The translations under genes and the position numbers were made by a program. A model generated the notes under the pieces. It had not been told where the DNA came from, made no database searches, and saw only the letters and a program-made list of their open reading frames with translations. This document shows positions 1 to 64,000 of a DNA stretch of 64,000 bases, in pieces. Location: positions 94,001 to 158,000 of the forward strand of contig CAJBEZ010000064.1 of NCBI GenBank assembly GCA_903952205.1, written 5' to 3'. Source of the DNA: an uncultured Desulfomonile sp. GTDB lineage: Bacteria > Desulfobacterota > Desulfomonilia > Desulfomonilales > Desulfomonilaceae. Within the stretch, counting starts at the first letter, position 1. Every line of letters starts with the position of its first letter.

Positions 1-1
1 C

Positions 2-202
2 CGTAGAATTTCCCACAGCCTACTCGAAGGCGCTAGGCGAGGAAAACTTGCCGCTTCTTCCTTTTTAGGTTCCCATCCCAGCGCCAGTTTTTTTTCTGAG
101 CGTTTACGAGATCGTGAAGAGGTCTTTCCATGGGATGTTGTAGATCATGGTATTAAAAAGGCGACATTAAGAACGATTTATGAAAGAGCTATGTTAGCTT
201 AA
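2..202 (+). CDS. C-terminal end of a radical SAM family protein (partial)
   Basis: Only the last 66 codons lie inside the window, in the frame that starts at base 2 and ends at TAA 200-202. The tail carries a FPWD..DHGI..ATLR..YERA pattern, which resembles the C-terminus of B12-binding-domain radical SAM proteins that end in a similar 'PWD-ID-G' segment. The catalytic CxxxCxxC region would be upstream of the window, so the assignment rests on this tail alone. The stop is 14 bp before the ferredoxin gene, so the two are probably co-transcribed. Confidence 0.5.
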   Translation, partial: RRISHSLLEGARRGKLAASSFLGSHPSASFFSERLRDREEVFPWDVVDHGIKKATLRTIYERAMLA

Positions 203-216
203 AAGGTTGGAATATT

Positions 217-402
217 ATGTATTTGCCCATCATTGACCGAAACAGATGCACGAAATGTTATTTTTGCGTTAATATATGCCCTAAGGATGTATTTGAAGTT
301 AAGGAATCAGAGGTAGAAGTGGTTAATTCATCGCTATGTAACGGATGCGAAGCCTGTGTGGCTGAATGTCAGGACGAAGCAATAATAGTCCGTGAAGCGT
401 GA
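217..402 (+). CDS. 2[4Fe-4S] ferredoxin, 61 aa
   Basis: Small bacterial-type ferredoxin with two C-x2-C-x2-C-x3-C motifs (CTKCYFCVNICP near residues 11-22 and CNGCEACVAECQ near 41-52). Each set would bind one low-potential [4Fe-4S] cluster, and the second lacks the usual Pro after its last Cys. The length is normal for the family. It would carry electrons in the cytoplasm, and its partner is not evident. It follows the radical-SAM gene end by 14 bp, so it may reduce that enzyme, which is an inference from position only. Confidence 0.9.
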   Translation: MYLPIIDRNRCTKCYFCVNICPKDVFEVKESEVEVVNSSLCNGCEACVAECQDEAIIVREA

Positions 403-509
403 TAATAATCAATATTTCCAGGCCAAATTTTAATAAAGATTTACCTTGGGGGTGTTTTTTCTAAATGGATCACCAGAGAGTTCAATTTCAGACAAAATGG
501 AGGTTGGAG

Positions 510-1034
510 ATGGACGATAAAAATTCTGTTGTCGGCGTTTACAAGAGCCATTCTGACGCTGAACAGTCAGTCAGGGAATTGCAGAAGGCCGGATTCGCAA
601 TGAAAAAGCTCTCCATAGTCGGAAAAGATTATCATACGGAAGAGCACGTAGTGGGTTATTATTCGGTCGGTGACAGAATGAAGGCCTGGGGCAAATTAGG
701 ATCCTTCTGGGGTGGACTTTGGGGCCTTCTTTTTGGTTCCGCCTTTTTCTTTGTTCCTGGGATAGGGCCGGTTGCTGTAGCCGGACCACTTGTGAGCTGG
801 ATAATTGCCGCTCTTGAAGGGGCTGTGGTAGTTGGAGGTCTAAGCGCTTTAGGGGCTGGATTATACAGTGTGGGGATTCCTAAAGACAGTATTGTCAATT
901 ATGAAACCCAAATCAAAGCGGAAAAATTTTTATTGATTGCTCATGGAACAATGGAAGAGGTTCAAAAAGCCAAAGAATTATTAGCAAAGACTCCAGCCCA
1001 GGAACTCAATATACATTCGGCAAATGAGGCCTAG
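510..1034 (+). CDS. YflT-like general stress protein with glycine-rich membrane segment
   Basis: The N-terminus (VVGVYKSHSDAEQSVREL) and C-terminus match the layout of the YflT / general stress protein 17M domain, with a long glycine-rich hydrophobic stretch in between (about residues 60-125) that could form two membrane hairpins. An in-frame ATG at 465 exists. I chose ATG 510 because GGAGG at 499-503 sits six bases upstream and the conserved domain begins almost at once after it. Function is unknown beyond stress association in relatives. It stands alone, facing mreB convergently. Confidence 0.65.
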   Translation: MDDKNSVVGVYKSHSDAEQSVRELQKAGFAMKKLSIVGKDYHTEEHVVGYYSVGDRMKAWGKLGSFWGGLWGLLFGSAFFFVPGIGPVAVAGPLVSWIIAALEGAVVVGGLSALGAGLYSVGIPKDSIVNYETQIKAEKFLLIAHGTMEEVQKAKELLAKTPAQELNIHSANEA

Positions 1035-1103
1035 AACTAATTTTTGTCATGTAATTCTGATCCGGAGCCTCGGTTTGATACAAGAGACGCTAGTTTTCAG
1101 GCG

Positions 1104-2138
1104 TCAATTGTTACAGATTTCTCTTAGCAACGCTATGTCGTCAAGCATCATGCCGGCCCCTCTGACAACCGTGGTCAGAGGGTTGTCAGGCACAACCACA
1201 GGAACTCCAATTTCCTGTCGGACTCTCAGATCCAGGTTTTTCAGTAAAGCCCCTCCGCCAGTTAGGACTATTCCAGTGTCAATTATGTCCGCAGCAAGTT
1301 CTGGAGGGCATTGTTCAAGGGCGGATTTAATATTGTCTACAATTGTATTGACTGAATCCATTATAGCCAGGGTAATTTCGCTTGAATTGATTGTGATGGT
1401 CTTTGGTATACCATCCATCAGATCTCGACCCTTCACGTCGATTTCATCATCCTCATCGTCTTCCAAATAGGCCCGACCCACTAAAAATTTGATTTGTTCC
1501 GCAGTAGAAGGACCAATTGCGAGGCTGTAGTTTTTTCTCACAAAATTTAGAATATCTATGTCCAATTTGTCGCCCGCGACTTTGATGGAATTACTGTAGA
1601 CAACTCCCGTTAGGCTAATGATGGCAACCTCCGTAGTGCCGCCACCTATATCCACAATCATGTTGCTCATCGGCTCAGTGACGGGCAGTCCAGCTCCCAT
1701 GGCTGCGGCCATTGCTTCTTCTACGATAAAAACCTCTCCTGCCCCCGCATTCAAAGTCGCGTCTCTAACAGCTCTTCGCTCGACAGGTGTCACGCCGGAT
1801 GGAACTGATATTATTACTCTTGGACGAACAAAGGCTTTTCGTTTATGCGCTTTATTAATAAAAAATTTCAGCATAAGACTGGCAATTTCAAAATTTGATA
1901 TTACCCCGTCTTTTAAAGGCTTGTATACTTCGATTGACTCTGGAACGCGTCCAATCATTTTTTTTGCGTCGGCGCCCACCCAGACTTCTGAACTCCTTTT
2001 ATCTCTCTTCCTTATAGCTACAACAGAAGGTTCATCCACAACTATTCCAGACCCTTTGCAGTAGACCAGGGTATTAGCGGTCCCTAGATCTATGGCTAGG
2101 TCTTTGGAAAGTTTTGAGGCTAAAAAGTTAAAAAACAT
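1104..2138 (-). CDS. mreB: Rod shape-determining protein MreB
   Basis: Bacterial actin homologue of 344 residues, a normal length. The actin-fold phosphate loops are visible: DLGTANT near residue 17 (phosphate 1), DIGGGTT near 164 (phosphate 2) and the adenosine motif TGGGALL near 293. MreB polymerises under the inner membrane and guides the elongation machinery for cell-wall synthesis. The usual partners mreC and mreD are not in the window: the gene lies downstream of the surA-like gene after a 130-bp gap on the same strand and could continue that transcription unit. Confidence 0.97.
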   Translation of the reverse strand: MFFNFLASKLSKDLAIDLGTANTLVYCKGSGIVVDEPSVVAIRKRDKRSSEVWVGADAKKMIGRVPESIEVYKPLKDGVISNFEIASLMLKFFINKAHKRKAFVRPRVIISVPSGVTPVERRAVRDATLNAGAGEVFIVEEAMAAAMGAGLPVTEPMSNMIVDIGGGTTEVAIISLTGVVYSNSIKVAGDKLDIDILNFVRKNYSLAIGPSTAEQIKFLVGRAYLEDDEDDEIDVKGRDLMDGIPKTITINSSEITLAIMDSVNTIVDNIKSALEQCPPELAADIIDTGIVLTGGGALLKNLDLRVRQEIGVPVVVPDNPLTTVVRGAGMMLDDIALLREICNN

Positions 2139-2268
2139 CTATTAGATCCACGAAAATTATTAGCTTGCAAGAAAAGGTTAAATCCAGCCAAGGTTTTGGC
2201 GCTGAATGTTTATCTGTTTGACTAGTTCATAAGGAGTTTCAAATCAAATAATCCAGCTAGACAACTTT

Positions 2269-3534
2269 TCATAATTTGACTTCAATTATAGAATTACGTT
2301 TTAGCTCGTCGATCCATTCTTTCATTCGAGATTGTATCAACTCGGTTCTCAATATTGTGATCACTTTGTTTCGAACCTTCTGATAATCCTTTGCCTCTTC
2401 GGGATTCAGAATCCCGAGCGATTTTATTGGCTCTGAATCAGAAGTCGTCTGGCTTGAATCCGCCTGTCTGTTTTCTTGTTCCCGCCTCTGGGTTGATTGA
2501 GCTTTTTTTGCGGCAGCCCGCTTTTCATGTTCCTGTTTCCAACGGTTTTCCAATTCCTTACGGGTCTTCTCGGGTATGGGAATACTTTTCCCCTTACGAT
2601 TTTTGGCGTCATCTAGGTAAAACATAACAACTGAATCGGCTGATCTAAGTGGAGGAGTGACGTCTCCGACTTTCATGCGCTGAACCATTTTTTGTAGTGC
2701 GGGAACCATGTCTTTGTAATCCATGAATCCAAGATCTCCACCGCTTTTGGCCAGAGGATCCTGAGAGTATTTTTTCGCTAGTTTTGCAAAATCCTCCCCT
2801 GTCTGGGATTCTCTGTAAATTTTTTTAGCCGTTTCCATAACATGTTCAAGATCTTTACGTTTTTTCTCTTGAGGAATTTTAAGAGTTATCTGGCGGAGTC
2901 TTATCTTTCCCCCGAGAAAAACTTCCTCGTCAGTCGGGATATTGGGGGCCGCTTCTGGTTCCGGTGGTTGAGGAGGCGCTGTGCTTTCAAGCAGTTTGTT
3001 ATACTCCTCACTGATCTCTGATTGATGTTTCTTAAAATATTTCTGAGCGTCTTCTTCACTTATGGGAGTTTTGCGAGTGACTTCCGAATCAATAAGTTTT
3101 GTAAGTCGGAATTGACGCATCATGAGTTGTTTGTAATCATTATTGCTTAGACCGTTGGACGCGAGGAAAAGCACAAATTGTTCATCTGTCAGGTTGTTAC
3201 GTTTTTTTATAGATTCTATACTCGACTCAACCGCTTTGTCGTCAAGCGTTATCCCTCGTTTCGCCGCTTCTTGTTCCAACAAATGAATTACTACCAGTTC
3301 ATCAAGAATTTCTCTTTCAGTAGGCCACTTTCCTGGTGGAACTATACCTAAAGGCAAATTCATTAAATTTCTTATTAATGGTTGTTTTTGTTTCTTTACA
3401 TCTGACTCCAAGATCACATCAGAATTTACAATAGCCGCTATTTTGTCACTATAATTAGCCGATAGAGCCTTTCCATCAAAAACAGGAAGAGACATGACAA
3501 AAATTAGAAGGCTTAAAACAAATTTAGATTTCAT
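2269..3534 (-). CDS. SurA-like periplasmic peptidyl-prolyl cis-trans isomerase
   Basis: A 421-residue secreted protein with an N-terminal signal peptide (about residues 1-26), a SurA-type N-terminal chaperone region beginning at DKIAAIVNSDVIL, and one parvulin (PPIC) domain at about residues 208-310 with SQDPLAKSGGDLGF typical of the family. E. coli SurA has two parvulin domains and this protein has one. The C-terminal third is basic and low in complexity before a final helix. It should help outer-membrane proteins fold in the periplasm. It begins 54 bp after the mfd stop, so the two are probably one operon. Confidence 0.88.
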   Translation of the reverse strand: MKSKFVLSLLIFVMSLPVFDGKALSANYSDKIAAIVNSDVILESDVKKQKQPLIRNLMNLPLGIVPPGKWPTEREILDELVVIHLLEQEAAKRGITLDDKAVESSIESIKKRNNLTDEQFVLFLASNGLSNNDYKQLMMRQFRLTKLIDSEVTRKTPISEEDAQKYFKKHQSEISEEYNKLLESTAPPQPPEPEAAPNIPTDEEVFLGGKIRLRQITLKIPQEKKRKDLEHVMETAKKIYRESQTGEDFAKLAKKYSQDPLAKSGGDLGFMDYKDMVPALQKMVQRMKVGDVTPPLRSADSVVMFYLDDAKNRKGKSIPIPEKTRKELENRWKQEHEKRAAAKKAQSTQRREQENRQADSSQTTSDSEPIKSLGILNPEEAKDYQKVRNKVITILRTELIQSRMKEWIDELKRNSIIEVKL

Positions 3535-3588
3535 TTACTTCATCCAGAAACCGTTTGCGGTTCAATTTCAATCATGTTTATTGAGTTT

Positions 3589-6500
3589 TCAATTATTGGA
3601 AAACACTTTTTTCTTGAACAATTTGTATTTTACTTTTGTTTCTACGGAATTTCTATTTAAAGATGTTTCGTCTATTGTCTCATCTTTTGTCAAGTTGAGC
3701 AATTCTGATAGAATCTTGAAGCCAACATTTGCCCTTTGCGTGGAATCAATCAAGCCAATTTGATAAATTAATTTATCTCCAGGAGCCAGTTGTGCGCTAG
3801 GTTCTTTTTGAACCCATTTTATAAGGGACCCTGGTGTTACAGTCGTTGATTGATCAAAAGAGATCACCAAACTCCCTTTTACATAATCCAGTTTCAGGAT
3901 TCTAAGTTCTTTCATGACCAATCTGAGCTTCATTATGCCGAACAGAGCGTTTACCTGTTCAGGACTCCTCCCGTACAAATCAACTATCTCCTCCTCTATA
4001 CCATCAATTTCAGCGTGACTCGAAGCTCTGGACAACCTCTTGTAGAAATTCATTCTCTGGTTTACCTCAGGAATATAATCTTCTGGAATGAATGCTTCTA
4101 CCTTGAGATGAATCTCTGGATCAACCCTTTCCTCAGGCGGTTCACCTTTTATTTCACGAACTGTTTCCTCCAGAAGTTGTAGGTACATTTCATAGCCAAC
4201 CTGGTTAACATGCCCTGATTGGGAAGCTCCAAGGATGTTGCCCGCTCCGCGTATTTCCATGTCTCTCATCGCCACCTTAAAGCCCTGTCCCAGCTCAGAA
4301 TGCTCTTGTATCACCGCTAATCTCTTTACGGCGTCAGAGGTCATCAAAGTTTCAGGTGGAGTTAATAAATAGGCGTATGCTCGAACGTTGGATCTTCCGA
4401 CACGGCCTCTCAATTGATAGAGGTCGGCAAGTCCGAAAGTATCGGCTCTCTCTATGATAATGGTGTTGGACCTGGGTATATCCAACCCTGATTCGATTAT
4501 ACTTGTACAAACTAGAACATTTATCCCACCAGTGACAAATGCCAACATGACTCGCTCTAGATCACCATCAGACTGCTGGCCGTGAGCCACTCCTATTCTG
4601 GCCTCCGGAACCAGTTTCTGCAATTTTGAAGATCGCTGATAAATAGTTTGAACCCTGTTGTGCAAGTAGAAAACTTGTCCCCCTCGATTCAATTCCTTGA
4701 CTATGGCTTCTCTTACAACATCGTCGGACTGTTTCAGAATGTGGGTTCGTACAGCTTGACGATTGGTAGGGGGAGTTTCAATTATCGACATGTCTCTTAG
4801 TCCGGTAAGAGACATGTTTAAAGTCCTGGGTATAGGTGTGGCTGTGAGAGTAAGAACATCCACGTGAGTTTTGTATTTTTTTATTTTTTCTTTATGCGTG
4901 ACCCCGAATCTCTGTTCTTCGTCCAGAACCAACAAACCGAGATCTTTGAATTTTACGTCTTTTTGAAGCAATCGGTGCGTTCCTATGATCAAATCTACTT
5001 TGCCGTGTTCGAGTTTCATCAATATTTCTTTTTGTTCGGCAGAGGTCCTGAACCGAGATATCATTTCTATATTGACTGGATAGTTGGAGAATCTACGTGA
5101 GAAAGTGTCAAAATGCTGTTGAGCCAACACGGTAGTAGGCACGAGAATGGCTACCTGTTTTCCATCCATCATCACTCGAAAAGCCGCTCTTATAGCTACT
5201 TCAGTTTTTCCATAACCCACATCTCCACATATTAGTCTATCCATGGGGCGATCTGAATCCAGCGATTCCATGACTTCTTGAATTGCTTTAGACTGGTCCA
5301 TGGTTTCTTCAAATTCGAATGAAGCTTCAAATTCAGCAAAATTCTGATCCATAGGAGAATACGGCGGCCTTGAAGAAAGTTGTCTGTGTGCAAAAATCTC
5401 TAGCAATTCCTTTGCCATTTCACGAATTGACTTTTTGATTTTTGCCTTTGTCTTTTCCCATCCCTTGGTTCCAAGTCTATCTACACGAGGAGGAGATTCC
5501 GACCCTGATATGAATTTTTGAATGGATTGAAGCCGTTCTACGGGATGATAAAGTATGTCACCTCCCGCATATTCAATGACCATTACTTCACCGATCACTC
5601 CTTCGAATTCTTTGCGTGTCAATCCTCTGAAGATACCGATTCCGTAATTTTCATGAACAACGGCCTCTCCCTCCAAAAGATCCGTCAGTGAAGAAATGAA
5701 GACCCCCTTGGCATGTTTCCTCAAAGTAGCTCTTACTCTGGGCCCAAAGATTTCCTCTTCCGTGAGAGCTACAATTCCTATTTCTTCGATTCTGAAACCA
5801 GACGTAAGCGGGCCCACGTAAAGATAAACTCCCGGCGCGGGGCTTGATTCCAGTGTGGATGCTTGAAAACCGGCTCCCTGGTAGTTCAACTTGACATTGT
5901 ACGGTTCCAGAAGTTTTAGAAGTCGTTGAGCCTGTCCTTCCGTATGGCTGACAATGTAAACCTCGTTGCCCAGATCACGCCAGTCCGACATCATTTGCAC
6001 AAGGCCGGCCATTGCTCTGTCATATGCCTTTTCCTTGAACAAGGCCGGTCTTATATCAACATTGGATGCGCATGGTATCCTGAAACTTTTAACTTTTGGG
6101 TCTCCAATTTCCAGATCAGCCACCACCACGGTCCGAAAAGCCTCAAGTAATCTATAAAAATGCCTTTTTGAAATATACAGGGATGATGGTTCCGGAACCG
6201 GTAGACCATCCTGGGTGGCGGATTCAAAGCCATGAAACACTTCTTGTTCATGGTCTTCGAAAGATCGGCTCGCAGTCTCTTGATCAGGGACTATAACCAC
6301 CGTTTCGGCCGGAAGATAATTTAGTAACGTTTCCAGATGTTCTTCGAAATAGGGTAAATATAGTTCAGATCCTGGAAACCTTATTCTATGCCTAAAATCA
6401 TCTAACAATCCTTGGCGAATACGTTTTTCAACTCCACGGGATTCACAAACCTCCACAATTTTTTCAAGCCCTTTTTCGAAATCTTCATCACCAGTGGGAG

Positions 6501-7221
6501 ACATTTTTACCGGACAGATCATTATCTCCGACACCCAACCCAATGACCTCTGATTCGAGGGATCAAAAAAACGCACGGATTCTATTAGATCACCCATCAG
6601 CTCGATTCTTATTGGATTTGGGTACAGAGGAGAATAAATGTCGAGAATTGAACCTCTTGCGGCAAAATCTCCCACATCTTCAACGAGTGGGGCTCGGGAA
6701 TAGCCTCCATTAACCAAGTTGAAGCATATCGAATCCCGATCTATTTCCTGACCTACTGAAAGATTATGGCTCAAGGAGTCGAATTGTTCCCGAGGAATTA
6801 TTTTTCGGCACAATGACGGAATGCTTATTGAAATTATCTTCGGAACTGTTTGCGATCTTAATCGGGAAAGACACGACATCCTTTCCGTCCAGATGTCTGA
6901 TTCAAACCCAGCCAAAGAATAAGGAATCGAGAGTGTCTCCGGGTAATGAACGATTGGAAAATCGGAGTTAGTTGAATTCTTTTCATCCAGTCCAAGATAA
7001 AAAGACAGATCGCTTGCTGATCTTGAAGCCGAATCATCGTCAGGATGAATCCATAAAATTGGACTGGAGCTTCGCTTTACGGCCATGGCTATAAAAAAAG
7101 CCACAGCGGAACCTTTCAGGCCATAAATCCCTCCGTTTTCACTCGACCGACACAGAAAATTGAGAGCTTGGGGAAAAACACTTTGCGGGAATGTTTGCAA
7201 AAAGACTTTTTCTCCATCCAA
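3589..7221 (-). CDS. mfd: Transcription-repair coupling factor Mfd
   Basis: Full-length Mfd of 1210 residues. The order is a UvrB-homology N-terminal module, the RNA polymerase-interacting (CarD-like) domain around residues 510-575 (HENYGIGIFRGL), then the two RecG-like translocase domains with Walker A GDVGYGKT near residue 668 and the DEEQ box (VLDEEQRFGV) near 767, and the C-terminal TRCF domain. It removes RNA polymerase stalled at lesions and recruits UvrA. The surA-like gene follows closely, a common neighbourhood in Deltaproteobacteria. Confidence 0.98.
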   Translation of the reverse strand: MDGEKVFLQTFPQSVFPQALNFLCRSSENGGIYGLKGSAVAFFIAMAVKRSSSPILWIHPDDDSASRSASDLSFYLGLDEKNSTNSDFPIVHYPETLSIPYSLAGFESDIWTERMSCLSRLRSQTVPKIISISIPSLCRKIIPREQFDSLSHNLSVGQEIDRDSICFNLVNGGYSRAPLVEDVGDFAARGSILDIYSPLYPNPIRIELMGDLIESVRFFDPSNQRSLGWVSEIMICPVKMSPTGDEDFEKGLEKIVEVCESRGVEKRIRQGLLDDFRHRIRFPGSELYLPYFEEHLETLLNYLPAETVVIVPDQETASRSFEDHEQEVFHGFESATQDGLPVPEPSSLYISKRHFYRLLEAFRTVVVADLEIGDPKVKSFRIPCASNVDIRPALFKEKAYDRAMAGLVQMMSDWRDLGNEVYIVSHTEGQAQRLLKLLEPYNVKLNYQGAGFQASTLESSPAPGVYLYVGPLTSGFRIEEIGIVALTEEEIFGPRVRATLRKHAKGVFISSLTDLLEGEAVVHENYGIGIFRGLTRKEFEGVIGEVMVIEYAGGDILYHPVERLQSIQKFISGSESPPRVDRLGTKGWEKTKAKIKKSIREMAKELLEIFAHRQLSSRPPYSPMDQNFAEFEASFEFEETMDQSKAIQEVMESLDSDRPMDRLICGDVGYGKTEVAIRAAFRVMMDGKQVAILVPTTVLAQQHFDTFSRRFSNYPVNIEMISRFRTSAEQKEILMKLEHGKVDLIIGTHRLLQKDVKFKDLGLLVLDEEQRFGVTHKEKIKKYKTHVDVLTLTATPIPRTLNMSLTGLRDMSIIETPPTNRQAVRTHILKQSDDVVREAIVKELNRGGQVFYLHNRVQTIYQRSSKLQKLVPEARIGVAHGQQSDGDLERVMLAFVTGGINVLVCTSIIESGLDIPRSNTIIIERADTFGLADLYQLRGRVGRSNVRAYAYLLTPPETLMTSDAVKRLAVIQEHSELGQGFKVAMRDMEIRGAGNILGASQSGHVNQVGYEMYLQLLEETVREIKGEPPEERVDPEIHLKVEAFIPEDYIPEVNQRMNFYKRLSRASSHAEIDGIEEEIVDLYGRSPEQVNALFGIMKLRLVMKELRILKLDYVKGSLVISFDQSTTVTPGSLIKWVQKEPSAQLAPGDKLIYQIGLIDSTQRANVGFKILSELLNLTKDETIDETSLNRNSVETKVKYKLFKKKVFSNN

Positions 7222-7358
7222 AAAATTAATTTCGAATCTTGTAAAACTATCACATCAGTGTCGATAAAAAAAGATCATGTCTCAAGTTACAGGAATTCAT
7301 AGCCTTGACTTTATTCTGGGGTTCAGGATGTTTCAATTTTTACGATTGTCCGTTTACA

Positions 7359-7387
7359 TTGACTTCAAAGGCCATATCAGTTAGTTA
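7359..7387 (+). promoter_or_regulatory. Possible sigma70 promoter for the TPR protein gene
   Basis: TTGACT (7359-7364), a 17-bp spacer and TAGTTA (7382-7387) lie 45 bp upstream of the coding start. The -35 box is good and the -10 box is poor, so this is a weak call. It sits in the divergent region between mfd and the TPR gene. Confidence 0.3.
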
Positions 7388-7431
7388 TTATTGTTAACTT
7401 GTACGGCCCTAAAGTTGAATCGGGCTGAGTT

Positions 7432-8151
7432 ATGAGGTGTATTGTGGCCGATAAAAAGCCCAAAAGAAAAGAACTGCTTAAAGAACCTGATGAATTTATC
7501 ACCTGGTCCGCGATAGCTGTCGAATTTGCCCGCAGTAACTATCGTTCAATGGTTATAGGACTTTCCATTTTTGTATTTGTCGGGTTGCTGTTGTTGGGTT
7601 ATTTTGCTTACCGTAGCCATAGGCAGACGACAAGCCACGAAGTCCTCGAATCAGCGCTCAGAGAATATGGAAACATATCCATTTTGATGGATGACAAGAC
7701 CACAGCTCAGCAGGATGAAGTTTTTAATTCTCTTGACAAGATTTCTAAAGATTACGGAGACTTGCCCACTGGAGAAATAGCGCTTCTCTATTCCGCTCAT
7801 ATTCTTTATAACAAAGGCGATTTTAAAGGGGCTCTGGAACGGTATAACAGATTTCAATCATCGGGTTTAGCCGGGCAAAGCCTGGGACCACTTGCTATTT
7901 ACAACATAGCCCAATCTTACATGGCGCTAAAAGATTTTGAAAAGGCTATGAATATTTTTGAACAGCTCTCAAAAGACGTCAACTCGCCATACCGCCGTGA
8001 AGCCTACTCTTCAATTGCTCGAATATATGAAATGATGGATAAGAAGAAGGAGGCGGCACAAGCCTATAAGCAGTATTTAAAGGTCTTTCCGGAAGCTCCT
8101 GACGCAGACTTTGTTAAGGCCAAAATTTCTCAATTGCTTGCACAGGGATGA
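7432..8151 (+). CDS. Membrane-anchored tetratricopeptide repeat protein
   Basis: 239 residues with a cytoplasmic basic N-terminus, one transmembrane helix at about residues 40-60 and a periplasmic C-terminal half of TPR-like helical pairs (LYNKGDFKGALERYNRF, YMALKDFEKAMNIFEQL, MMDKKKEAAQAYKQYL). The architecture resembles YfgM-type ancillary proteins, which assist secretion and periplasmic quality control, but the specific role is not known. ATG 7432 is the longest start. A GTG at 7444 has a better ribosome-binding site (GAGGTG 7434-7439) and may be the true start. It is transcribed away from mfd. Confidence 0.7.
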   Translation: MRCIVADKKPKRKELLKEPDEFITWSAIAVEFARSNYRSMVIGLSIFVFVGLLLLGYFAYRSHRQTTSHEVLESALREYGNISILMDDKTTAQQDEVFNSLDKISKDYGDLPTGEIALLYSAHILYNKGDFKGALERYNRFQSSGLAGQSLGPLAIYNIAQSYMALKDFEKAMNIFEQLSKDVNSPYRREAYSSIARIYEMMDKKKEAAQAYKQYLKVFPEAPDADFVKAKISQLLAQG

Positions 8152-8186
8152 GGTGAAATCCCCGAGCGAATTTCTAATACGGGCTT

Positions 8187-8417
8187 TCATAAAAGCTGTT
8201 CTCTCTGGATAATCACCTCCATATCCATTACCCAGACTTTGAAAACTTCGTCGTCACAGTTAAGACGGTAAGGCTCGGCGTATTTTTGAACCTCTGAGTC
8301 AAACGCGCTTGAATCAAGTAATTGATCCAGGATGGATCTGACTTCAACAAAGGCTAGATCATCTTCGAACGTAATGGTGAACGTTTTGTTGGCATGTAAG
8401 AAAGGAATTGATTCCAA
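8187..8417 (-). CDS. Small hypothetical protein, 76 aa
   Basis: Unrecognised acidic protein. The open frame extends to a TTG at 8447, but a strong AAGGAGG at 8424-8430 sits six bases ahead of another in-frame TTG at 8417, which I take as the start. The protein has alternating hydrophobic segments (FTITFEDDLAFVEV, VFKVWVMDMEVII) that suggest a small beta-rich fold with a central helix, and no cysteines apart from one. It is convergent with the TPR gene. I cannot assign a function. Confidence 0.55.
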   Translation of the reverse strand: MESIPFLHANKTFTITFEDDLAFVEVRSILDQLLDSSAFDSEVQKYAEPYRLNCDDEVFKVWVMDMEVIIQREQLL

Positions 8418-8558
8418 AACATCCCTCCTTGATAGATACTTAGCCAAGAAGTTTATTTTAAATGATGTGACACGGCAAGCAACTCATCACAAATTTATTA
8501 ATCTCACTACTGGAGAAATACAGACATTACCCAGTAAATGTCAGGAGGCGAAGGGGCG

Positions 8559-9692
8559 ATGAATAAATCAGATCCGTGGGTTCCATTTGCCGACATTATC
8601 CGAGACCCATGGTCTAAAATAAAAGCCACAAAAGCGAAAACCGGGAAAAAAATCATTGGCCACATACTGCCCGATGTTCCTGAAGAACTGATCCACGCCG
8701 CTGGAGCAATTCCAATTGCGGTGGCTGGAGCTGGAATCCCCATAAGCCTCTCTCAGGCGCATATTCCCGGCTATTCTTGCAGTCACGCAATGGGTGCCCT
8801 GGAGTTGGGGCTCAGGGGCGAACTTGATGTTCTTGATGGGATGATCATCCCGTACGTTTGTGATACGACCAGGAATTTGTACCATCTATGGAGAAATCTG
8901 TTTCCCGATTCTCCGTGCGAATTTCTCAGACTTCCCAAAAAGATCGGGGATTCTAATGCAAAACAATATCTTAAAGAAGAATATCTTCGTATTTCAAAAT
9001 GGCTTGAGGGAATCACCGGGAACAAAATAGTCGATGATACGCTCGTTTCGAGCATTTCGATTTACAACAAGAGTAGAGATCAATTGCGTTCGGCCTATCA
9101 AATGATGGGAACATCTCCATCGTCCTGGACCGCCAGTCGCGTGATCTCCCTGTTCGAATCAGCCGTCAGGGTTCCGAGAGAAGAACATCTGACTATGCTG
9201 GAACGTTTGCCTTGGAATGTATCTGCAGACCCAGAGACTGATCATCCCAGAATCTACGTTAGAGGAAAAGTTTGGGATCCTGCGGAGATCACGGCATTAT
9301 TCGACGAATATGGTTTTACTCTTGTAGGTGACGAAATAGTCACAGGCAATAGATCTGTAGTCATAGATCCGATAATTCAGGAGGATCTTTTACAGTCGCT
9401 TGTGGATAGACACATGTCATTGATCCCGTACACTGGTTATCATATAGAACCAAGTCAAATGATTGATGACTTCCTGGCGAGAATTAAGAATAGTAAGGCG
9501 CAAGGAGTTGTTTTCCTGAACCCGAAATTTTGTGAAGCCGCCGCTTTTGACACCCCAGACCTGATATTCGCTTTGCAAAAAAACTCTATCCCAAATCTTG
9601 CGCTCGAAACTTCAAGCCGTGGGACTTCGCTCAGCCAGATCAGATTGCGATTAGAGGCGTTCAAAGAGATTTTAGCGGGCGATTTGCCTTAA
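8559..9692 (+). CDS. 2-hydroxyacyl-CoA dehydratase / benzoyl-CoA reductase-type subunit (BcrC/HgdB-like)
   Basis: About 377 residues of the HgdB/BcrC/BadD family, which binds a [4Fe-4S] cluster that performs ATP-activated one-electron chemistry on an acyl-CoA. Family cysteines are visible in GYSCSHA, PYVCDTTRN and NPKFCEAAAFD. The N-terminal PEELIHAAGAIPI segment is also typical. I chose ATG 8559 because GGAGG and AAGGGG stand directly upstream, whereas ATG 8538 lies before them. A related subunit follows 98 bp downstream, giving the usual two-subunit layout. The true substrate cannot be read from sequence. The ATPase activator (HgdC/BcrAD type) is not in the window. Confidence 0.8.
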   Translation: MNKSDPWVPFADIIRDPWSKIKATKAKTGKKIIGHILPDVPEELIHAAGAIPIAVAGAGIPISLSQAHIPGYSCSHAMGALELGLRGELDVLDGMIIPYVCDTTRNLYHLWRNLFPDSPCEFLRLPKKIGDSNAKQYLKEEYLRISKWLEGITGNKIVDDTLVSSISIYNKSRDQLRSAYQMMGTSPSSWTASRVISLFESAVRVPREEHLTMLERLPWNVSADPETDHPRIYVRGKVWDPAEITALFDEYGFTLVGDEIVTGNRSVVIDPIIQEDLLQSLVDRHMSLIPYTGYHIEPSQMIDDFLARIKNSKAQGVVFLNPKFCEAAAFDTPDLIFALQKNSIPNLALETSSRGTSLSQIRLRLEAFKEILAGDLP

Positions 9693-9790
9693 TTTGAGTT
9701 AAGTCACATGGAAGTTTCATTGACATTGCTGACAGGTTTAGAACTCAATCGTCATAAAGCGTAATTAACTCATACCAACAAGGTTTAGAG

Positions 9791-10999
9791 ATGGAACCAA
9801 TCAAGGCCCTCAAAGAAATCAAGAAAATTACCATGGATTATTTCACTGCCGCGCACATGGCTCCTAATAACCATAAACCAGTAGTGTACTGTAATGTTTT
9901 CACACCGGTGGAACTCATTTACACCATGGACATGTTCCCTGTTTACCCGGAAAACCATGCGGCAATAATTGGGGCTAGAAAAATGACGACGGAATTGTCG
10001 GCCGCCGCTGAGGGCATGGGTTACGTCATGGATCTCTGTTCTTACGCAAGGTGTGACATCGGGTCCATAAAAGCCGGCGTAAGCCCTACCTGGGGGTTGC
10101 CCAAACCTGACCTGATTCTGGTGATAAACTGTCAATGTGGGACCCTCACAAAATGGTTTGAAGTGTTAAGTAGAAAATACAACGCGCCGATGGTTCTTAT
10201 AGATGTTCCTCATTCCGGAAATGGTGAGCAAGATGTTTGCGCTGAAGCTTACGTCAGGAAACAATTGGAAGATTTGATAAAAATTCTAGAAAGTATCTCA
10301 GGCAAAAGTCTGGATGAAGCAAAATTCAAGGAAGTCATGAATCTCTCAAAGAAGGCGTCTGAGCTTTGGACAAGAATGCTCATAATGGGAGAACAAATTC
10401 CTGCTCCAATGACGGTTTTTGACCAGTTTGTTTCAATGTTTCCAATTGTTTCACAGAGGGGAACAGAAACTGCGGTAAGTTTTTATGGAAACCTTGTTCA
10501 AGAATTAGAGGAACGCGTGGCCAAAAAAATGCCGGCGGTAGATAATGAAAAGTTTAGATTATTTTGGGACAATTTACCTATTTGGTCTGAGTTAAGCAGA
10601 CTTTCAGGTTTTCTTGCTGATAGGGGGGCGTCAGTCGTCACTTCTATATATACTTGGGCATGGAGTCAGCTTGCGGTCAATGAACAAGACCCCTTAACTG
10701 ATTGGACCCGGCAATATTTGTATACCTTTAATTTGAATTTTGATTACAGAGTCGAAAAATACATTGAGCTAGCTCAACGATACAGCGTTGATGGTTTCTT
10801 ATTTCATTCGAATCGTAGTTGCAAATGGATTTCTCAGGATGTATTTGCGCTGAGGGACGCTATTACCAAAAGCACAGGAATACCTGGGGTAATCTTTGAG
10901 GCGGATCAAAATGATCCCAGGCTGTATTCGTTTGAAAATTTGGAAAAACAGATTGAAAACTTTTTAGAGTTACTGGAATTCAAGGGTCGACATGTTTAA
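9791..10999 (+). CDS. 2-hydroxyacyl-CoA dehydratase / benzoyl-CoA reductase-type subunit (BcrB/HgdA-like)
   Basis: 402 residues of the same superfamily but the longer subunit type. Cluster or substrate-binding signatures include MDLCSYARCD near residues 79-88, NCQCGT near 115-120 and HSNRSCKWIS near 336-345, the last matching the highly conserved NRSCK box. It should form a heterodimer with the product of the gene upstream, each subunit holding a [4Fe-4S] cluster. Members reduce or dehydrate aromatic or 2-hydroxyacyl-CoA esters after activation by a separate ATPase, which is not encoded nearby. Confidence 0.8.
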   Translation: MEPIKALKEIKKITMDYFTAAHMAPNNHKPVVYCNVFTPVELIYTMDMFPVYPENHAAIIGARKMTTELSAAAEGMGYVMDLCSYARCDIGSIKAGVSPTWGLPKPDLILVINCQCGTLTKWFEVLSRKYNAPMVLIDVPHSGNGEQDVCAEAYVRKQLEDLIKILESISGKSLDEAKFKEVMNLSKKASELWTRMLIMGEQIPAPMTVFDQFVSMFPIVSQRGTETAVSFYGNLVQELEERVAKKMPAVDNEKFRLFWDNLPIWSELSRLSGFLADRGASVVTSIYTWAWSQLAVNEQDPLTDWTRQYLYTFNLNFDYRVEKYIELAQRYSVDGFLFHSNRSCKWISQDVFALRDAITKSTGIPGVIFEADQNDPRLYSFENLEKQIENFLELLEFKGRHV

Positions 11000-11005
11000 C
11001 GGCGG

Positions 11006-11296
11006 TTATTCGCCTTGCTCAATTAGGGGATTTCTAGCCAGACGACATGCACAGTTACCTTCGTCACCATTATTCCATTCGTTGATTTTTAATCGTAGTT
11101 CCCCGCGGTCCAGTCGTAGGTGTTTTTTCACCTCACCCTGAGTAATAAGCCTCATTTTGTAGGCGAAAAACAAGGCTTCTTCCAGCAAGCCTTTTGTAAA
11201 CGGAAGCCTTTCTTTTAGCAGGTTATGGCGATCCAACAAGTTGAGGACTTGCTGGTAAGAAAGTTCAAAATAAATGGTGTCGGATTCAGTCATCAT
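11006..11296 (-). CDS. Hypothetical protein, 96 aa
   Basis: Unrecognised. The N-terminal half is helical (LSYQQVLNLLDRHNLL), followed by a segment LITQGEVKKHLRLDRGELRLKI (split here: LITQGEVKKHLRL and DRGELRLKI) that could be a winged-helix-like recognition region, and a C-terminal tail with CAC. The stop is six bases from the end of the upstream, oppositely oriented dehydratase gene. It is divergent from the fumarase genes with a gap of about 100 bp, so it could act on that promoter, but nothing proves this. Confidence 0.5.
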   Translation of the reverse strand: MMTESDTIYFELSYQQVLNLLDRHNLLKERLPFTKGLLEEALFFAYKMRLITQGEVKKHLRLDRGELRLKINEWNNGDEGNCACRLARNPLIEQGE

Positions 11297-11400
11297 TTGG
11301 AATAGCTCCTAAACACTTTATATTCTCTTTTTTGAATAACCATTGATTTGAGATCTATTTTCAACAAACCGAAAAGGATTGCAAGCTCAGGAATAACATC

Positions 11401-12240
11401 ATGAAAACCATATTCACGGACGATATTACAAGCGCAGTTCGTAATCTGTGCATTCAAGCGTGTACGGTGTTGGGCAATGACGTAATCCAACAGTTGAACT
11501 TCGCTCTGGAAACTGAGGAATCAAGCATTGGCAGGATGGTTTTGGAGAAAGTCATTCAGAATGCGGAGATAGCGGCTACAGAGCGCATTCCGCTGTGCCA
11601 GGACACCGGCATGGCGGTAGTTTTTCTTGAAATTGGTCAAGATTGTCATATTGAAGGTGATTTGTTGTCAAATGCTGTCAACGAAGGGGTCAGGCAGGGA
11701 TACAAAGACGGATTTTTGAGAAAATCGACGCTTGATCCGATTACCCGCGTCAATTTTGGCGACAATACGCCGGCAGTCATCCATACTGAAATAGTGGCTG
11801 GAGAAAAATTCAAGATCACTCTGGCTCCTAAGGGTTTCGGATCTGAGAACATGTCGAGGGTTATGATGTTTCCTCCCTCAGCAGGTATTGAAGGCGCAAA
11901 AGATTTTATTGTCCAACGGGTCCTGGAATCGGGAGGTAATCCTTGTCCTCCTGTTGTGGTAGGTGTTGGTCTGGGGGGTACTTTTGAGAAATCGGCCTTG
12001 ATTGCTAAAAAAGCTCTGTTGAGACCTTTGGGATTACAGAATCCTGATCCGGTTCTAGCTTCTTTGGAAGCGGAGCTTTTAGGGAGAATCAACAGTAGTG
12101 GTATAGGCCCCATGGGATTGGGAGGAAAAACTACCGCATTAGCGGTCCACATAAATTCCTACCCCACGCACATTGCGAGTTTACCGGTAGCTGTAAATAT
12201 ACAGTGCCATTCATGCCGCCATGCGGAGGTCGAATTATGA
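11401..12240 (+). CDS. Fumarate hydratase class I, alpha subunit (TtdA/FumA N-terminal type)
   Basis: 279 residues, the normal size for the separate N-terminal subunit of the oxygen-sensitive [4Fe-4S] fumarase or tartrate dehydratase. The three cluster cysteines are visible in LCQDTGMA (near residue 66), GGNPCPPVVVG (near 182) and IQCHSCRHAE (near 271). It interconverts fumarate and malate in the cytoplasm. The stop overlaps the start of the beta-subunit gene by ATGA, indicating translational coupling. Fumarase and L-tartrate dehydratase cannot be separated by sequence inspection, and fumarase is more likely in an anaerobe. Confidence 0.9.
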   Translation: MKTIFTDDITSAVRNLCIQACTVLGNDVIQQLNFALETEESSIGRMVLEKVIQNAEIAATERIPLCQDTGMAVVFLEIGQDCHIEGDLLSNAVNEGVRQGYKDGFLRKSTLDPITRVNFGDNTPAVIHTEIVAGEKFKITLAPKGFGSENMSRVMMFPPSAGIEGAKDFIVQRVLESGGNPCPPVVVGVGLGGTFEKSALIAKKALLRPLGLQNPDPVLASLEAELLGRINSSGIGPMGLGGKTTALAVHINSYPTHIASLPVAVNIQCHSCRHAEVEL

Positions 12241-12794
12241 GCGCTCAGCCACGAAAAATCTTTGCGCCTCTTGACAGTATTGTTGTCAATAGTCTTCGGG
12301 CTGGTGACGTGGCGCTGCTCTCCGGGATCATAATAACTGGAAGAGACGCCGCTCATAAGCGGATGGTTGATTTAATAGAAGCCGGCGAGCCCTTACCTTT
12401 TCAAATAGAAGGCGAGGTGATCTATTACGTTGGCCCGACCCCTGCGCCTCCAGGTCGCCCAATAGGCGCCGCCGGCCCGACCACGAGCTATCGCATGGAT
12501 CATTACGCTCCGCTACTCATAGAAAAGGGATTAAAGGGCATGATTGGTAAGGGTCAGCGTTCCAAGGAAGTTAAGAGCGCCATGATGAAATGGGGAGCTG
12601 TCTACTTTGCCGCAATCGGAGGAACCGGCGCCCTTATGTCTCGCTGCGTGAAAGAGGCGGAAGTGATCGCATGGGAAGAACTTGGACCTGAGGCTGTCAG
12701 GAGGCTGGTTGTCGAAAACATGCCATTGATAGTGGCGACAGATGTCTTGGGTAATGACCTCTACTCTACGGGGCCGGCTCAGTACCGAACTTAG
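12237..12794 (+). CDS. Fumarate hydratase class I, beta subunit (TtdB/FumA C-terminal type)
   Basis: 185 residues. The start is ATG 12237, overlapping the alpha-subunit stop (ATGA) with GGAGG a few bases upstream. A longer frame from 12204 would lie wholly inside the alpha gene. Family motifs include RDAAHKRM near residue 36, GPTPAPPGRPIG near 64 and the swivelling-domain GAAGPTTSYRMD segment. It forms the second half of the active site with the alpha subunit. Confidence 0.9.
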   Translation: MSAQPRKIFAPLDSIVVNSLRAGDVALLSGIIITGRDAAHKRMVDLIEAGEPLPFQIEGEVIYYVGPTPAPPGRPIGAAGPTTSYRMDHYAPLLIEKGLKGMIGKGQRSKEVKSAMMKWGAVYFAAIGGTGALMSRCVKEAEVIAWEELGPEAVRRLVVENMPLIVATDVLGNDLYSTGPAQYRT

Positions 12795-12865
12795 GACACA
12801 TTCTTGAAATAGTTCATACAAGGGTTACTTGCTTCTTATGTTGCCTGAGAAAACAGGTTCTATTT

Positions 12866-13759
12866 TTGACTTTTAAACATTATAGGGTAATTAAAGGGCA
12901 TGTTCTTGTTGTGGCCGCTACGGCAATTTGGTCCGGCAATTTCATTGTAGCTCGGTTCCTGGCGGATTCTACGCCGCCTGTCATACTTGTGGTTCTGCGC
13001 TCTTTTATAGCAGCGGTTTTTTTGTTTCCTTTTGTGATACGTCCGATCTTGAATTGTATACCACTAATTCGTAAACATCTTGGTTATTTGGCGCTCACCG
13101 CATTCCTGGGGCTGACGATGAGCAATATGCTCATCTATGTGGCCGCCTCATTTTCCCCAGCATTGAACATGTCGCTGATCGCCATCTTTTCGCCAGTTTT
13201 CACGATCATATTCGCAAGAATATTTCTGCTGGAGGCATTAACCTTTCGTCGAGCTATTGGTCTGTCAATAGCTATTTCAGGGGTGGTTTTCCTGTTAAGC
13301 AATGGACGGATTTCCAACCTAAAAGATTTGACGTTTTCAATTGGTGACGTTTGGATGTTGGGTCAAGCGGCGTCATTTGCTTTATACAGCATTTTGGTTC
13401 GAGTCCGACCTACTGAATTGCATCCTCAGGCTTTCCTGTTTTCACTGTTTGTTTTAGGAACGCTTTTCTTGGCGCCGTGGTTTTGCTGGGAACTCTCCGG
13501 AATGACTTTGGGTGATTTTCCTCCAAAAACTGTTTGGGCTATTCTTTATCTGGGAATTGGCCCCTCTTTGCTGGCCTATTGGTTCTGGAATGAATCAGTA
13601 GGGATTATTGGTCCTGCCAGGGCGTCATTGGTTTATTATCTTCTACCTTTGTTCAGTGGAGTGGAAGGGCTTTTTCTTTTAGGTGAACCGGTTACCTGGG
13701 TGCACGTTGTAAGCGGGATAATGATTTTGGCCGGTGTGATTTTCGCTACATGGGAATGA
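12866..13759 (+). CDS. EamA/DMT-superfamily transporter
   Basis: 297 residues with about ten predicted membrane helices in two EamA repeats. The first begins GHVLVVAATAIWSGNFIVAR and the second near GDVWMLGQAASFALYSILV. Members export amino acids, metabolites or drugs across the inner membrane, and substrate is not predictable. The start is uncertain: TTG 12866 gives the longest frame without a clear ribosome-binding site, while ATG 12838 is in another frame and stops after twelve codons. It follows the fumarase genes by 71 bp and may be in the same transcript. Confidence 0.8.
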   Translation: MTFKHYRVIKGHVLVVAATAIWSGNFIVARFLADSTPPVILVVLRSFIAAVFLFPFVIRPILNCIPLIRKHLGYLALTAFLGLTMSNMLIYVAASFSPALNMSLIAIFSPVFTIIFARIFLLEALTFRRAIGLSIAISGVVFLLSNGRISNLKDLTFSIGDVWMLGQAASFALYSILVRVRPTELHPQAFLFSLFVLGTLFLAPWFCWELSGMTLGDFPPKTVWAILYLGIGPSLLAYWFWNESVGIIGPARASLVYYLLPLFSGVEGLFLLGEPVTWVHVVSGIMILAGVIFATWE

Positions 13760-13855
13760 AAAGGTTTTTGAAAATTACAAAATTCTTGACAAATCTTCTA
13801 CCGTGTGTCCAGTGTACTAATTCAATAAGCAATCCATCTCTATAAGGTATTAACC

Positions 13856-14386
13856 ATGTCCTCAGTCAGGAAGTTGTGTGGCCTGATAGACTCGATGAAC
13901 GAGTGGATTGGCCGGGCGGTATCTTGGACCACGCTTGGCCTTGTCATAGTGATATTTTCCGACGTGGTGATGCGATACGCCTTCAATAAGAGTTACGTCT
14001 TTACCCAGGAATTGGAATGGCATATCTTTTCATTCATTTTCCTGGTCGGGGCGGGCTATACACTCTTACACGACGGTCACGTGCGGGTTGACATCATTTA
14101 TCAGATCATCAGTCCAAAGGCTCAGGCATGGGTGGATTTCATAGGGGTGATTTTTTTCCTTATCCCGGGGTGTTACCTCGTTATCAAAACATCGGGGGCT
14201 TTCACTTTTAGTTCCTGGGAAGTCTTCGAAGGATCCCCTGACCCGGGCGGTATTTCCTATCGGTTTATCGTCAAATCTTTTATTCCTATTGGATTTTCCC
14301 TCATGCTTCTTCAGGGCATCTCTCTTGGCTTGAAAAGTCTTTTAGTGATCTCAGGCGCAACAGCCGGAAAAAGGTACGAGGCATAA
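13856..14386 (+). CDS. TRAP transporter small permease (DctQ family)
   Basis: 176 residues, four membrane helices, with the DctQ-type signature region AVSWTTLGLVIVIFSDVVMRY at the N-terminus (helix 1) and QELEWHIFSFIFLVGAGY (helix 2). It pairs with the large permease to form a sodium-driven importer in the inner membrane. The stop overlaps the start of the DctM gene (TAATG), showing coupling. It is the first gene of a three-gene TRAP operon. Confidence 0.92.
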   Translation: MSSVRKLCGLIDSMNEWIGRAVSWTTLGLVIVIFSDVVMRYAFNKSYVFTQELEWHIFSFIFLVGAGYTLLHDGHVRVDIIYQIISPKAQAWVDFIGVIFFLIPGCYLVIKTSGAFTFSSWEVFEGSPDPGGISYRFIVKSFIPIGFSLMLLQGISLGLKSLLVISGATAGKRYEA

Positions 14387-15705
14387 TGGAATACTTGCCC
14401 GCGTGGATGTTTCTGGCGCTGACAATTCTCCTCATGGCAGGATTCCCTGTAACTTTTACCCTCCTCGGAACATCGCTTTACTTTGGTTTAATCGGTTTTG
14501 GGTGGAGCTTCTTCGACTTATTGCCATTACGAATCTGGGGAGTCATGAACAATGTGACCCTCATGGCTGTGCCCCTTTTTGTCTTCATGGGAGTAATGCT
14601 TGAGCGTTCAGGCATGGCCGAAGAGCTTCTCGATACCATGGGACTTCTTTTTGGAAGATTGCGTGGTGGCCTGGCAATTTCAGTGGTGACAGTAGGAGCG
14701 CTACTGGGAGCGTCGACGGGCATTGTCGGCGCCACAGTGGTAACCATGGGATTGCTTTCAGTCCCAACGATGATTCGCAGAGGATACCAAAAAGAACTTG
14801 TTTGCGGTACCGTCGCCGCATCTGGAACCCTGGGACAGATCATTCCTCCCAGTATTGTCCTGGTCTTGTTGGGTGATATTGTCGGCGTCCCTGTGGGGGA
14901 TCTCTTCATGGGGGCGGTGCTGCCTGGTATGGTCCTTGTCGGGCTGTACATGATTTATATTTTCTTTGTTTCACTGTTTTTCCCCCACCTTGCCCCACCG
15001 ATTCCAAAATCAGAACTGGATGAATTTTTCGATATCGGATTGGCAAAGCGCGTAATGAAGGTCCTATTACCGCCACTTTTTCTGATACTGGCCGTTCTCG
15101 GATCAATATTCGCCGGGGTCGCGTCGCCGACTGAGGCCGCTGCAGTGGGAGCGGTGGGGGCAACCATTTTGACCCTTTTTCGTGGGACATTTAGCATAGA
15201 AGTGCTCAGAGCGGTAATGCTCCAAACCATGAAGTTAACGTGCATGGTCTTCATAATCCTATGTGGAGCGGCGGCGTTCGGACTGGTTTTTCGCGGGTTG
15301 GGAGGAGACGCCCTCGTAAGGGGCTTTCTGGGAGGTCTTGCGGCCCAGTATAGCCTCTGGGTCGTACTGGCTATTGTCATGGGAGTGATTTTCATAGCAG
15401 GCTTTTTTCTCGATTTCATTGAGATTACTTTCATCCATGTACCGGTTCTGGCTCCTGTCATGATTGCGTTCGGTGTGGATCCTCTCTGGCTTTGCATCCT
15501 GATAGCAGTCAACCTCCAAACGTCCTTTCTTACTCCTCCCTTTGGGTTCTCTCTGTTTTATCTTAAGGCCGTGACTCCGCCGGGAGTAACAACTGGACAC
15601 ATTTACCGGGGTATTGTCCCATTTGTGATACTTCAGGCTATCGGAGTGTTGTTCGTTGTGGCGTTCCCGTGGCTTGCCACATGGCTTCCAAGGGCGGTTT
15701 TCTAA
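14386..15705 (+). CDS. TRAP transporter large permease (DctM family)
   Basis: 439 residues, about twelve membrane helices, the standard size. Conserved features include VPLFVFMGVMLERSG near residue 63, GATVVTMGLLSVPTM near 114 and the C-terminal LTPPFGFSLFY near 383. It carries the translocation pathway and works with the DctQ subunit and a periplasmic binding protein encoded 96 bp downstream. Base composition of the three TRAP genes is somewhat richer in GC than that of flanking genes. Confidence 0.95.
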   Translation: MEYLPAWMFLALTILLMAGFPVTFTLLGTSLYFGLIGFGWSFFDLLPLRIWGVMNNVTLMAVPLFVFMGVMLERSGMAEELLDTMGLLFGRLRGGLAISVVTVGALLGASTGIVGATVVTMGLLSVPTMIRRGYQKELVCGTVAASGTLGQIIPPSIVLVLLGDIVGVPVGDLFMGAVLPGMVLVGLYMIYIFFVSLFFPHLAPPIPKSELDEFFDIGLAKRVMKVLLPPLFLILAVLGSIFAGVASPTEAAAVGAVGATILTLFRGTFSIEVLRAVMLQTMKLTCMVFIILCGAAAFGLVFRGLGGDALVRGFLGGLAAQYSLWVVLAIVMGVIFIAGFFLDFIEITFIHVPVLAPVMIAFGVDPLWLCILIAVNLQTSFLTPPFGFSLFYLKAVTPPGVTTGHIYRGIVPFVILQAIGVLFVVAFPWLATWLPRAVF

Positions 15706-15801
15706 GCATCAAATTGGTGGCAAATACAAATAAGGCATCTGGAAAAGAAACGGCTAACCTCGAAATAATCATTTGACCTAGAACAAAATTGGAGGTGCTT
15801 G

Positions 15802-16905
15802 ATGAACAGAAGGGATTTTCTTGGCAAAACAGCGGTGGCCGCAGGAGCAGCGGCTACAACTATTGGAGCGCCGGCGGTATGGGCGCAGGGGAAAAAGTAT
15901 CATTGGAAAATGGTCACCACATGGCCACCTAACTTTCCCGTCCTGCAGGTGGGAGCGGAGAGATTCGCCAAACGGGTCAAAGAAGCGACCGAAGGACGAA
16001 TCACCATTGACGTTTTCGCCGGTGGCGAACTAGTCCCAGCGCTTGGATGTTTCGACGCAGTGTCCGCAGGCACAGTTGAATTATTCAGCGGAGCGGCCTA
16101 TTACTGGGCAGGTAAGGTGCCTTCAGCTCAATGGTTTTCTTCGGTTCCTTTCGGACTGAATCCTCAAGGGATAAACACTTGGTTTTACGCCGGAGAGGGA
16201 CTAAAGCTGTGGGAAGAATGTTATGCGCCGTTCAATCTCGTCCCGAGACCGCAAGGCAATACCGGCGTTCAGATGGGGGGCTGGTTCCGCAAGGAAATGA
16301 ATACCATGGCGGACTGGAAAGGTCTTAAAATGCGTATTCCCGGCTTGGGTGGAAAGGTTGTGGCCAAGGCCGGTGGAACGGTCGTACTGTTGCCTGGCGG
16401 AGAAATCTTTACGTCTCTTGAGCGAGGAGTCATTGATGCTGTGGAATGGGTCGGTCCACTCCATGATCTCCGTTTAGGTTTGTATAAAGCCGCCCAGTAT
16501 TACTACTATCCCGGGTGGCATGAGCCGGGAACATGCCTTGAGGTGACCTTCAACAAAAAAGTCTACGACGGCCTGCCGTCTGATTTGAAGGTGATCCTCG
16601 ACTCAGTAGCCGCGGAAACCAACATCTGGAGTTTGTCGGAGTTCGAATCAAGTAATGGGGCCGCTCTTGAGGAACTGATCAACAAACACCATGTGCAATT
16701 GAAGGAGTTCCCTGCGGAAATGCTTGTCCAGCTCGGGAAACTTTCAACGGAAGTGCTTGAGGAAGAAGCGGCAAAGGATCCTCAGTCGAAGAAAGTCAAC
16801 GAGGCTTTTAAGAAATTCAGGTCGCAGATTGGTCCTTGGGGAACGGTTTCTGAGAAGGCCTATTACGATAGAATCTTTGGGAAATACGCTCTCAAGACTA
16901 CTTAG
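15802..16905 (+). CDS. TRAP transporter substrate-binding protein, TakP-like (Tat-exported)
   Basis: 367 residues from ATG 15802, chosen because GGAGG (15791-15795) lies six bases upstream. The TTG one codon earlier is unlikely. An NRRDFLGK twin-arginine motif and Ala-rich segment ending AVWAQ mark Tat export. The mature domain follows the COG4663 / TakP pattern, with MGGWFRKE near residue 154 and a YYYYPGWHEPGT segment near 235. TakP binds 2-keto acids with sodium, so pyruvate-like or branched keto acids are plausible substrates by similarity. It completes the DctQ-DctM-DctP set. Confidence 0.92.
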   Translation: MNRRDFLGKTAVAAGAAATTIGAPAVWAQGKKYHWKMVTTWPPNFPVLQVGAERFAKRVKEATEGRITIDVFAGGELVPALGCFDAVSAGTVELFSGAAYYWAGKVPSAQWFSSVPFGLNPQGINTWFYAGEGLKLWEECYAPFNLVPRPQGNTGVQMGGWFRKEMNTMADWKGLKMRIPGLGGKVVAKAGGTVVLLPGGEIFTSLERGVIDAVEWVGPLHDLRLGLYKAAQYYYYPGWHEPGTCLEVTFNKKVYDGLPSDLKVILDSVAAETNIWSLSEFESSNGAALEELINKHHVQLKEFPAEMLVQLGKLSTEVLEEEAAKDPQSKKVNEAFKKFRSQIGPWGTVSEKAYYDRIFGKYALKTT

Positions 16906-16945
16906 AGAATTATAGACAAAAAACACAGATCTACATATTCCATCA

Positions 16946-16981
16946 GAATAACCGGAACATTTGTTCCGGTTATTCCTTTTT
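16946..16981 (+). terminator. Intrinsic terminator after the TRAP operon
   Basis: A perfect 13-bp inverted repeat (16946-16958 with 16963-16975), four-base loop, followed by CTTTTTC. It lies about 40 bp after the binding-protein stop and should end the TRAP transcript. Confidence 0.88.
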
Positions 16982-17101
16982 CAATTCGCTTGTTGATCAG
17001 ATCGCAAATCGGGAATCATCCTTTTTCGTTTACATGGAGGCTTCAACTGGAGAAGTATGAGGCAAGCCCTTTGAATTCAGGGTGATTGTGATGTTTGTCG
17101 C

Positions 17102-17521
17102 TCATGTTGGAATCTTTTGACTTGTTGTTTCAGAAATGAATCTAGATGGATAGCAGTTCCCCAACACTTTAGCCACTGCGGCTTTAAGCGCGTCTATGTC
17201 GTTTCCTCTCTTTTCCAGGAAAGCTGCGGCCTTTTTGACGGCTTTATGGTTGGCGTGTTCTGTCAGGAAAGTGTAGACAATGATAGGTAAAAGTGGTCGC
17301 GTATCCTCCAGAGCGCCTAGACTATCTGGACCATTTAAATAAGGCGCCTCCAAATCATAAATTAATAAATCCGGCGGGGGTTCTTCCTGAATGAGTGAAA
17401 TCATCTCCCTACCATCTTTGGCCAGTTTAACCGAATAGCCATCTGAAACGAATTCACGGCGGAGGTACTCTCGAACGTTTCTGTTGCGATCGGCAATTAG
17501 GATGGTAAATGTGTCCGGCAT
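17102..17521 (-). CDS. Orphan response-regulator receiver domain protein
   Basis: 139 residues, receiver domain only. The phosphoacceptor is the Asp in LLIYDLEAP (near residue 56), with Thr in PIIVYTFL near 85 and the conserved Lys in FLEKRGN near 104. The acidic pair that holds magnesium is reduced: ILIADRN has one Asp followed by Arg where most members have two acidic residues. There is no output domain and no histidine kinase gene next to it. It may act by protein contact or be only weakly phosphorylated. Confidence 0.8.
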   Translation of the reverse strand: MPDTFTILIADRNRNVREYLRREFVSDGYSVKLAKDGREMISLIQEEPPPDLLIYDLEAPYLNGPDSLGALEDTRPLLPIIVYTFLTEHANHKAVKKAAAFLEKRGNDIDALKAAVAKVLGNCYPSRFISETTSQKIPT

Positions 17522-17739
17522 AGCCCTGGCTCTCGATGAACTTGAAATTTCTACAGCAACGGGCGTGCCAATACTAAATAGTGGGACACAATTGTTAGTT
17601 ATTTGAATTCAGGATATATTTTGTGTGACAAAGAAATCTACTGCGCAGGTTCACTGTCAATTTTCCTGACAGAACGTAAAAACTTTCGGAAATAAATTTG
17701 GTGATTTAGTGTTTGGAATACTCGATGAGGCCGATCAGC

Positions 17740-18222
17740 CTAGATGCGTTTGAATTTGGCGAATAATCCCGGATCTGATGTGTCTTCGAAGACTTCTGTC
17801 GATACATAATGGTCCTTGCCATCAAACCGGATGTACATGATTTCTTCTTCCTGAGCTCCTTTCCTCTTGTGACGTAATTCGTGTCCAGATAGACGCCATG
17901 TACCTTCCTCTATAGATTCGCTTTCACCAATTCTGGCCATTCTTCTAAAAGTTCCATCGTTTCTGTATTCCAGGACGAGAGTAAACGCGTTAGCGCCTTT
18001 GCTCACAAAAGGCCGGCCCTTGTAAGATGAAACATACGGTTTTCCAGGTTCCTTGGTTTCATATATTTCCCATTTTCCAACAAGTTGGGTAGATTCTTTT
18101 TCCTGAGGCGCTTTACCTGAAGGTTTGTCTTCCTGTGCGTAAAGAGGAGGGAGTAGAATACTTAGTATAAGAGCGCATAGCGCAGTGAGTATCGTCCGCT
18201 TTATCGATACCAAAGAGTTCAT
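17740..18222 (-). CDS. Secreted lipocalin-like hypothetical protein
   Basis: 160 residues with a signal peptide (about residues 1-30, ending LYAQ), a charged linker, and a beta-rich domain that opens with LVGKWEIYET and contains NDGTFRR and EGTWRLSGHELR. This resembles small lipocalin-like or DUF-type 'copper-resistance/lipocalin' domains with a GKW start. Function is unknown. It is a single gene with intergenic regions of more than 200 bp on both sides. The 294-bp gap after it (18223-18516) shows no feature I can support. Confidence 0.6.
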   Translation of the reverse strand: MNSLVSIKRTILTALCALILSILLPPLYAQEDKPSGKAPQEKESTQLVGKWEIYETKEPGKPYVSSYKGRPFVSKGANAFTLVLEYRNDGTFRRMARIGESESIEEGTWRLSGHELRHKRKGAQEEEIMYIRFDGKDHYVSTEVFEDTSDPGLFAKFKRI

Positions 18223-18516
18223 TATTTTGCAGGCCCAATTTCTTTAGCTGATTTGGTTCAGACAGATCCAGTCTATAATTCAATCTATCATAGACCTATG
18301 CCGGTCGCAACATGATCTTTGCCGAGCTTAGGGCTGGCGACGCTTGTAACGGTTGTTTGGGCTATTTTTCTCGAAACACAAATAAGATTTGGCGCCTAAG
18401 TCGCTTTTTTTGATATTTTTAAACTTGTACTATCTGTTCATTTTGAATTATGATTGAATTAGTAATTTCTTATATGCCATTCTGGCTAATAAATTGTTTT
18501 TCTTAGGAGTTCAACC

Positions 18517-19953
18517 TTGCCCTCAAAAATAAGATTGTGGGAGAATGGTTCCCTGCTTCTGGGGATAACTTCGGTTGCTATCGGTCTGGCCGTATCTATC
18601 ATGGCCTTTTCAAGATTAAGAAGTTTCTTTTTGGTGGTCGTTCCATGTTTACCGTTTACCCTTCCAGGAGATCCCCTTGGATTTATACTCAAATCTTTAC
18701 CCAGCATTTTTTCTGTTTTTGTATCATTCATTTCTTCTGTAGCGGGTTTTTTCTTTGGGTTAAAATGGTTGTTTGAAGGGCTTCCCAAAATCTTCAGAAA
18801 GAAGCGGCAGATTACAGAACCGGGGGATTTGGCAAATCAAGAAAAAATTCTATCGTTCCTTGATTCAACCGATGTTTCTTCGTCATCTAAAACTTTATCC
18901 AACGAAAAATATTTCGATAACCACTTTTTGAGTAAATGGTTTTACCCGGGCGCTTCTGAATTTGCTTCTTATGTTTTGGTTTCAAATCTGAAATTTATGA
19001 CAGCCTTGGCCATACTACCGCTCCTCCACTATTTTCTGGTTTCAGGCCCAATTATGTTGAAACACTATATGGGAATTCAATTGAATTTCGTGGTTCCGTC
19101 TTTTAAGGATTTGTGGCTTTTGTTCGGGGGCCTCGTATTCACAAATACCGTTTTAGTTATTTCTTTTATTTCGCTGAAGAAAAAAACCTTCAAGTTCGAG
19201 AATAGGAATTTCCTGGTTTCTGGCGGGACCGCCATGGCTCTTTTCATGTGTGTCTTTGAGGAACTTTGCTCGCTGTTCAATCCACGTGACGCGTGGCGCA
19301 GTCCTCCCAGAAGGTTTATTTGTGATTACGTTGATGGATCGTACAAACTGGCAACCCTATTTGAGAGCTATCCTGTTCAAAAACATGGACATGTTAATTT
19401 CTTGGGTTATTTACTGTTTCCTTTGTCAGTTTGTTTTTTGATTTGGGGTTTTGCCACGTTGATCAATTTTAGACTTGATCTTCCAGATATGGAATATCAT
19501 GTGTTTTTTTATCGCTATTTTCTTGGAATGGTTGTGCAGATTGCTTTTCCGTGTTTTCTGATTATGGCCGCATTTCATTTGATGAGCCTTATTCAAAGGA
19601 TTGTTGAGATTTCAAGGTTCGATTCTCATCTCATAGCATGTTATTGTAAAATGGATAGTTCGTTGGAGGTTGCGCCATCTCATGAAACGGTCCCTACCTC
19701 CATTAAATGGCGCCATTTTTCAGGGTCCGAAAATGATTTGCTTCAATGGATTAAAAATCCTGAAAGTCTTAGGGAATTTTCTGTAAAAATCTGTTGGGCC
19801 AGGACAGAGACTGAGGCTCCCTTGATTTGGGAGTCACGTTGGATAACCTTGATGGAATCAGATCGAAAGCTTCAAGGTTTGATTGAACGACTTCTGGATG
19901 GTCTTAGAAAAGTACAGTTCGAAATGCGAGCCGTGCTGAATCAGGATCCTTGA
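18517..19953 (+). CDS. Polytopic membrane protein of unknown function
   Basis: 478 residues, unrecognised. Hydrophobic segments occur near residues 11-32, 38-47, 63-88, 160-182, 195-220, 235-255, 295-320 and 333-360, followed by a soluble C-terminal tail of about 110 residues. The start is TTG 18517 with AGGAG nine bases upstream. It has several Cys and a SRFDSHLIACYCKMD segment just after the last helix. Nothing about neighbours indicates a role. Confidence 0.6.
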   Translation: MPSKIRLWENGSLLLGITSVAIGLAVSIMAFSRLRSFFLVVVPCLPFTLPGDPLGFILKSLPSIFSVFVSFISSVAGFFFGLKWLFEGLPKIFRKKRQITEPGDLANQEKILSFLDSTDVSSSSKTLSNEKYFDNHFLSKWFYPGASEFASYVLVSNLKFMTALAILPLLHYFLVSGPIMLKHYMGIQLNFVVPSFKDLWLLFGGLVFTNTVLVISFISLKKKTFKFENRNFLVSGGTAMALFMCVFEELCSLFNPRDAWRSPPRRFICDYVDGSYKLATLFESYPVQKHGHVNFLGYLLFPLSVCFLIWGFATLINFRLDLPDMEYHVFFYRYFLGMVVQIAFPCFLIMAAFHLMSLIQRIVEISRFDSHLIACYCKMDSSLEVAPSHETVPTSIKWRHFSGSENDLLQWIKNPESLREFSVKICWARTETEAPLIWESRWITLMESDRKLQGLIERLLDGLRKVQFEMRAVLNQDP

Positions 19954-19990
19954 GTAGCCGCATGTTTCAGAAGAAGGTTGGTTCGAAAGA

Positions 19991-20024
19991 TAAAAAGGGC
20001 CACATTGTCGATGTAGCCCTTTAA
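19991..20024 (-). terminator. Terminator after acsE (end of CODH/ACS operon)
   Basis: A hairpin with arms around 19994-20005 and 20011-20023 (AAAGGGC against GCCCTTT plus an inner ACAT/ATGT pair). Read on the minus strand it is followed by a run of five T, so it should end the acs transcript. On the plus strand it may also stop the membrane-protein transcript. Confidence 0.75.
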
Positions 20025-20065
20025 AACGCGAATTATTTTCGGTTTTGATTAATTAGTCATTTCAG

Positions 20066-20956
20066 TTAAAGTTCCAGCCAGGAATGCGAGTACAGAGACT
20101 GACCGAGTAACAACTTAGCTGTTTTTACGTAATCAACCGCTCTCTTGTCCATTCCGCTCGTGTCAACATCTTCACCATCGACAACACTGCCAACCAGATT
20201 CACCAGATCCGTTGATCTGTCATGAGCTATGTCAACTATGACATCATCAAATCCGTCCATAATGGCTGATGTGATTCCGCATTTGATGAGAATGCAAAGA
20301 TAGACCTGGTTCAAAATGTCCCTCAGTTCATCCGGAGACCCATTCGAACAATTGGACAACCCGCACGTCGATTTGGAACCCGGCGCCAGATCAGGTAACC
20401 ATTGCATAAACGTAGTGCACCCCTGAAGCTCTTTTTGTTGAGAAGAGACAGGAACAACGATGGGATCAAACCAGATTTTTTCTAGTGATATTCCCAGTTC
20501 AGTCGTTTGGGTCATCATGCTGTCGAGTAAAACGGCCCTTTCATTTTCGTCCCTGGGGATACCTTCAGGTCCCCACATGAGGCCTACCATTTCACAGTCA
20601 TATTTGTTCACCAGCGGCAGTTGCAGAGCCATACGTTCTGGTGTAGCCATGATTGAATTGATCACGGCGCGACCCTTTTTGACCTTATAAACCTGGAGAC
20701 CGGCTTCTACGGCTTCATTGTTGGTGGTGTCCAGAAACAGAGGTAGGTCTGTGGCTTCCTGTACAGTCTTGACAAGCCACTGCATCATTTCTGAGCCGCC
20801 CTTACGGGCAGGTCCTAGGTTTAAATCCAAGAGATCCGCTCCTTTTTCCGTGAGCTTGGCGGCCCATTCCTGAATGGGTTTGGGATCTCTCTCTCGCATG
20901 GCGTTGCCGGTATACTTCGACATAATGTTGATGTTTTCAGCCACCACCTTTATCAT
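20066..20956 (-). CDS. acsE: Methyltetrahydrofolate:corrinoid iron-sulfur protein methyltransferase
   Basis: 296 residues of the pterin-binding TIM-barrel family. The N-terminal VVAENINIMS, DLLDLNLGPARKGG (near residues 42-55), FLDTTNNEA (near 73) and the Asn/Asp-rich folate pocket agree with AcsE. It moves the methyl group from methyl-tetrahydrofolate to the cobalt of the AcsC/AcsD corrinoid protein. A good AGGAGG precedes ATG 20956. It is the last gene of the CODH/ACS operon. It is longer than Moorella AcsE (about 262), with extra length near the Cys-containing GLSNCSNGS region and the C-terminus. Confidence 0.93.
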   Translation of the reverse strand: MIKVVAENINIMSKYTGNAMRERDPKPIQEWAAKLTEKGADLLDLNLGPARKGGSEMMQWLVKTVQEATDLPLFLDTTNNEAVEAGLQVYKVKKGRAVINSIMATPERMALQLPLVNKYDCEMVGLMWGPEGIPRDENERAVLLDSMMTQTTELGISLEKIWFDPIVVPVSSQQKELQGCTTFMQWLPDLAPGSKSTCGLSNCSNGSPDELRDILNQVYLCILIKCGITSAIMDGFDDVIVDIAHDRSTDLVNLVGSVVDGEDVDTSGMDKRAVDYVKTAKLLLGQSLYSHSWLEL

Positions 20957-21080
20957 CGGATGATTACCTCCTGATTTATATGCTGTCTCTTGGTGAAATT
21001 ATGTGTCTAGGTTTGTGAAAATAACACACTCGGTCGGAATATCAAAGATGTTCCTGTCTCTTATGAGCAAATATATACAT

Positions 21081-21115
21081 TGACCTGTTCGGAGAAACCA
21101 GTTCCGAACAGGTCA
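21081..21115 (-). other. Intercistronic hairpin between acsC and acsE
   Basis: Perfect 13-bp inverted repeat (21081-21093 with 21103-21115) and a nine-base loop. No T-run follows on the minus strand, so it looks like an mRNA-stability or processing element more than a strong terminator. Confidence 0.7.
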
Positions 21116-21142
21116 GAAATGTTAAAATATCTCGGAATAACA

Positions 21143-22483
21143 CTAAATAAAGTTTTGCCTCAAATAGGCGGGAATGTGCGCTCCTTCCCGGGGACCTATG
21201 GCAATTTCCCAATTAGGCAACTCCTCTTCGAGATCGCCGCTGATGATTGCCGCAGCTCCAGGTATTACGAGCTTCTTTAAACCTGTTTTATCTTCTATTC
21301 CGCATTTCTTGACAAATGGTCCTATCACGTCACCAACAAATTTGCCGGCGGCCCAGGCGGTCAGCACCGACAGTCCGTCAGTGTTGAGCACCAAGAGCCA
21401 TGCGGGAACTCTGCTGGATTCCACTTCACCGGATACAATAAAATAAGTAAGCGAGAAATTGCTGGTTATCAGCACCGGTGACTTATCATCCGGATTATTT
21501 ATGGGATAAATACCCTGTTCCGTTGTCATGGGCCGTTGAGGATCGGTAAATATGTTAAGTCGTTGGAGTAACAACGGAAAAAGAACTTCACCCTTGAGTT
21601 CACTCAGAATTTCGATTCCGGCATATTTTGATATGAATGTTCCAGCCACTATTGTCTCGTCAATTGGATTGTCGGACATTGCGCACGGAAACACTATGGT
21701 CGGAAACCCAAGTGGTCTATAGAGTTTCTCCAATGCCAGTCTTCTTATCATGACCTGATCTCGGAGCTGTTCCGCCAGACTTAGATTATCTACAGAAAGT
21801 ACGAGATCTTTGTGGCCCTTTGCTGTCAATTTAGCCGATAAAGCGGCCAAGAGCCCAACTTTGGGAGCTTTAATCGCCAAAGGACAGTCAAATTCTTTGG
21901 CCAAATCCGACATGCTGTCAAGATTGGCTTCAGTGGCCGCATATAGCAGTGGCTTGTTCTTGCCTACTTCGGCAAGGGCCGCTTTAAAAGAGTCTAAATT
22001 TTCACTTATCAGCACCAGGGCCGCTCCCGCTTCGCTTGCTTTCTTGGCAATGGCGGCGAACCGATCGGAAGCCCCTTCGTCTTTTACGGCTATCAGTTCT
22101 GACTTAAGTGTTAATCCAACGCGTTCGTATCGAAGTTCTTTAAAGGCGGCGAGTTTTTTGTCAACACTCTCATCTGTTTCGGACGTGGAAATGAGACACC
22201 CCAATCCAGTTGGATTGTTAAATGTCTTATCATGGCGGAAAAGCACCGTTTCTCCGCCAACCTTAACGGCCGCGGCATCAACTCCTATCTGAACGGTTCT
22301 AATCGGAGGAGCCGACGCTGAAGCCAGTTTTTCCTTTGCCTCATCAGAAACGTATGGACAGAGCGAAAGTTCCGCTTTCCCAGCGGCCAGATTCATGGCA
22401 AACGCCAGGCACGTGGGAACACCGCATTCTCCACAGTTTTTCTTCGGCATCATTTTAAAGATTTGAATTCCAGAAAGCGCCAT
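21143..22483 (-). CDS. acsC: Corrinoid iron-sulfur protein large subunit (gamma)
   Basis: 446 residues, the usual length. The N-terminal 4Fe-4S motif CGECGVPTC plus a later Cys (near residues 17-42) holds the cluster that keeps cobalt reduced. The middle is a TIM-barrel-like domain and the C-terminal B12-binding part ends GREGAHIPAYL. Together with AcsD it forms the CFeSP that takes the methyl group from AcsE and passes it to acetyl-CoA synthase. The start has GGGAGG upstream. It lies between acsB and acsE on one strand. Confidence 0.95.
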   Translation of the reverse strand: MALSGIQIFKMMPKKNCGECGVPTCLAFAMNLAAGKAELSLCPYVSDEAKEKLASASAPPIRTVQIGVDAAAVKVGGETVLFRHDKTFNNPTGLGCLISTSETDESVDKKLAAFKELRYERVGLTLKSELIAVKDEGASDRFAAIAKKASEAGAALVLISENLDSFKAALAEVGKNKPLLYAATEANLDSMSDLAKEFDCPLAIKAPKVGLLAALSAKLTAKGHKDLVLSVDNLSLAEQLRDQVMIRRLALEKLYRPLGFPTIVFPCAMSDNPIDETIVAGTFISKYAGIEILSELKGEVLFPLLLQRLNIFTDPQRPMTTEQGIYPINNPDDKSPVLITSNFSLTYFIVSGEVESSRVPAWLLVLNTDGLSVLTAWAAGKFVGDVIGPFVKKCGIEDKTGLKKLVIPGAAAIISGDLEEELPNWEIAIGPREGAHIPAYLRQNFI

Positions 22484-22555
22484 CGATAAAAACCTCCCTC
22501 TCGAGGCAAAATCCCCTGTCAGAATTGTGAGAATTCCTTCAAAGATTCAAATTTA

Positions 22556-22585
22556 GCAGGGGGTTGATCTACATTAACCCCCTGC
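22556..22585 (-). other. Intercistronic hairpin between acsB and acsC
   Basis: Perfect 10-bp GC-rich inverted repeat (22556-22565 with 22576-22585), ten-base loop, not followed by a T-run on the minus strand. It sits in the 147-bp gap between the two genes. Confidence 0.7.
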
Positions 22586-22630
22586 AATGGGAAGGGTCAA
22601 ATGAAAAACGCACAATTCGAAAAGAAATTA

Positions 22631-24838
22631 TTAGCCGACGATAGATTCCATGTTCACAGCCGGGTGTTCTTTCTCCTGGAGGAACGGCAGAATTTCGTCT
22701 TCGGTCACGCCCACGGTTTCATCCGCGATTCGGTCAGCCAAGTTTGAAATTCCCAGTTTATCTCCTTGGGCGTTGATCTTGTCCCTGAGCATTTCTTTAA
22801 GGTTCTTGGGCAACCATACCAATCTGGCGATCCCGCCTTCGGCTGAAACAAATTTGTCGGAAACTATGTAGAGCTTGCTGTGGCCAACAAAGCCGGGCGT
22901 AACGTTTCCACCACCTGCGCTACCCGCCAGCGTAGTAAACTTCATACCGCAAGGAGTCATTCCCTTGTAATCACGATCAACACTCATTACTCCATTGCAA
23001 ATAGGAAGAACCGCTGCAATGGCCTCGAAGCATCCGCATGAAGTCATCGGGCTTTCCATGATCGAGTAGGCGCTACATCCAACAACTTTGCCACGAGAGG
23101 CTTTGCTCACAAAGTCGTTGACGCCTTCCCATTGGCCCAGTCTATCGTCCAGGACCTTGCCCTTTTCGATCGGCTGGTTGGGGCCGGTGGGATTGATTTC
23201 ATTGGAGGCCTTGCAATCCAACCAGTTGTACGCTCCACATAGACCGGTTCTTTCAGGCGTGACAACGCACACATGCGTAGGGGCAAAACTCTGACAAAGT
23301 GTGCAAGAGAAATAGATGCCCTCATCCTCATCTTTCATACCCTGAACTCTTGAATCTCTGACCGCGTATGCTTCTTTAGCCTGCTTTAGGAGTTCGTCGC
23401 ATTTTGCCTGCTCGGTAAAAATAGTAACTTTTACCTTATCAAGAACCGCCCCGAAATCCTGATGGTATTTGGCATGTAGGATGGACCCTATATGTTTCAG
23501 GGAAAAGCCTTTTTCGACCGCACCCTTGCCAATGCGTACCCAGGCTATATCGCGCTGTCCTATATGCATAAGCCCTTGAGCATAGTTGATAAGGTGGTGA
23601 ATCTGGCGTTCCAGGATCGGTTCAAAGTCAGATTGCATTTTTCTACCGGCCACTTCCACGTAAATACCTATCGGCAGGCGCGTGCCCGGTTTGATATCCT
23701 TGAGATCAGGTCCGATCAGGTCGACTTGGCCATCTTCGATTTCATTCATGTCTTTCATGACTGTCAATTCAACACCGGTAGTCTTTCCACCACCAGCTTC
23801 CATGTGAATGTCGTCGCCTCTAATCCTCTCACCTTCAAACGCCGGTCCATAAGCCACCGGAACAGGAACTTCCGTCACTGTTACCTTGAGGCCTCTGACT
23901 TCGATGGCTTTAGCAACAATATCCTTATGAGCAATGTTCGACACAACGTGTTCGTAGGTACAAACGCCAGTGGGAAGAATTTCGGGAATCGGGGTATCAG
24001 CGATCGTGGGGAAGCCATAATTTATGGCGCCTGCGGCGGCGGCGTACCATTCATTATCGACATCGCCAAGGGCGAGAACAAACGCAAAGACTCGGTCTTT
24101 GTTGTAGATCAAAACCTTCCTGAAATCTCCAGGCTGGATGCCTCCAAAGCTAAGAGCGGCTCTGGTTGCAAAACCAACAGCGAAAATGGCGGAAGAGATA
24201 TCAGGGCCGAAAGGCACAAGTCTTGTTGGCCATCCTACCTGGACTCCAGCTTCTTTTAGCTGCTGGCTGAATGTCGTTCCTTTGTGATTCGCAGCCATGA
24301 ACACATAGAGATTCTTCTTCTGAAGTTCCAAAGCCATATCGGCCGCAATTTCTTTTGTGGGAGCCGACCCTACTATCGCCGCAAATCCCGGAGCTGTTCC
24401 ATCAACGAACTCCACGCCTCTTTTCCTGAGGATGATGTCGTCGGCCGCTCCAAGCCACAATTTGTCATCAGTGGGATCTTCCGCCGGCAGGTAGAAATCA
24501 GGATCTTCCAGATATCTTATCGCTTCGATAATTTCAAAATTGAACAGCGTGGCCATACCCGCGTCCAAAACCGGACCAAGGTATGGAAGGTGAGTCTTTT
24601 CCCTTACAAGGGGGGGCAGTAACTGTTCGGACCTGTCCAAAACCAGCCCCGCATCTCCCAGATTCTTAACAGGAAACCCTAAAATACCGTAAATTACGGG
24701 TAGGTAGTAGCCTGTATTTGGGAACGCTATTTCCTGTTTTTGACCGTATTTTTTCACCGCTTGCTCATAACTCTTACGGGCTTTTTCGTAGACTTTATGA
24801 GATCCGGCTATAACATTCGCTGCAACTATCTTGGACAC
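22631..24838 (-). CDS. acsB: Acetyl-CoA synthase (CODH/ACS complex)
   Basis: 735 residues, close to the bacterial ACS length of about 729. The A-cluster cubane ligands are visible as CTLC, VCVV and LCGA (near residues 504-528), and the Cys-Gly-Cys that holds the nickel sites appears in TSCGCFE (near 594). It joins the CFeSP methyl group, CO from CODH and CoA into acetyl-CoA. The start is GTG 24838 with AGGAG seven bases upstream. It follows the AcsD-CooS fusion gene by 82 bp. Confidence 0.97.
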   Translation of the reverse strand: MSKIVAANVIAGSHKVYEKARKSYEQAVKKYGQKQEIAFPNTGYYLPVIYGILGFPVKNLGDAGLVLDRSEQLLPPLVREKTHLPYLGPVLDAGMATLFNFEIIEAIRYLEDPDFYLPAEDPTDDKLWLGAADDIILRKRGVEFVDGTAPGFAAIVGSAPTKEIAADMALELQKKNLYVFMAANHKGTTFSQQLKEAGVQVGWPTRLVPFGPDISSAIFAVGFATRAALSFGGIQPGDFRKVLIYNKDRVFAFVLALGDVDNEWYAAAAGAINYGFPTIADTPIPEILPTGVCTYEHVVSNIAHKDIVAKAIEVRGLKVTVTEVPVPVAYGPAFEGERIRGDDIHMEAGGGKTTGVELTVMKDMNEIEDGQVDLIGPDLKDIKPGTRLPIGIYVEVAGRKMQSDFEPILERQIHHLINYAQGLMHIGQRDIAWVRIGKGAVEKGFSLKHIGSILHAKYHQDFGAVLDKVKVTIFTEQAKCDELLKQAKEAYAVRDSRVQGMKDEDEGIYFSCTLCQSFAPTHVCVVTPERTGLCGAYNWLDCKASNEINPTGPNQPIEKGKVLDDRLGQWEGVNDFVSKASRGKVVGCSAYSIMESPMTSCGCFEAIAAVLPICNGVMSVDRDYKGMTPCGMKFTTLAGSAGGGNVTPGFVGHSKLYIVSDKFVSAEGGIARLVWLPKNLKEMLRDKINAQGDKLGISNLADRIADETVGVTEDEILPFLQEKEHPAVNMESIVG

Positions 24839-24880
24839 TGCATATCTCCTTCTATGGAAATGTTAAGGCTTATCGAGTTT

Positions 24881-24902
24881 GGAAGGGGACAAATCCCCTT
24901 CC
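24881..24902 (-). other. Intercistronic hairpin between the AcsD-CooS fusion and acsB
   Basis: Perfect 9-bp inverted repeat (24881-24889 with 24894-24902), four-base loop. No T-run follows on the minus strand. It is one of a series of hairpins, one per gap in this part of the operon. Confidence 0.7.
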
Positions 24903-24920
24903 ATTCGAAACCGCTGTCGG

Positions 24921-27900
24921 TTAACCTGCTATATCACGCCTCATGGCCATATCCATAAGGACTCTTTCGCGGGCCTTATCTATGCCCAGGGCCTTACGTT
25001 TTTCGTCAATGTGCGCTATGCACCTCTTGGCCATCTCGTATGGATCCTTATCCACCATGTCCCATTTCCCGCCATAAGTTTTTTCAATGTCCTTGAAGAG
25101 ATAATTCGTGCAGACATCTTCATTGATCGTTGGGAATCCTCCGCCAAGAAGGACATAACATCCTGATGCGACGAAATACTGACCGATGGATATGGCTTTT
25201 TCACTCATCCATTCCGGAGCTACACCTACCGCTGGAACGTCTGAAATGTCATCACCAAGACCTCCATCCCTGACAACCGCTGTAGCGGCTATAAGGATAC
25301 GGGAGTTGTCAACACATGACCCCATATGGAGGCAGGGAGGAATACCTACGGTCTCGCAAACTTCCGCCAATCCCTGTCCGGCGTATTTCTTCGCTGCGTC
25401 CGGGGATAGCAGGCCGGCCTTGCCCAAGGCGATAGCCGAGCATCCGGTCGTCAGGACCAACACGTCGTTCTTTATAAGTTCCTTGGCCAGCTCAACATGT
25501 AGATAGTCCATTTTTACTCTTGCGTTCCCACATCCAACTATTCCTGCCAGACCTCTGATGCGTCCATTGATGATGTTGTCGTTCAATGGACGGTACGAAG
25601 CGCGGAACATGCCGCCCAACATGTAATTGATGGTTTCATGGCTGAAACCAACAACCATGTCCTGTTGTTCAGAGGGAATATGGATTTTGTTTTTGTCGCG
25701 GTTGGGGAAGTTATCAATGGCTTCCCTAATGATAGCCTTTGCGGTTTCCAATCCATATTTTTCATCATAAGCGTAATGCTTGTACGCTCCTTGCATCTTC
25801 GCAATTGGACTGGTGGTAATGATCTGAGTATGGAAGCACTTGGCCAACTCAGCGACACCCTGCATGATGCATTGCACATCAACGACCATGGTTTCCAATG
25901 CGCCTGTAATGATAGCAAGTTCCTGCTGCAGATAATTCCCTGCAATAGGAATTCCGTGCCGCATGAGGATTTCATTGGAGGTACAGCAAATACCGCCCAA
26001 ACTGATTCCACCTGTAGCGCCTTTGCTCTTTGCATAGGCTATCATTTCCGGATCCTGAACAGCCTGAACGATAATTTCCGATAATGACGGCTCATGCCCA
26101 TGAACGATTATGTTTACAGTGTCTTCTTTCATGCACCCCAGGTTGACTTTACCCAAAATCGGCACCGGAGTTCCATAGAGAGCGTCGGAAAGGTCTGTGG
26201 CAATCATTGATCCGCCCCAGCCATCACCGATGGCGCATTTCGTGGCTAGTCGAATGATATGCTCCATCTCCTGGTTCACGCCCATGTGAGTCATGTGCAT
26301 AACTTCGACAACGGATCGGTCGATTCCCGTCGGGATAACTCCTTCGTTGCGCCAGATTTCCTGACGTTTGAGAGGAGCGCGCTTGATGTTCATTATTTCG
26401 CCGTGCTGCTTACCATATTCGGCGAGGGCTTTCTTACCGACGTCTATGGCTATATCCTTGAATTCCCGACCCTCTGTCTCTACGTCGTAATCCATGGCCA
26501 GAGCCAGGACTTTTGGTTTATCTTTTATTGAATAGTCCGGCAATTCACCTTGCGCCGCTAAAAGGAAAGTATGAGCCACGTGGCGTCCGTGATCGCTATG
26601 TGCCGACGCGCCGGCGGCAACCATACGCGCAAAGTTTCTCGCCGCTATGGTTTCTGGGGTAGCTCCGCATAAACCAGTCCTTAGCTTACGGTCTTCGGGA
26701 GTTTCGTTTTTTCCTTTAGGAGGCAACACCCGGCAGGGTCCCATGTTGCATATTTTGCAGCAGGTTCCGCCCTTTCCTATTGGGCATGCGGTCATTGTGC
26801 GGGCACGGTGGAAGGCGGTCTTGTACCCACCTTCATCAGCCAGTTTGAGACCTTCAAGCGTAACGTCACAGGCCGTATATTCCGTCCAGTCGACAGGCCC
26901 CAATTCTTTTTTCTTCATTGGAGCCGCAAATACTACTTCAGCCTCAGCCTTCGCAGCAGGAGCGCCCTCGACTGCGGCGGCCTTCACAGCGGGAGCCGCG
27001 CCGGCGCTGGGAGCCTTACCCGACAGCACAGTGTCAAGACCCGCCATCATGGAAGTAAGGCCCTTAAGCGCCTTGAACGCGCCTACCATTTCTTTTAGAC
27101 CCTGAATATCATCCTTGGTCAATTGACCCATAATTGCTTCCTCCTCTTCGTCCGTCACATCGGCAACGGGCGCCTTAGCTATTTCCAGCGCTTTACTTGT
27201 TTTTTCCGGTTTAGGTTCGATTGCTTGCGGTTTAACTTCTTCAACCTTAACTTCTACGGTAATTTCTGTTGGTTTAGGAGGTTCAACGGCTTTAAGAGCG
27301 GGTTTGGTTTCCACCTTTGGTTTGGGTGGTTCCGCAGGCTTGGGAGCCGCAGCGGCCGGTTTGGCGGGTTCCTTGGGAGCCTCGGCGGCCAATGACATGT
27401 CTACGGCCATGGACGCTAAATCTGTCTTCTCGGTGATTGAACCCAAATACTTCCTGATATGCTCGAGGGTCTTGGGACTGCGCAATATCAATAAGTCCGA
27501 TCCCGCCTGTAACGCGCTTAACGCAGTCACACTCTCCAGATTCACTCCCCTTAATGACGCGTCCCCCAGTTTACCGTCCGATGGTAACTTCGCCTCTTTG
27601 GTCTTCCAGACTTCCTCGGCTATGTTATTTATTATCGGATACTGAAGCTTGTCATCATTTTGCGTCAACGCCGCCTGGCGTAAACGCTCCATGATCGAAT
27701 AACAATACTCCATCCCATAACCGACGGAACCGGTTGTCGGATCTATAAGTATCTTGTCCGACGGCACTCCAAGATTCTCCAGCAATATGTTGAGCTGCTT
27801 GGCCAAATTGATGTCTATCGGCGAATTCGCCGCTACAACCTGTTTATACGCTATGGCCGCAGCCCCAATCTGCTTATAGTTGCCTTCCGTCACAGGACCC

Positions 27901-28361
27901 AACACCACGTTGTGCCCGGCGCAAGCCTCAGCCACAGCCTTCAGAACCTCCGTGTTCTTCTGCTCATTGGACACCCCCCAAACTATAAGGGGCGTGTCTA
28001 TGGCCTCAGCTACCTTCCTAGCTGTTTCAGCGGCATGCTCAGCGGATAAATTCTTGCCATTGGGGTCAGTCCCCGCCAACCATAAGCAAACCAGGTCGGC
28101 CTTATATTCCTCTACACACTTCTTGGCCCATGCGACCGGGTCCCCAGTTACACCCCTGAATGGCTCCAACGCCTCGTCAGCCCACTCTTCAGGCTCTATA
28201 TCCAAAACCTGAAGAGCCAACTTCGGAACATGCGGCCCCTCTCCTTCAAAACTATAAAAACTGTAGCCCGTCTCTCCGCCTAACACTACCTCCTTGCCAG
28301 GCTTGCCTATTCTAACCTCGCGTATCTTCCCCGAATACTTCATTTTCGGCAGTTCAGCCAT
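24921..28361 (-). CDS. Fusion of AcsD (CFeSP small subunit) with CooS-type CO dehydrogenase
   Basis: One uninterrupted frame of 1146 codons. Residues 1 to about 330 are AcsD, the corrinoid protein small subunit with a TIM-barrel fold. Residues about 331-485 are a Pro/Ala/Lys-rich linker that contains a helix motif DDIQGLKEMVGAFKAL near 416-431. From about 487 the rest is a complete CooS. CODH cluster cysteines are seen in CPIGKGGTCCKICNMGPC (near 523-541). C-cluster ligands are the His in VHGHEPS (near 757) and Cys in GICCTS, DVQCIM, VGCGN, TTGCSA and MGSCVDN (near 792, 829, 944, 974 and 1015). It reduces CO2 to CO for AcsB. In known operons acsD and the CODH gene are separate. Confidence 0.93.
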   Translation of the reverse strand: MAELPKMKYSGKIREVRIGKPGKEVVLGGETGYSFYSFEGEGPHVPKLALQVLDIEPEEWADEALEPFRGVTGDPVAWAKKCVEEYKADLVCLWLAGTDPNGKNLSAEHAAETARKVAEAIDTPLIVWGVSNEQKNTEVLKAVAEACAGHNVVLGPVTEGNYKQIGAAAIAYKQVVAANSPIDINLAKQLNILLENLGVPSDKILIDPTTGSVGYGMEYCYSIMERLRQAALTQNDDKLQYPIINNIAEEVWKTKEAKLPSDGKLGDASLRGVNLESVTALSALQAGSDLLILRSPKTLEHIRKYLGSITEKTDLASMAVDMSLAAEAPKEPAKPAAAAPKPAEPPKPKVETKPALKAVEPPKPTEITVEVKVEEVKPQAIEPKPEKTSKALEIAKAPVADVTDEEEEAIMGQLTKDDIQGLKEMVGAFKALKGLTSMMAGLDTVLSGKAPSAGAAPAVKAAAVEGAPAAKAEAEVVFAAPMKKKELGPVDWTEYTACDVTLEGLKLADEGGYKTAFHRARTMTACPIGKGGTCCKICNMGPCRVLPPKGKNETPEDRKLRTGLCGATPETIAARNFARMVAAGASAHSDHGRHVAHTFLLAAQGELPDYSIKDKPKVLALAMDYDVETEGREFKDIAIDVGKKALAEYGKQHGEIMNIKRAPLKRQEIWRNEGVIPTGIDRSVVEVMHMTHMGVNQEMEHIIRLATKCAIGDGWGGSMIATDLSDALYGTPVPILGKVNLGCMKEDTVNIIVHGHEPSLSEIIVQAVQDPEMIAYAKSKGATGGISLGGICCTSNEILMRHGIPIAGNYLQQELAIITGALETMVVDVQCIMQGVAELAKCFHTQIITTSPIAKMQGAYKHYAYDEKYGLETAKAIIREAIDNFPNRDKNKIHIPSEQQDMVVGFSHETINYMLGGMFRASYRPLNDNIINGRIRGLAGIVGCGNARVKMDYLHVELAKELIKNDVLVLTTGCSAIALGKAGLLSPDAAKKYAGQGLAEVCETVGIPPCLHMGSCVDNSRILIAATAVVRDGGLGDDISDVPAVGVAPEWMSEKAISIGQYFVASGCYVLLGGGFPTINEDVCTNYLFKDIEKTYGGKWDMVDKDPYEMAKRCIAHIDEKRKALGIDKARERVLMDMAMRRDIAG

Positions 28362-28372
28362 CTGACACCTTC
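27256..28372 (-). repeat. Inverted repeat, copy A (acsD half of the fusion gene)
   Basis: About 1.1 kb nearly identical to 38931-40045 on the other strand. Similarity begins at GAAGGTGTCAG just before the start codon and fades in the Pro-rich linker. The encoded proteins differ at one position (Thr versus Ile in HAAExARK) over roughly the first 330 residues, with scattered silent changes. Confidence 0.9.
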
Positions 28373-28420
28373 TTCAGTTTGTTTAGAATCAAAATGTTAT
28401 GTAACAATCCAGATGGATTT

Positions 28421-28654
28421 TCAGGCGGGATTTTTTCTTTTCTCGCTGCCAAACCATTCTTTGGAATAGAAGTATCTCTCTGCAGTAGTTAGGTATTTTT
28501 TTATAGGGTCACTTTCCTGGTCCATGTTCACGTAAGTAATGTTTTTGCGCCATTGATAGCTGTCTTCTTCCGGCCCGGCTACATATTCCGGAACCAGAAT
28601 TTTGACCTTCTGACCATCAAACCTTTCCTTCTCTTCGAAGTGTTCAGCTGCCAT
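28421..28654 (-). CDS. Small hypothetical protein leading the CODH/ACS operon, 77 aa
   Basis: Unrecognised, acidic and rich in aromatic residues (VPEYVAGPEEDSYQWRKN, TTAERYFYSKEWFG), no cysteines and no membrane segment. It starts at ATG 28654 with GAGAGGAG nearby upstream and ends 59 bp before the AcsD-CooS gene on the same strand, so it is the probable first gene of the operon. Position suggests a role in assembly or regulation of CODH/ACS, but there is no direct evidence. Confidence 0.65.
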   Translation of the reverse strand: MAAEHFEEKERFDGQKVKILVPEYVAGPEEDSYQWRKNITYVNMDQESDPIKKYLTTAERYFYSKEWFGSEKRKNPA

Positions 28655-28761
28655 ACTCCGGACTCCTCTCTGGTGATCTCGATATTTTTTACGCTACGGT
28701 CCAAAACTGCCCGATATTTAGCTTTCCCCTAGGATAGGGTTATAAAAAGGTAAGCTCGACT

Positions 28762-28790
28762 ATTATGAAGCAGGGTTAATTTCAAAGCAA
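28762..28790 (-). promoter_or_regulatory. Possible promoter for the CODH/ACS operon
   Basis: On the minus strand TTGCTT (28785-28790), 17-bp spacer and CATAAT (28762-28767), about 108 bp before the first gene's start. Moderate match to sigma70, in the only gap before the operon. Confidence 0.4.
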
Positions 28791-28854
28791 TATTTTTTTT
28801 GATATTTAGCATAGATAGCACGTTTTACTGAAACTGACGCGGACGTTTCCCCCC

Positions 28855-30390
28855 TCAAAGACGATTGGCCGCCTGTGGGCGCCTTGACATGTACGCTAAA
28901 CGATTCAACGCATTTACCATTGCTTTGGCCGAGGCCACCAGAATGTCTTCGTGAGCCCCTTTACCGACAGCCACATTTCCGTCTTCCTCCAGTCGTATCG
29001 AAGCCTCCCCCAAGGCGTCTGTTCCACCCGTGATACCGCTTATCGCAAAACGAAGCAATTTCGGCCTCCGACCCGTAAGTTTCAATATTGCGTTATAAGT
29101 CGCGTCGACCGGTCCGTTTCCCAGTTCTGCGCCGTGGCATTCTTCCCCTTCTACTGTCATTCTAACGGTTGCTGTCGGCACAACGTCTGATCCGGCCATA
29201 ATCGTTACCGACAGCAATTTATAAGTCTCTGTGGTTCGAAGGACCTCCTCGGCCACAATTGCTTCAAGGTCTTCGTCGTAAATCGTTTTTTTGCGGTCCG
29301 CTAATTCCTTGAAACGCTTAAAGGTAAGATTGACCTCTTCTTCTGCCAGCGAATAGCCCAACGCCTGCATTCTTTCTCGAAAGGCATGGCGCCCCGAGTG
29401 TTTTCCTAAAACCAGGGATGATTTTGATACCCCAACTGTTTTTGGGTCCATAATTTCATAAGTGGATCGTTCTTTTATAACACCGTCCTGGTGTATTCCC
29501 GATTCGTGGGAAAATGCGTTGGCTCCAACAATAGCCTTGTTAGGCTGCACAGGCATACCTGTTATAGCCGTAACTAGTCTACTGGTATGAAAAATCTGGT
29601 CCGTTACGATTCCTGTGGTAAGCTTAAAATGGTCTTTCCTTGTCCTGAGGGCCATAACAATTTCCTCCAAGGAGGCGTTTCCAGCCCTTTCACCTATTCC
29701 GTTTATTGTGCATTCAACTTGCCGCGCCCCCGCCTCAACAGCCGCCAGTGAATTAGCTACAGCCAATCCAAGATCATCGTGGCAATGTGTTGATATGATG
29801 ATGTTCTCAGTTTCACTAATTGAGACTTTGATGAATTTTATCAGATCATATATTTCAGACGGATATGAATATCCTACAGTGTCTGGAATATTTATCGTTC
29901 CCGCCCCCTCTCGAATAGCGGTTTCCACTACCTTACAAAGAAAATCTCTGTCACTTCTTGTTGCGTCTTCGCAGGAAAACTCTACCCAATCGCTTAGTGA
30001 TCGGGCTAATCTTACTGCTTTGCCGGCGCGATCTATTACTTCTTCCCGACTCATTCTCAATTTGTGTTTGAGATGAATATCACTGGTCGCTATAAACGTG
30101 TGTATCCCCGGTTTGGCAGCCTTTTCCACGGCTGACCAGGATGTTTCTATGTCCTCAGCGAGTGAACGGGCTAGGCCTACAACTCTAGACTGTTTGATTT
30201 CGGATGCGATTCGGCTTACAGCTTCCTTGTCACCTCCAGAGCTTGCAGGAAATCCCGCTTCAATTATATCGACCCCAAGTCTTTCAAGCTGTCTCGCCAA
30301 TTGCAATTTCTCGTGCTGATTCATGGTCGCCCCTGGGGACTGTTCGCCATCTCTCAGGGTAGTGTCAAAGATCAAAACCTGATCAGTCAT
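28855..30390 (-). CDS. leuA: 2-isopropylmalate synthase
   Basis: 511 residues, standard bacterial LeuA length. The HMGL-like catalytic domain begins FDTTLRDGEQSPGATM and carries the metal-binding STHCHDDLG near residue 200. A GAGERAGN motif is near 233 and the C-terminal LeuA regulatory dimerisation domain follows from about 390. It condenses acetyl-CoA with 2-ketoisovalerate, the first step of leucine synthesis. In Geobacter-type genomes leuA follows pssA; here a corrinoid cluster lies between the two. Confidence 0.96.
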   Translation of the reverse strand: MTDQVLIFDTTLRDGEQSPGATMNQHEKLQLARQLERLGVDIIEAGFPASSGGDKEAVSRIASEIKQSRVVGLARSLAEDIETSWSAVEKAAKPGIHTFIATSDIHLKHKLRMSREEVIDRAGKAVRLARSLSDWVEFSCEDATRSDRDFLCKVVETAIREGAGTINIPDTVGYSYPSEIYDLIKFIKVSISETENIIISTHCHDDLGLAVANSLAAVEAGARQVECTINGIGERAGNASLEEIVMALRTRKDHFKLTTGIVTDQIFHTSRLVTAITGMPVQPNKAIVGANAFSHESGIHQDGVIKERSTYEIMDPKTVGVSKSSLVLGKHSGRHAFRERMQALGYSLAEEEVNLTFKRFKELADRKKTIYDEDLEAIVAEEVLRTTETYKLLSVTIMAGSDVVPTATVRMTVEGEECHGAELGNGPVDATYNAILKLTGRRPKLLRFAISGITGGTDALGEASIRLEEDGNVAVGKGAHEDILVASAKAMVNALNRLAYMSRRPQAANRL

Positions 30391-30584
30391 TTATCCTCCG
30401 ATAGTTTTTTATCAATTTGTTTAAGCGGTTTCATCTTCCAGAAATTTAATTTGTCGTCTTCTGAGAATGAAAACCCGCCACGAGGCGCTATTCGCTAGCA
30501 TCTCGGCAAAATTCTGATATTAGTTTACTGTTTAAACAAAAAAATGCAATTCAAGGTAGGCTTTTGGGGAAGATATCGACCATT

Positions 30585-31316
30585 TTATTTGTCATCAAGA
30601 TTTTGGTTATTTGTCCTGTTTACAATGATGAGAGAAAGGTAGGAGGTCGTAGCGCTTTTTAAGCTTTTAACATTGCGAACTATTTCCTCTCCTGGTAACC
30701 CAAGCCTTGAAAAAAATGTGGATTGATCCAGCAAATCGAGATTTGCCAGTGTTTCATAGATCTTATCAAAATATTTGTAAGTTTTTAGAATGACTATGTT
30801 GTCAACTCGCTTCAAAGTTTGTAGCAGCTTGTCACTGCCTTTGGCGCCGGAGACAACAACCAGTGATTGATCGCCCTGTACGAGAGGGATATTCGCCACA
30901 GACGCCGCCGCCTGATACGAAGTGATACCTGGAATGATTTCAACATCTGTCTGAGACTCAATGTTTCGAACTGTCTTTAACAGATATGAGAATGTTGAAT
31001 ATGTCATCGGATCACCCAGCGTCACAAAGGCCACATCTCCCCTTTCTGAAAGAGCTTTGAGAACTGTTTTGGCATTGCGCTCCCAAGCCTTTTGTAGAAC
31101 TACCTTGTCGTTGTTCATTGGGAATGGCAGCGTCTCGATGTTTGCGTTCGGCGCATGCTTACATATTATGTTTCTGGCCAAACTATAATCATTTTTTGTG
31201 GAAGAAGCGGCAAAAATCACCGACACGCTTTTCAATATTCTTACGGCTTTTATTGTGATCAGATCAGGATCTCCTGGCCCCACGCCAATGCCGTATAGCT
31301 TTCCTTTTCTTGACAT
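30585..31316 (-). CDS. cbiL: Precorrin-2 / cobalt-factor II C20-methyltransferase
   Basis: 243 residues of the SAM-dependent tetrapyrrole methylase family. GIGVGPGDPDLITIKAVR at the N-terminus, VTLGDPMTYSTFSYL near residue 93 and EIIPGITSYQAAA near 122 match the CbiL/CobI C20 enzymes. The frame opens at 31340, but ATG 31316 has AGGAA upstream and fits the family start. It adds a methyl group in corrin ring synthesis. In an anaerobe the cobalt-early CbiL route is more likely. It is the last gene of the riboswitch-led corrinoid operon. Confidence 0.9.
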   Translation of the reverse strand: MSRKGKLYGIGVGPGDPDLITIKAVRILKSVSVIFAASSTKNDYSLARNIICKHAPNANIETLPFPMNNDKVVLQKAWERNAKTVLKALSERGDVAFVTLGDPMTYSTFSYLLKTVRNIESQTDVEIIPGITSYQAAASVANIPLVQGDQSLVVVSGAKGSDKLLQTLKRVDNIVILKTYKYFDKIYETLANLDLLDQSTFFSRLGLPGEEIVRNVKSLKSATTSYLSLIIVNRTNNQNLDDK

Positions 31317-31383
31317 ACTTTTTTGTTCCTGCTGTTTCATTTCTACGCTTGGCTCGAACGAACAATCTGGTCCTCGAGGTTCC

Positions 31384-32334
31384 TTAATTCACAGACTCCC
31401 ATTGTTCGGGGTGCAACTTTCTGGAAAGATCTTCCACTGCCGTTACGGATCGAGGCCCGGGTCTTGAAAACACCTGCTCTTCAACCACAAAAAAACGCTG
31501 ATTTTTTATGGCTTCCAATTGGTTAAAGTAAGGCCTTTGTTCAATAGGCCCCGGATCCCGATTCATGGGTCCTCGTTGAACTATATAAAAATCCGGATTC
31601 AACCGAAGAATTTCTTCAATGTTCAATCGAAGAAATTTTTTCTTGCTTACCAAGCTATTCCGGCCCCCGGCCAGTTTGATCACTTCATCGACTATCGAGT
31701 CTTGACCGGCAAGCAATAGATCCGGATATCGAACTTCAAACAGCACTGAAGGCCTTTTCTCTGCTCCGGAAATCTTGTTTCTAACCGACTCAAGCTTTTG
31801 TTTTAGTTTGTATATCAATCGTGTTCCGCTTTCCTCTGACCCTGTCAAAATAGCAAGACGCTCTATCACGGAAAAGAGCTCGGAAAAGCTGTTAGGATTG
31901 AAAACCGCTACGGTAAGACCCTGATCCATAAGTTGCCTGACCGGAACCATGGCCTCTTTTCTACCCGCATTCTGGATTATCAGGTCAGGTTTTAATCCCA
32001 TTATCAACTCAATGTTCGGCCGCATGTGGGTCCCTATACTGGGTTTAGCCAAAATTGATTCCGGTGTTTTGTCAGCGCTGGTGCGTGCTATTAAGCTTCG
32101 TTCCAGACCCATGTCCACCAGGATCTCATTATAGGCTCCATACAGGGCTATGAGTCTTTCGCCAGGCTTTTTCAGTGTGACTTTACGATCAAGATCGTCT
32201 GTCACTCTAATTGACTCTGCCAAACTTGTTACGGCAAAAAGAGTCCCCTGAATCCAGAACATTGCAAAAAGGAACAAAATGGGCCTGAGGAGTTCCAGTA
32301 ACTGGGTGTTCAGAAACCCGTATGTCGGTCTCAT
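31384..32334 (-). CDS. Periplasmic corrinoid/iron-chelate binding protein (BtuF-like)
   Basis: About 316 residues from ATG 32334, with a hydrophobic signal segment (LLRPILFLFAMFWIQGTLFA) and a PBP-II-like fold of the BtuF/FhuD class, seen in ALYGAYNEILVDMGLE, GLKPDLIIQ and LNPDFYIVQR. The reading frame extends to 32400 and this start is the best fit to a signal peptide, with no clear ribosome-binding site. It overlaps the end of the ATPase gene by about 128 bp, unusually long. The riboswitch upstream points to a cobalamin-type substrate. Confidence 0.82.
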   Translation of the reverse strand: MRPTYGFLNTQLLELLRPILFLFAMFWIQGTLFAVTSLAESIRVTDDLDRKVTLKKPGERLIALYGAYNEILVDMGLERSLIARTSADKTPESILAKPSIGTHMRPNIELIMGLKPDLIIQNAGRKEAMVPVRQLMDQGLTVAVFNPNSFSELFSVIERLAILTGSEESGTRLIYKLKQKLESVRNKISGAEKRPSVLFEVRYPDLLLAGQDSIVDEVIKLAGGRNSLVSKKKFLRLNIEEILRLNPDFYIVQRGPMNRDPGPIEQRPYFNQLEAIKNQRFFVVEEQVFSRPGPRSVTAVEDLSRKLHPEQWESVN

Positions 32335-33034
32335 AAATTTCACTGAGGACACTGTCCTTGAAAACATCTTGAGTTTGGCCATCAATAACCACTTTGCCAT
32401 CTTTCAGAAAAACTAGACGCTTGCAGTACAATGCGGCAAGATTTAAATCGTGCAATACGCATATCACCGTAGCCCCTTCATGATTTTTTTTTGTCAGTAA
32501 ATCAAAAACCTGTATTTTTTTTGCAGCGTCCAGGTTGGAAGTAGCTTCATCGAGAATTAGTATTTCCGTTGTTTGAGCTATAGCGCGAGCTATAGTCACA
32601 AGTTGAGATTCTCCGCCGGATACTCTTTTGATCGACTTTTGGGCCAGCTTGAGAATTCCTGTCTGGCGCATGGCGTCTTTGGCCAAATCACGGTCTTCTT
32701 TTGAATAACCGGCCCATGAATCCAAATATGGATAACGCCCCATTAGAACGATTGAAAGGTTTGTGAAGTCAAATGAAATTTCAGATTTTTGAGGCACGCA
32801 CGCTACTCTTTTTGCCATTTCTTTCGTTGGATAAGTTCGAACTGGTTTTCCATCCAGCAGAATCTGACCCGATCTAATTGGGACAACGCCTGTCAAAGCC
32901 ATTATCAGAGTGGTTTTTCCGCTTCCGTTAGGACCTAGAATGCCTATCATCTCGTTATGAATTATTTTGAGCGAGATCCCTTTCAGAACTTCCTGGTCTT
33001 GATAACCAGCGACGATGTTCTCAATTTCAATCAA
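32207..33034 (-). CDS. ABC transporter ATP-binding protein (BtuD/FecE-like)
   Basis: 275 residues. Walker A GPNGSGKTT near residue 34, signature RVSGGESQLV near 138 and Walker B ILILDEATSNLD near 158 are intact, with the switch His in VLHDLNLAA. It powers import together with the permease encoded upstream, whose last bases it overlaps by 8 bp. The final 17 residues (after HFVPF) go beyond the usual family end and lie within the overlap with the binding-protein gene. Confidence 0.93.
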   Translation of the reverse strand: MIEIENIVAGYQDQEVLKGISLKIIHNEMIGILGPNGSGKTTLIMALTGVVPIRSGQILLDGKPVRTYPTKEMAKRVACVPQKSEISFDFTNLSIVLMGRYPYLDSWAGYSKEDRDLAKDAMRQTGILKLAQKSIKRVSGGESQLVTIARAIAQTTEILILDEATSNLDAAKKIQVFDLLTKKNHEGATVICVLHDLNLAALYCKRLVFLKDGKVVIDGQTQDVFKDSVLSEIYETDIRVSEHPVTGTPQAHFVPFCNVLDSGDSFCRNKFGRVN

Positions 33035-34109
33035 AGCCGGTTCCTGTCTTTGCGCCCTTCAGCAACACGCAAAAGAATGGTCCTCCAATGAGCGCTGTGA
33101 TTACCCCTACAGGCAGCTCCTCGCCCTCCGGCAGAATAATTCTGGCCGCAACATCCGACCAGATCATGGCGATCATTCCCAACAAGCCGGCTAAAACAAA
33201 GAGCCTCAAATGATTCGGGCCCACAGACATTCTTACCAGGTGCGGCGCTACCAGGCCGACAAAACCGATAACGCCGGAAACCGAGACAGCGGCGGCCGTC
33301 AGTAAACTGGCGCCTATTAATACCATCGCACGGGCTTTATTCGTATCTACTCCAAGCTGGCGAGCCGGAAAATCACCCAATGACATCAGATCTATTTCCC
33401 GACTGTAAATCACTACCAGTATCAATCCCGCCACCAGGTAAGGAAAAGCAAAAATGGCGTGTGACCAACCGCGCCCCTGGAAGCTTCCCATAACCCAGAA
33501 GACTATACTTGCCACGGATTCTTCATCCAGAGATTTTAACAGAGAAACCAAAGCGCCAAGGAATGTCGCTACCACTATTCCCGCGAGAACCATTGTATCC
33601 CTTCGCAAGATCCCGTCTACCCTGGCAAGACTTATTACAGCCGCGAGGGCTGACAGCGCTCCCATAAGCGCGGCTAAAGGCGCCAGCCCCAATCCCCAAG
33701 CGGTCTTTGATCCAAGACCTAGAAATATTATCAGGGCCGCCCCAAAAGCCCCTCCTGCGGAAACACCTATTGTGAAAGGGTCCGCCAGAGGATTCCTTAG
33801 AATCCCCTGGAAGGCTGCGCCCGAAACCGCTAGGGCCAGCCCGACCATGGCGGACAAACATACCCGACTTAACCGGACATCAAATATGATAGCTTTTTGC
33901 ATTAGATCCAATGTCTCGTCATGAATCAACCCAACTCCGGAAGCCAGACACTTTATCACTACAGAGAAAGGGATTTCTATTCGACCTATTGAACACGCTA
34001 GGATCACCGAGGTCACAGCAGTTAAGATCAGAATTATCATTGACGCTGTAAAGCGCCATCTTTCGTTCTGATAGTGATGTTCCAATTCATTACTATCGAC
34101 TGTTTCCAT
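33027..34109 (-). CDS. ABC transporter permease, FecCD/BtuC family
   Basis: About 360 residues from ATG 34109, with around ten membrane helices. Family motifs include GAAFQGILRNPLADP near residue 98, GVSAGGAFGAAL following it, and GFVGLVAPHLVR near 280. The frame is open to an ATG at 34148, but that codon sits in the loop of the riboswitch terminator hairpin, so it is unlikely to be the start. It is the first gene of the btu-like operon controlled by the cobalamin riboswitch. Confidence 0.92.
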   Translation of the reverse strand: METVDSNELEHHYQNERWRFTASMIILILTAVTSVILACSIGRIEIPFSVVIKCLASGVGLIHDETLDLMQKAIIFDVRLSRVCLSAMVGLALAVSGAAFQGILRNPLADPFTIGVSAGGAFGAALIIFLGLGSKTAWGLGLAPLAALMGALSALAAVISLARVDGILRRDTMVLAGIVVATFLGALVSLLKSLDEESVASIVFWVMGSFQGRGWSHAIFAFPYLVAGLILVVIYSREIDLMSLGDFPARQLGVDTNKARAMVLIGASLLTAAAVSVSGVIGFVGLVAPHLVRMSVGPNHLRLFVLAGLLGMIAMIWSDVAARIILPEGEELPVGVITALIGGPFFCVLLKGAKTGTGFD

Positions 34110-34130
34110 TGCAGTAATTTTCTGTTCCAA

Positions 34131-34164
34131 AATAAAAACCCCGGACATGCGATTGTCCGGGGTT
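34131..34164 (-). terminator. Riboswitch expression-platform terminator
   Basis: Perfect 11-bp stem (34137-34147 with 34154-34164, AACCCCGGACA type), six-base loop, then TTTATTTT on the minus strand. It lies between the cobalamin aptamer and the permease gene, the expected place for a transcription-attenuating element. Confidence 0.9.
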
Positions 34165-34214
34165 CCCTGTTTTACCTCGGTTGATCTCAGCGGCGCTTTC
34201 CACGGCTATCGCTA

Positions 34215-34392
34215 AGTAAAAGCCCTGTTAGGCAGGTTTTCTGGCTTCCGGGTCTTTCTAATTGCCGCGCCTTCCCAGGACCTGATTGTTCCCAGTGGCT
34301 TTATGGCGACTTTCGTAACCGGTTACAGCGGCGGGTCCGTTCCTGAATCGCACAGGATTCCCTATTAATCCATGTTGATGGAGCCTAGCAGG
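34215..34392 (-). ncRNA. Cobalamin riboswitch
   Basis: Read on the minus strand, the B12 box AGCCAGAAAACCTGCC is at 34231-34246. Upstream are the conserved GGGAATC, GACCCGCCGCTGTAA and GCCACTGGG elements in the usual order. With the terminator at 34131-34164 it should shut off the btu-like operon and cbiL when cobalamin is plentiful. The 5' limit is approximate. Confidence 0.95.
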
Positions 34393-34409
34393 TTAATATT
34401 CTGAATTTA

Positions 34410-34438
34410 TTACTAGAACAACAAAGAATCAGGGTCAA
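34410..34438 (-). promoter_or_regulatory. Promoter for the riboswitch-led corrinoid operon
   Basis: TTGACC (34433-34438), 17-bp spacer, TAGTAA (34410-34415) on the minus strand. It would start transcription just before the riboswitch aptamer, which supports the call although the -10 box is imperfect. Confidence 0.5.
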
Positions 34439-34498
34439 GAAAAATGTCCATCCCAACAACACCTGGTTAGCTGGTAAGGCTCGGTGATTGAGATCTCG

Positions 34499-35386
34499 TC
34501 ACTTGTTTTTTTCTTCCGTGGCGCTTGACGGAAAATTGCTGACCGAACCGCTTACCGGAGAAGACCTTGCTGTTTTTCTCACCCGAAAATAGAGAACGCA
34601 GGTCATGATAGGTCCAGATATCACGTAAGCGGCGCAAAGAACAAAAGGAACCACAAAAGGCGCCAACGCTATTAGAGACATTAAAAACACAAATCCGACA
34701 GTGGAGCTAAAAGGTTTTTCCCGAACTATTGTCAGGTCCTTGAATGCGTGGAACTTTACTGAGCTAACCATTAAAAATGATAGCAAGGTGGCAAGAATCA
34801 ACAGGAAAATTGAATAATTCTCCGGTTTGATGTCAAGATGCTCAAAAAAAATCACCGCTGTGGCCAGCATCACAGCCGCTGCGGGAATTGGAAGGCCATT
34901 GAAACGTTTGGGATCGATCACGTTGGTTTGAACATTGAACCGAGCCAATCTTAAGGCCCCGCAAGCGACATAAACAAAACTCACAACCCAACCTAGACGT
35001 CCATAGGGCTCAAGGACCCAGGTGTAAAAAAGGACCGCCGGCGCAACTCCGAATGAAATCACATCAGCAAGAGAATCCAGCTCCACTCCAAATCTGGTGC
35101 TGGTCTTAGTAAGTCTGGCCACCTTGCCGTCGATGCCATCGAAAAAACCTGCTACCAGAATAAGGGCCCCAGACCAAAGAAACTGGCCTTTAATTGCCAG
35201 AATCAAAGCGTAAAAACTGAACAAAATACTTGTCAATGTCAGTAGAGAAGGAAGGATAAAAATCCCTTTCTTCATTTTATTTATTCTGTTCCGTTTTCTT
35301 TGCCACGCGTTCAGGGCGTCTTCTGGATTTTCGTAAATTCTTCTCGGCCTAAGAATCGATCTCTTCTGACGAAACTCGGAAGCCAT
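34499..35386 (-). CDS. pssA: CDP-diacylglycerol--serine O-phosphatidyltransferase
   Basis: 295 residues, membrane-bound type II PssA. The CDP-alcohol phosphotransferase motif is complete: DGIDGKVAR...G...D...D near residues 84-109. Around seven hydrophobic segments follow a basic N-terminus. It makes phosphatidylserine in the inner membrane. The decarboxylase gene is directly upstream, so together they make phosphatidylethanolamine. It is the last gene of the ilvBN-psd-pssA run. Confidence 0.94.
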   Translation of the reverse strand: MASEFRQKRSILRPRRIYENPEDALNAWQRKRNRINKMKKGIFILPSLLTLTSILFSFYALILAIKGQFLWSGALILVAGFFDGIDGKVARLTKTSTRFGVELDSLADVISFGVAPAVLFYTWVLEPYGRLGWVVSFVYVACGALRLARFNVQTNVIDPKRFNGLPIPAAAVMLATAVIFFEHLDIKPENYSIFLLILATLLSFLMVSSVKFHAFKDLTIVREKPFSSTVGFVFLMSLIALAPFVVPFVLCAAYVISGPIMTCVLYFRVRKTARSSPVSGSVSNFPSSATEEKNK

Positions 35387-35504
35387 CGGTTAAGTTCCTC
35401 TGGTTACTAATAATGTGGAAATTAATTCAGTAATCGAGTCTTATTTTACAACTCATTAGATAAATAGACAAACATTAACAGGACAGATTTTCTAAAGGAG
35501 ATCC

Positions 35505-36161
35505 CTACAGGTTATTTTTTGCTAATACGGTGACACCGGCGGTGACTTTTGATCCAACTTCGGTGCAGATGGTAAAATTCTTGGGAAGGTAGATATCAAC
35601 TCTGGATCCAAATTTTATGAGTCCAAAACGTTCGCCTTTTTTTGCGGGATCGTTTTCCCTAACCCACCAGATTATACGTCTTGCTACTTTGCCGGCTATT
35701 TGAACAATTTCCATTTCACCAGCGCACGTGTCCAAAACTATTGAATTACTTTCATTAAGCTTTGAGGAAGCGGGGTTTCTGGCGTCTAGAAATTCTCCAC
35801 GTCGGTGAGAGATTGTTTTTATCCTGCCGGAAAACGGCCATCGGTTAACATGAACATTAAAAACAGACATAAAAACACTTATTCTTGTCAGATCTGAATC
35901 GACAAGAACCGGGGCCCTGGATGTTTCGGATATCTCCATTACAACCCCGTCAGCCGCAGAAACCAATACATTCTTATCATGGGGGGCCTGTCGTTCAGGA
36001 TTGCGAAAGAATAGGGCAATAGCTATAGTGGAGATCAGGAAAAAAGATGACAGCCAAAAATAGTCAAACCACCACGTCAAAACAAAAAGCGCCGTGGTTC
36101 CCAAAACCATGCTCAGTCCTTCCCGAGCTATTAATTCAGTATGACCCGTGCTTGAATTCAA
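35505..36161 (-). CDS. psd: Phosphatidylserine decarboxylase (short, pyruvoyl type)
   Basis: 218 residues of the short Psd class. The self-cleavage site that makes the pyruvoyl cofactor is the Gly-Ser in LIKFGSRVDIY near residue 188. Two membrane helices are at the N-terminus (residues 18-50) and NVHVNRWPFSG near 103 is a family signature. The start ATG overlaps the ilvN stop by ATGA. The product decarboxylates the phosphatidylserine made by PssA. Confidence 0.93.
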   Translation of the reverse strand: MNSSTGHTELIAREGLSMVLGTTALFVLTWWFDYFWLSSFFLISTIAIALFFRNPERQAPHDKNVLVSAADGVVMEISETSRAPVLVDSDLTRISVFMSVFNVHVNRWPFSGRIKTISHRRGEFLDARNPASSKLNESNSIVLDTCAGEMEIVQIAGKVARRIIWWVRENDPAKKGERFGLIKFGSRVDIYLPKNFTICTEVGSKVTAGVTVLAKNNL

Positions 36162-36670
36162 TCTCCGGTATCTCCAGTCCTGGAAACCTTTCGGCCCCGA
36201 GGAATTGCCACGGTCCCTGTCCTAACAACCTCCAATATTCCTAAAGATGACAGGAGTTCAAGCATCGCTTCAATTTTTCCCTGTGATCCCGTGACTTCAA
36301 TTGTCAGGTTGTCTGTGGCTACGTCTACGATTCTGGCTCTAAATATTTCTACTATTCTTAGAGCTTCCCCTCTTTTTACAGATGTAGCTTTGACTTTCAC
36401 CAAAACTAGCTCCCTGTCGACATAGTCACCCCTCGTCAAATCCTGAACTTTGGATATGTTTATAAGTTTTCTTAGCTGTTTTATGATTTGTTCAAAAACA
36501 GCTTCATTTCCATGGGTGACTATTGTCATCTGGGATAAATCGGGATTCATCGTAGGCGCTACACTAAGAGAATCAATGTTGAAGCTTCTACCAGAGAACA
36601 TCCCCGCAACACGAGCTAGGACCCCTGGCTTATTTTCTACTATTGCGGAAATTACTTTTCTGTTTTCCAT
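36158..36670 (-). CDS. ilvN: Acetolactate synthase small (regulatory) subunit
   Basis: 170 residues with an N-terminal ACT domain (ISAIVENKPGVLARVAGMFSGR) and a C-terminal ALS_ss domain. It binds valine and regulates the catalytic subunit. The start is directly after the ilvB stop with no spacer, and the stop overlaps the psd start, so translation of the three genes is coupled. Confidence 0.95.
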   Translation of the reverse strand: MENRKVISAIVENKPGVLARVAGMFSGRSFNIDSLSVAPTMNPDLSQMTIVTHGNEAVFEQIIKQLRKLINISKVQDLTRGDYVDRELVLVKVKATSVKRGEALRIVEIFRARIVDVATDNLTIEVTGSQGKIEAMLELLSSLGILEVVRTGTVAIPRGRKVSRTGDTGD

Positions 36671-38371
36671 TTAGACCAAGATCATTTCTTTGATTGGCGC
36701 TCCGGCAGGAACCATGGGATAAACTCCTTCATCGCGGTCAACGATGAAATCGATTATTACCGGACCGCTCGTTTCGAGAGCCTTTTCAATAACTTTTTCA
36801 ACTTCGGATGATTTGGTGGCTCTTAACCCAACAGCGCCATAGGCCTCGGCGAGTTTCACAAAATCCGGGGCTACCGTGATATCAGTATGAGAATATACCT
36901 TATCATAAAAACGCTCTTGCCATTGCCGAACCATCCCAAGGTAACCATTGTTCAAGATAGCGATTTTGACAGGAAGCTTGTACTGGACTACTGTTGCAAG
37001 TTCTTGAATATTCATTTGAATCGAACCATCGCCGGCGATATCTATTACAGTTTTGCCCGGAAAAGCCACCTGGGCCCCAATCGCCGCAGGAAAACCATAA
37101 CCCATGGTTCCAAGGCCTCCAGAAGTCAGGAAAGTCCGTGGATGGTCAAAAAGGTAATATTGGGCCGCCCACATTTGGTTTTGACCAACTTCCGTGGTTA
37201 TAATGGCTTGTCCTTTGGTCATTTCATAGAGCTTTTCAATTACGAATTGCGGTTTGATAATCTCGCTTGTTCGATCAAATCTCAGTCTTTGCTGGTTTCT
37301 CCACGCAGTTAATTGCGAGTGCCATTCCTTTAGCCTGTCGTCAGCCTCTGCCGATCTTCCCTCTATTTTAAGTTCATCTATTAGTTTCGATAGCCCATCC
37401 TTCGCATCGCACACAATTGGAACTTCAACCACTATATTCTTCTGTATCGATGTAGGATCTATGTCTATGTGAATTATTTTAGCGTCCTTGGCGAATTCTT
37501 CCACCCTACCAGTTACCCTGTCATCAAAACGCGCTCCGATTGCAAGCAACAAGTCCGTCCTATCAATGGCCATATTTGCCCTGAAAGTTCCATGCATTCC
37601 CAGCATTCCCAGAAACAGCGGATGTGTCGCCGGGAAACAGCCAAGGCCCATCAGAGTGCTCGTAACAGGGAAATTTAGCGTCGAAGCGAACTTGAATAGT
37701 TCCTCATGGGCGCCGGAGGTTATTACACCACCACCGGCGTAAATAACCGGTCGTTCGGCGAGCCGAATCAATTCGGCCGCTCTTTTGACTGAAGGCGGAT
37801 GCGCTTTAACGTTTGGCCTGTATGTTGGTATTTCGATAGTTTTAGGATAGTCGAACTTGACCTTATTCTGAACCACATCCTTGGGTAAGTCTATCAGGAC
37901 CGGTCCCGGTCGCCCGGTTGTGGCTATTAAGAAACCTTCTTTTATGGTTTTGGCCAGTTCCTCTGTTCGTGAAACCAAATAATTATGTTTCGTGCAGGGT
38001 CGTGTTATACCAACGATATCAGCTTCCTGGAACGCGTCATTTCCGATCAGTTGCGTGGGGACCTGGCCAGTAAAAACTAGTACAGGAATTGAGTCCATGT
38101 ACGCTGTCGCAAGCCCGGTAACAGTATTTGTCCCTCCCGGACCAGATGTTACCAGGCAAACGCCTGGTTTACCCGTAGCTCTCGCGTAGCCGTCGGCAGC
38201 GTGGACCGCCGCCTGTTCGTGTCTTACAAGAATGAATTTGAAATCTTGAGAAAAATCCCGGGCAAGTGTGTCAAATATGTCGATAACCGCGCCCCCGGGA
38301 TAGCCAAAAATTGTGTCAACGCCCTCCTCTTTCAGAGAACGTAGTAATATACTAGCTCCACTAATTTTCAA
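36671..38371 (-). CDS. ilvB: Acetolactate synthase large (catalytic) subunit
   Basis: 566 residues of the thiamine-diphosphate family. The catalytic Glu is in [15 protein letters not shown] near residue 50 and the TPP/Mg motif is [15 protein letters not shown]...ILNN near 440. It condenses two pyruvates, or pyruvate with 2-ketobutyrate, as the first step to valine and isoleucine. ilvC, which often follows in relatives, is absent here, and ilvD is far away at 60926. Confidence 0.97.
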
Positions 38372-38427
38372 TTTTGTACCATCTCGTCGAGCAAAAGGAT
38401 CTTAAAGATTTTGTCGGAATTACAAGT

Positions 38428-38646
38428 TTATCTGTATTTGGTCAAAATCTTTTCTATCTGATCCCTGCCGCGAAGTTTCTTTTTTTGTAATGTCTTGCGT
38501 TCCAAGTCTTCGGAATGTGAAAGGTAGAGCCTCTTATTGAACACTTCGAGCTGTTCTTCGTACTCCAGATGCTCCTGCCAGAGCTTAGCCAGCTCAGCGT
38601 CTTTATCTTTCCAAGTATTGATTAGATCCTGGTCTCTTCTTTCCAT
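38428..38646 (-). CDS. DUF465 / YdcH-like small coiled protein
   Basis: 72 residues, almost wholly helical and highly charged. The pattern LWQEHLEYEEQLEVF ... LYLSHSEDLERKTLQKKKL is typical of the DUF465 family, whose role is unknown. A strong promoter precedes it and ilvB begins 56 bp after its stop, so it leads the ilv operon. Confidence 0.8.
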   Translation of the reverse strand: MERRDQDLINTWKDKDAELAKLWQEHLEYEEQLEVFNKRLYLSHSEDLERKTLQKKKLRGRDQIEKILTKYR

Positions 38647-38687
38647 AACTGAACCTTCAAACGGAATGTTTATGACATATCCTGTTT

Positions 38688-38716
38688 CGTATACGCACCG
38701 AAAGACTTTTTGTCAA
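38688..38716 (-). promoter_or_regulatory. Sigma70 promoter for the ydcH-like/ilvB operon
   Basis: TTGACA (38711-38716), 17-bp spacer, TATACG (38688-38693) on the minus strand, about 42 bp before the start codon. It lies in the region between the ilv operon and the second acsD, which is read in the opposite direction. Confidence 0.7.
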
Positions 38717-38930
38717 CCAATTGCGAGGATTCATTGGTCCTAATTTTGGCGGTCCAATGAATTTGACCCTTTGGAAACTGAAAATTCTCATCTTGGAAAG
38801 TACTTGCGAAAATCCTCAATACGGCGTTATTGTAACTTTCGAATCTATCTATAGCGCCGATTAATTGTGAATTGCGGTCGATCCCCCCCGTAGTTCGGGG
38901 ATGGCCCGCTACTGACTTTATTTTTTTAAG

Positions 38931-40045
38931 GAAGGTGTCAGATGGCTGAACTGCCGAAAATGAAGTATTCGGGGAAGATACGCGAGGTTAGAATAGGCAA
39001 GCCTGGCAAGGAGGTAGTGTTAGGCGGAGAGACGGGCTACAGTTTTTATAGTTTTGAGGGAGAGGGGCCGCATGTTCCGAAGTTGGCTCTTCAGGTTTTG
39101 GATATAGAGCCTGAGGAGTGGGCTGACGAGGCGTTGGAGCCATTCAGGGGTGTGACTGGAGACCCGGTCGCATGGGCGAAGAAATGTGTAGAGGAATACA
39201 AGGCTGACCTGGTTTGTTTATGGTTGGCGGGGACTGATCCCAATGGCAAGAATTTATCTGCGGAGCATGCCGCTGAAATAGCCCGGAAGGTAGCCGAGGC
39301 CATAGACACGCCCCTTATAGTTTGGGGGGTGTCCAATGAGCAGAAGAACACGGAGGTTCTTAAGGCTGTTGCTGAGGCGTGCGCGGGGCACAACGTGGTG
39401 TTGGGTCCTGTGACGGAAGGCAACTATAAGCAGATTGGGGCTGCGGCCATAGCGTATAAACAGGTTGTAGCGGCCAATTCGCCGATAGACATCAATTTGG
39501 CCAAGCAGCTCAACATATTGCTGGAGAATCTTGGAGTGCCGTCGGACAAGATACTGATAGACCCGACAACCGGTTCCGTCGGTTATGGGATGGAGTATTG
39601 TTATTCGATCATGGAGCGTTTACGCCAGGCGGCGTTGACGCAAAATGACGACAAGCTTCAGTATCCGATAATAAATAACATAGCCGAGGAAGTCTGGAAG
39701 ACCAAAGAGGCGAAGTTACCATCGGACGGTAAACTGGGGGACGCGTCATTAAGGGGAGTAAATCTGGAGAGTGTGACGGCGTTAAGCGCGTTACAGGCGG
39801 GATCGGACTTATTGATATTGCGCAGTCCCAAAACTCTTGAACATATCAGGAAGTATTTGGGTTCAATCACGGAGAAGACGGATTTAGCGTCCATGGCAGT
39901 AGACATGTCATTGGCTGCGGAGCCTCCCAAAGAACCGGCCAAACCGACCGCTGCGGCTCCCAAGCCCGTGGAACCACCCAAACCAAAGCTGGAAACCAAA
40001 CCCGCTCTTAAAGCCGTTGAACCTCCTAAACCTCCTGAAATAACC
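38931..40045 (+). repeat. Inverted repeat, copy B (free-standing acsD)
   Basis: Partner of 27256-28372, in inverted orientation with 10.56 kb between the copies. The 5' limits include the ribosome-binding region, while upstream promoter regions are unrelated. The match ends in the Pro-rich linker around AVEPPKP. Confidence 0.9.
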
Positions 40046-40267
40046 GCAGAAGCGGTTGCAGCGGTCGCAAAGCCGCCGGTTCCCGCTGCCGCGCTTACAG
40101 TTCTCGTTTCTCCTCCTGTGGCTCAAGAGGAAAACGCCGAGTACGAGGTGGATGTTCCGGGAGAATTGTCAGACGAGGATATTGCGGCTCTCAGACAGAT
40201 GGTTGGAGCGTTTAGAGCCATTCGGGCGTTTGTGTCGGATTTGGGAGATAGGCTGTTGAATCGTTAG
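38942..40267 (+). CDS. acsD: Corrinoid iron-sulfur protein small subunit, second copy with C-terminal helix
   Basis: 441 residues. Positions 1 to about 330 are AcsD and are nearly identical to the N-terminal part of the fusion gene at 24921-28361. Residues 331-405 are a Pro/Ala-rich linker, and the protein ends with EDIAALRQMVGAFRAI (near 412-427) plus a short tail, echoing the helix motif inside the fusion's linker. It could form ordinary CFeSP with AcsC. It stands alone, opposite in direction to the ilv and glycolysis operons. The ribosome-binding site is AAGGTG, five bases before ATG. Confidence 0.93.
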   Translation: MAELPKMKYSGKIREVRIGKPGKEVVLGGETGYSFYSFEGEGPHVPKLALQVLDIEPEEWADEALEPFRGVTGDPVAWAKKCVEEYKADLVCLWLAGTDPNGKNLSAEHAAEIARKVAEAIDTPLIVWGVSNEQKNTEVLKAVAEACAGHNVVLGPVTEGNYKQIGAAAIAYKQVVAANSPIDINLAKQLNILLENLGVPSDKILIDPTTGSVGYGMEYCYSIMERLRQAALTQNDDKLQYPIINNIAEEVWKTKEAKLPSDGKLGDASLRGVNLESVTALSALQAGSDLLILRSPKTLEHIRKYLGSITEKTDLASMAVDMSLAAEPPKEPAKPTAAAPKPVEPPKPKLETKPALKAVEPPKPPEITAEAVAAVAKPPVPAAALTVLVSPPVAQEENAEYEVDVPGELSDEDIAALRQMVGAFRAIRAFVSDLGDRLLNR

Positions 40268-40293
40268 TCTGGAAGAGATTTCGGTATGAAATT

Positions 40294-40327
40294 GAAAGGC
40301 CGATGTTTCACGTGAAACATCGGCCTT
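40294..40327. terminator. 34-bp perfect palindrome, likely bidirectional terminator
   Basis: Two perfect 17-bp arms (40294-40310 and 40311-40327) with no unpaired loop, between the convergent acsD and secG stops. A short T-rich run (TTTATTATTA) follows on the plus strand. The centre is a canonical parS site, listed separately. Confidence 0.6.
40303..40318. other. parS site (ParB-binding centromere sequence)
   Basis: TGTTTCACGTGAAACA, an exact match to the canonical 16-bp parS known from Bacillus and most bacteria. ParB-CTP clamps load at such sites and help to segregate the chromosome origin. No parA/parB gene is in the window, and no second copy was noticed. Confidence 0.85.
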
Positions 40328-40346
40328 TATTATTATAGCCTACCGC

Positions 40347-40781
40347 TCATTTTCCTTCAGCGCCTACCGCTTTCCCCTCTGGAGTCTGCACTGGAATCTT
40401 TTGTTCCATAGCTCCCCGTTGTTCGACAGGAACCCCCGACCCTTTCTCCTCTGTCGCTTCAAGGCCTGTTCCACCGGCGCCCGGCATAACAGGAGCGCCA
40501 ATAGGAGCACTATGTTCCGTCATTATTGAATGATCTTTAACTGCCGCAACTCGCCCTGAAAAATAAGTCAACACGATTGATGTGACCATGAACACAACCG
40601 CCGCGCCAATCGTAATCTTACTCAGAAATGTAGCGGCGCCGGTACTGCCAAAAACAGTTTGGCTGGACCCGCCGCCGAATACAGCGCCAATATCCGCTCC
40701 TTTTCCAGTCTGGAGCAATATGATCAGAATTAAAGCGATACAGACAATTACATGCACTATAAGAATAATAGCGGTGAGCAT
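40347..40781 (-). CDS. secG: Protein-export membrane protein SecG
   Basis: 144 residues with two transmembrane helices (about 1-22 and 53-75) and the conserved loop LLQTGKGADIGAVFGGG ... GSTGAATFLSKI between them. A Pro/Gly/Glu-rich tail of about 60 residues extends beyond most SecG proteins. It belongs to the SecYEG translocon. It is the last gene of the gap-pgk-tpiA-secG operon, 15 bp after tpiA, a common arrangement. Confidence 0.93.
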   Translation of the reverse strand: MLTAIILIVHVIVCIALILIILLQTGKGADIGAVFGGGSSQTVFGSTGAATFLSKITIGAAVVFMVTSIVLTYFSGRVAAVKDHSIMTEHSAPIGAPVMPGAGGTGLEATEEKGSGVPVEQRGAMEQKIPVQTPEGKAVGAEGK

Positions 40782-40796
40782 ATCATTATTTCCCTT

Positions 40797-41570
40797 CTAA
40801 ATCCCCGTTCCTTGTTCAATTATACCTATAAAATCCTCAGCTTTCAATGACGCTCCACCAATTAGTCCTCCATCGATGTCTGCGCATTCCATCAAATCCT
40901 TCGCATTGTCGGGTTTTACGCTACCCCCATAAAGTATTCTTGTTTTATTGGCGAAATCCTCTCCTCGGAAGACCGCTAGTTCTTTCCTCAGAAAAGCGTG
41001 CGCCTCCTGGGCCTGTTCAGGAGAAGCTGTTTTACCGGTTCCGATGGCCCATACCGGTTCGTAAGCTACTATGAAATTCAGAGCATTAGGTATGACCAGT
41101 GAGCCCAACCCCATTGTAAGCTGTCTTTTCATGACTTCAAAAGTCCTGTCCGCTTCCCTCTCCGCAAGAGTCTCACCAAGACAGAAAATCGGTATCAGAT
41201 TATTTCTTATTGCCGCGTCAATTTTCTTGTTGACTGACTCATCGGTTTCTCCGAAGTATTGCCTTCTTTCAGAATGACCTATTATCACATGGGAACAGCC
41301 GATTTCTTTTATCATCGGCCCGGAAATTTGCCCGGTGAACGCTCCCTTGTCTTCCCAGAAAAGGTCTTGAGCGGCAACCTGAATATAATTTCCTCCAACC
41401 GCTTCTATAGCGCAGGCTATTGATGTAAATGGAGGAGCGATGATAACTTCGCAGTTTTCCCCAAGGTTCTTTCCTTTTGTAATAATCTGTTTAATTAGAT
41501 TATGAGTTTCAACGGTGGTGTTATGCATTTTCCAATTGCCCGCTACAATTGGCTTTCTTTTATTCATCAC
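40797..41570 (-). CDS. tpiA: Triose-phosphate isomerase
   Basis: 257 residues. GNWKMHN near residue 11, HSERRQYFGE near 100 (electrophilic His) and the catalytic Glu in AYEPVWAIGTGKTAS near 170 are intact, as is the phosphate-binding YGGSVKPDNA near 214. It interconverts dihydroxyacetone phosphate and glyceraldehyde-3-phosphate. It is cotranscribed with pgk upstream and secG downstream. Confidence 0.97.
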   Translation of the reverse strand: MMNKRKPIVAGNWKMHNTTVETHNLIKQIITKGKNLGENCEVIIAPPFTSIACAIEAVGGNYIQVAAQDLFWEDKGAFTGQISGPMIKEIGCSHVIIGHSERRQYFGETDESVNKKIDAAIRNNLIPIFCLGETLAEREADRTFEVMKRQLTMGLGSLVIPNALNFIVAYEPVWAIGTGKTASPEQAQEAHAFLRKELAVFRGEDFANKTRILYGGSVKPDNAKDLMECADIDGGLIGGASLKAEDFIGIIEQGTGI

Positions 41571-41613
41571 AAATTCCTTTCCGTCATGGCTTATATTTAT
41601 CGACTAAACATTC

Positions 41614-42798
41614 CTAGGATTCAAGAGCGGCAACACCAGGCAAGATTTTCCCCTCCATAAATTCCATAAACGCTCCACCGCCTGTTGAAATATATGATAC
41701 CTTGTCGGAGACTCCAGCCTGTTTGGCAGCGCGGACAGAATCTCCGCCACCAATTACCGAAAATGCCTTTGAATTTGCGATAGCCAAGGCAATTTCCATA
41801 GTTCCTTTCTTAAAAGCCTCTTTCTCGAACACTCCCATCGGCCCGTTCCATACTATTGTCCCGGCCTTCTCGATTTCTAGGCTAAACTTCTTTACAGTTA
41901 CCGGACCTATATCCAAAGCCATTTCGTTTGCATGGATTTCATCAATTGACGCAACTCTGGCCTCCTGACCAGCGTCTATCCCTGAAGCTACCACTACATC
42001 TTCTGGAAGAAAGAATCCACATTTTCTCTCTCTCGCTAGATTCATTATTTCCTGAGCTGTGTCAATCATGTCACTTTCGACCAAGGAAAGCCCAATTTCT
42101 TTCCCCATTGCTTTCAAGAATGTATTAGCCATTCCTCCGCCGATCAAAACAGCATCCATTTTTTCAAGAATATTCTGTAATACGCTAATTTTGTCGGAGA
42201 CCTTAGCGCCGCCTATTATACCCACTAGAGGTTTTTTCGGATCCAGGAGCGCTTTTTGAAGGTTTTCGAGTTCCTCCTTCATTAAAAAACCAGCGCCTTT
42301 TTGAGAAACTAATTCTGCAATTCCGACAGTCGAACAATGAGAGCGATGAGCGGTACCAAAAGCGTCATTTACATAAACATCCGCTAGTCTGCCTAATTGG
42401 GCCGAAAAACCTGGTTCATTTTTTGTTTCTTCAGGATGAAAACGCACGTTTTCGAGTAAAACTACTTCCCCTGATTTTAGGGCGTCTACTGCAGCCTCAA
42501 CATCCGGACCAACACAATCATTCAAGAATTTTACTTCCCGACCCAACAACTCTGAAAGTTTTTTAGCCACTGGCATCAGACTAAGCTCGGGCTTTTTTTC
42601 TCCTTTCGGTCTTCCAAGATGTGAACAAAGGACCAGTCTCGCTCCTTTGTCGATTGCGTATTGAATCGTGGGAAGAGCACGCTGTATACGCGTATCGTCT
42701 TTGATCACACCTTCCGCGTCCAAAGGCACGTTAAAATCAAACCGAAACAAAACTCTTTTATTATAAAGATCTAGCTGCGTGATACTTTTCACAGCCAT
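41614..42798 (-). CDS. pgk: Phosphoglycerate kinase
   Basis: 394 residues from ATG 42798, selected because AAGGAG lies upstream and the protein then begins near the usual RVLFRFDFNVP motif. The frame continues to 42876, but that extension covers a hairpin. SHLGRPKG near residue 58, the GGAKVSDKI segment near 201 and GGGDSVRAAKQ near 350 mark substrate and nucleotide sites. It moves phosphate between 1,3-bisphosphoglycerate and ADP. Confidence 0.96.
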   Translation of the reverse strand: MAVKSITQLDLYNKRVLFRFDFNVPLDAEGVIKDDTRIQRALPTIQYAIDKGARLVLCSHLGRPKGEKKPELSLMPVAKKLSELLGREVKFLNDCVGPDVEAAVDALKSGEVVLLENVRFHPEETKNEPGFSAQLGRLADVYVNDAFGTAHRSHCSTVGIAELVSQKGAGFLMKEELENLQKALLDPKKPLVGIIGGAKVSDKISVLQNILEKMDAVLIGGGMANTFLKAMGKEIGLSLVESDMIDTAQEIMNLARERKCGFFLPEDVVVASGIDAGQEARVASIDEIHANEMALDIGPVTVKKFSLEIEKAGTIVWNGPMGVFEKEAFKKGTMEIALAIANSKAFSVIGGGDSVRAAKQAGVSDKVSYISTGGGAFMEFMEGKILPGVAALES

Positions 42799-42833
42799 TT
42801 TGTAAACTCCTTCCAGGAACATCCCCAAGAAAC

Positions 42834-42871
42834 CAAACCGGCCCTCACTCAGAAACGTCAGGACCGGTTTG
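42834..42871 (-). other. Hairpin between gap and pgk
   Basis: Inverted repeat CAAACCGG(C/T)CC near 42834-42844 with 42861-42871, a long loop, no strong T-run. Possibly an mRNA processing or attenuation element. It argues against translating pgk from the upstream ATG at 42876. Confidence 0.35.
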
Positions 42872-42889
42872 AGCATTCTTCAGAGTTAT

Positions 42890-43900
42890 CTATTTAAGCT
42901 TCCCACCTATGAAGGCGGCCAAATCTACCATTCTGGTGGAATAACCCGATTCATTATCATACCAGGAAAGAACTTTCACCATATTGTCTCCAACCACCAT
43001 GGTTGACAAAGAATCAAAAAGCGAAGAATAAGGACTGTTTATGAAGTCTGAGCTTACGAGCGGTTCGTCTATGTAGGCCAGGATTCCTTTCAATGACCCC
43101 TCGGAAGCTTTTTTCATAGCAGAGTTGACACTGGCGACAGAAGCCGTTTTTTTCAGCGTAGCCGTCAAATCGACCAGAGACACATTTGGAGTAGGCACTC
43201 TAATTGAAAGGCCATCCAATTTTCCTGCAAGCTCGGGAATCACCAATCCGATTGCCACCGCTGCGCCGGTTGTGCTGGGAATCATGTTGATAGCCGCCGC
43301 CCTGGCTCGACGAAAGTCGCTATGCACTGTGTCCAGAAGGCTTTGATCCATAGTATAAGAATGGATCGTATTCATCATGCCTTTTTCAATTCCGAATTCA
43401 TCGTTCAATACTTTGACCAATGGAGCCAGGCAGTTTGTCGTGCAGGAGGCATTGGAAATGATATCGTGCTTGGCTGTGTCGTAATCCCCATCATTGACTC
43501 CCATAACAAAAGTTCCATCGATATTCTTTCCAGGCGCCGAGACTATTACCTTTTTGGCCCCGGCCTTAATATGTTTGATGGCTTTATCTTTGTCCCTAAA
43601 AATTCCCGTACATTCCATGACCACATCGATTTTCAGATCGGCCCAAGGGAGGTTAAGTAAATCGTCTGTTATTTTGAGAGCTTTAACCTCCTTGTTATCA
43701 ATTTTCATAGAGTTTTCCGTGAATGAAACCTCGCCATGATACGGACCATGAACCGAGTCATGTTTGAACAGAAAGGCCATCAGCTTTGGCTCCATTCTGT
43801 CATTCACGGCTATGACCTCGATATTGGGGTTCGCTAAAGCGCTCCGCATAACTGTTCTACCAATACGTCCAAAACCGTTTATCGCTATTCTTACTGACAT
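42890..43900 (-). CDS. gap: Glyceraldehyde-3-phosphate dehydrogenase, type I
   Basis: 336 residues. The NAD-binding INGFGRIGR is at the N-terminus, the catalytic Cys is in SNASCTTNCLAP near residue 153 and the C-terminal WYDNESGYSTRMVD is normal. First gene of the glycolytic operon, preceded by AAAGGAGAGG and a good promoter. It oxidises glyceraldehyde-3-phosphate to 1,3-bisphosphoglycerate and also works in gluconeogenesis from acetyl-CoA. Confidence 0.97.
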   Translation of the reverse strand: MSVRIAINGFGRIGRTVMRSALANPNIEVIAVNDRMEPKLMAFLFKHDSVHGPYHGEVSFTENSMKIDNKEVKALKITDDLLNLPWADLKIDVVMECTGIFRDKDKAIKHIKAGAKKVIVSAPGKNIDGTFVMGVNDGDYDTAKHDIISNASCTTNCLAPLVKVLNDEFGIEKGMMNTIHSYTMDQSLLDTVHSDFRRARAAAINMIPSTTGAAVAIGLVIPELAGKLDGLSIRVPTPNVSLVDLTATLKKTASVASVNSAMKKASEGSLKGILAYIDEPLVSSDFINSPYSSLFDSLSTMVVGDNMVKVLSWYDNESGYSTRMVDLAAFIGGKLK

Positions 43901-43935
43901 GTAAAACCTCTCCTTTGGTGTTAAAAAACCTTTTA

Positions 43936-43964
43936 ATATTAATTTATTTTATGATCTCGGTCAA
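43936..43964 (-). promoter_or_regulatory. Sigma70 promoter for gap-pgk-tpiA-secG
   Basis: TTGACC (43959-43964), exactly 17 bp, TAATAT (43936-43941) on the minus strand, some 36 bp before the gap start codon. Confidence 0.7.
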
Positions 43965-44130
43965 CGTTGAATAATTTATTTCCTTGTGTTTTCAAGCAAA
44001 TTTAGCTATATGTTCATCTAAACTGGATGTCAGCGGTTTCAAGCCTGACTCACTGAATTAGTCAAAAACCACTTGTTCCATAGTGGTTATTTTAAGCCCT
44101 GAAAGTTTTTCCGACGCGAGCGTAAGCGAT

Positions 44131-44559
44131 ATGAATAAGTTGTTGCGCGTTTGTTTTGCGACCTTATTTTTTGTTGCGCTTACTACCATAATTCTTTACA
44201 AGTTTGTTGACGCTCAAAATGAGGCTTCTTCAGCCAGCCCTTGGAAAATAACCAGCGTTAAAATATGTAAGTCCTCTTCAGGCTCTTTACGTCCTTCCAT
44301 CGACGCCTTAGGCACATACCCCGTTTATACTTTTTTTATTCCCAGACCGATATGGACGGTTAATGGCACTGTTGTAGAGGCTGTTCCTGTTTATCAACAT
44401 GGACGCCTAGTCGCTTTTGAATTGCTGAACTCGAGTCCCTTGCTTAATTCAGGGGCGAAAAATACAGTCAAGTTTGCACTCCCCGACATGAATGGAGTCA
44501 GAGTTTTTTTCTTTGATTCCAGTAAGTTTACTCCTGGAGAATGCTACGAATTCTTTTAG
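44131..44559 (+). CDS. Hypothetical membrane-anchored protein, about 142 aa
   Basis: Unrecognised. From ATG 44131 the protein starts with one hydrophobic helix (LLRVCFATLFFVALTTIILY) that could be an anchor or uncleaved signal, followed by a periplasmic, beta-rich region with FFIPRPIWTVNGTVVEAVPVY. The frame opens at GTG 44083, but the helix near the N-terminus favours the later start. It runs convergently with the cysteine synthase gene. Confidence 0.5.
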   Translation: MNKLLRVCFATLFFVALTTIILYKFVDAQNEASSASPWKITSVKICKSSSGSLRPSIDALGTYPVYTFFIPRPIWTVNGTVVEAVPVYQHGRLVAFELLNSSPLLNSGAKNTVKFALPDMNGVRVFFFDSSKFTPGECYEFF

Positions 44560-44592
44560 GATCAAATTTCCTTTTAGCCTCTTCCACAATTT

Positions 44593-45501
44593 TTATGGCG
44601 GACATTTTGCGCATATTGACTTGAACAGAGTAGTACTCAAATAACGGTCTCCACGATCCGGTAAAATACAAACTATTGTTCCGGAATTCATACTCTTGGA
44701 TACCTGAACGGCTCCATACACTGCCGCTCCAGCGCTCATCCCTACAAAAACACCTTGTGTTAAAGCCAGCCACCGAGTTGTGTTGTATGCCTGTTCGTCG
44801 TTTACTTTAATGATCTCATCAATTCTTGAAGGTTCGTAGATTTTGGGAACAATGGCTTCAGACATATTCTTGAGACCTTGAATAGTGTGTCCTTGAACTG
44901 GTTCGACTCCCACGACCTTTATAGACGGATTAAATTCTTTCAGGCGTCTTGAAACACCCATCAAAGTGCCTGTAGTGCCCATCCCTGCAACAAATACATT
45001 TATTTCATTGTTTGTCTGCTCCAGAATTTCTACGCCTGTAGTCATGTAATGAGCTTCCCAATTGCAATCATTTTCGAACTGATTCGGCATAAAGTACTTT
45101 TCAGGATCAGATTCATAAATTTCCCAAGCTCGTCTAATAGCTCCATCGGTGCTCGCGCATGATTCTGTGACCTCAAGTTCGGCGCCAAAAGCCTTTAATG
45201 TGTTTCTTCTCTCCAAACTGACGCAACCGGGCAGGGTCAGTAAACATCTATATCCTTTACACGCCGCAACCATGGACAATCCTATGCCGGTATTGCCGGA
45301 AGTCGGCTCAAGGATGATCCTGTCCCGTGTGATAAGTCCTTGTTGTTCCGCCTTCTCAATCATGTAGACGGCAATTCGATCCTTGATGGACCCTCCAGGA
45401 TTATTGCCTTCCAACTTTCCTAAAATTTTTACTTTAGCGGATCCATTGGGATTAGGAATTTTCACCAAAGGTGTATTGCCGATTAATTCCAGTATACTCA
45501 T
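44593..45501 (-). CDS. Cysteine synthase family protein (CysK/CysM type)
   Basis: 302 residues, fold-type II PLP enzyme. The Schiff-base Lys is in NPGGSIKDR near residue 40, the substrate loop is EPTSGNTGIG near 66 and the phosphate cup GMGTTGTLMG near 172. The usual 'MSxERR' helix reads CVSLERR here. It makes cysteine from an activated serine and sulfide, or possibly another sulfur donor. The exact acceptor (O-acetyl- or O-phosphoserine) is not clear. GGGAAGAG precedes the start. Confidence 0.88.
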   Translation of the reverse strand: MSILELIGNTPLVKIPNPNGSAKVKILGKLEGNNPGGSIKDRIAVYMIEKAEQQGLITRDRIILEPTSGNTGIGLSMVAACKGYRCLLTLPGCVSLERRNTLKAFGAELEVTESCASTDGAIRRAWEIYESDPEKYFMPNQFENDCNWEAHYMTTGVEILEQTNNEINVFVAGMGTTGTLMGVSRRLKEFNPSIKVVGVEPVQGHTIQGLKNMSEAIVPKIYEPSRIDEIIKVNDEQAYNTTRWLALTQGVFVGMSAGAAVYGAVQVSKSMNSGTIVCILPDRGDRYLSTTLFKSICAKCPP

Positions 45502-45697
45502 GTCAAGCTCTTCCCAAAAATTTGAGTGTACTCCGATTTTACCTGAAAACGCTTTTTACTCTGCATTGATAAACCTATTCCGGCGATTCGATGTTTTTAT
45601 ACGTTACTTTATTTTTTCCTTACTACCATTTCAATATTACCGAAGTGAATTAATTTCAAGGTTTGAATCCTGTCGTTTTCAACATAGCCGTTATTTC

Positions 45698-45726
45698 TTG
45701 AAATAATAACCGTTTTTTTATATAAT
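45698..45726 (+). promoter_or_regulatory. Sigma70 promoter for the papain-like secreted protein gene
   Basis: TTGAAA (45698-45703), 17-bp spacer, consensus TATAAT (45721-45726), 35 bp before ATG 45762. Confidence 0.75.
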
Positions 45727-45761
45727 ATAGACATAACTTTTATCAAATTGGGGCTTCAATT

Positions 45762-46493
45762 ATGAAAGGCTTTTTCAGCCTTAAACGGTTTTTTTTGTGC
45801 GCATCTTTCATTACATTTCTAGGCCTTTACCAAATTTGCCTGTGTAATTCGGCTCACGCTTCTTTTGATATTCAACAAGACTCTTTTACAATCTCCAACG
45901 CTCCGGGATACTGTTTTGCAATGGCAGCTTTCGCCCGTTGGTATTATCTCAACAAACCTGATGGAATGCCATTGAGGAAGATGCTTGATGAAAAGAAGCA
46001 AACCAAGATAGCCAACAAGCTGCAAGAATTTTATAGTAAACATCTGGTCAAGATTCAGGCGGATTTTTGCAATCGCTACAATGGGAATAATTCTGAACCA
46101 TTTCGAAGACTTGTGAGTGGACTGACCGCCGGCGAACCTAGAATAGTCTTGCTGATGAACAAAGGTGATCGAGGAGCGGTTTTGCATGCGGTTCTTGCCT
46201 TTTCATGGCTACCTGAAAAAAATCTCCTAAAGGTTTATGATCCCAACTATACGAGTGAAGAGCGCCACATAGACCTAGGAAGCAGTGGCTATACATCACT
46301 GGACATAACTTACCATGCTATCTGTTTTCCAGAGGTGTTGGAATACAATGAAGGATTGGTAAGAAAAATAGAATATCTGTATTCAGCTTTTGCGTCAACT
46401 AAACCAGTTGGAGTAGGTCCGGTGGCTCAACCTGAGTTTCTTAAAGCCTCAGCTCCGGCAAGAAGTCTTCGAGCTGTGCCCCCGACTCGATGA
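45762..46493 (+). CDS. Secreted papain-like fold (cysteine peptidase-like) protein
   Basis: 243 residues with a signal peptide (about 1-33, ending AHA). A possible Cys-His-Asp/Asn triad is visible: GYCFAMAAFARWYY near residue 50, HAVLAFSW near 145 and VYDPNYTSE near 160, an order typical of papain-like (C39/C58-type) folds. It ends in a proline-rich tail. Exported function and substrate are unknown, and the assignment to a peptidase is an inference from the triad pattern. It is convergent with an outer-membrane protein gene. Confidence 0.6.
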   Translation: MKGFFSLKRFFLCASFITFLGLYQICLCNSAHASFDIQQDSFTISNAPGYCFAMAAFARWYYLNKPDGMPLRKMLDEKKQTKIANKLQEFYSKHLVKIQADFCNRYNGNNSEPFRRLVSGLTAGEPRIVLLMNKGDRGAVLHAVLAFSWLPEKNLLKVYDPNYTSEERHIDLGSSGYTSLDITYHAICFPEVLEYNEGLVRKIEYLYSAFASTKPVGVGPVAQPEFLKASAPARSLRAVPPTR

Positions 46494-46500
46494 CAATTCT

Positions 46501-47325
46501 CTAGAATCCAAAGGACACTCCTCCGGCGACACCAGTTAAATTGTAGAACCATTCGTTGTTTAGAGTTTGGTTATTCTCAACACTACTTACCATGCGATGT
46601 GTAAAGCCAAAATCAAATCTCACGTCTGGATAAATTTCAAAATTAGTGGACAAACGAAAACTGGATATGAGTCCCATAGTGATAAGATGCATTCCTTCCC
46701 ATTCTAACCGAAAATCCAGCCCATACGGCGCTGGATAACGCGCCTGGATTCCTACGGTAGGGTATATAGCGTCCAGTCTTCTTGTATTTGAGGTGTTGAG
46801 CCCCTTTTCAGTTTCACCATTTAACGACACTCCGCATCTCACATAATGAAGTCCAAAGGATGGACAAATAGCCCATGATTCTATATCTAGAAATTTGAAT
46901 GCGTATGTCATTCTTAACCAGTTCATGTCTATCCGGGTATCCACCAAAGAATCTTCAGGATACAGACGATTATGAAACATCAGTTCCCTCTGTATTCTTT
47001 TTAATCCTGTAGCCAGGCACATGAAATACTCAATATTGACAAAATGATTATCTAAGATCTGTCCATCCCCTAGAATTGAAATCGATTCCGTTTGATCTAC
47101 TCCGAGATCAGGCCCGATATAAATTCTTCCACCAGAACCCGGCCGGCCACCAGCGGGAATGACAAAATCTCCCGATATCCATTGATACCCCAAATCAATT
47201 CCGGTAAAAAATCTTCCCCACGATGTCAAAGTAAATGGCTGTTGAGCCAATGCCTGATCAGCGTAATTCAAAATCCCCAAAAACAGTGTCAATAGAAATA
47301 GAAGACGGCTTTTTTTCGAACGCAT
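46501..47325 (-). CDS. Outer-membrane beta-barrel protein, hypothetical
   Basis: 274 residues from ATG 47325 (frame open to 47343; GGTGG precedes the chosen start). A signal peptide ends LAQ near residue 28. The rest is rich in alternating amphipathic strands with aromatic girdles and the chain ends in GVSFGF, the C-terminal Phe signature recognised by the BAM machinery. Family unknown. Two Cys (YFMCLATG, HYVRCGV) are unusual for a barrel. Its stop is 8 bp from that of the papain-like gene on the other strand. Confidence 0.65.
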   Translation of the reverse strand: MRSKKSRLLFLLTLFLGILNYADQALAQQPFTLTSWGRFFTGIDLGYQWISGDFVIPAGGRPGSGGRIYIGPDLGVDQTESISILGDGQILDNHFVNIEYFMCLATGLKRIQRELMFHNRLYPEDSLVDTRIDMNWLRMTYAFKFLDIESWAICPSFGLHYVRCGVSLNGETEKGLNTSNTRRLDAIYPTVGIQARYPAPYGLDFRLEWEGMHLITMGLISSFRLSTNFEIYPDVRFDFGFTHRMVSSVENNQTLNNEWFYNLTGVAGGVSFGF

Positions 47326-47432
47326 GGCTAAACCACCTTTCATAGAGTGGTCATATTGTGTTCCGGTTTATATAATTTTCATCTGGACGCTTCAACTTAT
47401 AAATTTTTATAGCTAGTTATGATACAAAAAAG

Positions 47433-47462
47433 AAAAACGGGAAACTTGATGTTCCCGTTTTT
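47433..47462 (-). terminator. Intrinsic terminator after the 47627-47899 gene
   Basis: Perfect 11-bp stem (47433-47443 with 47452-47462), eight-base loop, with TTTTT CTTTTTT following on the minus strand. Also T-rich on the plus strand, so it may act both ways. Confidence 0.85.
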
Positions 47463-47626
47463 CAGCGTGACGAATCCAATAGTCAAATCCATGTAACAGG
47501 GTTGTTAAACTTTTCCTCCGAAGCCGCGTTATCCGCCGGCGCTTAGACGCCGACAATTCGTAAAGATTATTTCTCTGGAATTATCATTCATGAACCGGTT
47601 TTATACTAGGTTATTTAATCAACGAA

Positions 47627-47899
47627 TCAAGCCTGCCCGACTATATTCGTATTTGGACGCGGTCCTGCGTTCTCAATTTTAAGTTCTTCTATTATTGAAG
47701 CAATCTCCGCATGCAGAATTTCAAGTTGCCAGTTAAAATAAATGTCCTCTCCAAAATCCCGAAGTAATTGTTTTTGAGCCGTAATATAGTCCTTAATCTG
47801 AACGGCTCCTGAAAATACGTGGATCGGATTTATTAGAGTGGCGATTACTTCTTCTTGGTGCTCTTCTTTCTTATCCTGCTTATTAGTTTTCTGGCTCAT
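47627..47899 (-). CDS. Hypothetical protein, about 90 aa
   Basis: Unrecognised. ATG 47899 is chosen over 47941 because AAGGA lies seven bases ahead. A Lys/Gln/Glu-rich N-terminus is followed by two helical parts (VQIKDYITAQKQLL, NWQLEILHAEIASIIEEL). No cysteines or membrane segments. It has its own terminator, so it is a single-gene unit divergent from tatA. Confidence 0.5.
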   Translation of the reverse strand: MSQKTNKQDKKEEHQEEVIATLINPIHVFSGAVQIKDYITAQKQLLRDFGEDIYFNWQLEILHAEIASIIEELKIENAGPRPNTNIVGQA

Positions 47900-47941
47900 A
47901 TTTAATTCCTTGTTAAAGTTTCCTGCCAGTTTCATCAGCAA

Positions 47942-48156
47942 CTATGGCGCCAAACTCCATGTAACACTCAAACCAATTGTATAATCAACGCTTTAGAATA
48001 TGTCTTGCGTATTTTTAGCAAACTTCTTTTGTACAATATCCGTCGCCATAAGTTTAATATTCAAGTTGTTTATCAATTGTTTCAATACTATAACTGATAT
48101 GTACAATAACCGACATGGCGCCGTTTTTCGCGCGATGTTTGAATTCTTAAGATAAT
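47942..48156. other. AT-rich intergenic region without a gene
   Basis: Part of a 309-bp gap between two divergent genes. It has two copies of a TGTACAAT-like sequence (near 48031 and 48098) and two GGCGCC palindromes, but no open frame or RNA that I can support. Confidence 0.4.
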
Positions 48157-48185
48157 TTGACGAACCACTTTTATATATTTATAAT
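48157..48185 (+). promoter_or_regulatory. Sigma70 promoter for tatA
   Basis: TTGACG (48157-48162), 17-bp spacer and consensus TATAAT (48180-48185), 65 bp before the tatA start. Confidence 0.78.
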
Positions 48186-48250
48186 GACCTTAGAGAATAA
48201 TGAAAGTTCACTTTTTTTATTTTTGTTGATGGAAAAATGGAGACCGTTTT

Positions 48251-48463
48251 ATGGCTGGAATAGGCTTGACCGAATTAATTATCATTTTGATCATCGTTGT
48301 TGTCATTTTCGGAGCCAAAAGAATCCCCGAAATCATGGGTGGAATAGGAAAAGGAATTAAAACTTTCAAGAAAAGTATGGACATGGATGAACCTTCTCCA
48401 GCGCCTCCGTCTCATCCCAATACCTCTACTGAACCATCCAAAGACAAGACCGAACCCAAGTAA
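48251..48463 (+). CDS. tatA: Sec-independent translocase protein TatA
   Basis: 70 residues: a short N-terminal membrane helix (LTELIIILIIVVVIF), the hinge FGAKRIPEIMGGIGKGIKTFKK and a charged, Pro-rich tail. This is the TatA/MttA layout. It forms the pore of the twin-arginine system, which would export the TRAP binding protein encoded at 15802. tatC is not in the window. GGAG lies eight bases ahead of the ATG. Confidence 0.93.
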   Translation: MAGIGLTELIIILIIVVVIFGAKRIPEIMGGIGKGIKTFKKSMDMDEPSPAPPSHPNTSTEPSKDKTEPK

Positions 48464-48561
48464 CAATCGAAATAACGTTTTTTTAAACAGATAATTTGTC
48501 CTCTATCCATGGATATCGCTCTATGAAACCTCTTGAAGACACCTAGTCCATTCTCCTTAAA

Positions 48562-49947
48562 ATGAAAGCAAAATCTACCAGTAAGTTTTTGAAAGATGAA
48601 AACCTATTTTTGTTCCATGGTGATGAATTTCTCATCAAGCAAAAAGTATCAAATCTCATAGAGCATTTGTTGGAACCGGAATGCCGAACTACGAATCTAC
48701 AAGTTTTTGATGGCTCAAATTTTGACATTGGTGATCTCGTATCTCATTTATTGAACAATCCACTTTTCGGCGGGAATCGACTGGCATTAGTAGAACAGAC
48801 TACTATATTTTCCGGCCAGGGGAGTATTCCCAAAGTTCTTTCCCGCGTAGTCGAAGCATGGAAAGCGTCAGACTCCAAAACCGCTTTTCGTAATCTAAAA
48901 CAAATAATGGGACTTTCAGGTGTCAAATCTGAACCGGGGGTTTCATCTGAGAATTGGTTAAACGAAATTGATGAAATTTCAAAACTAGACCCACTTGACA
49001 GGGATATAATCTTTCAGGCCGCTCGAGCCTTTTCCACAGAATTTTCCGGTTCCGTAAAGTCAGGGGATGAAAATGCAATTGCTGAACTCATTCAAAATCG
49101 TTTGCCCAGCGACGCTTATCTCATTTTCACGGCGAGCGCAGTAGATAAACGAAACCGTCTTTTCAAACTTGCGGAAGAATTAGGACTCGTTGAAGAATTA
49201 AAACCCAGATTTGACAGGTCATATATCAAACTTGATAGAACGTATTTTCAACAAATTGTAAGAGAATTCCTGCTGGATTATAAGAAAATCATTTCGCAAG
49301 AAGCGCTTGACTTAGCTTTTGCTCGATCAGGCAAAGATCTCCGTCGTATCAGGAGTGAACTGGAAAAGCTTGTAAACTTTGTAGGGAATAGAAACGACAT
49401 AAACGCTCATGACGTACAACAAATTTTTTCCGATTTTCATGAGGCGGCTTTTTTCGACCTTAATAGAGCGATACGCGATTCCGACTCAACAAAGCTGATG
49501 GCTGCGCTCCATGAAAATCTGAAGGTTGTTGATCATCCTTTGCAAACATTGGCGGCTCTTGCGTCTGAATTCAGAAAAATTATCGTGGCCAGAGAATTGC
49601 TGTTCACTAACTTTCAATCTACATGGAAACCCGGCTTGACTTTTGAGGAATTCGCGCCAATCGCTAATAGGGTACGGCTACAAAACCCTTCTGTAAAGAA
49701 TGCAAAAAATAAGCTTGATCTCATGGGTCAGAAGGATTTTTCCCTTTTTCAACTTCTCAAAACAGCTCAGTTTTTTACTTTGGAGAGATTGACAAAAATT
49801 ATGGAGGCTATTCTCCAAGCTGACATTCAGATTAAATCATCAAAGTTAGGGTCGTATTCTCCTGAAATAATACTTGAAAACCTTGTTTTGATAATTAGTG
49901 ATTCAAAAAACAAAGACACCAAAAAGGCTGCTCTAGTCTTGGATTAA
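48562..49947 (+). CDS. holA: DNA polymerase III subunit delta
   Basis: 461 residues. LFHGDEFLIKQKV near residue 18 is the N-terminal delta motif, LYL-type core segments and an AAA+ -like lid follow, and a C-terminal helical collar starts near HENLKVVDHPLQTLAALASEF (split: HENLKVVDHPLQ, TLAALASEF). The typical length is about 340. The additional residues are mainly an insertion at about 95-180 that includes the AFRNLKQIMG and LDPLDRDIIFQAARAF segments. It loads the sliding clamp. Upstream AGG-type signals are weak. Confidence 0.85.
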   Translation: MKAKSTSKFLKDENLFLFHGDEFLIKQKVSNLIEHLLEPECRTTNLQVFDGSNFDIGDLVSHLLNNPLFGGNRLALVEQTTIFSGQGSIPKVLSRVVEAWKASDSKTAFRNLKQIMGLSGVKSEPGVSSENWLNEIDEISKLDPLDRDIIFQAARAFSTEFSGSVKSGDENAIAELIQNRLPSDAYLIFTASAVDKRNRLFKLAEELGLVEELKPRFDRSYIKLDRTYFQQIVREFLLDYKKIISQEALDLAFARSGKDLRRIRSELEKLVNFVGNRNDINAHDVQQIFSDFHEAAFFDLNRAIRDSDSTKLMAALHENLKVVDHPLQTLAALASEFRKIIVARELLFTNFQSTWKPGLTFEEFAPIANRVRLQNPSVKNAKNKLDLMGQKDFSLFQLLKTAQFFTLERLTKIMEAILQADIQIKSSKLGSYSPEIILENLVLIISDSKNKDTKKAALVLD

Positions 49948-50151
49948 AAGTTGCGCCATCAGAAAATGGCGCCGGAAAATAGTGTTAAGGATTTGCTGAA
50001 TTTTTGCCGATTGGAACCTGTTTCCGACGGGAAGATCTGTAAGATGTTGTTACCGTGAAGGTTATTGTGATAAAACCAGGATCATGCTCAATTATGGTTT
50101 TGCTGATATAATCCAGCGACTAAACAAATCAGGACAATTCAAGGAGGATTA

Positions 50152-50481
50152 ATGGGCCAGAAAAAAGAAAGTCAGAAAAAAGAAAAACCTCTAGAGGACT
50201 GGACAATAAAGGAATTACGTGAGGAAGCGCTGAAAGTGCCTAATGTTCAGGGCATTCATGGGATGAACAAACAGGAGATCATAGATTTTCTACGGGTGGA
50301 AAAGGGAATCCCTGCTCCTGAATCAAAGAAAAAGTCTGAGGGAGTTCGAGTTTTCAAGAAAAAAGTTTCAGAATTGCGACTAAAACGTGATCAGGAGCGT
50401 GTTGAAGAAGCCACAAAAAAACGACTCGAGATTCTAAGACGCAAGATATCAAAAATGAAAAAGAAAACCCGTATAGCCTAA
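50152..50481 (+). CDS. Rho N-terminal (SAP-like) domain protein
   Basis: 109 residues. A Rho_N helix-extended-loop-helix module occupies about residues 14-55 (DWTIKELREEALKV ... MNKQEIIDFLRVEKG), followed by a very basic coiled tail (KKRLEILRRKISKMKKKTR). Such proteins may bind nucleic acid, but no function is established. AAGGAGG precedes ATG 50152. A single gene between holA and the AsmA-like gene. Confidence 0.7.
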   Translation: MGQKKESQKKEKPLEDWTIKELREEALKVPNVQGIHGMNKQEIIDFLRVEKGIPAPESKKKSEGVRVFKKKVSELRLKRDQERVEEATKKRLEILRRKISKMKKKTRIA

Positions 50482-50507
50482 AAATTGAATTGTTTCAAAA
50501 TGTTCAA

Positions 50508-50536
50508 CGAATGGGGAATTCTAAAGGCCCCATTCG
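50508..50536 (+). other. Hairpin after the Rho_N protein gene
   Basis: 9-bp perfect stem (50508-50516 with 50528-50536) and an 11-base loop, no T-run. A weak terminator or an mRNA 3'-end structure. Confidence 0.4.
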
Positions 50537-50681
50537 CCCGTCCAAATAGTCTGGGGGAATAATATTTTCTCCTTACTGAGTCATTTTTGTATCAATCCAT
50601 TTATACAATGCCCCCCTTGCGTCTTTATATGTTACATAAGCTGAAACTCACAGAACATTTTTGAAAACATCAAACATAACA

Positions 50682-53600
50682 ATGCCTAAAGTATCCAGAA
50701 TATTAACAGTATTTGCTATCCTCACATGCCTTATTGTTCTCATCTCGTCTGTTTTTTTCTACTTTTTTCTCACCAGTGAAACGATTGGCGCATATTTGAA
50801 CTATTTTGCGGAAGCTAGGTTTTCAAAAAAAATTGAGTACCAAAATTTTTCCATTTCCTGGCTGAATTATAGGAATGTCAGAGTTTCTTTTCATAATCTC
50901 AAAGTTTCTGATCCTGAGATAAAGGATCCTATCTTTGAGGCTGGAAAAGTTCAATTCGAGTTGGATATCGGCGAAATTCCTTTCGGTATTCTGGCGGTTA
51001 ATCAGATATTTATCGTGGAACCTCTGATTCGTTTAAAAACTGAATTTTGGGTGAACAATGGCAATGATGGATTTGATCAAAATTTGTTGAACTCTCTCTG
51101 GGCGCGTCCCAGGTTACATAACTTAGTTGTTCAAAATGGTATTGTCGTCCGGAGCGCAAGAGACAATTCTCCATCCCTTAAAGAGGAAACCATTTTTAGT
51201 GACCTGGAGATAAAATGCAGGAATTGGGGTGTAAAGGAAAAGAGTTCCTTCGAAATTAAAGGAAACGCAGGACATTTAGATCTCAAAGGTTCTTTTGAAA
51301 TCAAAGGCAATTTTTCTGCGTCCAAAGAATTAAATGGGAATAAAGACAGATTCTTCGCCGCCAAATTTTCAGATTGCCCAGTGAATCCCTTCGTCTTTTT
51401 TGCAAAACATTTTGGAATTGACATTCCTTTAACTGAAACAAGTTTCAATTTTGCGGTTGACGCCAAGTCAGATGAAGGCAAATGGATTTTTAATGGGGTC
51501 TCAATTATTTCTGGGGGCTTCATACAATCTAATCAATTTATTAAATCGAGAGTAACCATAGACAAAATAGGCAGTAGATTTACAGGTTCATTGTCAGAGG
51601 ATTCGATGAGTCTGGATTTACAGGAAATCAGTTTGTCCGGCGTTCTAGCTTCTCTGAAGATCCTCATTAAAGATCGTCTCAAAAGTGATCCTTACATGGA
51701 AATGACCATCAGACGAGCTGAGATTGATCTGGAAAAAATATCGGTTTTTTTACCTGCAAGTTTATTTCGGGCGTCGGAACAGGAGCGATTTAAGCAGGCG
51801 GACTTAAAGGGCCGCATTCAAATAGCCAATTCTTATTGGGGCATAAGTTTCAATTCTATTTTGCAAGGAGATCTTAATAATTCTGAAATAGCTTTTGACG
51901 CAGTTTTAGATCGAGTTTCCGGTTTCTTTCCTGGATTTTCAATTCCAATAAAAGAAGCCAGTGGTTTTGTTCGCCTCAATAACAAAGAAGCTCTTTTCAA
52001 AGGGATTAATCTATCTCTAGGCAATTCCCCTGTGGTAGTAAATGGATGGATTTCAGATTTTAAAAATGATCCCAAAATCGACATTTTTTTATCCTCAAAT
52101 GCTAATGCCTCTGACATCCAGGAAATATTTCTGCAAAAACCTTTCTTATCTAAAACAGAATTTATTTTGAGAAGGTTGACTGATTTTCATGGCGTAGCGG
52201 CAATAACACTGGATGTAAAAGGTCCCGTATCTAATCCTTCATTAAAAGGTCGAATCAGTCTTGAGGAAATTCAGTTTCATGTAGACGGATCTCCGTTGCC
52301 TATAAGGAAAGTCAATGGAGATATCAGATTTCGTGGTTCCAAGATAACTTTCACCGGCCTTAGAGGACTGGTCGGAGATAGTCCGGTTGAAATAAAAGGG
52401 GAGATTGCCAAATCAGATTTAAATTTGAAAATCGATTTTAAATTAGGAGCGGGAGATTTTAGAAAGTTTAGTTTTTTCCCCACTGGTTGGGCCATTTTTG
52501 GAAATTCTATGATAGCGCTAACAGCTAAAGGTAAGCCCTCTAACTTCAATTTTAACGGAACTATTGATTTTTCTCAGGCTAAGATAGTCTATGAACCTTA
52601 TGTCAGTAAGAAATTTGGACTGCCTATGACGCTTGAATTTTCCGGCGTGAAGAATGACGAGGGGGTTTTAATCGAAGAGGGATATGTGGTATCCCAGGCT
52701 GGACGCATATCAACCAAAGCTGTTTTTAAAGAAGACGGGAAAATCTGGATTGTAGTCAATCTGCCCCCAAAGGGCATTACCACTACGGCTCTTGCCACAA
52801 TCACCGATCCAGTATTGGAACTACAAAGCGGGGGAAGAATAGAGGGTGATTTTACCTTCAAAAAAGAGAGAAATCAGGAACCAAATATTGAAACTAACAT
52901 AATTTTTAATCACATAACTCTGAGATTGCCCAACTTCCGAAAAATCACGGAAGGAATGACGGGAATGTACCAGCGTAAATCAAAATTTACCACGGTTTCT
53001 ATTGATCGATCACGTACAGGAAGTTCTCAAATTGCTTTGAAATTTTCAATCATAGATCCTGAAAACCCCAAGCTAAAATTTTCTATAGAATCTGATTTCC
53101 TCGACACTACGGATTTCACCACTCCTCCAAATGAAACTTCTCCCCTTACGTGGCAGGAATGGATTCGATCCAGTTCCTTGATTCGGTTCTTAACAAAATG
53201 CAAGCTGCTGGGGGATGTTCATGTAGCCAAAGGTAAGACAACGTTGCGCACTTTCGAGGATTTCCGAGCGGAATTCGAGGGTTCATCAGGTTTAATAAAA
53301 GCGCCAAAGTGGCAGATGAATTTCGCTGATGGTGTTCTAAAAGGAAACGCGAATTTGGACATTAGACCTCAAACGCTAATTCCTTTAGCGATAGATTGTC
53401 AGGGAGAAAATTTGAAATTTGATCGTATCTTTGTTTCGGATCCTCAAAGGGTCAGAGTTGACGGAGATATGAACGTTCAGGGTCATTTAGATTGGAAAAT
53501 CAAGCCTGGCTCGGATAATAACGGGATTTACAAGCAGGGCAATGTCAATGCTTCATTAAAAGATGGGATAATTTATCGATTCGAAATTTTGTCCAAAATC

Positions 53601-53972
53601 TTTTCATTTATTAATTTGGGGTCGCTCATCAGGGGCCGTCTTCCAGATATCATTGGGCAAGGTTTGCCTTACCAAAAAATTACCTGGAAAATGAATATAT
53701 TTGATAACAAATGGCATTTCACAGACCTGAAAATTTTTTCTGACGCCGCTAGAGTAAATGCTTCCGGAATGTATTTCAGCGACCAAAATAGAGTAGATTT
53801 CAAAGTTAAGGTTTCACCTCTTGTTGGTTTGGATGCCATCGTATCGGGGCTTTTTGGAAATTTGATCACTAAGGATGGAAAAATTTTGACCACCACTTTT
53901 CATGTCCGCGGTCTATATACTTCACCTGATATACGATTGGAGCCATTTGAAAATTTTAAAATAGAGAATTAA
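50682..53972 (+). CDS. AsmA-like / YhdP-type large envelope protein
   Basis: About 1096 residues with one N-terminal membrane helix (ILTVFAILTCLIVLISSVFFYF) and a long periplasmic beta-rich body. The C-terminal part shows the AsmA-like pattern FSDAARVNASGMYFSDQNRVDFKVKVSPL and VDGDMNVQGHLDWKI. These proteins form bridge-like channels that carry phospholipids to the outer membrane. The frame opens at TTG 50661; ATG 50682 is preferred, though neither has a clear ribosome-binding site. Its stop overlaps that of rnhB on the other strand. Confidence 0.8.
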   Translation: MPKVSRILTVFAILTCLIVLISSVFFYFFLTSETIGAYLNYFAEARFSKKIEYQNFSISWLNYRNVRVSFHNLKVSDPEIKDPIFEAGKVQFELDIGEIPFGILAVNQIFIVEPLIRLKTEFWVNNGNDGFDQNLLNSLWARPRLHNLVVQNGIVVRSARDNSPSLKEETIFSDLEIKCRNWGVKEKSSFEIKGNAGHLDLKGSFEIKGNFSASKELNGNKDRFFAAKFSDCPVNPFVFFAKHFGIDIPLTETSFNFAVDAKSDEGKWIFNGVSIISGGFIQSNQFIKSRVTIDKIGSRFTGSLSEDSMSLDLQEISLSGVLASLKILIKDRLKSDPYMEMTIRRAEIDLEKISVFLPASLFRASEQERFKQADLKGRIQIANSYWGISFNSILQGDLNNSEIAFDAVLDRVSGFFPGFSIPIKEASGFVRLNNKEALFKGINLSLGNSPVVVNGWISDFKNDPKIDIFLSSNANASDIQEIFLQKPFLSKTEFILRRLTDFHGVAAITLDVKGPVSNPSLKGRISLEEIQFHVDGSPLPIRKVNGDIRFRGSKITFTGLRGLVGDSPVEIKGEIAKSDLNLKIDFKLGAGDFRKFSFFPTGWAIFGNSMIALTAKGKPSNFNFNGTIDFSQAKIVYEPYVSKKFGLPMTLEFSGVKNDEGVLIEEGYVVSQAGRISTKAVFKEDGKIWIVVNLPPKGITTTALATITDPVLELQSGGRIEGDFTFKKERNQEPNIETNIIFNHITLRLPNFRKITEGMTGMYQRKSKFTTVSIDRSRTGSSQIALKFSIIDPENPKLKFSIESDFLDTTDFTTPPNETSPLTWQEWIRSSSLIRFLTKCKLLGDVHVAKGKTTLRTFEDFRAEFEGSSGLIKAPKWQMNFADGVLKGNANLDIRPQTLIPLAIDCQGENLKFDRIFVSDPQRVRVDGDMNVQGHLDWKIKPGSDNNGIYKQGNVNASLKDGIIYRFEILSKIFSFINLGSLIRGRLPDIIGQGLPYQKITWKMNIFDNKWHFTDLKIFSDAARVNASGMYFSDQNRVDFKVKVSPLVGLDAIVSGLFGNLITKDGKILTTTFHVRGLYTSPDIRLEPFENFKIEN

Positions 53973-54595
53973 CCGCCAACGAAATTTTCTCCATAATACT
54001 CGCCTATTCCAGCAAATGATTTTCTGTGGATTTGGCAGGATCCATGTTTTTTAAGAGCTGTAATGTGTTCTTTTGTCCCATATCCTTTGTTTTTGTAAAA
54101 TCCATATTCAGGGTACATTTTATGAAATGATTTCATTATGTCATCTCTTGTCACCTTGGCTATAATACTGGCGGCTGAAATGGAGACTGATAATTTATCG
54201 CCTTTTATTATAGGGATTTGACGAGTATTAAGGTCAAGTGTTATAGTACCATCAATAAGTAGAAGGCCCGGCTTAAGGGTAAGATTTGTGACCGCTTTGG
54301 TCATGGCTAGCCTGGTAGCCTGTAGAATATTTATCCTGTCGATTGTTTCCGGTTCAACGATACTCAGCCCTATTGATAGGGCATTCTGATGAATTTTGCT
54401 GAAAAGCTTTTCCCTTTGCTTCGAACTTAGTAGCTTGGAATCGTTTATACCTTCAATATTTGCGTCAATGTCTAAAATAACAGCGGCCGCGACTACTGGT
54501 CCTGCCAGCGGTCCGCGGCCTGCTTCATCTATTCCGGCAATAAGTTTTATACCGGCTTTACGCGCTTCAAGTTCATACTTATTGTCAGGTGGCAT
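53969..54595 (-). CDS. rnhB: Ribonuclease HII
   Basis: 208 residues. The catalytic Asp-Glu is in AGIDEAGRGPLAGPVVAA near residue 21, the third carboxylate is in LLIDGT near 113 and the fourth in AKVTRDDIM near 147. It cuts RNA in RNA-DNA hybrids and removes single ribonucleotides. It is the last gene of the rpsP operon, nine bases after rplS. Confidence 0.96.
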   Translation of the reverse strand: MPPDNKYELEARKAGIKLIAGIDEAGRGPLAGPVVAAAVILDIDANIEGINDSKLLSSKQREKLFSKIHQNALSIGLSIVEPETIDRINILQATRLAMTKAVTNLTLKPGLLLIDGTITLDLNTRQIPIIKGDKLSVSISAASIIAKVTRDDIMKSFHKMYPEYGFYKNKGYGTKEHITALKKHGSCQIHRKSFAGIGEYYGENFVGG

Positions 54596-54604
54596 CCTAT
54601 TAGT

Positions 54605-54955
54605 TTAAAGATTTGATATCTTTTCTTTAATCCTGGCGGCTTTTCCTCTAAGCTTTCTAATATAATAAATCTTGGATCGCCGAACTCTACCCCTGCTAAC
54701 TACTTCTACTTTATCGACCAAAGGCGAATCATGCGGAAAAACTCTTTCAACGCCAATACCGTATGATACCTTTCTGACTGTATAGCTGGAACCGGTCCCT
54801 TTGTTGCTAATTCCGATAACAACCCCTTCGAATACCTGTATTCGTTCTCGGTTGCCTTCAACTATACGAACATGAACCTTCACCGTGTCGCCTGGCCTAA
54901 AATCCGGGATGTCCATGCGAATTTGTTCTTTTTGCAATTCGTCCAAAATATTCAT
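54605..54955 (-). CDS. rplS: Large ribosomal subunit protein bL19
   Basis: 116 residues, a standard bL19. [20 protein letters not shown] near residue 20 and [12 protein letters not shown] near 42 are hallmark strands, then the conserved [20 protein letters not shown] segment at the C-terminus. It lies at the 30S-50S interface. Its place between trmD and rnhB follows the common bacterial order. Confidence 0.97.
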
Positions 54956-54967
54956 GATTCACTCCAC

Positions 54968-55705
54968 CTAGATCAGACGTTCTGATTCAATTTCATTTAA
55001 TAGTTCTTCCATCTCTTCATCAACTGTAATCGACTTCATTAAATCCGGCCGATTTCTCATGGTTTTAACCAGAGACATTTTACGTTTCCATCGGCGAATT
55101 TTTTCGTGGTGTCCTTCCAACAGTACACTGGGGACCTGGCAGTCTTCAAAGTCTCTTGGTCTGGTATATTGAGGATATTCCAAGAGTCCGTTGTAAAAGG
55201 ATTCGCCATCTATACGGCTGTCAGATCCAAGTACGCCCGGAACCAAACGAATTATACAGTCAATTAACACCATTGCCGCTGTCTCACCACCAGACAGCAC
55301 ATAATCCCCTACTGATATCTCATCATTCACAAAATATCTTACTCTTTCGTCAATGCCCTCATATCTTCCACATATTAATAATAGTTCGGATTTATGTGAC
55401 AATTCTTCGACTATTTCCTGTTTGAGTTTTCGGCCTTGAGGTGTAAGCAGAATTTTATGCGTTACAACATCATACGCCTCTAAGCTCCGGATACCTCTTA
55501 CAATGGGCTCAGGCTTCATGATCATTCCTATACCGCCGCCGTATGGATAATCATCGGTGCTTCTGCGAGGTTCGTCTCCGAATTGTCTTAAATCTACCGG
55601 TTGAACCGACGCCAACCCCATTTGGATAGCCCGGGCCGGATTTCCATAGGCCAAGAAAGATTCAAAAATGTTTGGGAAGATGGTCAGGACCCGGATGTTA
55701 ATCAT
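54968..55705 (-). CDS. trmD: tRNA (guanine-37-N1)-methyltransferase
   Basis: 245 residues. The SPOUT-class knot is visible in LLICGRYEGIDERV near 111 and EISVGDYVLSGGE near 129, the SAM-binding loops. DDYPYGGGIGMIMKPEP near 50 is also typical. It methylates G37 next to the anticodon. The start overlaps the rimM end by 8 bp. Confidence 0.97.
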   Translation of the reverse strand: MINIRVLTIFPNIFESFLAYGNPARAIQMGLASVQPVDLRQFGDEPRRSTDDYPYGGGIGMIMKPEPIVRGIRSLEAYDVVTHKILLTPQGRKLKQEIVEELSHKSELLLICGRYEGIDERVRYFVNDEISVGDYVLSGGETAAMVLIDCIIRLVPGVLGSDSRIDGESFYNGLLEYPQYTRPRDFEDCQVPSVLLEGHHEKIRRWKRKMSLVKTMRNRPDLMKSITVDEEMEELLNEIESERLI

Positions 55706-56201
55706 CGGGGGACATCCCGTTCAAACAATCTACTACTATCTGAGCCTTTTGAAGATCTATTTCCTGAACTATTTCATCTACCAGCGGGATTAGAATCTCT
55801 TTTTTGCCTTGCTGAACCTGTAAAACATCCTGGGCTGGAGTTCTGATTATAGATTCTACTTTCCCCAGTAATCGACCCTGAATATCCAACACCGATAGAC
55901 CTATCAGTTCAAACCAGTAATATTCGTCATCCTCCTTGGACGGAAAAAATTCCTCCGCCGCCTTAACTAATCGTCCTGTCAATTTTTTTGCGTCTTCCAG
56001 GCTATTTATGTTTTTGAGAGAAACCGTGACAAGCTTCCGATTATCTCCAACTTTTTCAACTTCAAAACATTCATTTCCAAAAAACAGAACAGGAAATCTA
56101 CGGTATATATCGATCGACTCGGTGTAAGGATATATTTTTAATTGGCCTTTCAACCCAACTGGTTTTAGAGCTTTTCCAACAATTATCAATCGATCCGACA
56201 T
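55698..56201 (-). CDS. rimM: Ribosome maturation factor RimM
   Basis: 167 residues with the RimM N-terminal beta-barrel (VGKALKPVGLKGQLKI near 8) and a PRC-barrel C-terminal half (DEYYWFELIGLSVLD near 92). It binds uS19 while the small-subunit head assembles. It overlaps khpA by one base and trmD by eight, so the operon is tightly coupled. Confidence 0.96.
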   Translation of the reverse strand: MSDRLIIVGKALKPVGLKGQLKIYPYTESIDIYRRFPVLFFGNECFEVEKVGDNRKLVTVSLKNINSLEDAKKLTGRLVKAAEEFFPSKEDDEYYWFELIGLSVLDIQGRLLGKVESIIRTPAQDVLQVQQGKKEILIPLVDEIVQEIDLQKAQIVVDCLNGMSPDD

Positions 56202-56431
56202 TACTCTATGATTTCTAATGAAACCTTTTGTTTTCGTTTTGTAGAAGCCGAATTAAGCACTGTACGAATTGCCTTGGCGGTACGCCCGTGTTTACCAATT
56301 ATCCTTCCCAAATCTGATTGAGCGACATTCAATTCCAGAATCAGTCCTATCTCAGTTTCTTTTTCCGAAACATTAACTTCATCTGGATAATCAACCAGAC
56401 TTTTTGCGATGAATTCAACCAGTTCTTTCAT
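56201..56431 (-). CDS. khpA: KH-domain RNA-binding protein KhpA
   Basis: 76 residues, single KH domain with the GxxG loop in GRIIGKHGRTAKAIR near residue 41. The family is found between rpsP and rimM in many bacteria. In Gram-positives it pairs with KhpB to control cell elongation. Its job here is inferred to be RNA binding only. Confidence 0.95.
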   Translation of the reverse strand: MKELVEFIAKSLVDYPDEVNVSEKETEIGLILELNVAQSDLGRIIGKHGRTAKAIRTVLNSASTKRKQKVSLEIIE

Positions 56432-56494
56432 ACCAAACCTCAGATAATGAATTCTTTGCTATGGATAAATTGGTAAATGGCTTGGTCGAAAAAT

Positions 56495-56749
56495 CTATTG
56501 CGCCTGCACCGCAGGACTGGGGCTCTTCATAAGTTTCTTGACCGTGTCTGTAAGCTGCGCCCCTTTTTTAATCCATTCTTCAATGGCTTCTTTTTTGAGC
56601 TTGAGTCCATTGACCTTGTTTCGCGGATCATAGGTGCCAAGCATTTCAATAAAACGTCCATCTCTCGGATAGATTGAGTCTGACGCGACAATGCGATAAA
56701 ATGGTTTCTTCTTTGATCCGTGTCTTGATAATCTTATTTTAACAGCCAT
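56495..56749 (-). CDS. rpsP: Small ribosomal subunit protein bS16
   Basis: 84 residues. [23 protein letters not shown] at the N-terminus (split: [23 protein letters not shown]) is the bS16 signature and [15 protein letters not shown] near 28 confirms it. First gene of the rpsP-khpA-rimM-trmD-rplS-rnhB operon. GTGGAGG lies upstream. ffh, often the preceding gene, is not seen here. Confidence 0.97.
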
Positions 56750-56799
56750 CTATTTTTCAGCCTCCACTAATTGGGCGATGATCGATGCATAATCTTATA

Positions 56800-56828
56800 A
56801 TTGTATTTTACCTAATAAGACCAGTCAA
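56800..56828 (-). promoter_or_regulatory. Sigma70 promoter for the rpsP operon
   Basis: TTGACT (56823-56828), 17-bp spacer, TACAAT (56800-56805) on the minus strand, about 50 bp before rpsP. Strong match, as expected for ribosomal protein genes. Confidence 0.8.
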
Positions 56829-56951
56829 GCAATTTTACAAAATTGATAGTATGATAACAATATATTTTCTTCGGGAACAAAGGACCTCTATGCCCCTTTC
56901 AGTATCCCAAAAATCACTCTATAACAGCATCTAGGACTAAGCTTCCGTTTT

Positions 56952-57176
56952 ATGAATTTAAATAGACTGCTCTTGTTCACTAAATTCTCTACTCCATGGT
57001 CTGTAAAGACCTGGTTGATTTCTCTGCTGGGAGCAAACGCGTCTGCCGAATTACACAAGATTCTTAAGGAGATTATGGTTGACAAAATCTTAACGGCAAA
57101 ATCGAGAATCCATCTTGTCCCCAAAATGCAATTGACAGGAACTGATAATTGGACCCACCCGTGTCTGAAATCATAA
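56952..57176 (+). CDS. Possible small protein coupled to the epimerase gene, 74 aa
   Basis: Not recognised, and doubtful. The basic frame (LHKILKEIMVDKILTAKS) ends at TAA 57174-57176, which shares its last base with the ATG of the epimerase gene (TAATG), a typical coupling signal. There is no good ribosome-binding site and an opposite-strand frame (56888-57253) covers the same area, so it may be chance. The 426-bp region before the epimerase otherwise holds only the rpsP promoter. Confidence 0.3.
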   Translation: MNLNRLLLFTKFSTPWSVKTWLISLLGANASAELHKILKEIMVDKILTAKSRIHLVPKMQLTGTDNWTHPCLKS

Positions 57177-58192
57177 TGGGCCAAAGATCTCTCGACAAGA
57201 AAAACATGGGACGATGTGTCGTCACTGGAGCCACTGGATTTGTAGGCAGTCATTTAATCGACTATTTGTTAGCATCAGGGGCCGATATCGTTTGTCCAGT
57301 TAGAAAGCAGCACAATCTCAAATACTTGACAAACAAGAACGTGACCATAACAACTTTTGAAGAATTGGAGAAAGAAATACGCTCAAAAGGAAATCTTGAT
57401 TATTTTTTTCATGTCGCAGGCGCTACTCGCGCATTATCTTACAAAGACTACTATTCGGCAAACGTGGAATTGACCGAGAGATTGTTGCAACTGATTTTAA
57501 GAGCAACTGACTTCAAGTATTTTAAGCGATTCGTTTTTATAAGCTCTCAAGCGGTGAGTGGTCCAGCGCCTAATTCTATTACTCCGGTTACCGAATCCGA
57601 CTCTCCTAACCCCGTTTCCTGGTATGGGGGTTCAAAACTTGAGGCTGAGCGGATTGTCCAAAAATATTCCGATAAAATCCCTATTGTAATAATTAGACCT
57701 TCTACCGTCTTCGGCCCTCGAGACACAGATGTTCTGAGCGTCTTTAAATCATGCAAATATCATCTTGCTCCTTGTCTTACCGGAAAAGATCGTATGGTGA
57801 GCGTGATTTATGTTGAAGATTTGGTTGATGGTATTATAGAGGCTGCTTCATCACATAAAACTTCCCGCAAGACGTACTTTCTTACAAATCAAGAGCCTGT
57901 TGTGTGGAGAGACTTCATTAGAGAAGTCGGGAGGTTAATGGAGTCTTCGGTAGTCTTCTTACCCATTCCAAAATTTGTCCTTAAGCCTTTTGGATTTTTA
58001 TCCGATTTAATAGGAAAGGTTACTGGTACGCCTTCTCTATTTAGAACTGAAAAAATTCGGGAAATGGATCAGTGGTTCTGGATTTGTTCCCCAGAGGCAG
58101 CGCACAGGGACTTCGGATGGGTTGCTCAAAATGAACTAAGCCGGAGTTTGACCAATACATACCTATGGTACAAAGCCCAAGGGTGGCTGTAA
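57176..58192 (+). CDS. NAD-dependent epimerase/dehydratase (extended SDR)
   Basis: 338 residues from ATG 57176. The Rossmann TGATGFVGSHL is near residue 17, and the catalytic Ser/Tyr-Lys triad is visible as FISSQAV and SWYGGSKLEAER (the Tyr-x3-Lys is YGGSK, near 155). The C-terminal FRTEKIREMDQWFWICS is family-like. Members modify nucleotide sugars or hopanoid/sterol-type substrates, and substrate is not evident here. An alternative start is ATG 57206. It is a single gene on the plus strand. Confidence 0.83.
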   Translation: MGQRSLDKKNMGRCVVTGATGFVGSHLIDYLLASGADIVCPVRKQHNLKYLTNKNVTITTFEELEKEIRSKGNLDYFFHVAGATRALSYKDYYSANVELTERLLQLILRATDFKYFKRFVFISSQAVSGPAPNSITPVTESDSPNPVSWYGGSKLEAERIVQKYSDKIPIVIIRPSTVFGPRDTDVLSVFKSCKYHLAPCLTGKDRMVSVIYVEDLVDGIIEAASSHKTSRKTYFLTNQEPVVWRDFIREVGRLMESSVVFLPIPKFVLKPFGFLSDLIGKVTGTPSLFRTEKIREMDQWFWICSPEAAHRDFGWVAQNELSRSLTNTYLWYKAQGWL

Positions 58193-58350
58193 TTTTTGGG
58201 GCGGTAAGTTATGGGCAGGGCCACGTCAGCAAGACCCCATCTTTCGGAGTATGAGATTTCGGAACTCCAACAGCCAAAACCTTGCGGGACGTTTTGGATC
58301 CGGATAATTGAGACGCCTGCATAGCAAGCTCAGGGTAAGTTGCTCAGCAT

Positions 58351-59091
58351 TTATTGCGCCTCAAAGAAGGCTATGGCTTGCCGAAGCTCGGCAAACCGGT
58401 AAATAATGTAATCCGGCTCCACATTATTCGCTGTTGGCCTCCCCTGGTTGGATGAAAAAAACACCGTCTTCATGCCGCACTGTTTCGCCCCGTAGATGTC
58501 ACGGTACATGTCGTTGCCTACGAACAGGACGTTCTCGGGCGGCAGATTGAGCCCATTCAAGGCTGCCTCAAAAATTCTTTTGTCCGGCTTTCTGAAGCTC
58601 AAGTCCCCGGAAACGATGATGGGCTGGAAATAGCCCTCAATACCGACCGCTCTCATTTCCGGTCGCGCCCAGGCGCTTTGGGCGTCGGAAAGGGCCGCCA
58701 GTTTGAAACGCCGCGCCAGTTCGTCCAGCGCAGTCTTCACCTCGGGATAGAGTTGCAAGCGAAAACGCGAAACTCCCCGGTACATCTCCGCTAGAAAGAT
58801 GGGCATCCACCGCAGTTTCTCCGGAGGCAGGACATAACACTCTTCCGGCCTACGCCGGAGGAACTCACGCCACAACTCCACTGCGTCAAACTCAGGGAAG
58901 GCTTCTCCGCTTGCCCTCCGTTGCTCCTCCATAAGACGGAAATACTCGTCACGCACTTCCCACCGATGGATATATATCCCCTGATAAGTAAGAAAATGAC
59001 TGATACCCCGGTAGATTTCTTCGGAACCTTCATCGGTCTGGATGTCGATGAGCGTTCCGTTGATGTCGAAAAGGATCGCCTGAATGTTCAT
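58351..59091 (-). CDS. HAD-superfamily hydrolase-like protein (DxN variant)
   Basis: 246 residues. Motif I reads LFDINGTLID, with Asn at the position of the second catalytic Asp of phosphatases (DxDGT). Motif II is AALSDAQ near residue 132, motif III Lys is in SFRKPDKRIF near 170 and motif IV is FVGNDMYRDI near 190. The change may lower or alter phosphatase chemistry. Its start overlaps the upstream kinase-like gene by ATGA. Base composition is clearly richer in GC than most of the window, suggesting recent transfer. Confidence 0.85.
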   Translation of the reverse strand: MNIQAILFDINGTLIDIQTDEGSEEIYRGISHFLTYQGIYIHRWEVRDEYFRLMEEQRRASGEAFPEFDAVELWREFLRRRPEECYVLPPEKLRWMPIFLAEMYRGVSRFRLQLYPEVKTALDELARRFKLAALSDAQSAWARPEMRAVGIEGYFQPIIVSGDLSFRKPDKRIFEAALNGLNLPPENVLFVGNDMYRDIYGAKQCGMKTVFFSSNQGRPTANNVEPDYIIYRFAELRQAIAFFEAQ

Positions 59092-60098
59092 GGTAGCGCC
59101 CTCAGAATCTGTTTGGCTTCCTGAAGAAGTCGCTGGCGGTAGTCGTTGTTAATCCACGAATTGCGGGCAATCCGCAATAGGGTGACGCCCATGTAAAACG
59201 GGATGCGCAGGGTAATGGCCCTGAAGGCGCTCATACGATCTGGAAAGTGGCAGGAATATTCCCAGAGAAAATGCCCGATGAAGGGTTCGGCAGTGTGGGG
59301 GTTTCCCTTTGCCTGGAAGAAGAAATGCTTGAGTTCGCCGCATAACCTTCCCAGATCAAACACCCGATCGGCCCATTGCATACGCTCCAGATCAATGGCC
59401 ATGACGTTGTTGCCCCTGCCGAAAAGAAAATTGGACGGGGTGACGTCGCCGTGGACCAGAACGCACCGGTCTTCCCACATACATCCCTGGTACCGCCAAG
59501 CGTCGCGCAGGTAGTAAAATTCATCGGAATGGTCGTGCCCCATTCCGCGCTTTACGATAAGCGAATTAATCAACCGCCCCATGTAATCGAAGCTGTTGTC
59601 GAAATTGACCTGCCAATCGCCCGCTGTGAGGTGATGCATAGAGGCCATGAAATATGCCAGGGCCGAAAGTTTACGGTACAATCGATCACGCCTGCCCAGG
59701 TGTATGGCGTCGTTTATCACCTTGCCCAGTAGGTCGTAGTCCAAGTACTCCACCATGAGTACGCTACCGATGGCCTGATTGAATCCCAGCGGCTTGACCA
59801 CGTAATGCGGAGGCGCATAAAGACCCAAGCTGCGAAGGAATACAAGGTTGTTGAATTCTGTTTCTCCCGTTTTGGGAAGGTGTGAGCCTGGATTACGGTG
59901 AGGGGGATGGAACTTGCCAACCACCCTGGCGCCACTGCGTTCTTCCTCGTAAAGGTACACGTGGCGTGAACACGCCGATTGGAATACTCTGAAAACCTTA
60001 TGGTCAGAAGAAACTCCCAATTGTGGGATGATGTGATCCCGCAGATATCCACACAGTGGATCGTTCTGATCAAGATGTCCGAGGTACCTGCCGATCAT
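59088..60098 (-). CDS. Aminoglycoside/choline kinase-like phosphotransferase
   Basis: 336 residues from ATG 60098 (GGAG eight bases upstream; an ATG two codons earlier overlaps it). The protein-kinase-like fold is shown by the catalytic loop VLVHGDVTPSNFLF near 210 (Asp and Asn) and the metal-binding VMAIDLERMQW near 228. It probably phosphorylates a small hydroxyl or amino compound. GC-rich like its coupled HAD neighbour, the two forming a kinase/phosphatase-like pair 215 bp from a tRNA gene. Confidence 0.8.
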   Translation of the reverse strand: MIGRYLGHLDQNDPLCGYLRDHIIPQLGVSSDHKVFRVFQSACSRHVYLYEEERSGARVVGKFHPPHRNPGSHLPKTGETEFNNLVFLRSLGLYAPPHYVVKPLGFNQAIGSVLMVEYLDYDLLGKVINDAIHLGRRDRLYRKLSALAYFMASMHHLTAGDWQVNFDNSFDYMGRLINSLIVKRGMGHDHSDEFYYLRDAWRYQGCMWEDRCVLVHGDVTPSNFLFGRGNNVMAIDLERMQWADRVFDLGRLCGELKHFFFQAKGNPHTAEPFIGHFLWEYSCHFPDRMSAFRAITLRIPFYMGVTLLRIARNSWINNDYRQRLLQEAKQILRALP

Positions 60099-60318
60099 CG
60101 TCATGCTCCGCAGTGAGAGGTAAACTCAACGGGATAGGAAAGATGATAACAGAAGGCTGTGTTTTCCATGCAAGAAAATAAGCTGAAGAATCAGAAATTA
60201 TTAGCAATATAATAATTTTAGACGATAGGTCTTCAACTATTCTTTTGGAATGCTCCTCGTTTACACCCCTATTTTTTGAATTTAAAAGAAGGGAAAGTGC
60301 GATTATATTAGGTTTTAT

Positions 60319-60409
<91 letters not shown>

Positions 60410-60416
60410 GCTATGC

Positions 60417-60890
60417 TTAGTGTGCTTTATCAGATTTTATACGCTGTTGTTTAAAAAAGTGTCGTAACAGTTTGGAGGCTTCTTCTGCCATGATACCTGA
60501 TTTTGTGTCGATTTCACGGCTATATCGGAAGTCGTGAGCTAGATCAAACAAACTTCCAAATGCTCCGTATCGAGTATCCCACGCCCCGAATACGACCTTT
60601 TCAACTCTTGCGTTCAACAACGCTGCGGCACACATTACGCAAGGTTCCAAAGTAACATAAAGAGTCGTGTTGATCAATCTCCAATCACCCATAAAAACCG
60701 CCGCTTTTCTAATACATACTATTTCTGCGTGAGCGGTTGGATCCTGATCTATTTCAACTCTGTTGCAGCCTGAGCCAATTATTCTACCTCTATGAACCAA
60801 CACTGCCCCAACAGGCGTTTCACCTATTTGCAGGGCTTTTCCGGCTAATATGAGAGCGATTTTCATAAAAAAGTAATCATTTCTGATCAT
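60417..60890 (-). CDS. tadA: tRNA-specific adenosine deaminase
   Basis: 157 residues. The zinc/catalytic HAE is in PTAHAEIVCI near residue 53 and PCxxC is in LEPCVMCAAAL near 82. TadA converts A34 to inosine in tRNA-Arg(ACG). Length is normal. The tRNA-Ser gene follows at once, similar to the tadA/tRNA-Ser proximity seen in several other bacteria. Confidence 0.94.
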   Translation of the reverse strand: MIRNDYFFMKIALILAGKALQIGETPVGAVLVHRGRIIGSGCNRVEIDQDPTAHAEIVCIRKAAVFMGDWRLINTTLYVTLEPCVMCAAALLNARVEKVVFGAWDTRYGAFGSLFDLAHDFRYSREIDTKSGIMAEEASKLLRHFFKQQRIKSDKAH

Positions 60891-60925
60891 TTAGCCAAGT
60901 CAAACCATTTCTCTAATGTTGGACT

Positions 60926-62584
60926 TCAAGACAATATCGCTCCTTGGGCCGCTGAGCTAACCTGTTTGGCGTAACGCGCAAGGTAACCGCTTGTAATTCC
61001 AGCCTCACGTGGTTTCCAATTTATTTTACGATGTTCGAGTTCTTCCTCCGATATCTGTAAATCCACTCTTTTTGCTGGAATATCGATTACAATTTCATCG
61101 CCCTCTTCTACAAAAGCTATGGGGCCACCATGAGCCGCTTCTGGCGATACATGGCCTATAGCGGCTCCTCGTGTTCCTCCGCTAAATCGTCCGTCAGTGA
61201 TAAGCGAAACAGTTTTATCCAGTCCCATTCCCGCCAATGCGGATGTTGGACTCAGCATTTCCCTCATGCCTGGACCACCTTTAGGTCCTTCATATCTGAT
61301 TACAACGACATCACCTTTGCTGATTTTTCCAGAAAGAATTTCCAGGACCGCCATTTCCTCGGATTCAAAAACCCTTGCTTTGCCTCTATTGCGCAACATC
61401 TCTTCGGAAACCGCTGATTGCTTGACTACAGCGCCGTCTGGAGCAAGATTTCCAAATAGTATCGCTATGCCCCCTTTATCATGATAGGGGTGGTCCAAGG
61501 GCCTGATTATTTCATGATCAAAAACAGTGACTGATTCAAGGTTTTTCTTGAGACTGAAACAAGTTGAAGTCATTACATCCGAATTGGCAAGTCCATTTTC
61601 TACAAGCTCTTTTAGGACCGCCTGTATTCCGCCTGCCTGTCCCAGATCTTCAAGATGATGAGGACCAGCGGGCGAAAGGGAGCAAATATGAGGTGTTTTG
61701 GTTCCAATTTCATCAAATAATTTCAATTCTATACATAGATCCGCCTCGTGCGCTATAGCCGGGACATGAAGCACTGTATTAGTAGAACATCCCAGCGCCA
61801 TGTCTACGGCTATAGCATTCTGGAATGCTTCCATAGAAGCTATGTCTCTAGGCCTTATATTTTTTGAAACAAGTTCCATCACTTTCATCCCGGCTGTTTT
61901 TGCCAATCTGATTCTTTCAGCGTGAACGGCTGGAATTGTGCCATTACCCGGCAAACCCAGGCCGAGAGCTTCCGTCAGACAATTCATTGAATTGGCGGTG
62001 AACATACCGGAACACGACCCGCAGCCGGGACAGGCTTCATTTTCAAGATCCGCCAGTTTATCCGCGGACATTTTTCCGGCGGACACTTTACCTACTGCTT
62101 CAAATACAGTTATAAGATCAGCTTTTTTACCTTCAAATCTTCCCGCCAGCATTGGCCCGCCACTTATGACTATTGATGGTAGATTGAGTCTCAGTGCGGC
62201 CATCAACATTCCCGGCACAATCTTGTCGCAATTTGGTATTAACACAAGTCCGTCAAATGGATGCGCCCTAGCCATAATTTCTACGGAATCAGCTATTAAT
62301 TCGCGTGACGCCAGGGAATATTTCATGCCTTCATGGCCCATGGCTAAACCATCGCAAACTCCTATTGTGGGAAATTCGAGTGGTGTTCCTCCGCACATTC
62401 TTATACCAGCTTTGACGGCGTCAGCTATTTGGTCAAGGTGAATGTGGCCGGGAACCACCTCGTTAGCTGAATTGACCACTCCTATCAATGGCCGGACTAT
62501 TTCCTCATCGGTTAATCCCATCGCTTTTAGCAGGGCCCTTGAAGGGGCCCTAACAACGCCTTTTTTCATTAAATCGCTTCGCAC
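60926..62584 (-). CDS. ilvD: Dihydroxy-acid dehydratase
   Basis: 552 residues from GTG 62584, chosen because GGAGGG stands four bases ahead and the product then begins with the usual RSDxxKKG. An ATG at 62596 lies before that site. Fe-S ligands are in PNCDKIVPG near 115 and [21 protein letters not shown] (split: [20 protein letters not shown]) near 186. It dehydrates the diols to 2-ketoisovalerate and 2-keto-3-methylvalerate. It is apart from ilvBN. Confidence 0.96.
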
Positions 62585-62640
62585 TGAGCCCTCCAAGCCT
62601 CTATATCAGTTCTTAGACAGCATTATAAATTTACCCGCAA

Positions 62641-63855
62641 TCAAGGTTTAAGGATCTTGTTTACCTTTGGAGCTTGAATTCGTTCATAAACAGGCAGTTC
62701 TCCCAATAGAGGCCGTGCGTACATTTTAAATTCGTCTGTTACGTTATTCACGCCACGTATAAAACTGTCGGGCATACTTTTTGTTTCTTTTGCCACTTGT
62801 TCCAAAGGTGTCAAATTATATCGAACACCATAATCTCCAACTCTTTCTATCGTAATAGAACCATCTGTCCGGTGCCAAGCCGCTATTTGAACAGCTCTTT
62901 CACCAACCTCCCGCGCTTCATGGGCGTCAATAGTACTTACACATCCCAAGAACGATCGCTGCAGATATCCAAAAGTATCAGATCGAACTCTTTTAATCTT
63001 GAGGCGCTTTTTCACCAAATCAGCTAAAGCGTCACCTAAAGATGTGTTGCCGGACAACTGCACATTCCCATGAGCGTCCTTCTCAACCTCTTTCATCAAA
63101 CCAGTTATAACTGGTAGGCCACTTGTGTTTATTATCCCTTCGGATACTGCTACGACAACTCGACCAAATTCTGCGTAAGTGGCATCCACACTGGCTAAGA
63201 ATTCTTCAGAATCAAAAGCTTTTTCAGGCACATAAATTAGATGAGGACCATCGTCATGATATTTCCTTGCGAAAACTGACGCCGCTGTCAGGAAACCTGC
63301 GTGCCTTCCCATTACTACGCCAATATACACACCTGGAAGAGAGCGATTATCCAGATTGACTCCCATAAAGGCCTGGGCTACAAATTTAGCGGCTGACCCA
63401 TATCCTGGGCAATGATCAGTAACTCTAAGGTCATTATCAATAGTTTTGGGAATATGGGTGACTCGTAATTCGTATCCCGCTTCCATGGCAAATTTGTTTA
63501 CAATACGGCATGTCTCGGCTGAATCGTTTCCTCCAATATAAAAAAAATAATGAACACCATGAGCTTTGCAAACATCAAATATTCTTTTGCAGAACTCTTC
63601 ATCGGGCTTGACTCTTGTGCTTCTTATACCGGCGCCGGGTGTGAGCGCTACCATTTCAAGGTTGTGTCGTGTGGCTTCAGTCAGATTAACAAATTCTTCG
63701 TTTACAAGTCCTTCAACTCCACGAAACGCGCCGTAAAATTGAGTGATATTTGGATACTGTCTGGCCTGCAAAACGGCCCCTACTAAAGATTCGTTTATTA
63801 CTGCGGTCGGTCCCCCTCCCATAGCAATTATTGCCTTGCCTGTTAATTTTTCCAT
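62641..63855 (-). CDS. 6-phosphofructokinase, probably PPi-dependent
   Basis: 404 residues of the PfkA superfamily. Residues that set donor use are those of PPi enzymes: GGNDS near 110 has Asp where ATP enzymes have Gly, and PKTIDND near 138 has the Lys of PPi types. MGRHAGF near 185 is the substrate site. The N-terminal GGGPTAVIN is the donor-phosphate loop. It would make fructose-1,6-bisphosphate from PPi, or run in reverse for gluconeogenesis. AGGAGAG precedes ATG 63855. The 145 bp that follow to the window end show nothing supportable. Confidence 0.88.
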   Translation of the reverse strand: MEKLTGKAIIAMGGGPTAVINESLVGAVLQARQYPNITQFYGAFRGVEGLVNEEFVNLTEATRHNLEMVALTPGAGIRSTRVKPDEEFCKRIFDVCKAHGVHYFFYIGGNDSAETCRIVNKFAMEAGYELRVTHIPKTIDNDLRVTDHCPGYGSAAKFVAQAFMGVNLDNRSLPGVYIGVVMGRHAGFLTAASVFARKYHDDGPHLIYVPEKAFDSEEFLASVDATYAEFGRVVVAVSEGIINTSGLPVITGLMKEVEKDAHGNVQLSGNTSLGDALADLVKKRLKIKRVRSDTFGYLQRSFLGCVSTIDAHEAREVGERAVQIAAWHRTDGSITIERVGDYGVRYNLTPLEQVAKETKSMPDSFIRGVNNVTDEFKMYARPLLGELPVYERIQAPKVNKILKP

Positions 63856-64000
63856 TTTGTCTCTCCTGGAACAGTATTTCTTTTGAATTGATCGATATAT
63901 TGAATACGCTGCTACAATTTAACTTTACGAAAATATATTTTACCATAAAATTATTGGTGGATGAAGGTCGAAGGGAACCACTTCAAAAAATCATTGTCTT

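Follow-up and report, generated by a model that had tools for sequence, protein, structure and literature searches.

The closest described relatives of this locus are the bacterial CO dehydrogenase/acetyl-CoA synthase (CODH/ACS) systems of Clostridium autoethanogenum (9fzy/6ytt) and Moorella thermoacetica (1mjg), in which CoFeSP, the corrinoid protein, is separate from CODH. The acetogen CFeSP is described as standing alone, whereas in the methanogen ACDS complex CODH, ACS and the corrinoid protein are stably held together as a single particle (PMC11474084). Structural work is still establishing how the corrinoid protein reaches ACS in the course of turnover; in one study, free CH3-CoFeSP crowded the micrographs too much for single-particle analysis (PMC12289521). 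Homologues of CooS/AcsA, AcsB, AcsC, AcsD and AcsE from the bacterial systems are all encoded in the window (the whole 64,000-nucleotide stretch of Desulfomonile sp. DNA analyzed here), in the gene order of most Desulfobacterota. Unlike in those systems, the CODH N-terminus here carries AcsD through a covalent link, and whereas the methanogen ACDS is a non-covalent assembly of separate subunits, the connection here is a peptide tether. In the E2 chains of 2-oxo-acid dehydrogenases, a lipoyl carrier domain, a Pro/Ala-rich linker, a small helical segment, a second linker and a core enzyme follow one another. The fusion protein would have a similar working layout by analogy, with no sequence relation and with a corrinoid protein subunit as carrier rather than a lipoyl domain. 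As the original prediction supposed, the architecture appears undescribed: we found no account of an AcsD–CooS fusion in the literature searched, to which the supplement of PMC6344411, a catalogue that includes CODHs 'fused to other proteins', may yet add an entry, and PMC12827605, which examined the pathway across Desulfobacterota in 2026, leaves it unmentioned. The parts are known; the joined architecture appears to be new.

The acsD::cooS gene (24921–28361, minus strand) is a single open frame of 1146 codons without an internal stop, as first reported, and both of its halves match Pfam and NCBIfam models. The AcsD domain (aa 1–310; 27432–28361, minus strand) matches Pfam CdhD (PF03599) over residues 15–256 (E 6.5e-44; 150.7 against a cut-off of 24.8) and is recognized as a delta subunit by NF003376 (residues 3–308; 385 bits against a cut-off of 280); its scores for NF003377, NF040759 and TIGR00381 all lie below the respective cut-offs, and its matches in the PDB are 2h9a_B, 4c1n_B and 9fzy_E. 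The CODH (CooS/AcsA) part, which starts at approximately residue 485 and runs to residue 1146 (24924–26909, minus strand), matches Pfam Prismane/CODH over 533–1107 (E 3.2e-159) and reaches 583.9 bits with the TIGR01702 CO_DH_cata equivalog (505–1127; cut-off 478), which identifies it as a Ni,Fe-CODH; the best PDB sequence match is 6ytt/9fzy and the fold match is 6t7j (TM 0.96 by target). The prediction of a complete CooS with its C-cluster ligands was borne out, in that the protein has every Cys and His motif expected for the B-, C- and D-clusters, and these are invariant in an alignment of the fusions. They comprise Cys526, 534, 535, 538, 543 and 565 for the D- and B-clusters and VHGHEP (753–758), GICCTSNE (Cys792/793), DVQC831, VGC944, TTGC974 and GSC1016 for the C-cluster, residues that we take to be cluster ligands by way of CODH-II. 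The D-cluster spacing, C-X7-CC, fits type II as that class is outlined in PMC6344411.

Between the two enzymes lies a linker that had been described as 150 residues long and Pro/Ala rich. The composition holds (A 33, P 19, K 18 and E 16 of 129), but the length is nearer 175 residues (aa 311–484), and structure prediction places one helix (416–445) within an otherwise disordered chain. The first half (aa 311–410; 27132–27431, minus strand) has abundant Ala, Pro, Lys and Glu, with predicted disorder at pLDDT < 50 over 308–413; it is followed by a mini-domain (aa 411–445; 27027–27131, minus strand) that carries the helix, modeled at pLDDT ~60 over part of its length, and by an Ala-rich second half (aa 446–484; 26910–27026, minus strand) predicted to be disordered at pLDDT < 50 over 432–484. 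By composition and pLDDT, this is the flexible Pro/Ala-rich linkage between folded domains that characterizes swinging-arm architectures. Comparison of the family's seven complete fusions gives mean pairwise identities and pN/pS values (ratios of proportions rather than corrected rates, with synonymous sites near saturation) of 85% and 0.13 for the AcsD part, 89% and 0.10 for the CODH part, 39% and 0.47 for the first linker half (aa 311–404), 42% and 0.37 for the second linker half, and 64% and 0.23 for the linker helix. Both halves are thus under strong purifying selection, and both enzymes are therefore maintained, while the helix is, by its sequence conservation, the constrained piece within the linker. 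A helix segment of the form L[ST]..[DE][IV]..L[KR].M...F[KR] is common to the fusion linker, the C-terminal end of free AcsD and the N-terminal end of the one separate CooS in the family. It could be speculated that this helix is a docking or pairing element that draws free AcsD to CODH; this stays a speculation because its amphipathicity is weak, the hydrophobic moment being not significant against shuffled sequences in most rows of the alignment.

We searched all 18 Desulfomonilaceae genomes in our collection and found the complete one-frame fusion in seven (G000, G008, G009, G010, G013, G014 and G016) and an in-frame 3′ part, with linker up to the contig end, in three others (G001, G002 and G012). 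The fusion is genuine and conserved through the family, and Desulfomonilaceae thus appear, from these sequences, to tether a carrier that is a separate protein elsewhere. One carrier of the same fusion, G010, is the finished genome of a cultured isolate, Desulfomonile tiedjei DSM 6799 (its second contig has the length of plasmid NC_018026.1 and an identical sequence over the first 8 kb). The exception in the family is G011, in which acsD and cooS are separate genes; because G011 does without it, the fusion is not essential in the family. The family forms a supported clade in a tree of AcsB, AcsC and CooS (100%), within which the branch position of G011 has 50% support. G011 either split off before the fusion arose or discarded the AcsD portion while retaining a CODH that begins at an internal start, and the sequences slightly favor the second course, because the helix at the N-terminal end of its CooS is homologous to AcsD tails.

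We consider it roughly 60% probable that two operon neighbors were fused so that the Pro/Ala-rich linker tethers AcsD, together with AcsC, to CODH/ACS as a swinging carrier, with an internal start and free AcsD allowing forms to be mixed. The neighboring acsD and cooS would have merged into one frame early in Desulfomonilaceae, leaving the small corrinoid-protein subunit attached to the CODH N-terminus by a flexible Pro/Ala-rich linker. The idea that the tether would keep a methyl carrier close to where CO is produced remains plausible, with the correction that AcsD itself would not be the carrier: the corrinoid is borne by AcsC, with which AcsD pairs, so that the whole methyl-corrinoid carrier would be tethered through the AcsC–AcsD dimer. 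ACS would sit on CODH through the ACS N-terminal domain (PF18537, found in the AcsB encoded here), and a model in PMC12289521 sets an AcsD-type subunit against that same ACS domain. The tether would keep the carrier near ACS, giving a higher local concentration and easier methyl transfer in either direction, while still allowing it to move between AcsE and ACS. The internal start would probably also give untethered CODH, and where a free AcsD copy exists, as in some genera, tethered and free forms could be mixed in one complex. A natural one-chain AcsD–CODH would fix both stoichiometry and local concentration and could so help to capture the enzyme in its methyl-transfer state, in an organism that is in culture.

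Downstream of the fusion and on the same strand lie acsB (22631–24838), an acetyl-CoA synthase with its CODH-binding N-terminal domain (NF040764, 1085 bits; PF18537, PF03598 and PF19436), acsC (21143–22483), the large corrinoid protein subunit (NF003195, 569 bits; PF03599 and the PF04060 FeS domain), which is intact in the fusion operon, and an acsE-like methyltetrahydrofolate:corrinoid protein methyltransferase gene (20066–20956; PF00809, with 217.8 bits for NF005719, under the cut-off of 259); together they make a CODH/ACS operon, and AcsB, AcsC and AcsE are intact beside the fusion in the family genomes. Among the best 80 GTDB loci, the usual order is acsD, immediately followed by cooS, and then acsB, acsC and acsE, with acsD and cooS separate outside the family. 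Because acsD and cooS are ordinarily operon neighbors, the fusion joined neighbors of an ordinary operon.

That same adjacency lends itself to a plainer account, in which loss of a stop codon did no more than fix one-to-one synthesis, the subunits working as usual and the linker being passive or removed by proteolysis. As most relatives have acsD and cooS side by side in this order, such a fusion needs little change, and both the poor conservation of the linker sequence and the separate genes of G011 agree with it. We nevertheless regard this account as unlikely, although it is the most serious competitor, since the linker helix is constrained and common to free AcsD tails and the separate CooS, linker length is roughly kept (the fusion proteins span 1099–1146 aa), and AcsD tethering seems to have arisen more than once.

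The linker contains an internal in-frame ATG, Met411 (27129–27131, minus strand), a candidate second start for free CODH. It is preceded, 8 nt upstream, by a Shine–Dalgarno-like AGGAGG (27140–27145, minus strand), and the predicted pairing at this site is the strongest of the 36 in-frame ATGs in the window's gene; the site is also the strongest in G001, G002 and G012 and is moderate elsewhere in the family, outside genus g1 and G012. Met411 is kept in all ten family fusions and is missing from the homologous tail of all five free AcsD proteins, and the separate CooS of G011 starts exactly at its equivalent, with its own AAGGA upstream. Selection on the Shine–Dalgarno-like site at the codon level is unsupported, as synonymous recodings of the Glu run often pair equally well or more strongly. 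From these sequence features, the gene may make both the full-length fusion and free CODH from Met411. A bolder version, which we hold tentatively and at less than even odds, is that the dual-start gene yields tethered AcsD–CODH plus free CODH, that the shared helix docks free AcsD or second chains, that the covalent carrier swings between the methyltransferase and ACS, and that this arrangement evolved at least twice independently; if true, it would constitute a covalent assembly-line form of the Wood–Ljungdahl core.

The original prediction had overlooked this possible start, the usual acsD–cooS adjacency, a small operon protein discussed below and a second, free acsD in the window (38942–40267, plus strand), which encodes 441 aa with a Pro-rich tail that ends in the same kind of helix. 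Over 1111 nt, from just before the ATG to within the linker, free and fused acsD are 95.8% identical, forming inverted near-identical copies ~10 kb apart (38942–40267, plus strand, and 27250–28371, minus strand), and the proteins differ by one amino acid in the first 310 residues (dN 0.0014, dS 0.16). Although G000 and G002 belong to one genus, their acsD orthologues share only 81% identity, whereas the two copies within G002 agree at 100% over 107 comparable nt and those within G012 at 98% over 128 nt. The C-terminal tails of the free proteins are alike and differ from the fusion linkers. Because copies within a genome are far closer than orthologues while the tails remain distinct, gene conversion has apparently homogenized the AcsD parts of old paralogues in three or more family genomes; in D. 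tiedjei, the two AcsD copies are 74% identical. Such near-identical inverted copies break assemblies, and the contigs of G002 and G012 end at this repeat. Annotators should be warned that AcsD and CODH in Desulfomonilaceae often come from one gene.

A free AcsD accompanies the fusion in five genomes and may make the fused copy partly redundant in them. In another reading, the full-length product would be minor, with normal CODH made from the internal start, normal AcsD made from free acsD and the upstream half a decaying duplicate. The strength of the Shine–Dalgarno-like sequence before Met411 in the genus of the window and the near-identical free AcsD in G000 speak for such a scheme, yet we find it improbable. 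The fused AcsD half is under the strong purifying selection given above (pN/pS 0.13) and has one core amino-acid difference from the free copy, though gene conversion could explain the latter. Moreover, no AcsD other than the fused one was found in G009, G013 and G014, whose genomes are 96–99% complete, and no CODH other than the fused one in G000, G009 and G014; the fusion gene must therefore supply both functions in those genomes.

An assembly artefact or frame error that joined two genes has a negligible chance of being right, because even though an assembler might be misled by a 96% identical acsD at a distance of 10 kb, which does coincide with the contig breaks in G002 and G012, the junction lies inside unique linker sequence and recurs in independent genomes, the finished D. 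tiedjei genome and five other genera of the family, whose orthologous complete fusions are 80–83% identical.

Beyond the family, one of 395 genomes of the phylum carries a true single-frame AcsD–CooS protein (G067; L054:1450–4821, plus strand), which is 1123 aa long, 58% identical, lacks the internal Met and has a helix-like stretch in mid-linker; its genome, with a contamination estimate of 6%, is the sole one of its family and class in the searched set. Other candidates suggested by open-frame length, including G050 (1284 aa) and G110 (1188 aa), were set aside, as only G067 proved truly one frame among those translated, and the best 80 GTDB loci held no such fusion outside the family. The G067 fusion is probably independent of that in Desulfomonilaceae. 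In f2, another family of the class to which Desulfomonilaceae belong, a different fusion, AcsB::AcsD, encodes proteins of 1163–1180 aa (L042:4161–7703, minus strand; L041:1858–5349, minus strand). AcsD is likewise tethered there, through a linker whose middle holds a helix-like stretch, but it is joined to ACS, stands at the C-terminal end and leaves CODH separate, unlike in the Desulfomonilaceae fusion. Because of the G067 fusion and the f2 fusion with its similar linker, the sequences suggest that AcsD tethering arose repeatedly. Judged from match positions only, G035 and G041 may hold AcsB::AcsD proteins like those of f2.

Directly upstream of the fusion lies a family-conserved 77-aa open reading frame (28421–28654, minus strand) that has no match in Pfam or NCBIfam and ends in FGSEKRKNPA. 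Because this end resembles the AcsD C-terminal tails of other Desulfobacterota (L061, L062, L069, L070, L072, L074 and L075; ..LHYWYSEGYGSEKRKKPA), the protein is probably, on sequence likeness, a small AcsD-associated subunit that is joined to AcsD in other families. Further upstream of the CODH/ACS operon is a gene that, judged by eye, resembles 2-isopropylmalate synthase (LeuA; 28855–30390, minus strand), found at the same place in most family genomes that could be checked. Beyond it, at 30585–34148 on the minus strand, we recognized by eye a precorrin-2 methyltransferase-like frame and a vitamin B12/siderophore-type ABC importer (binding protein, ATPase and permease), which, adjoining the CODH/ACS genes, may perhaps serve corrinoid supply.
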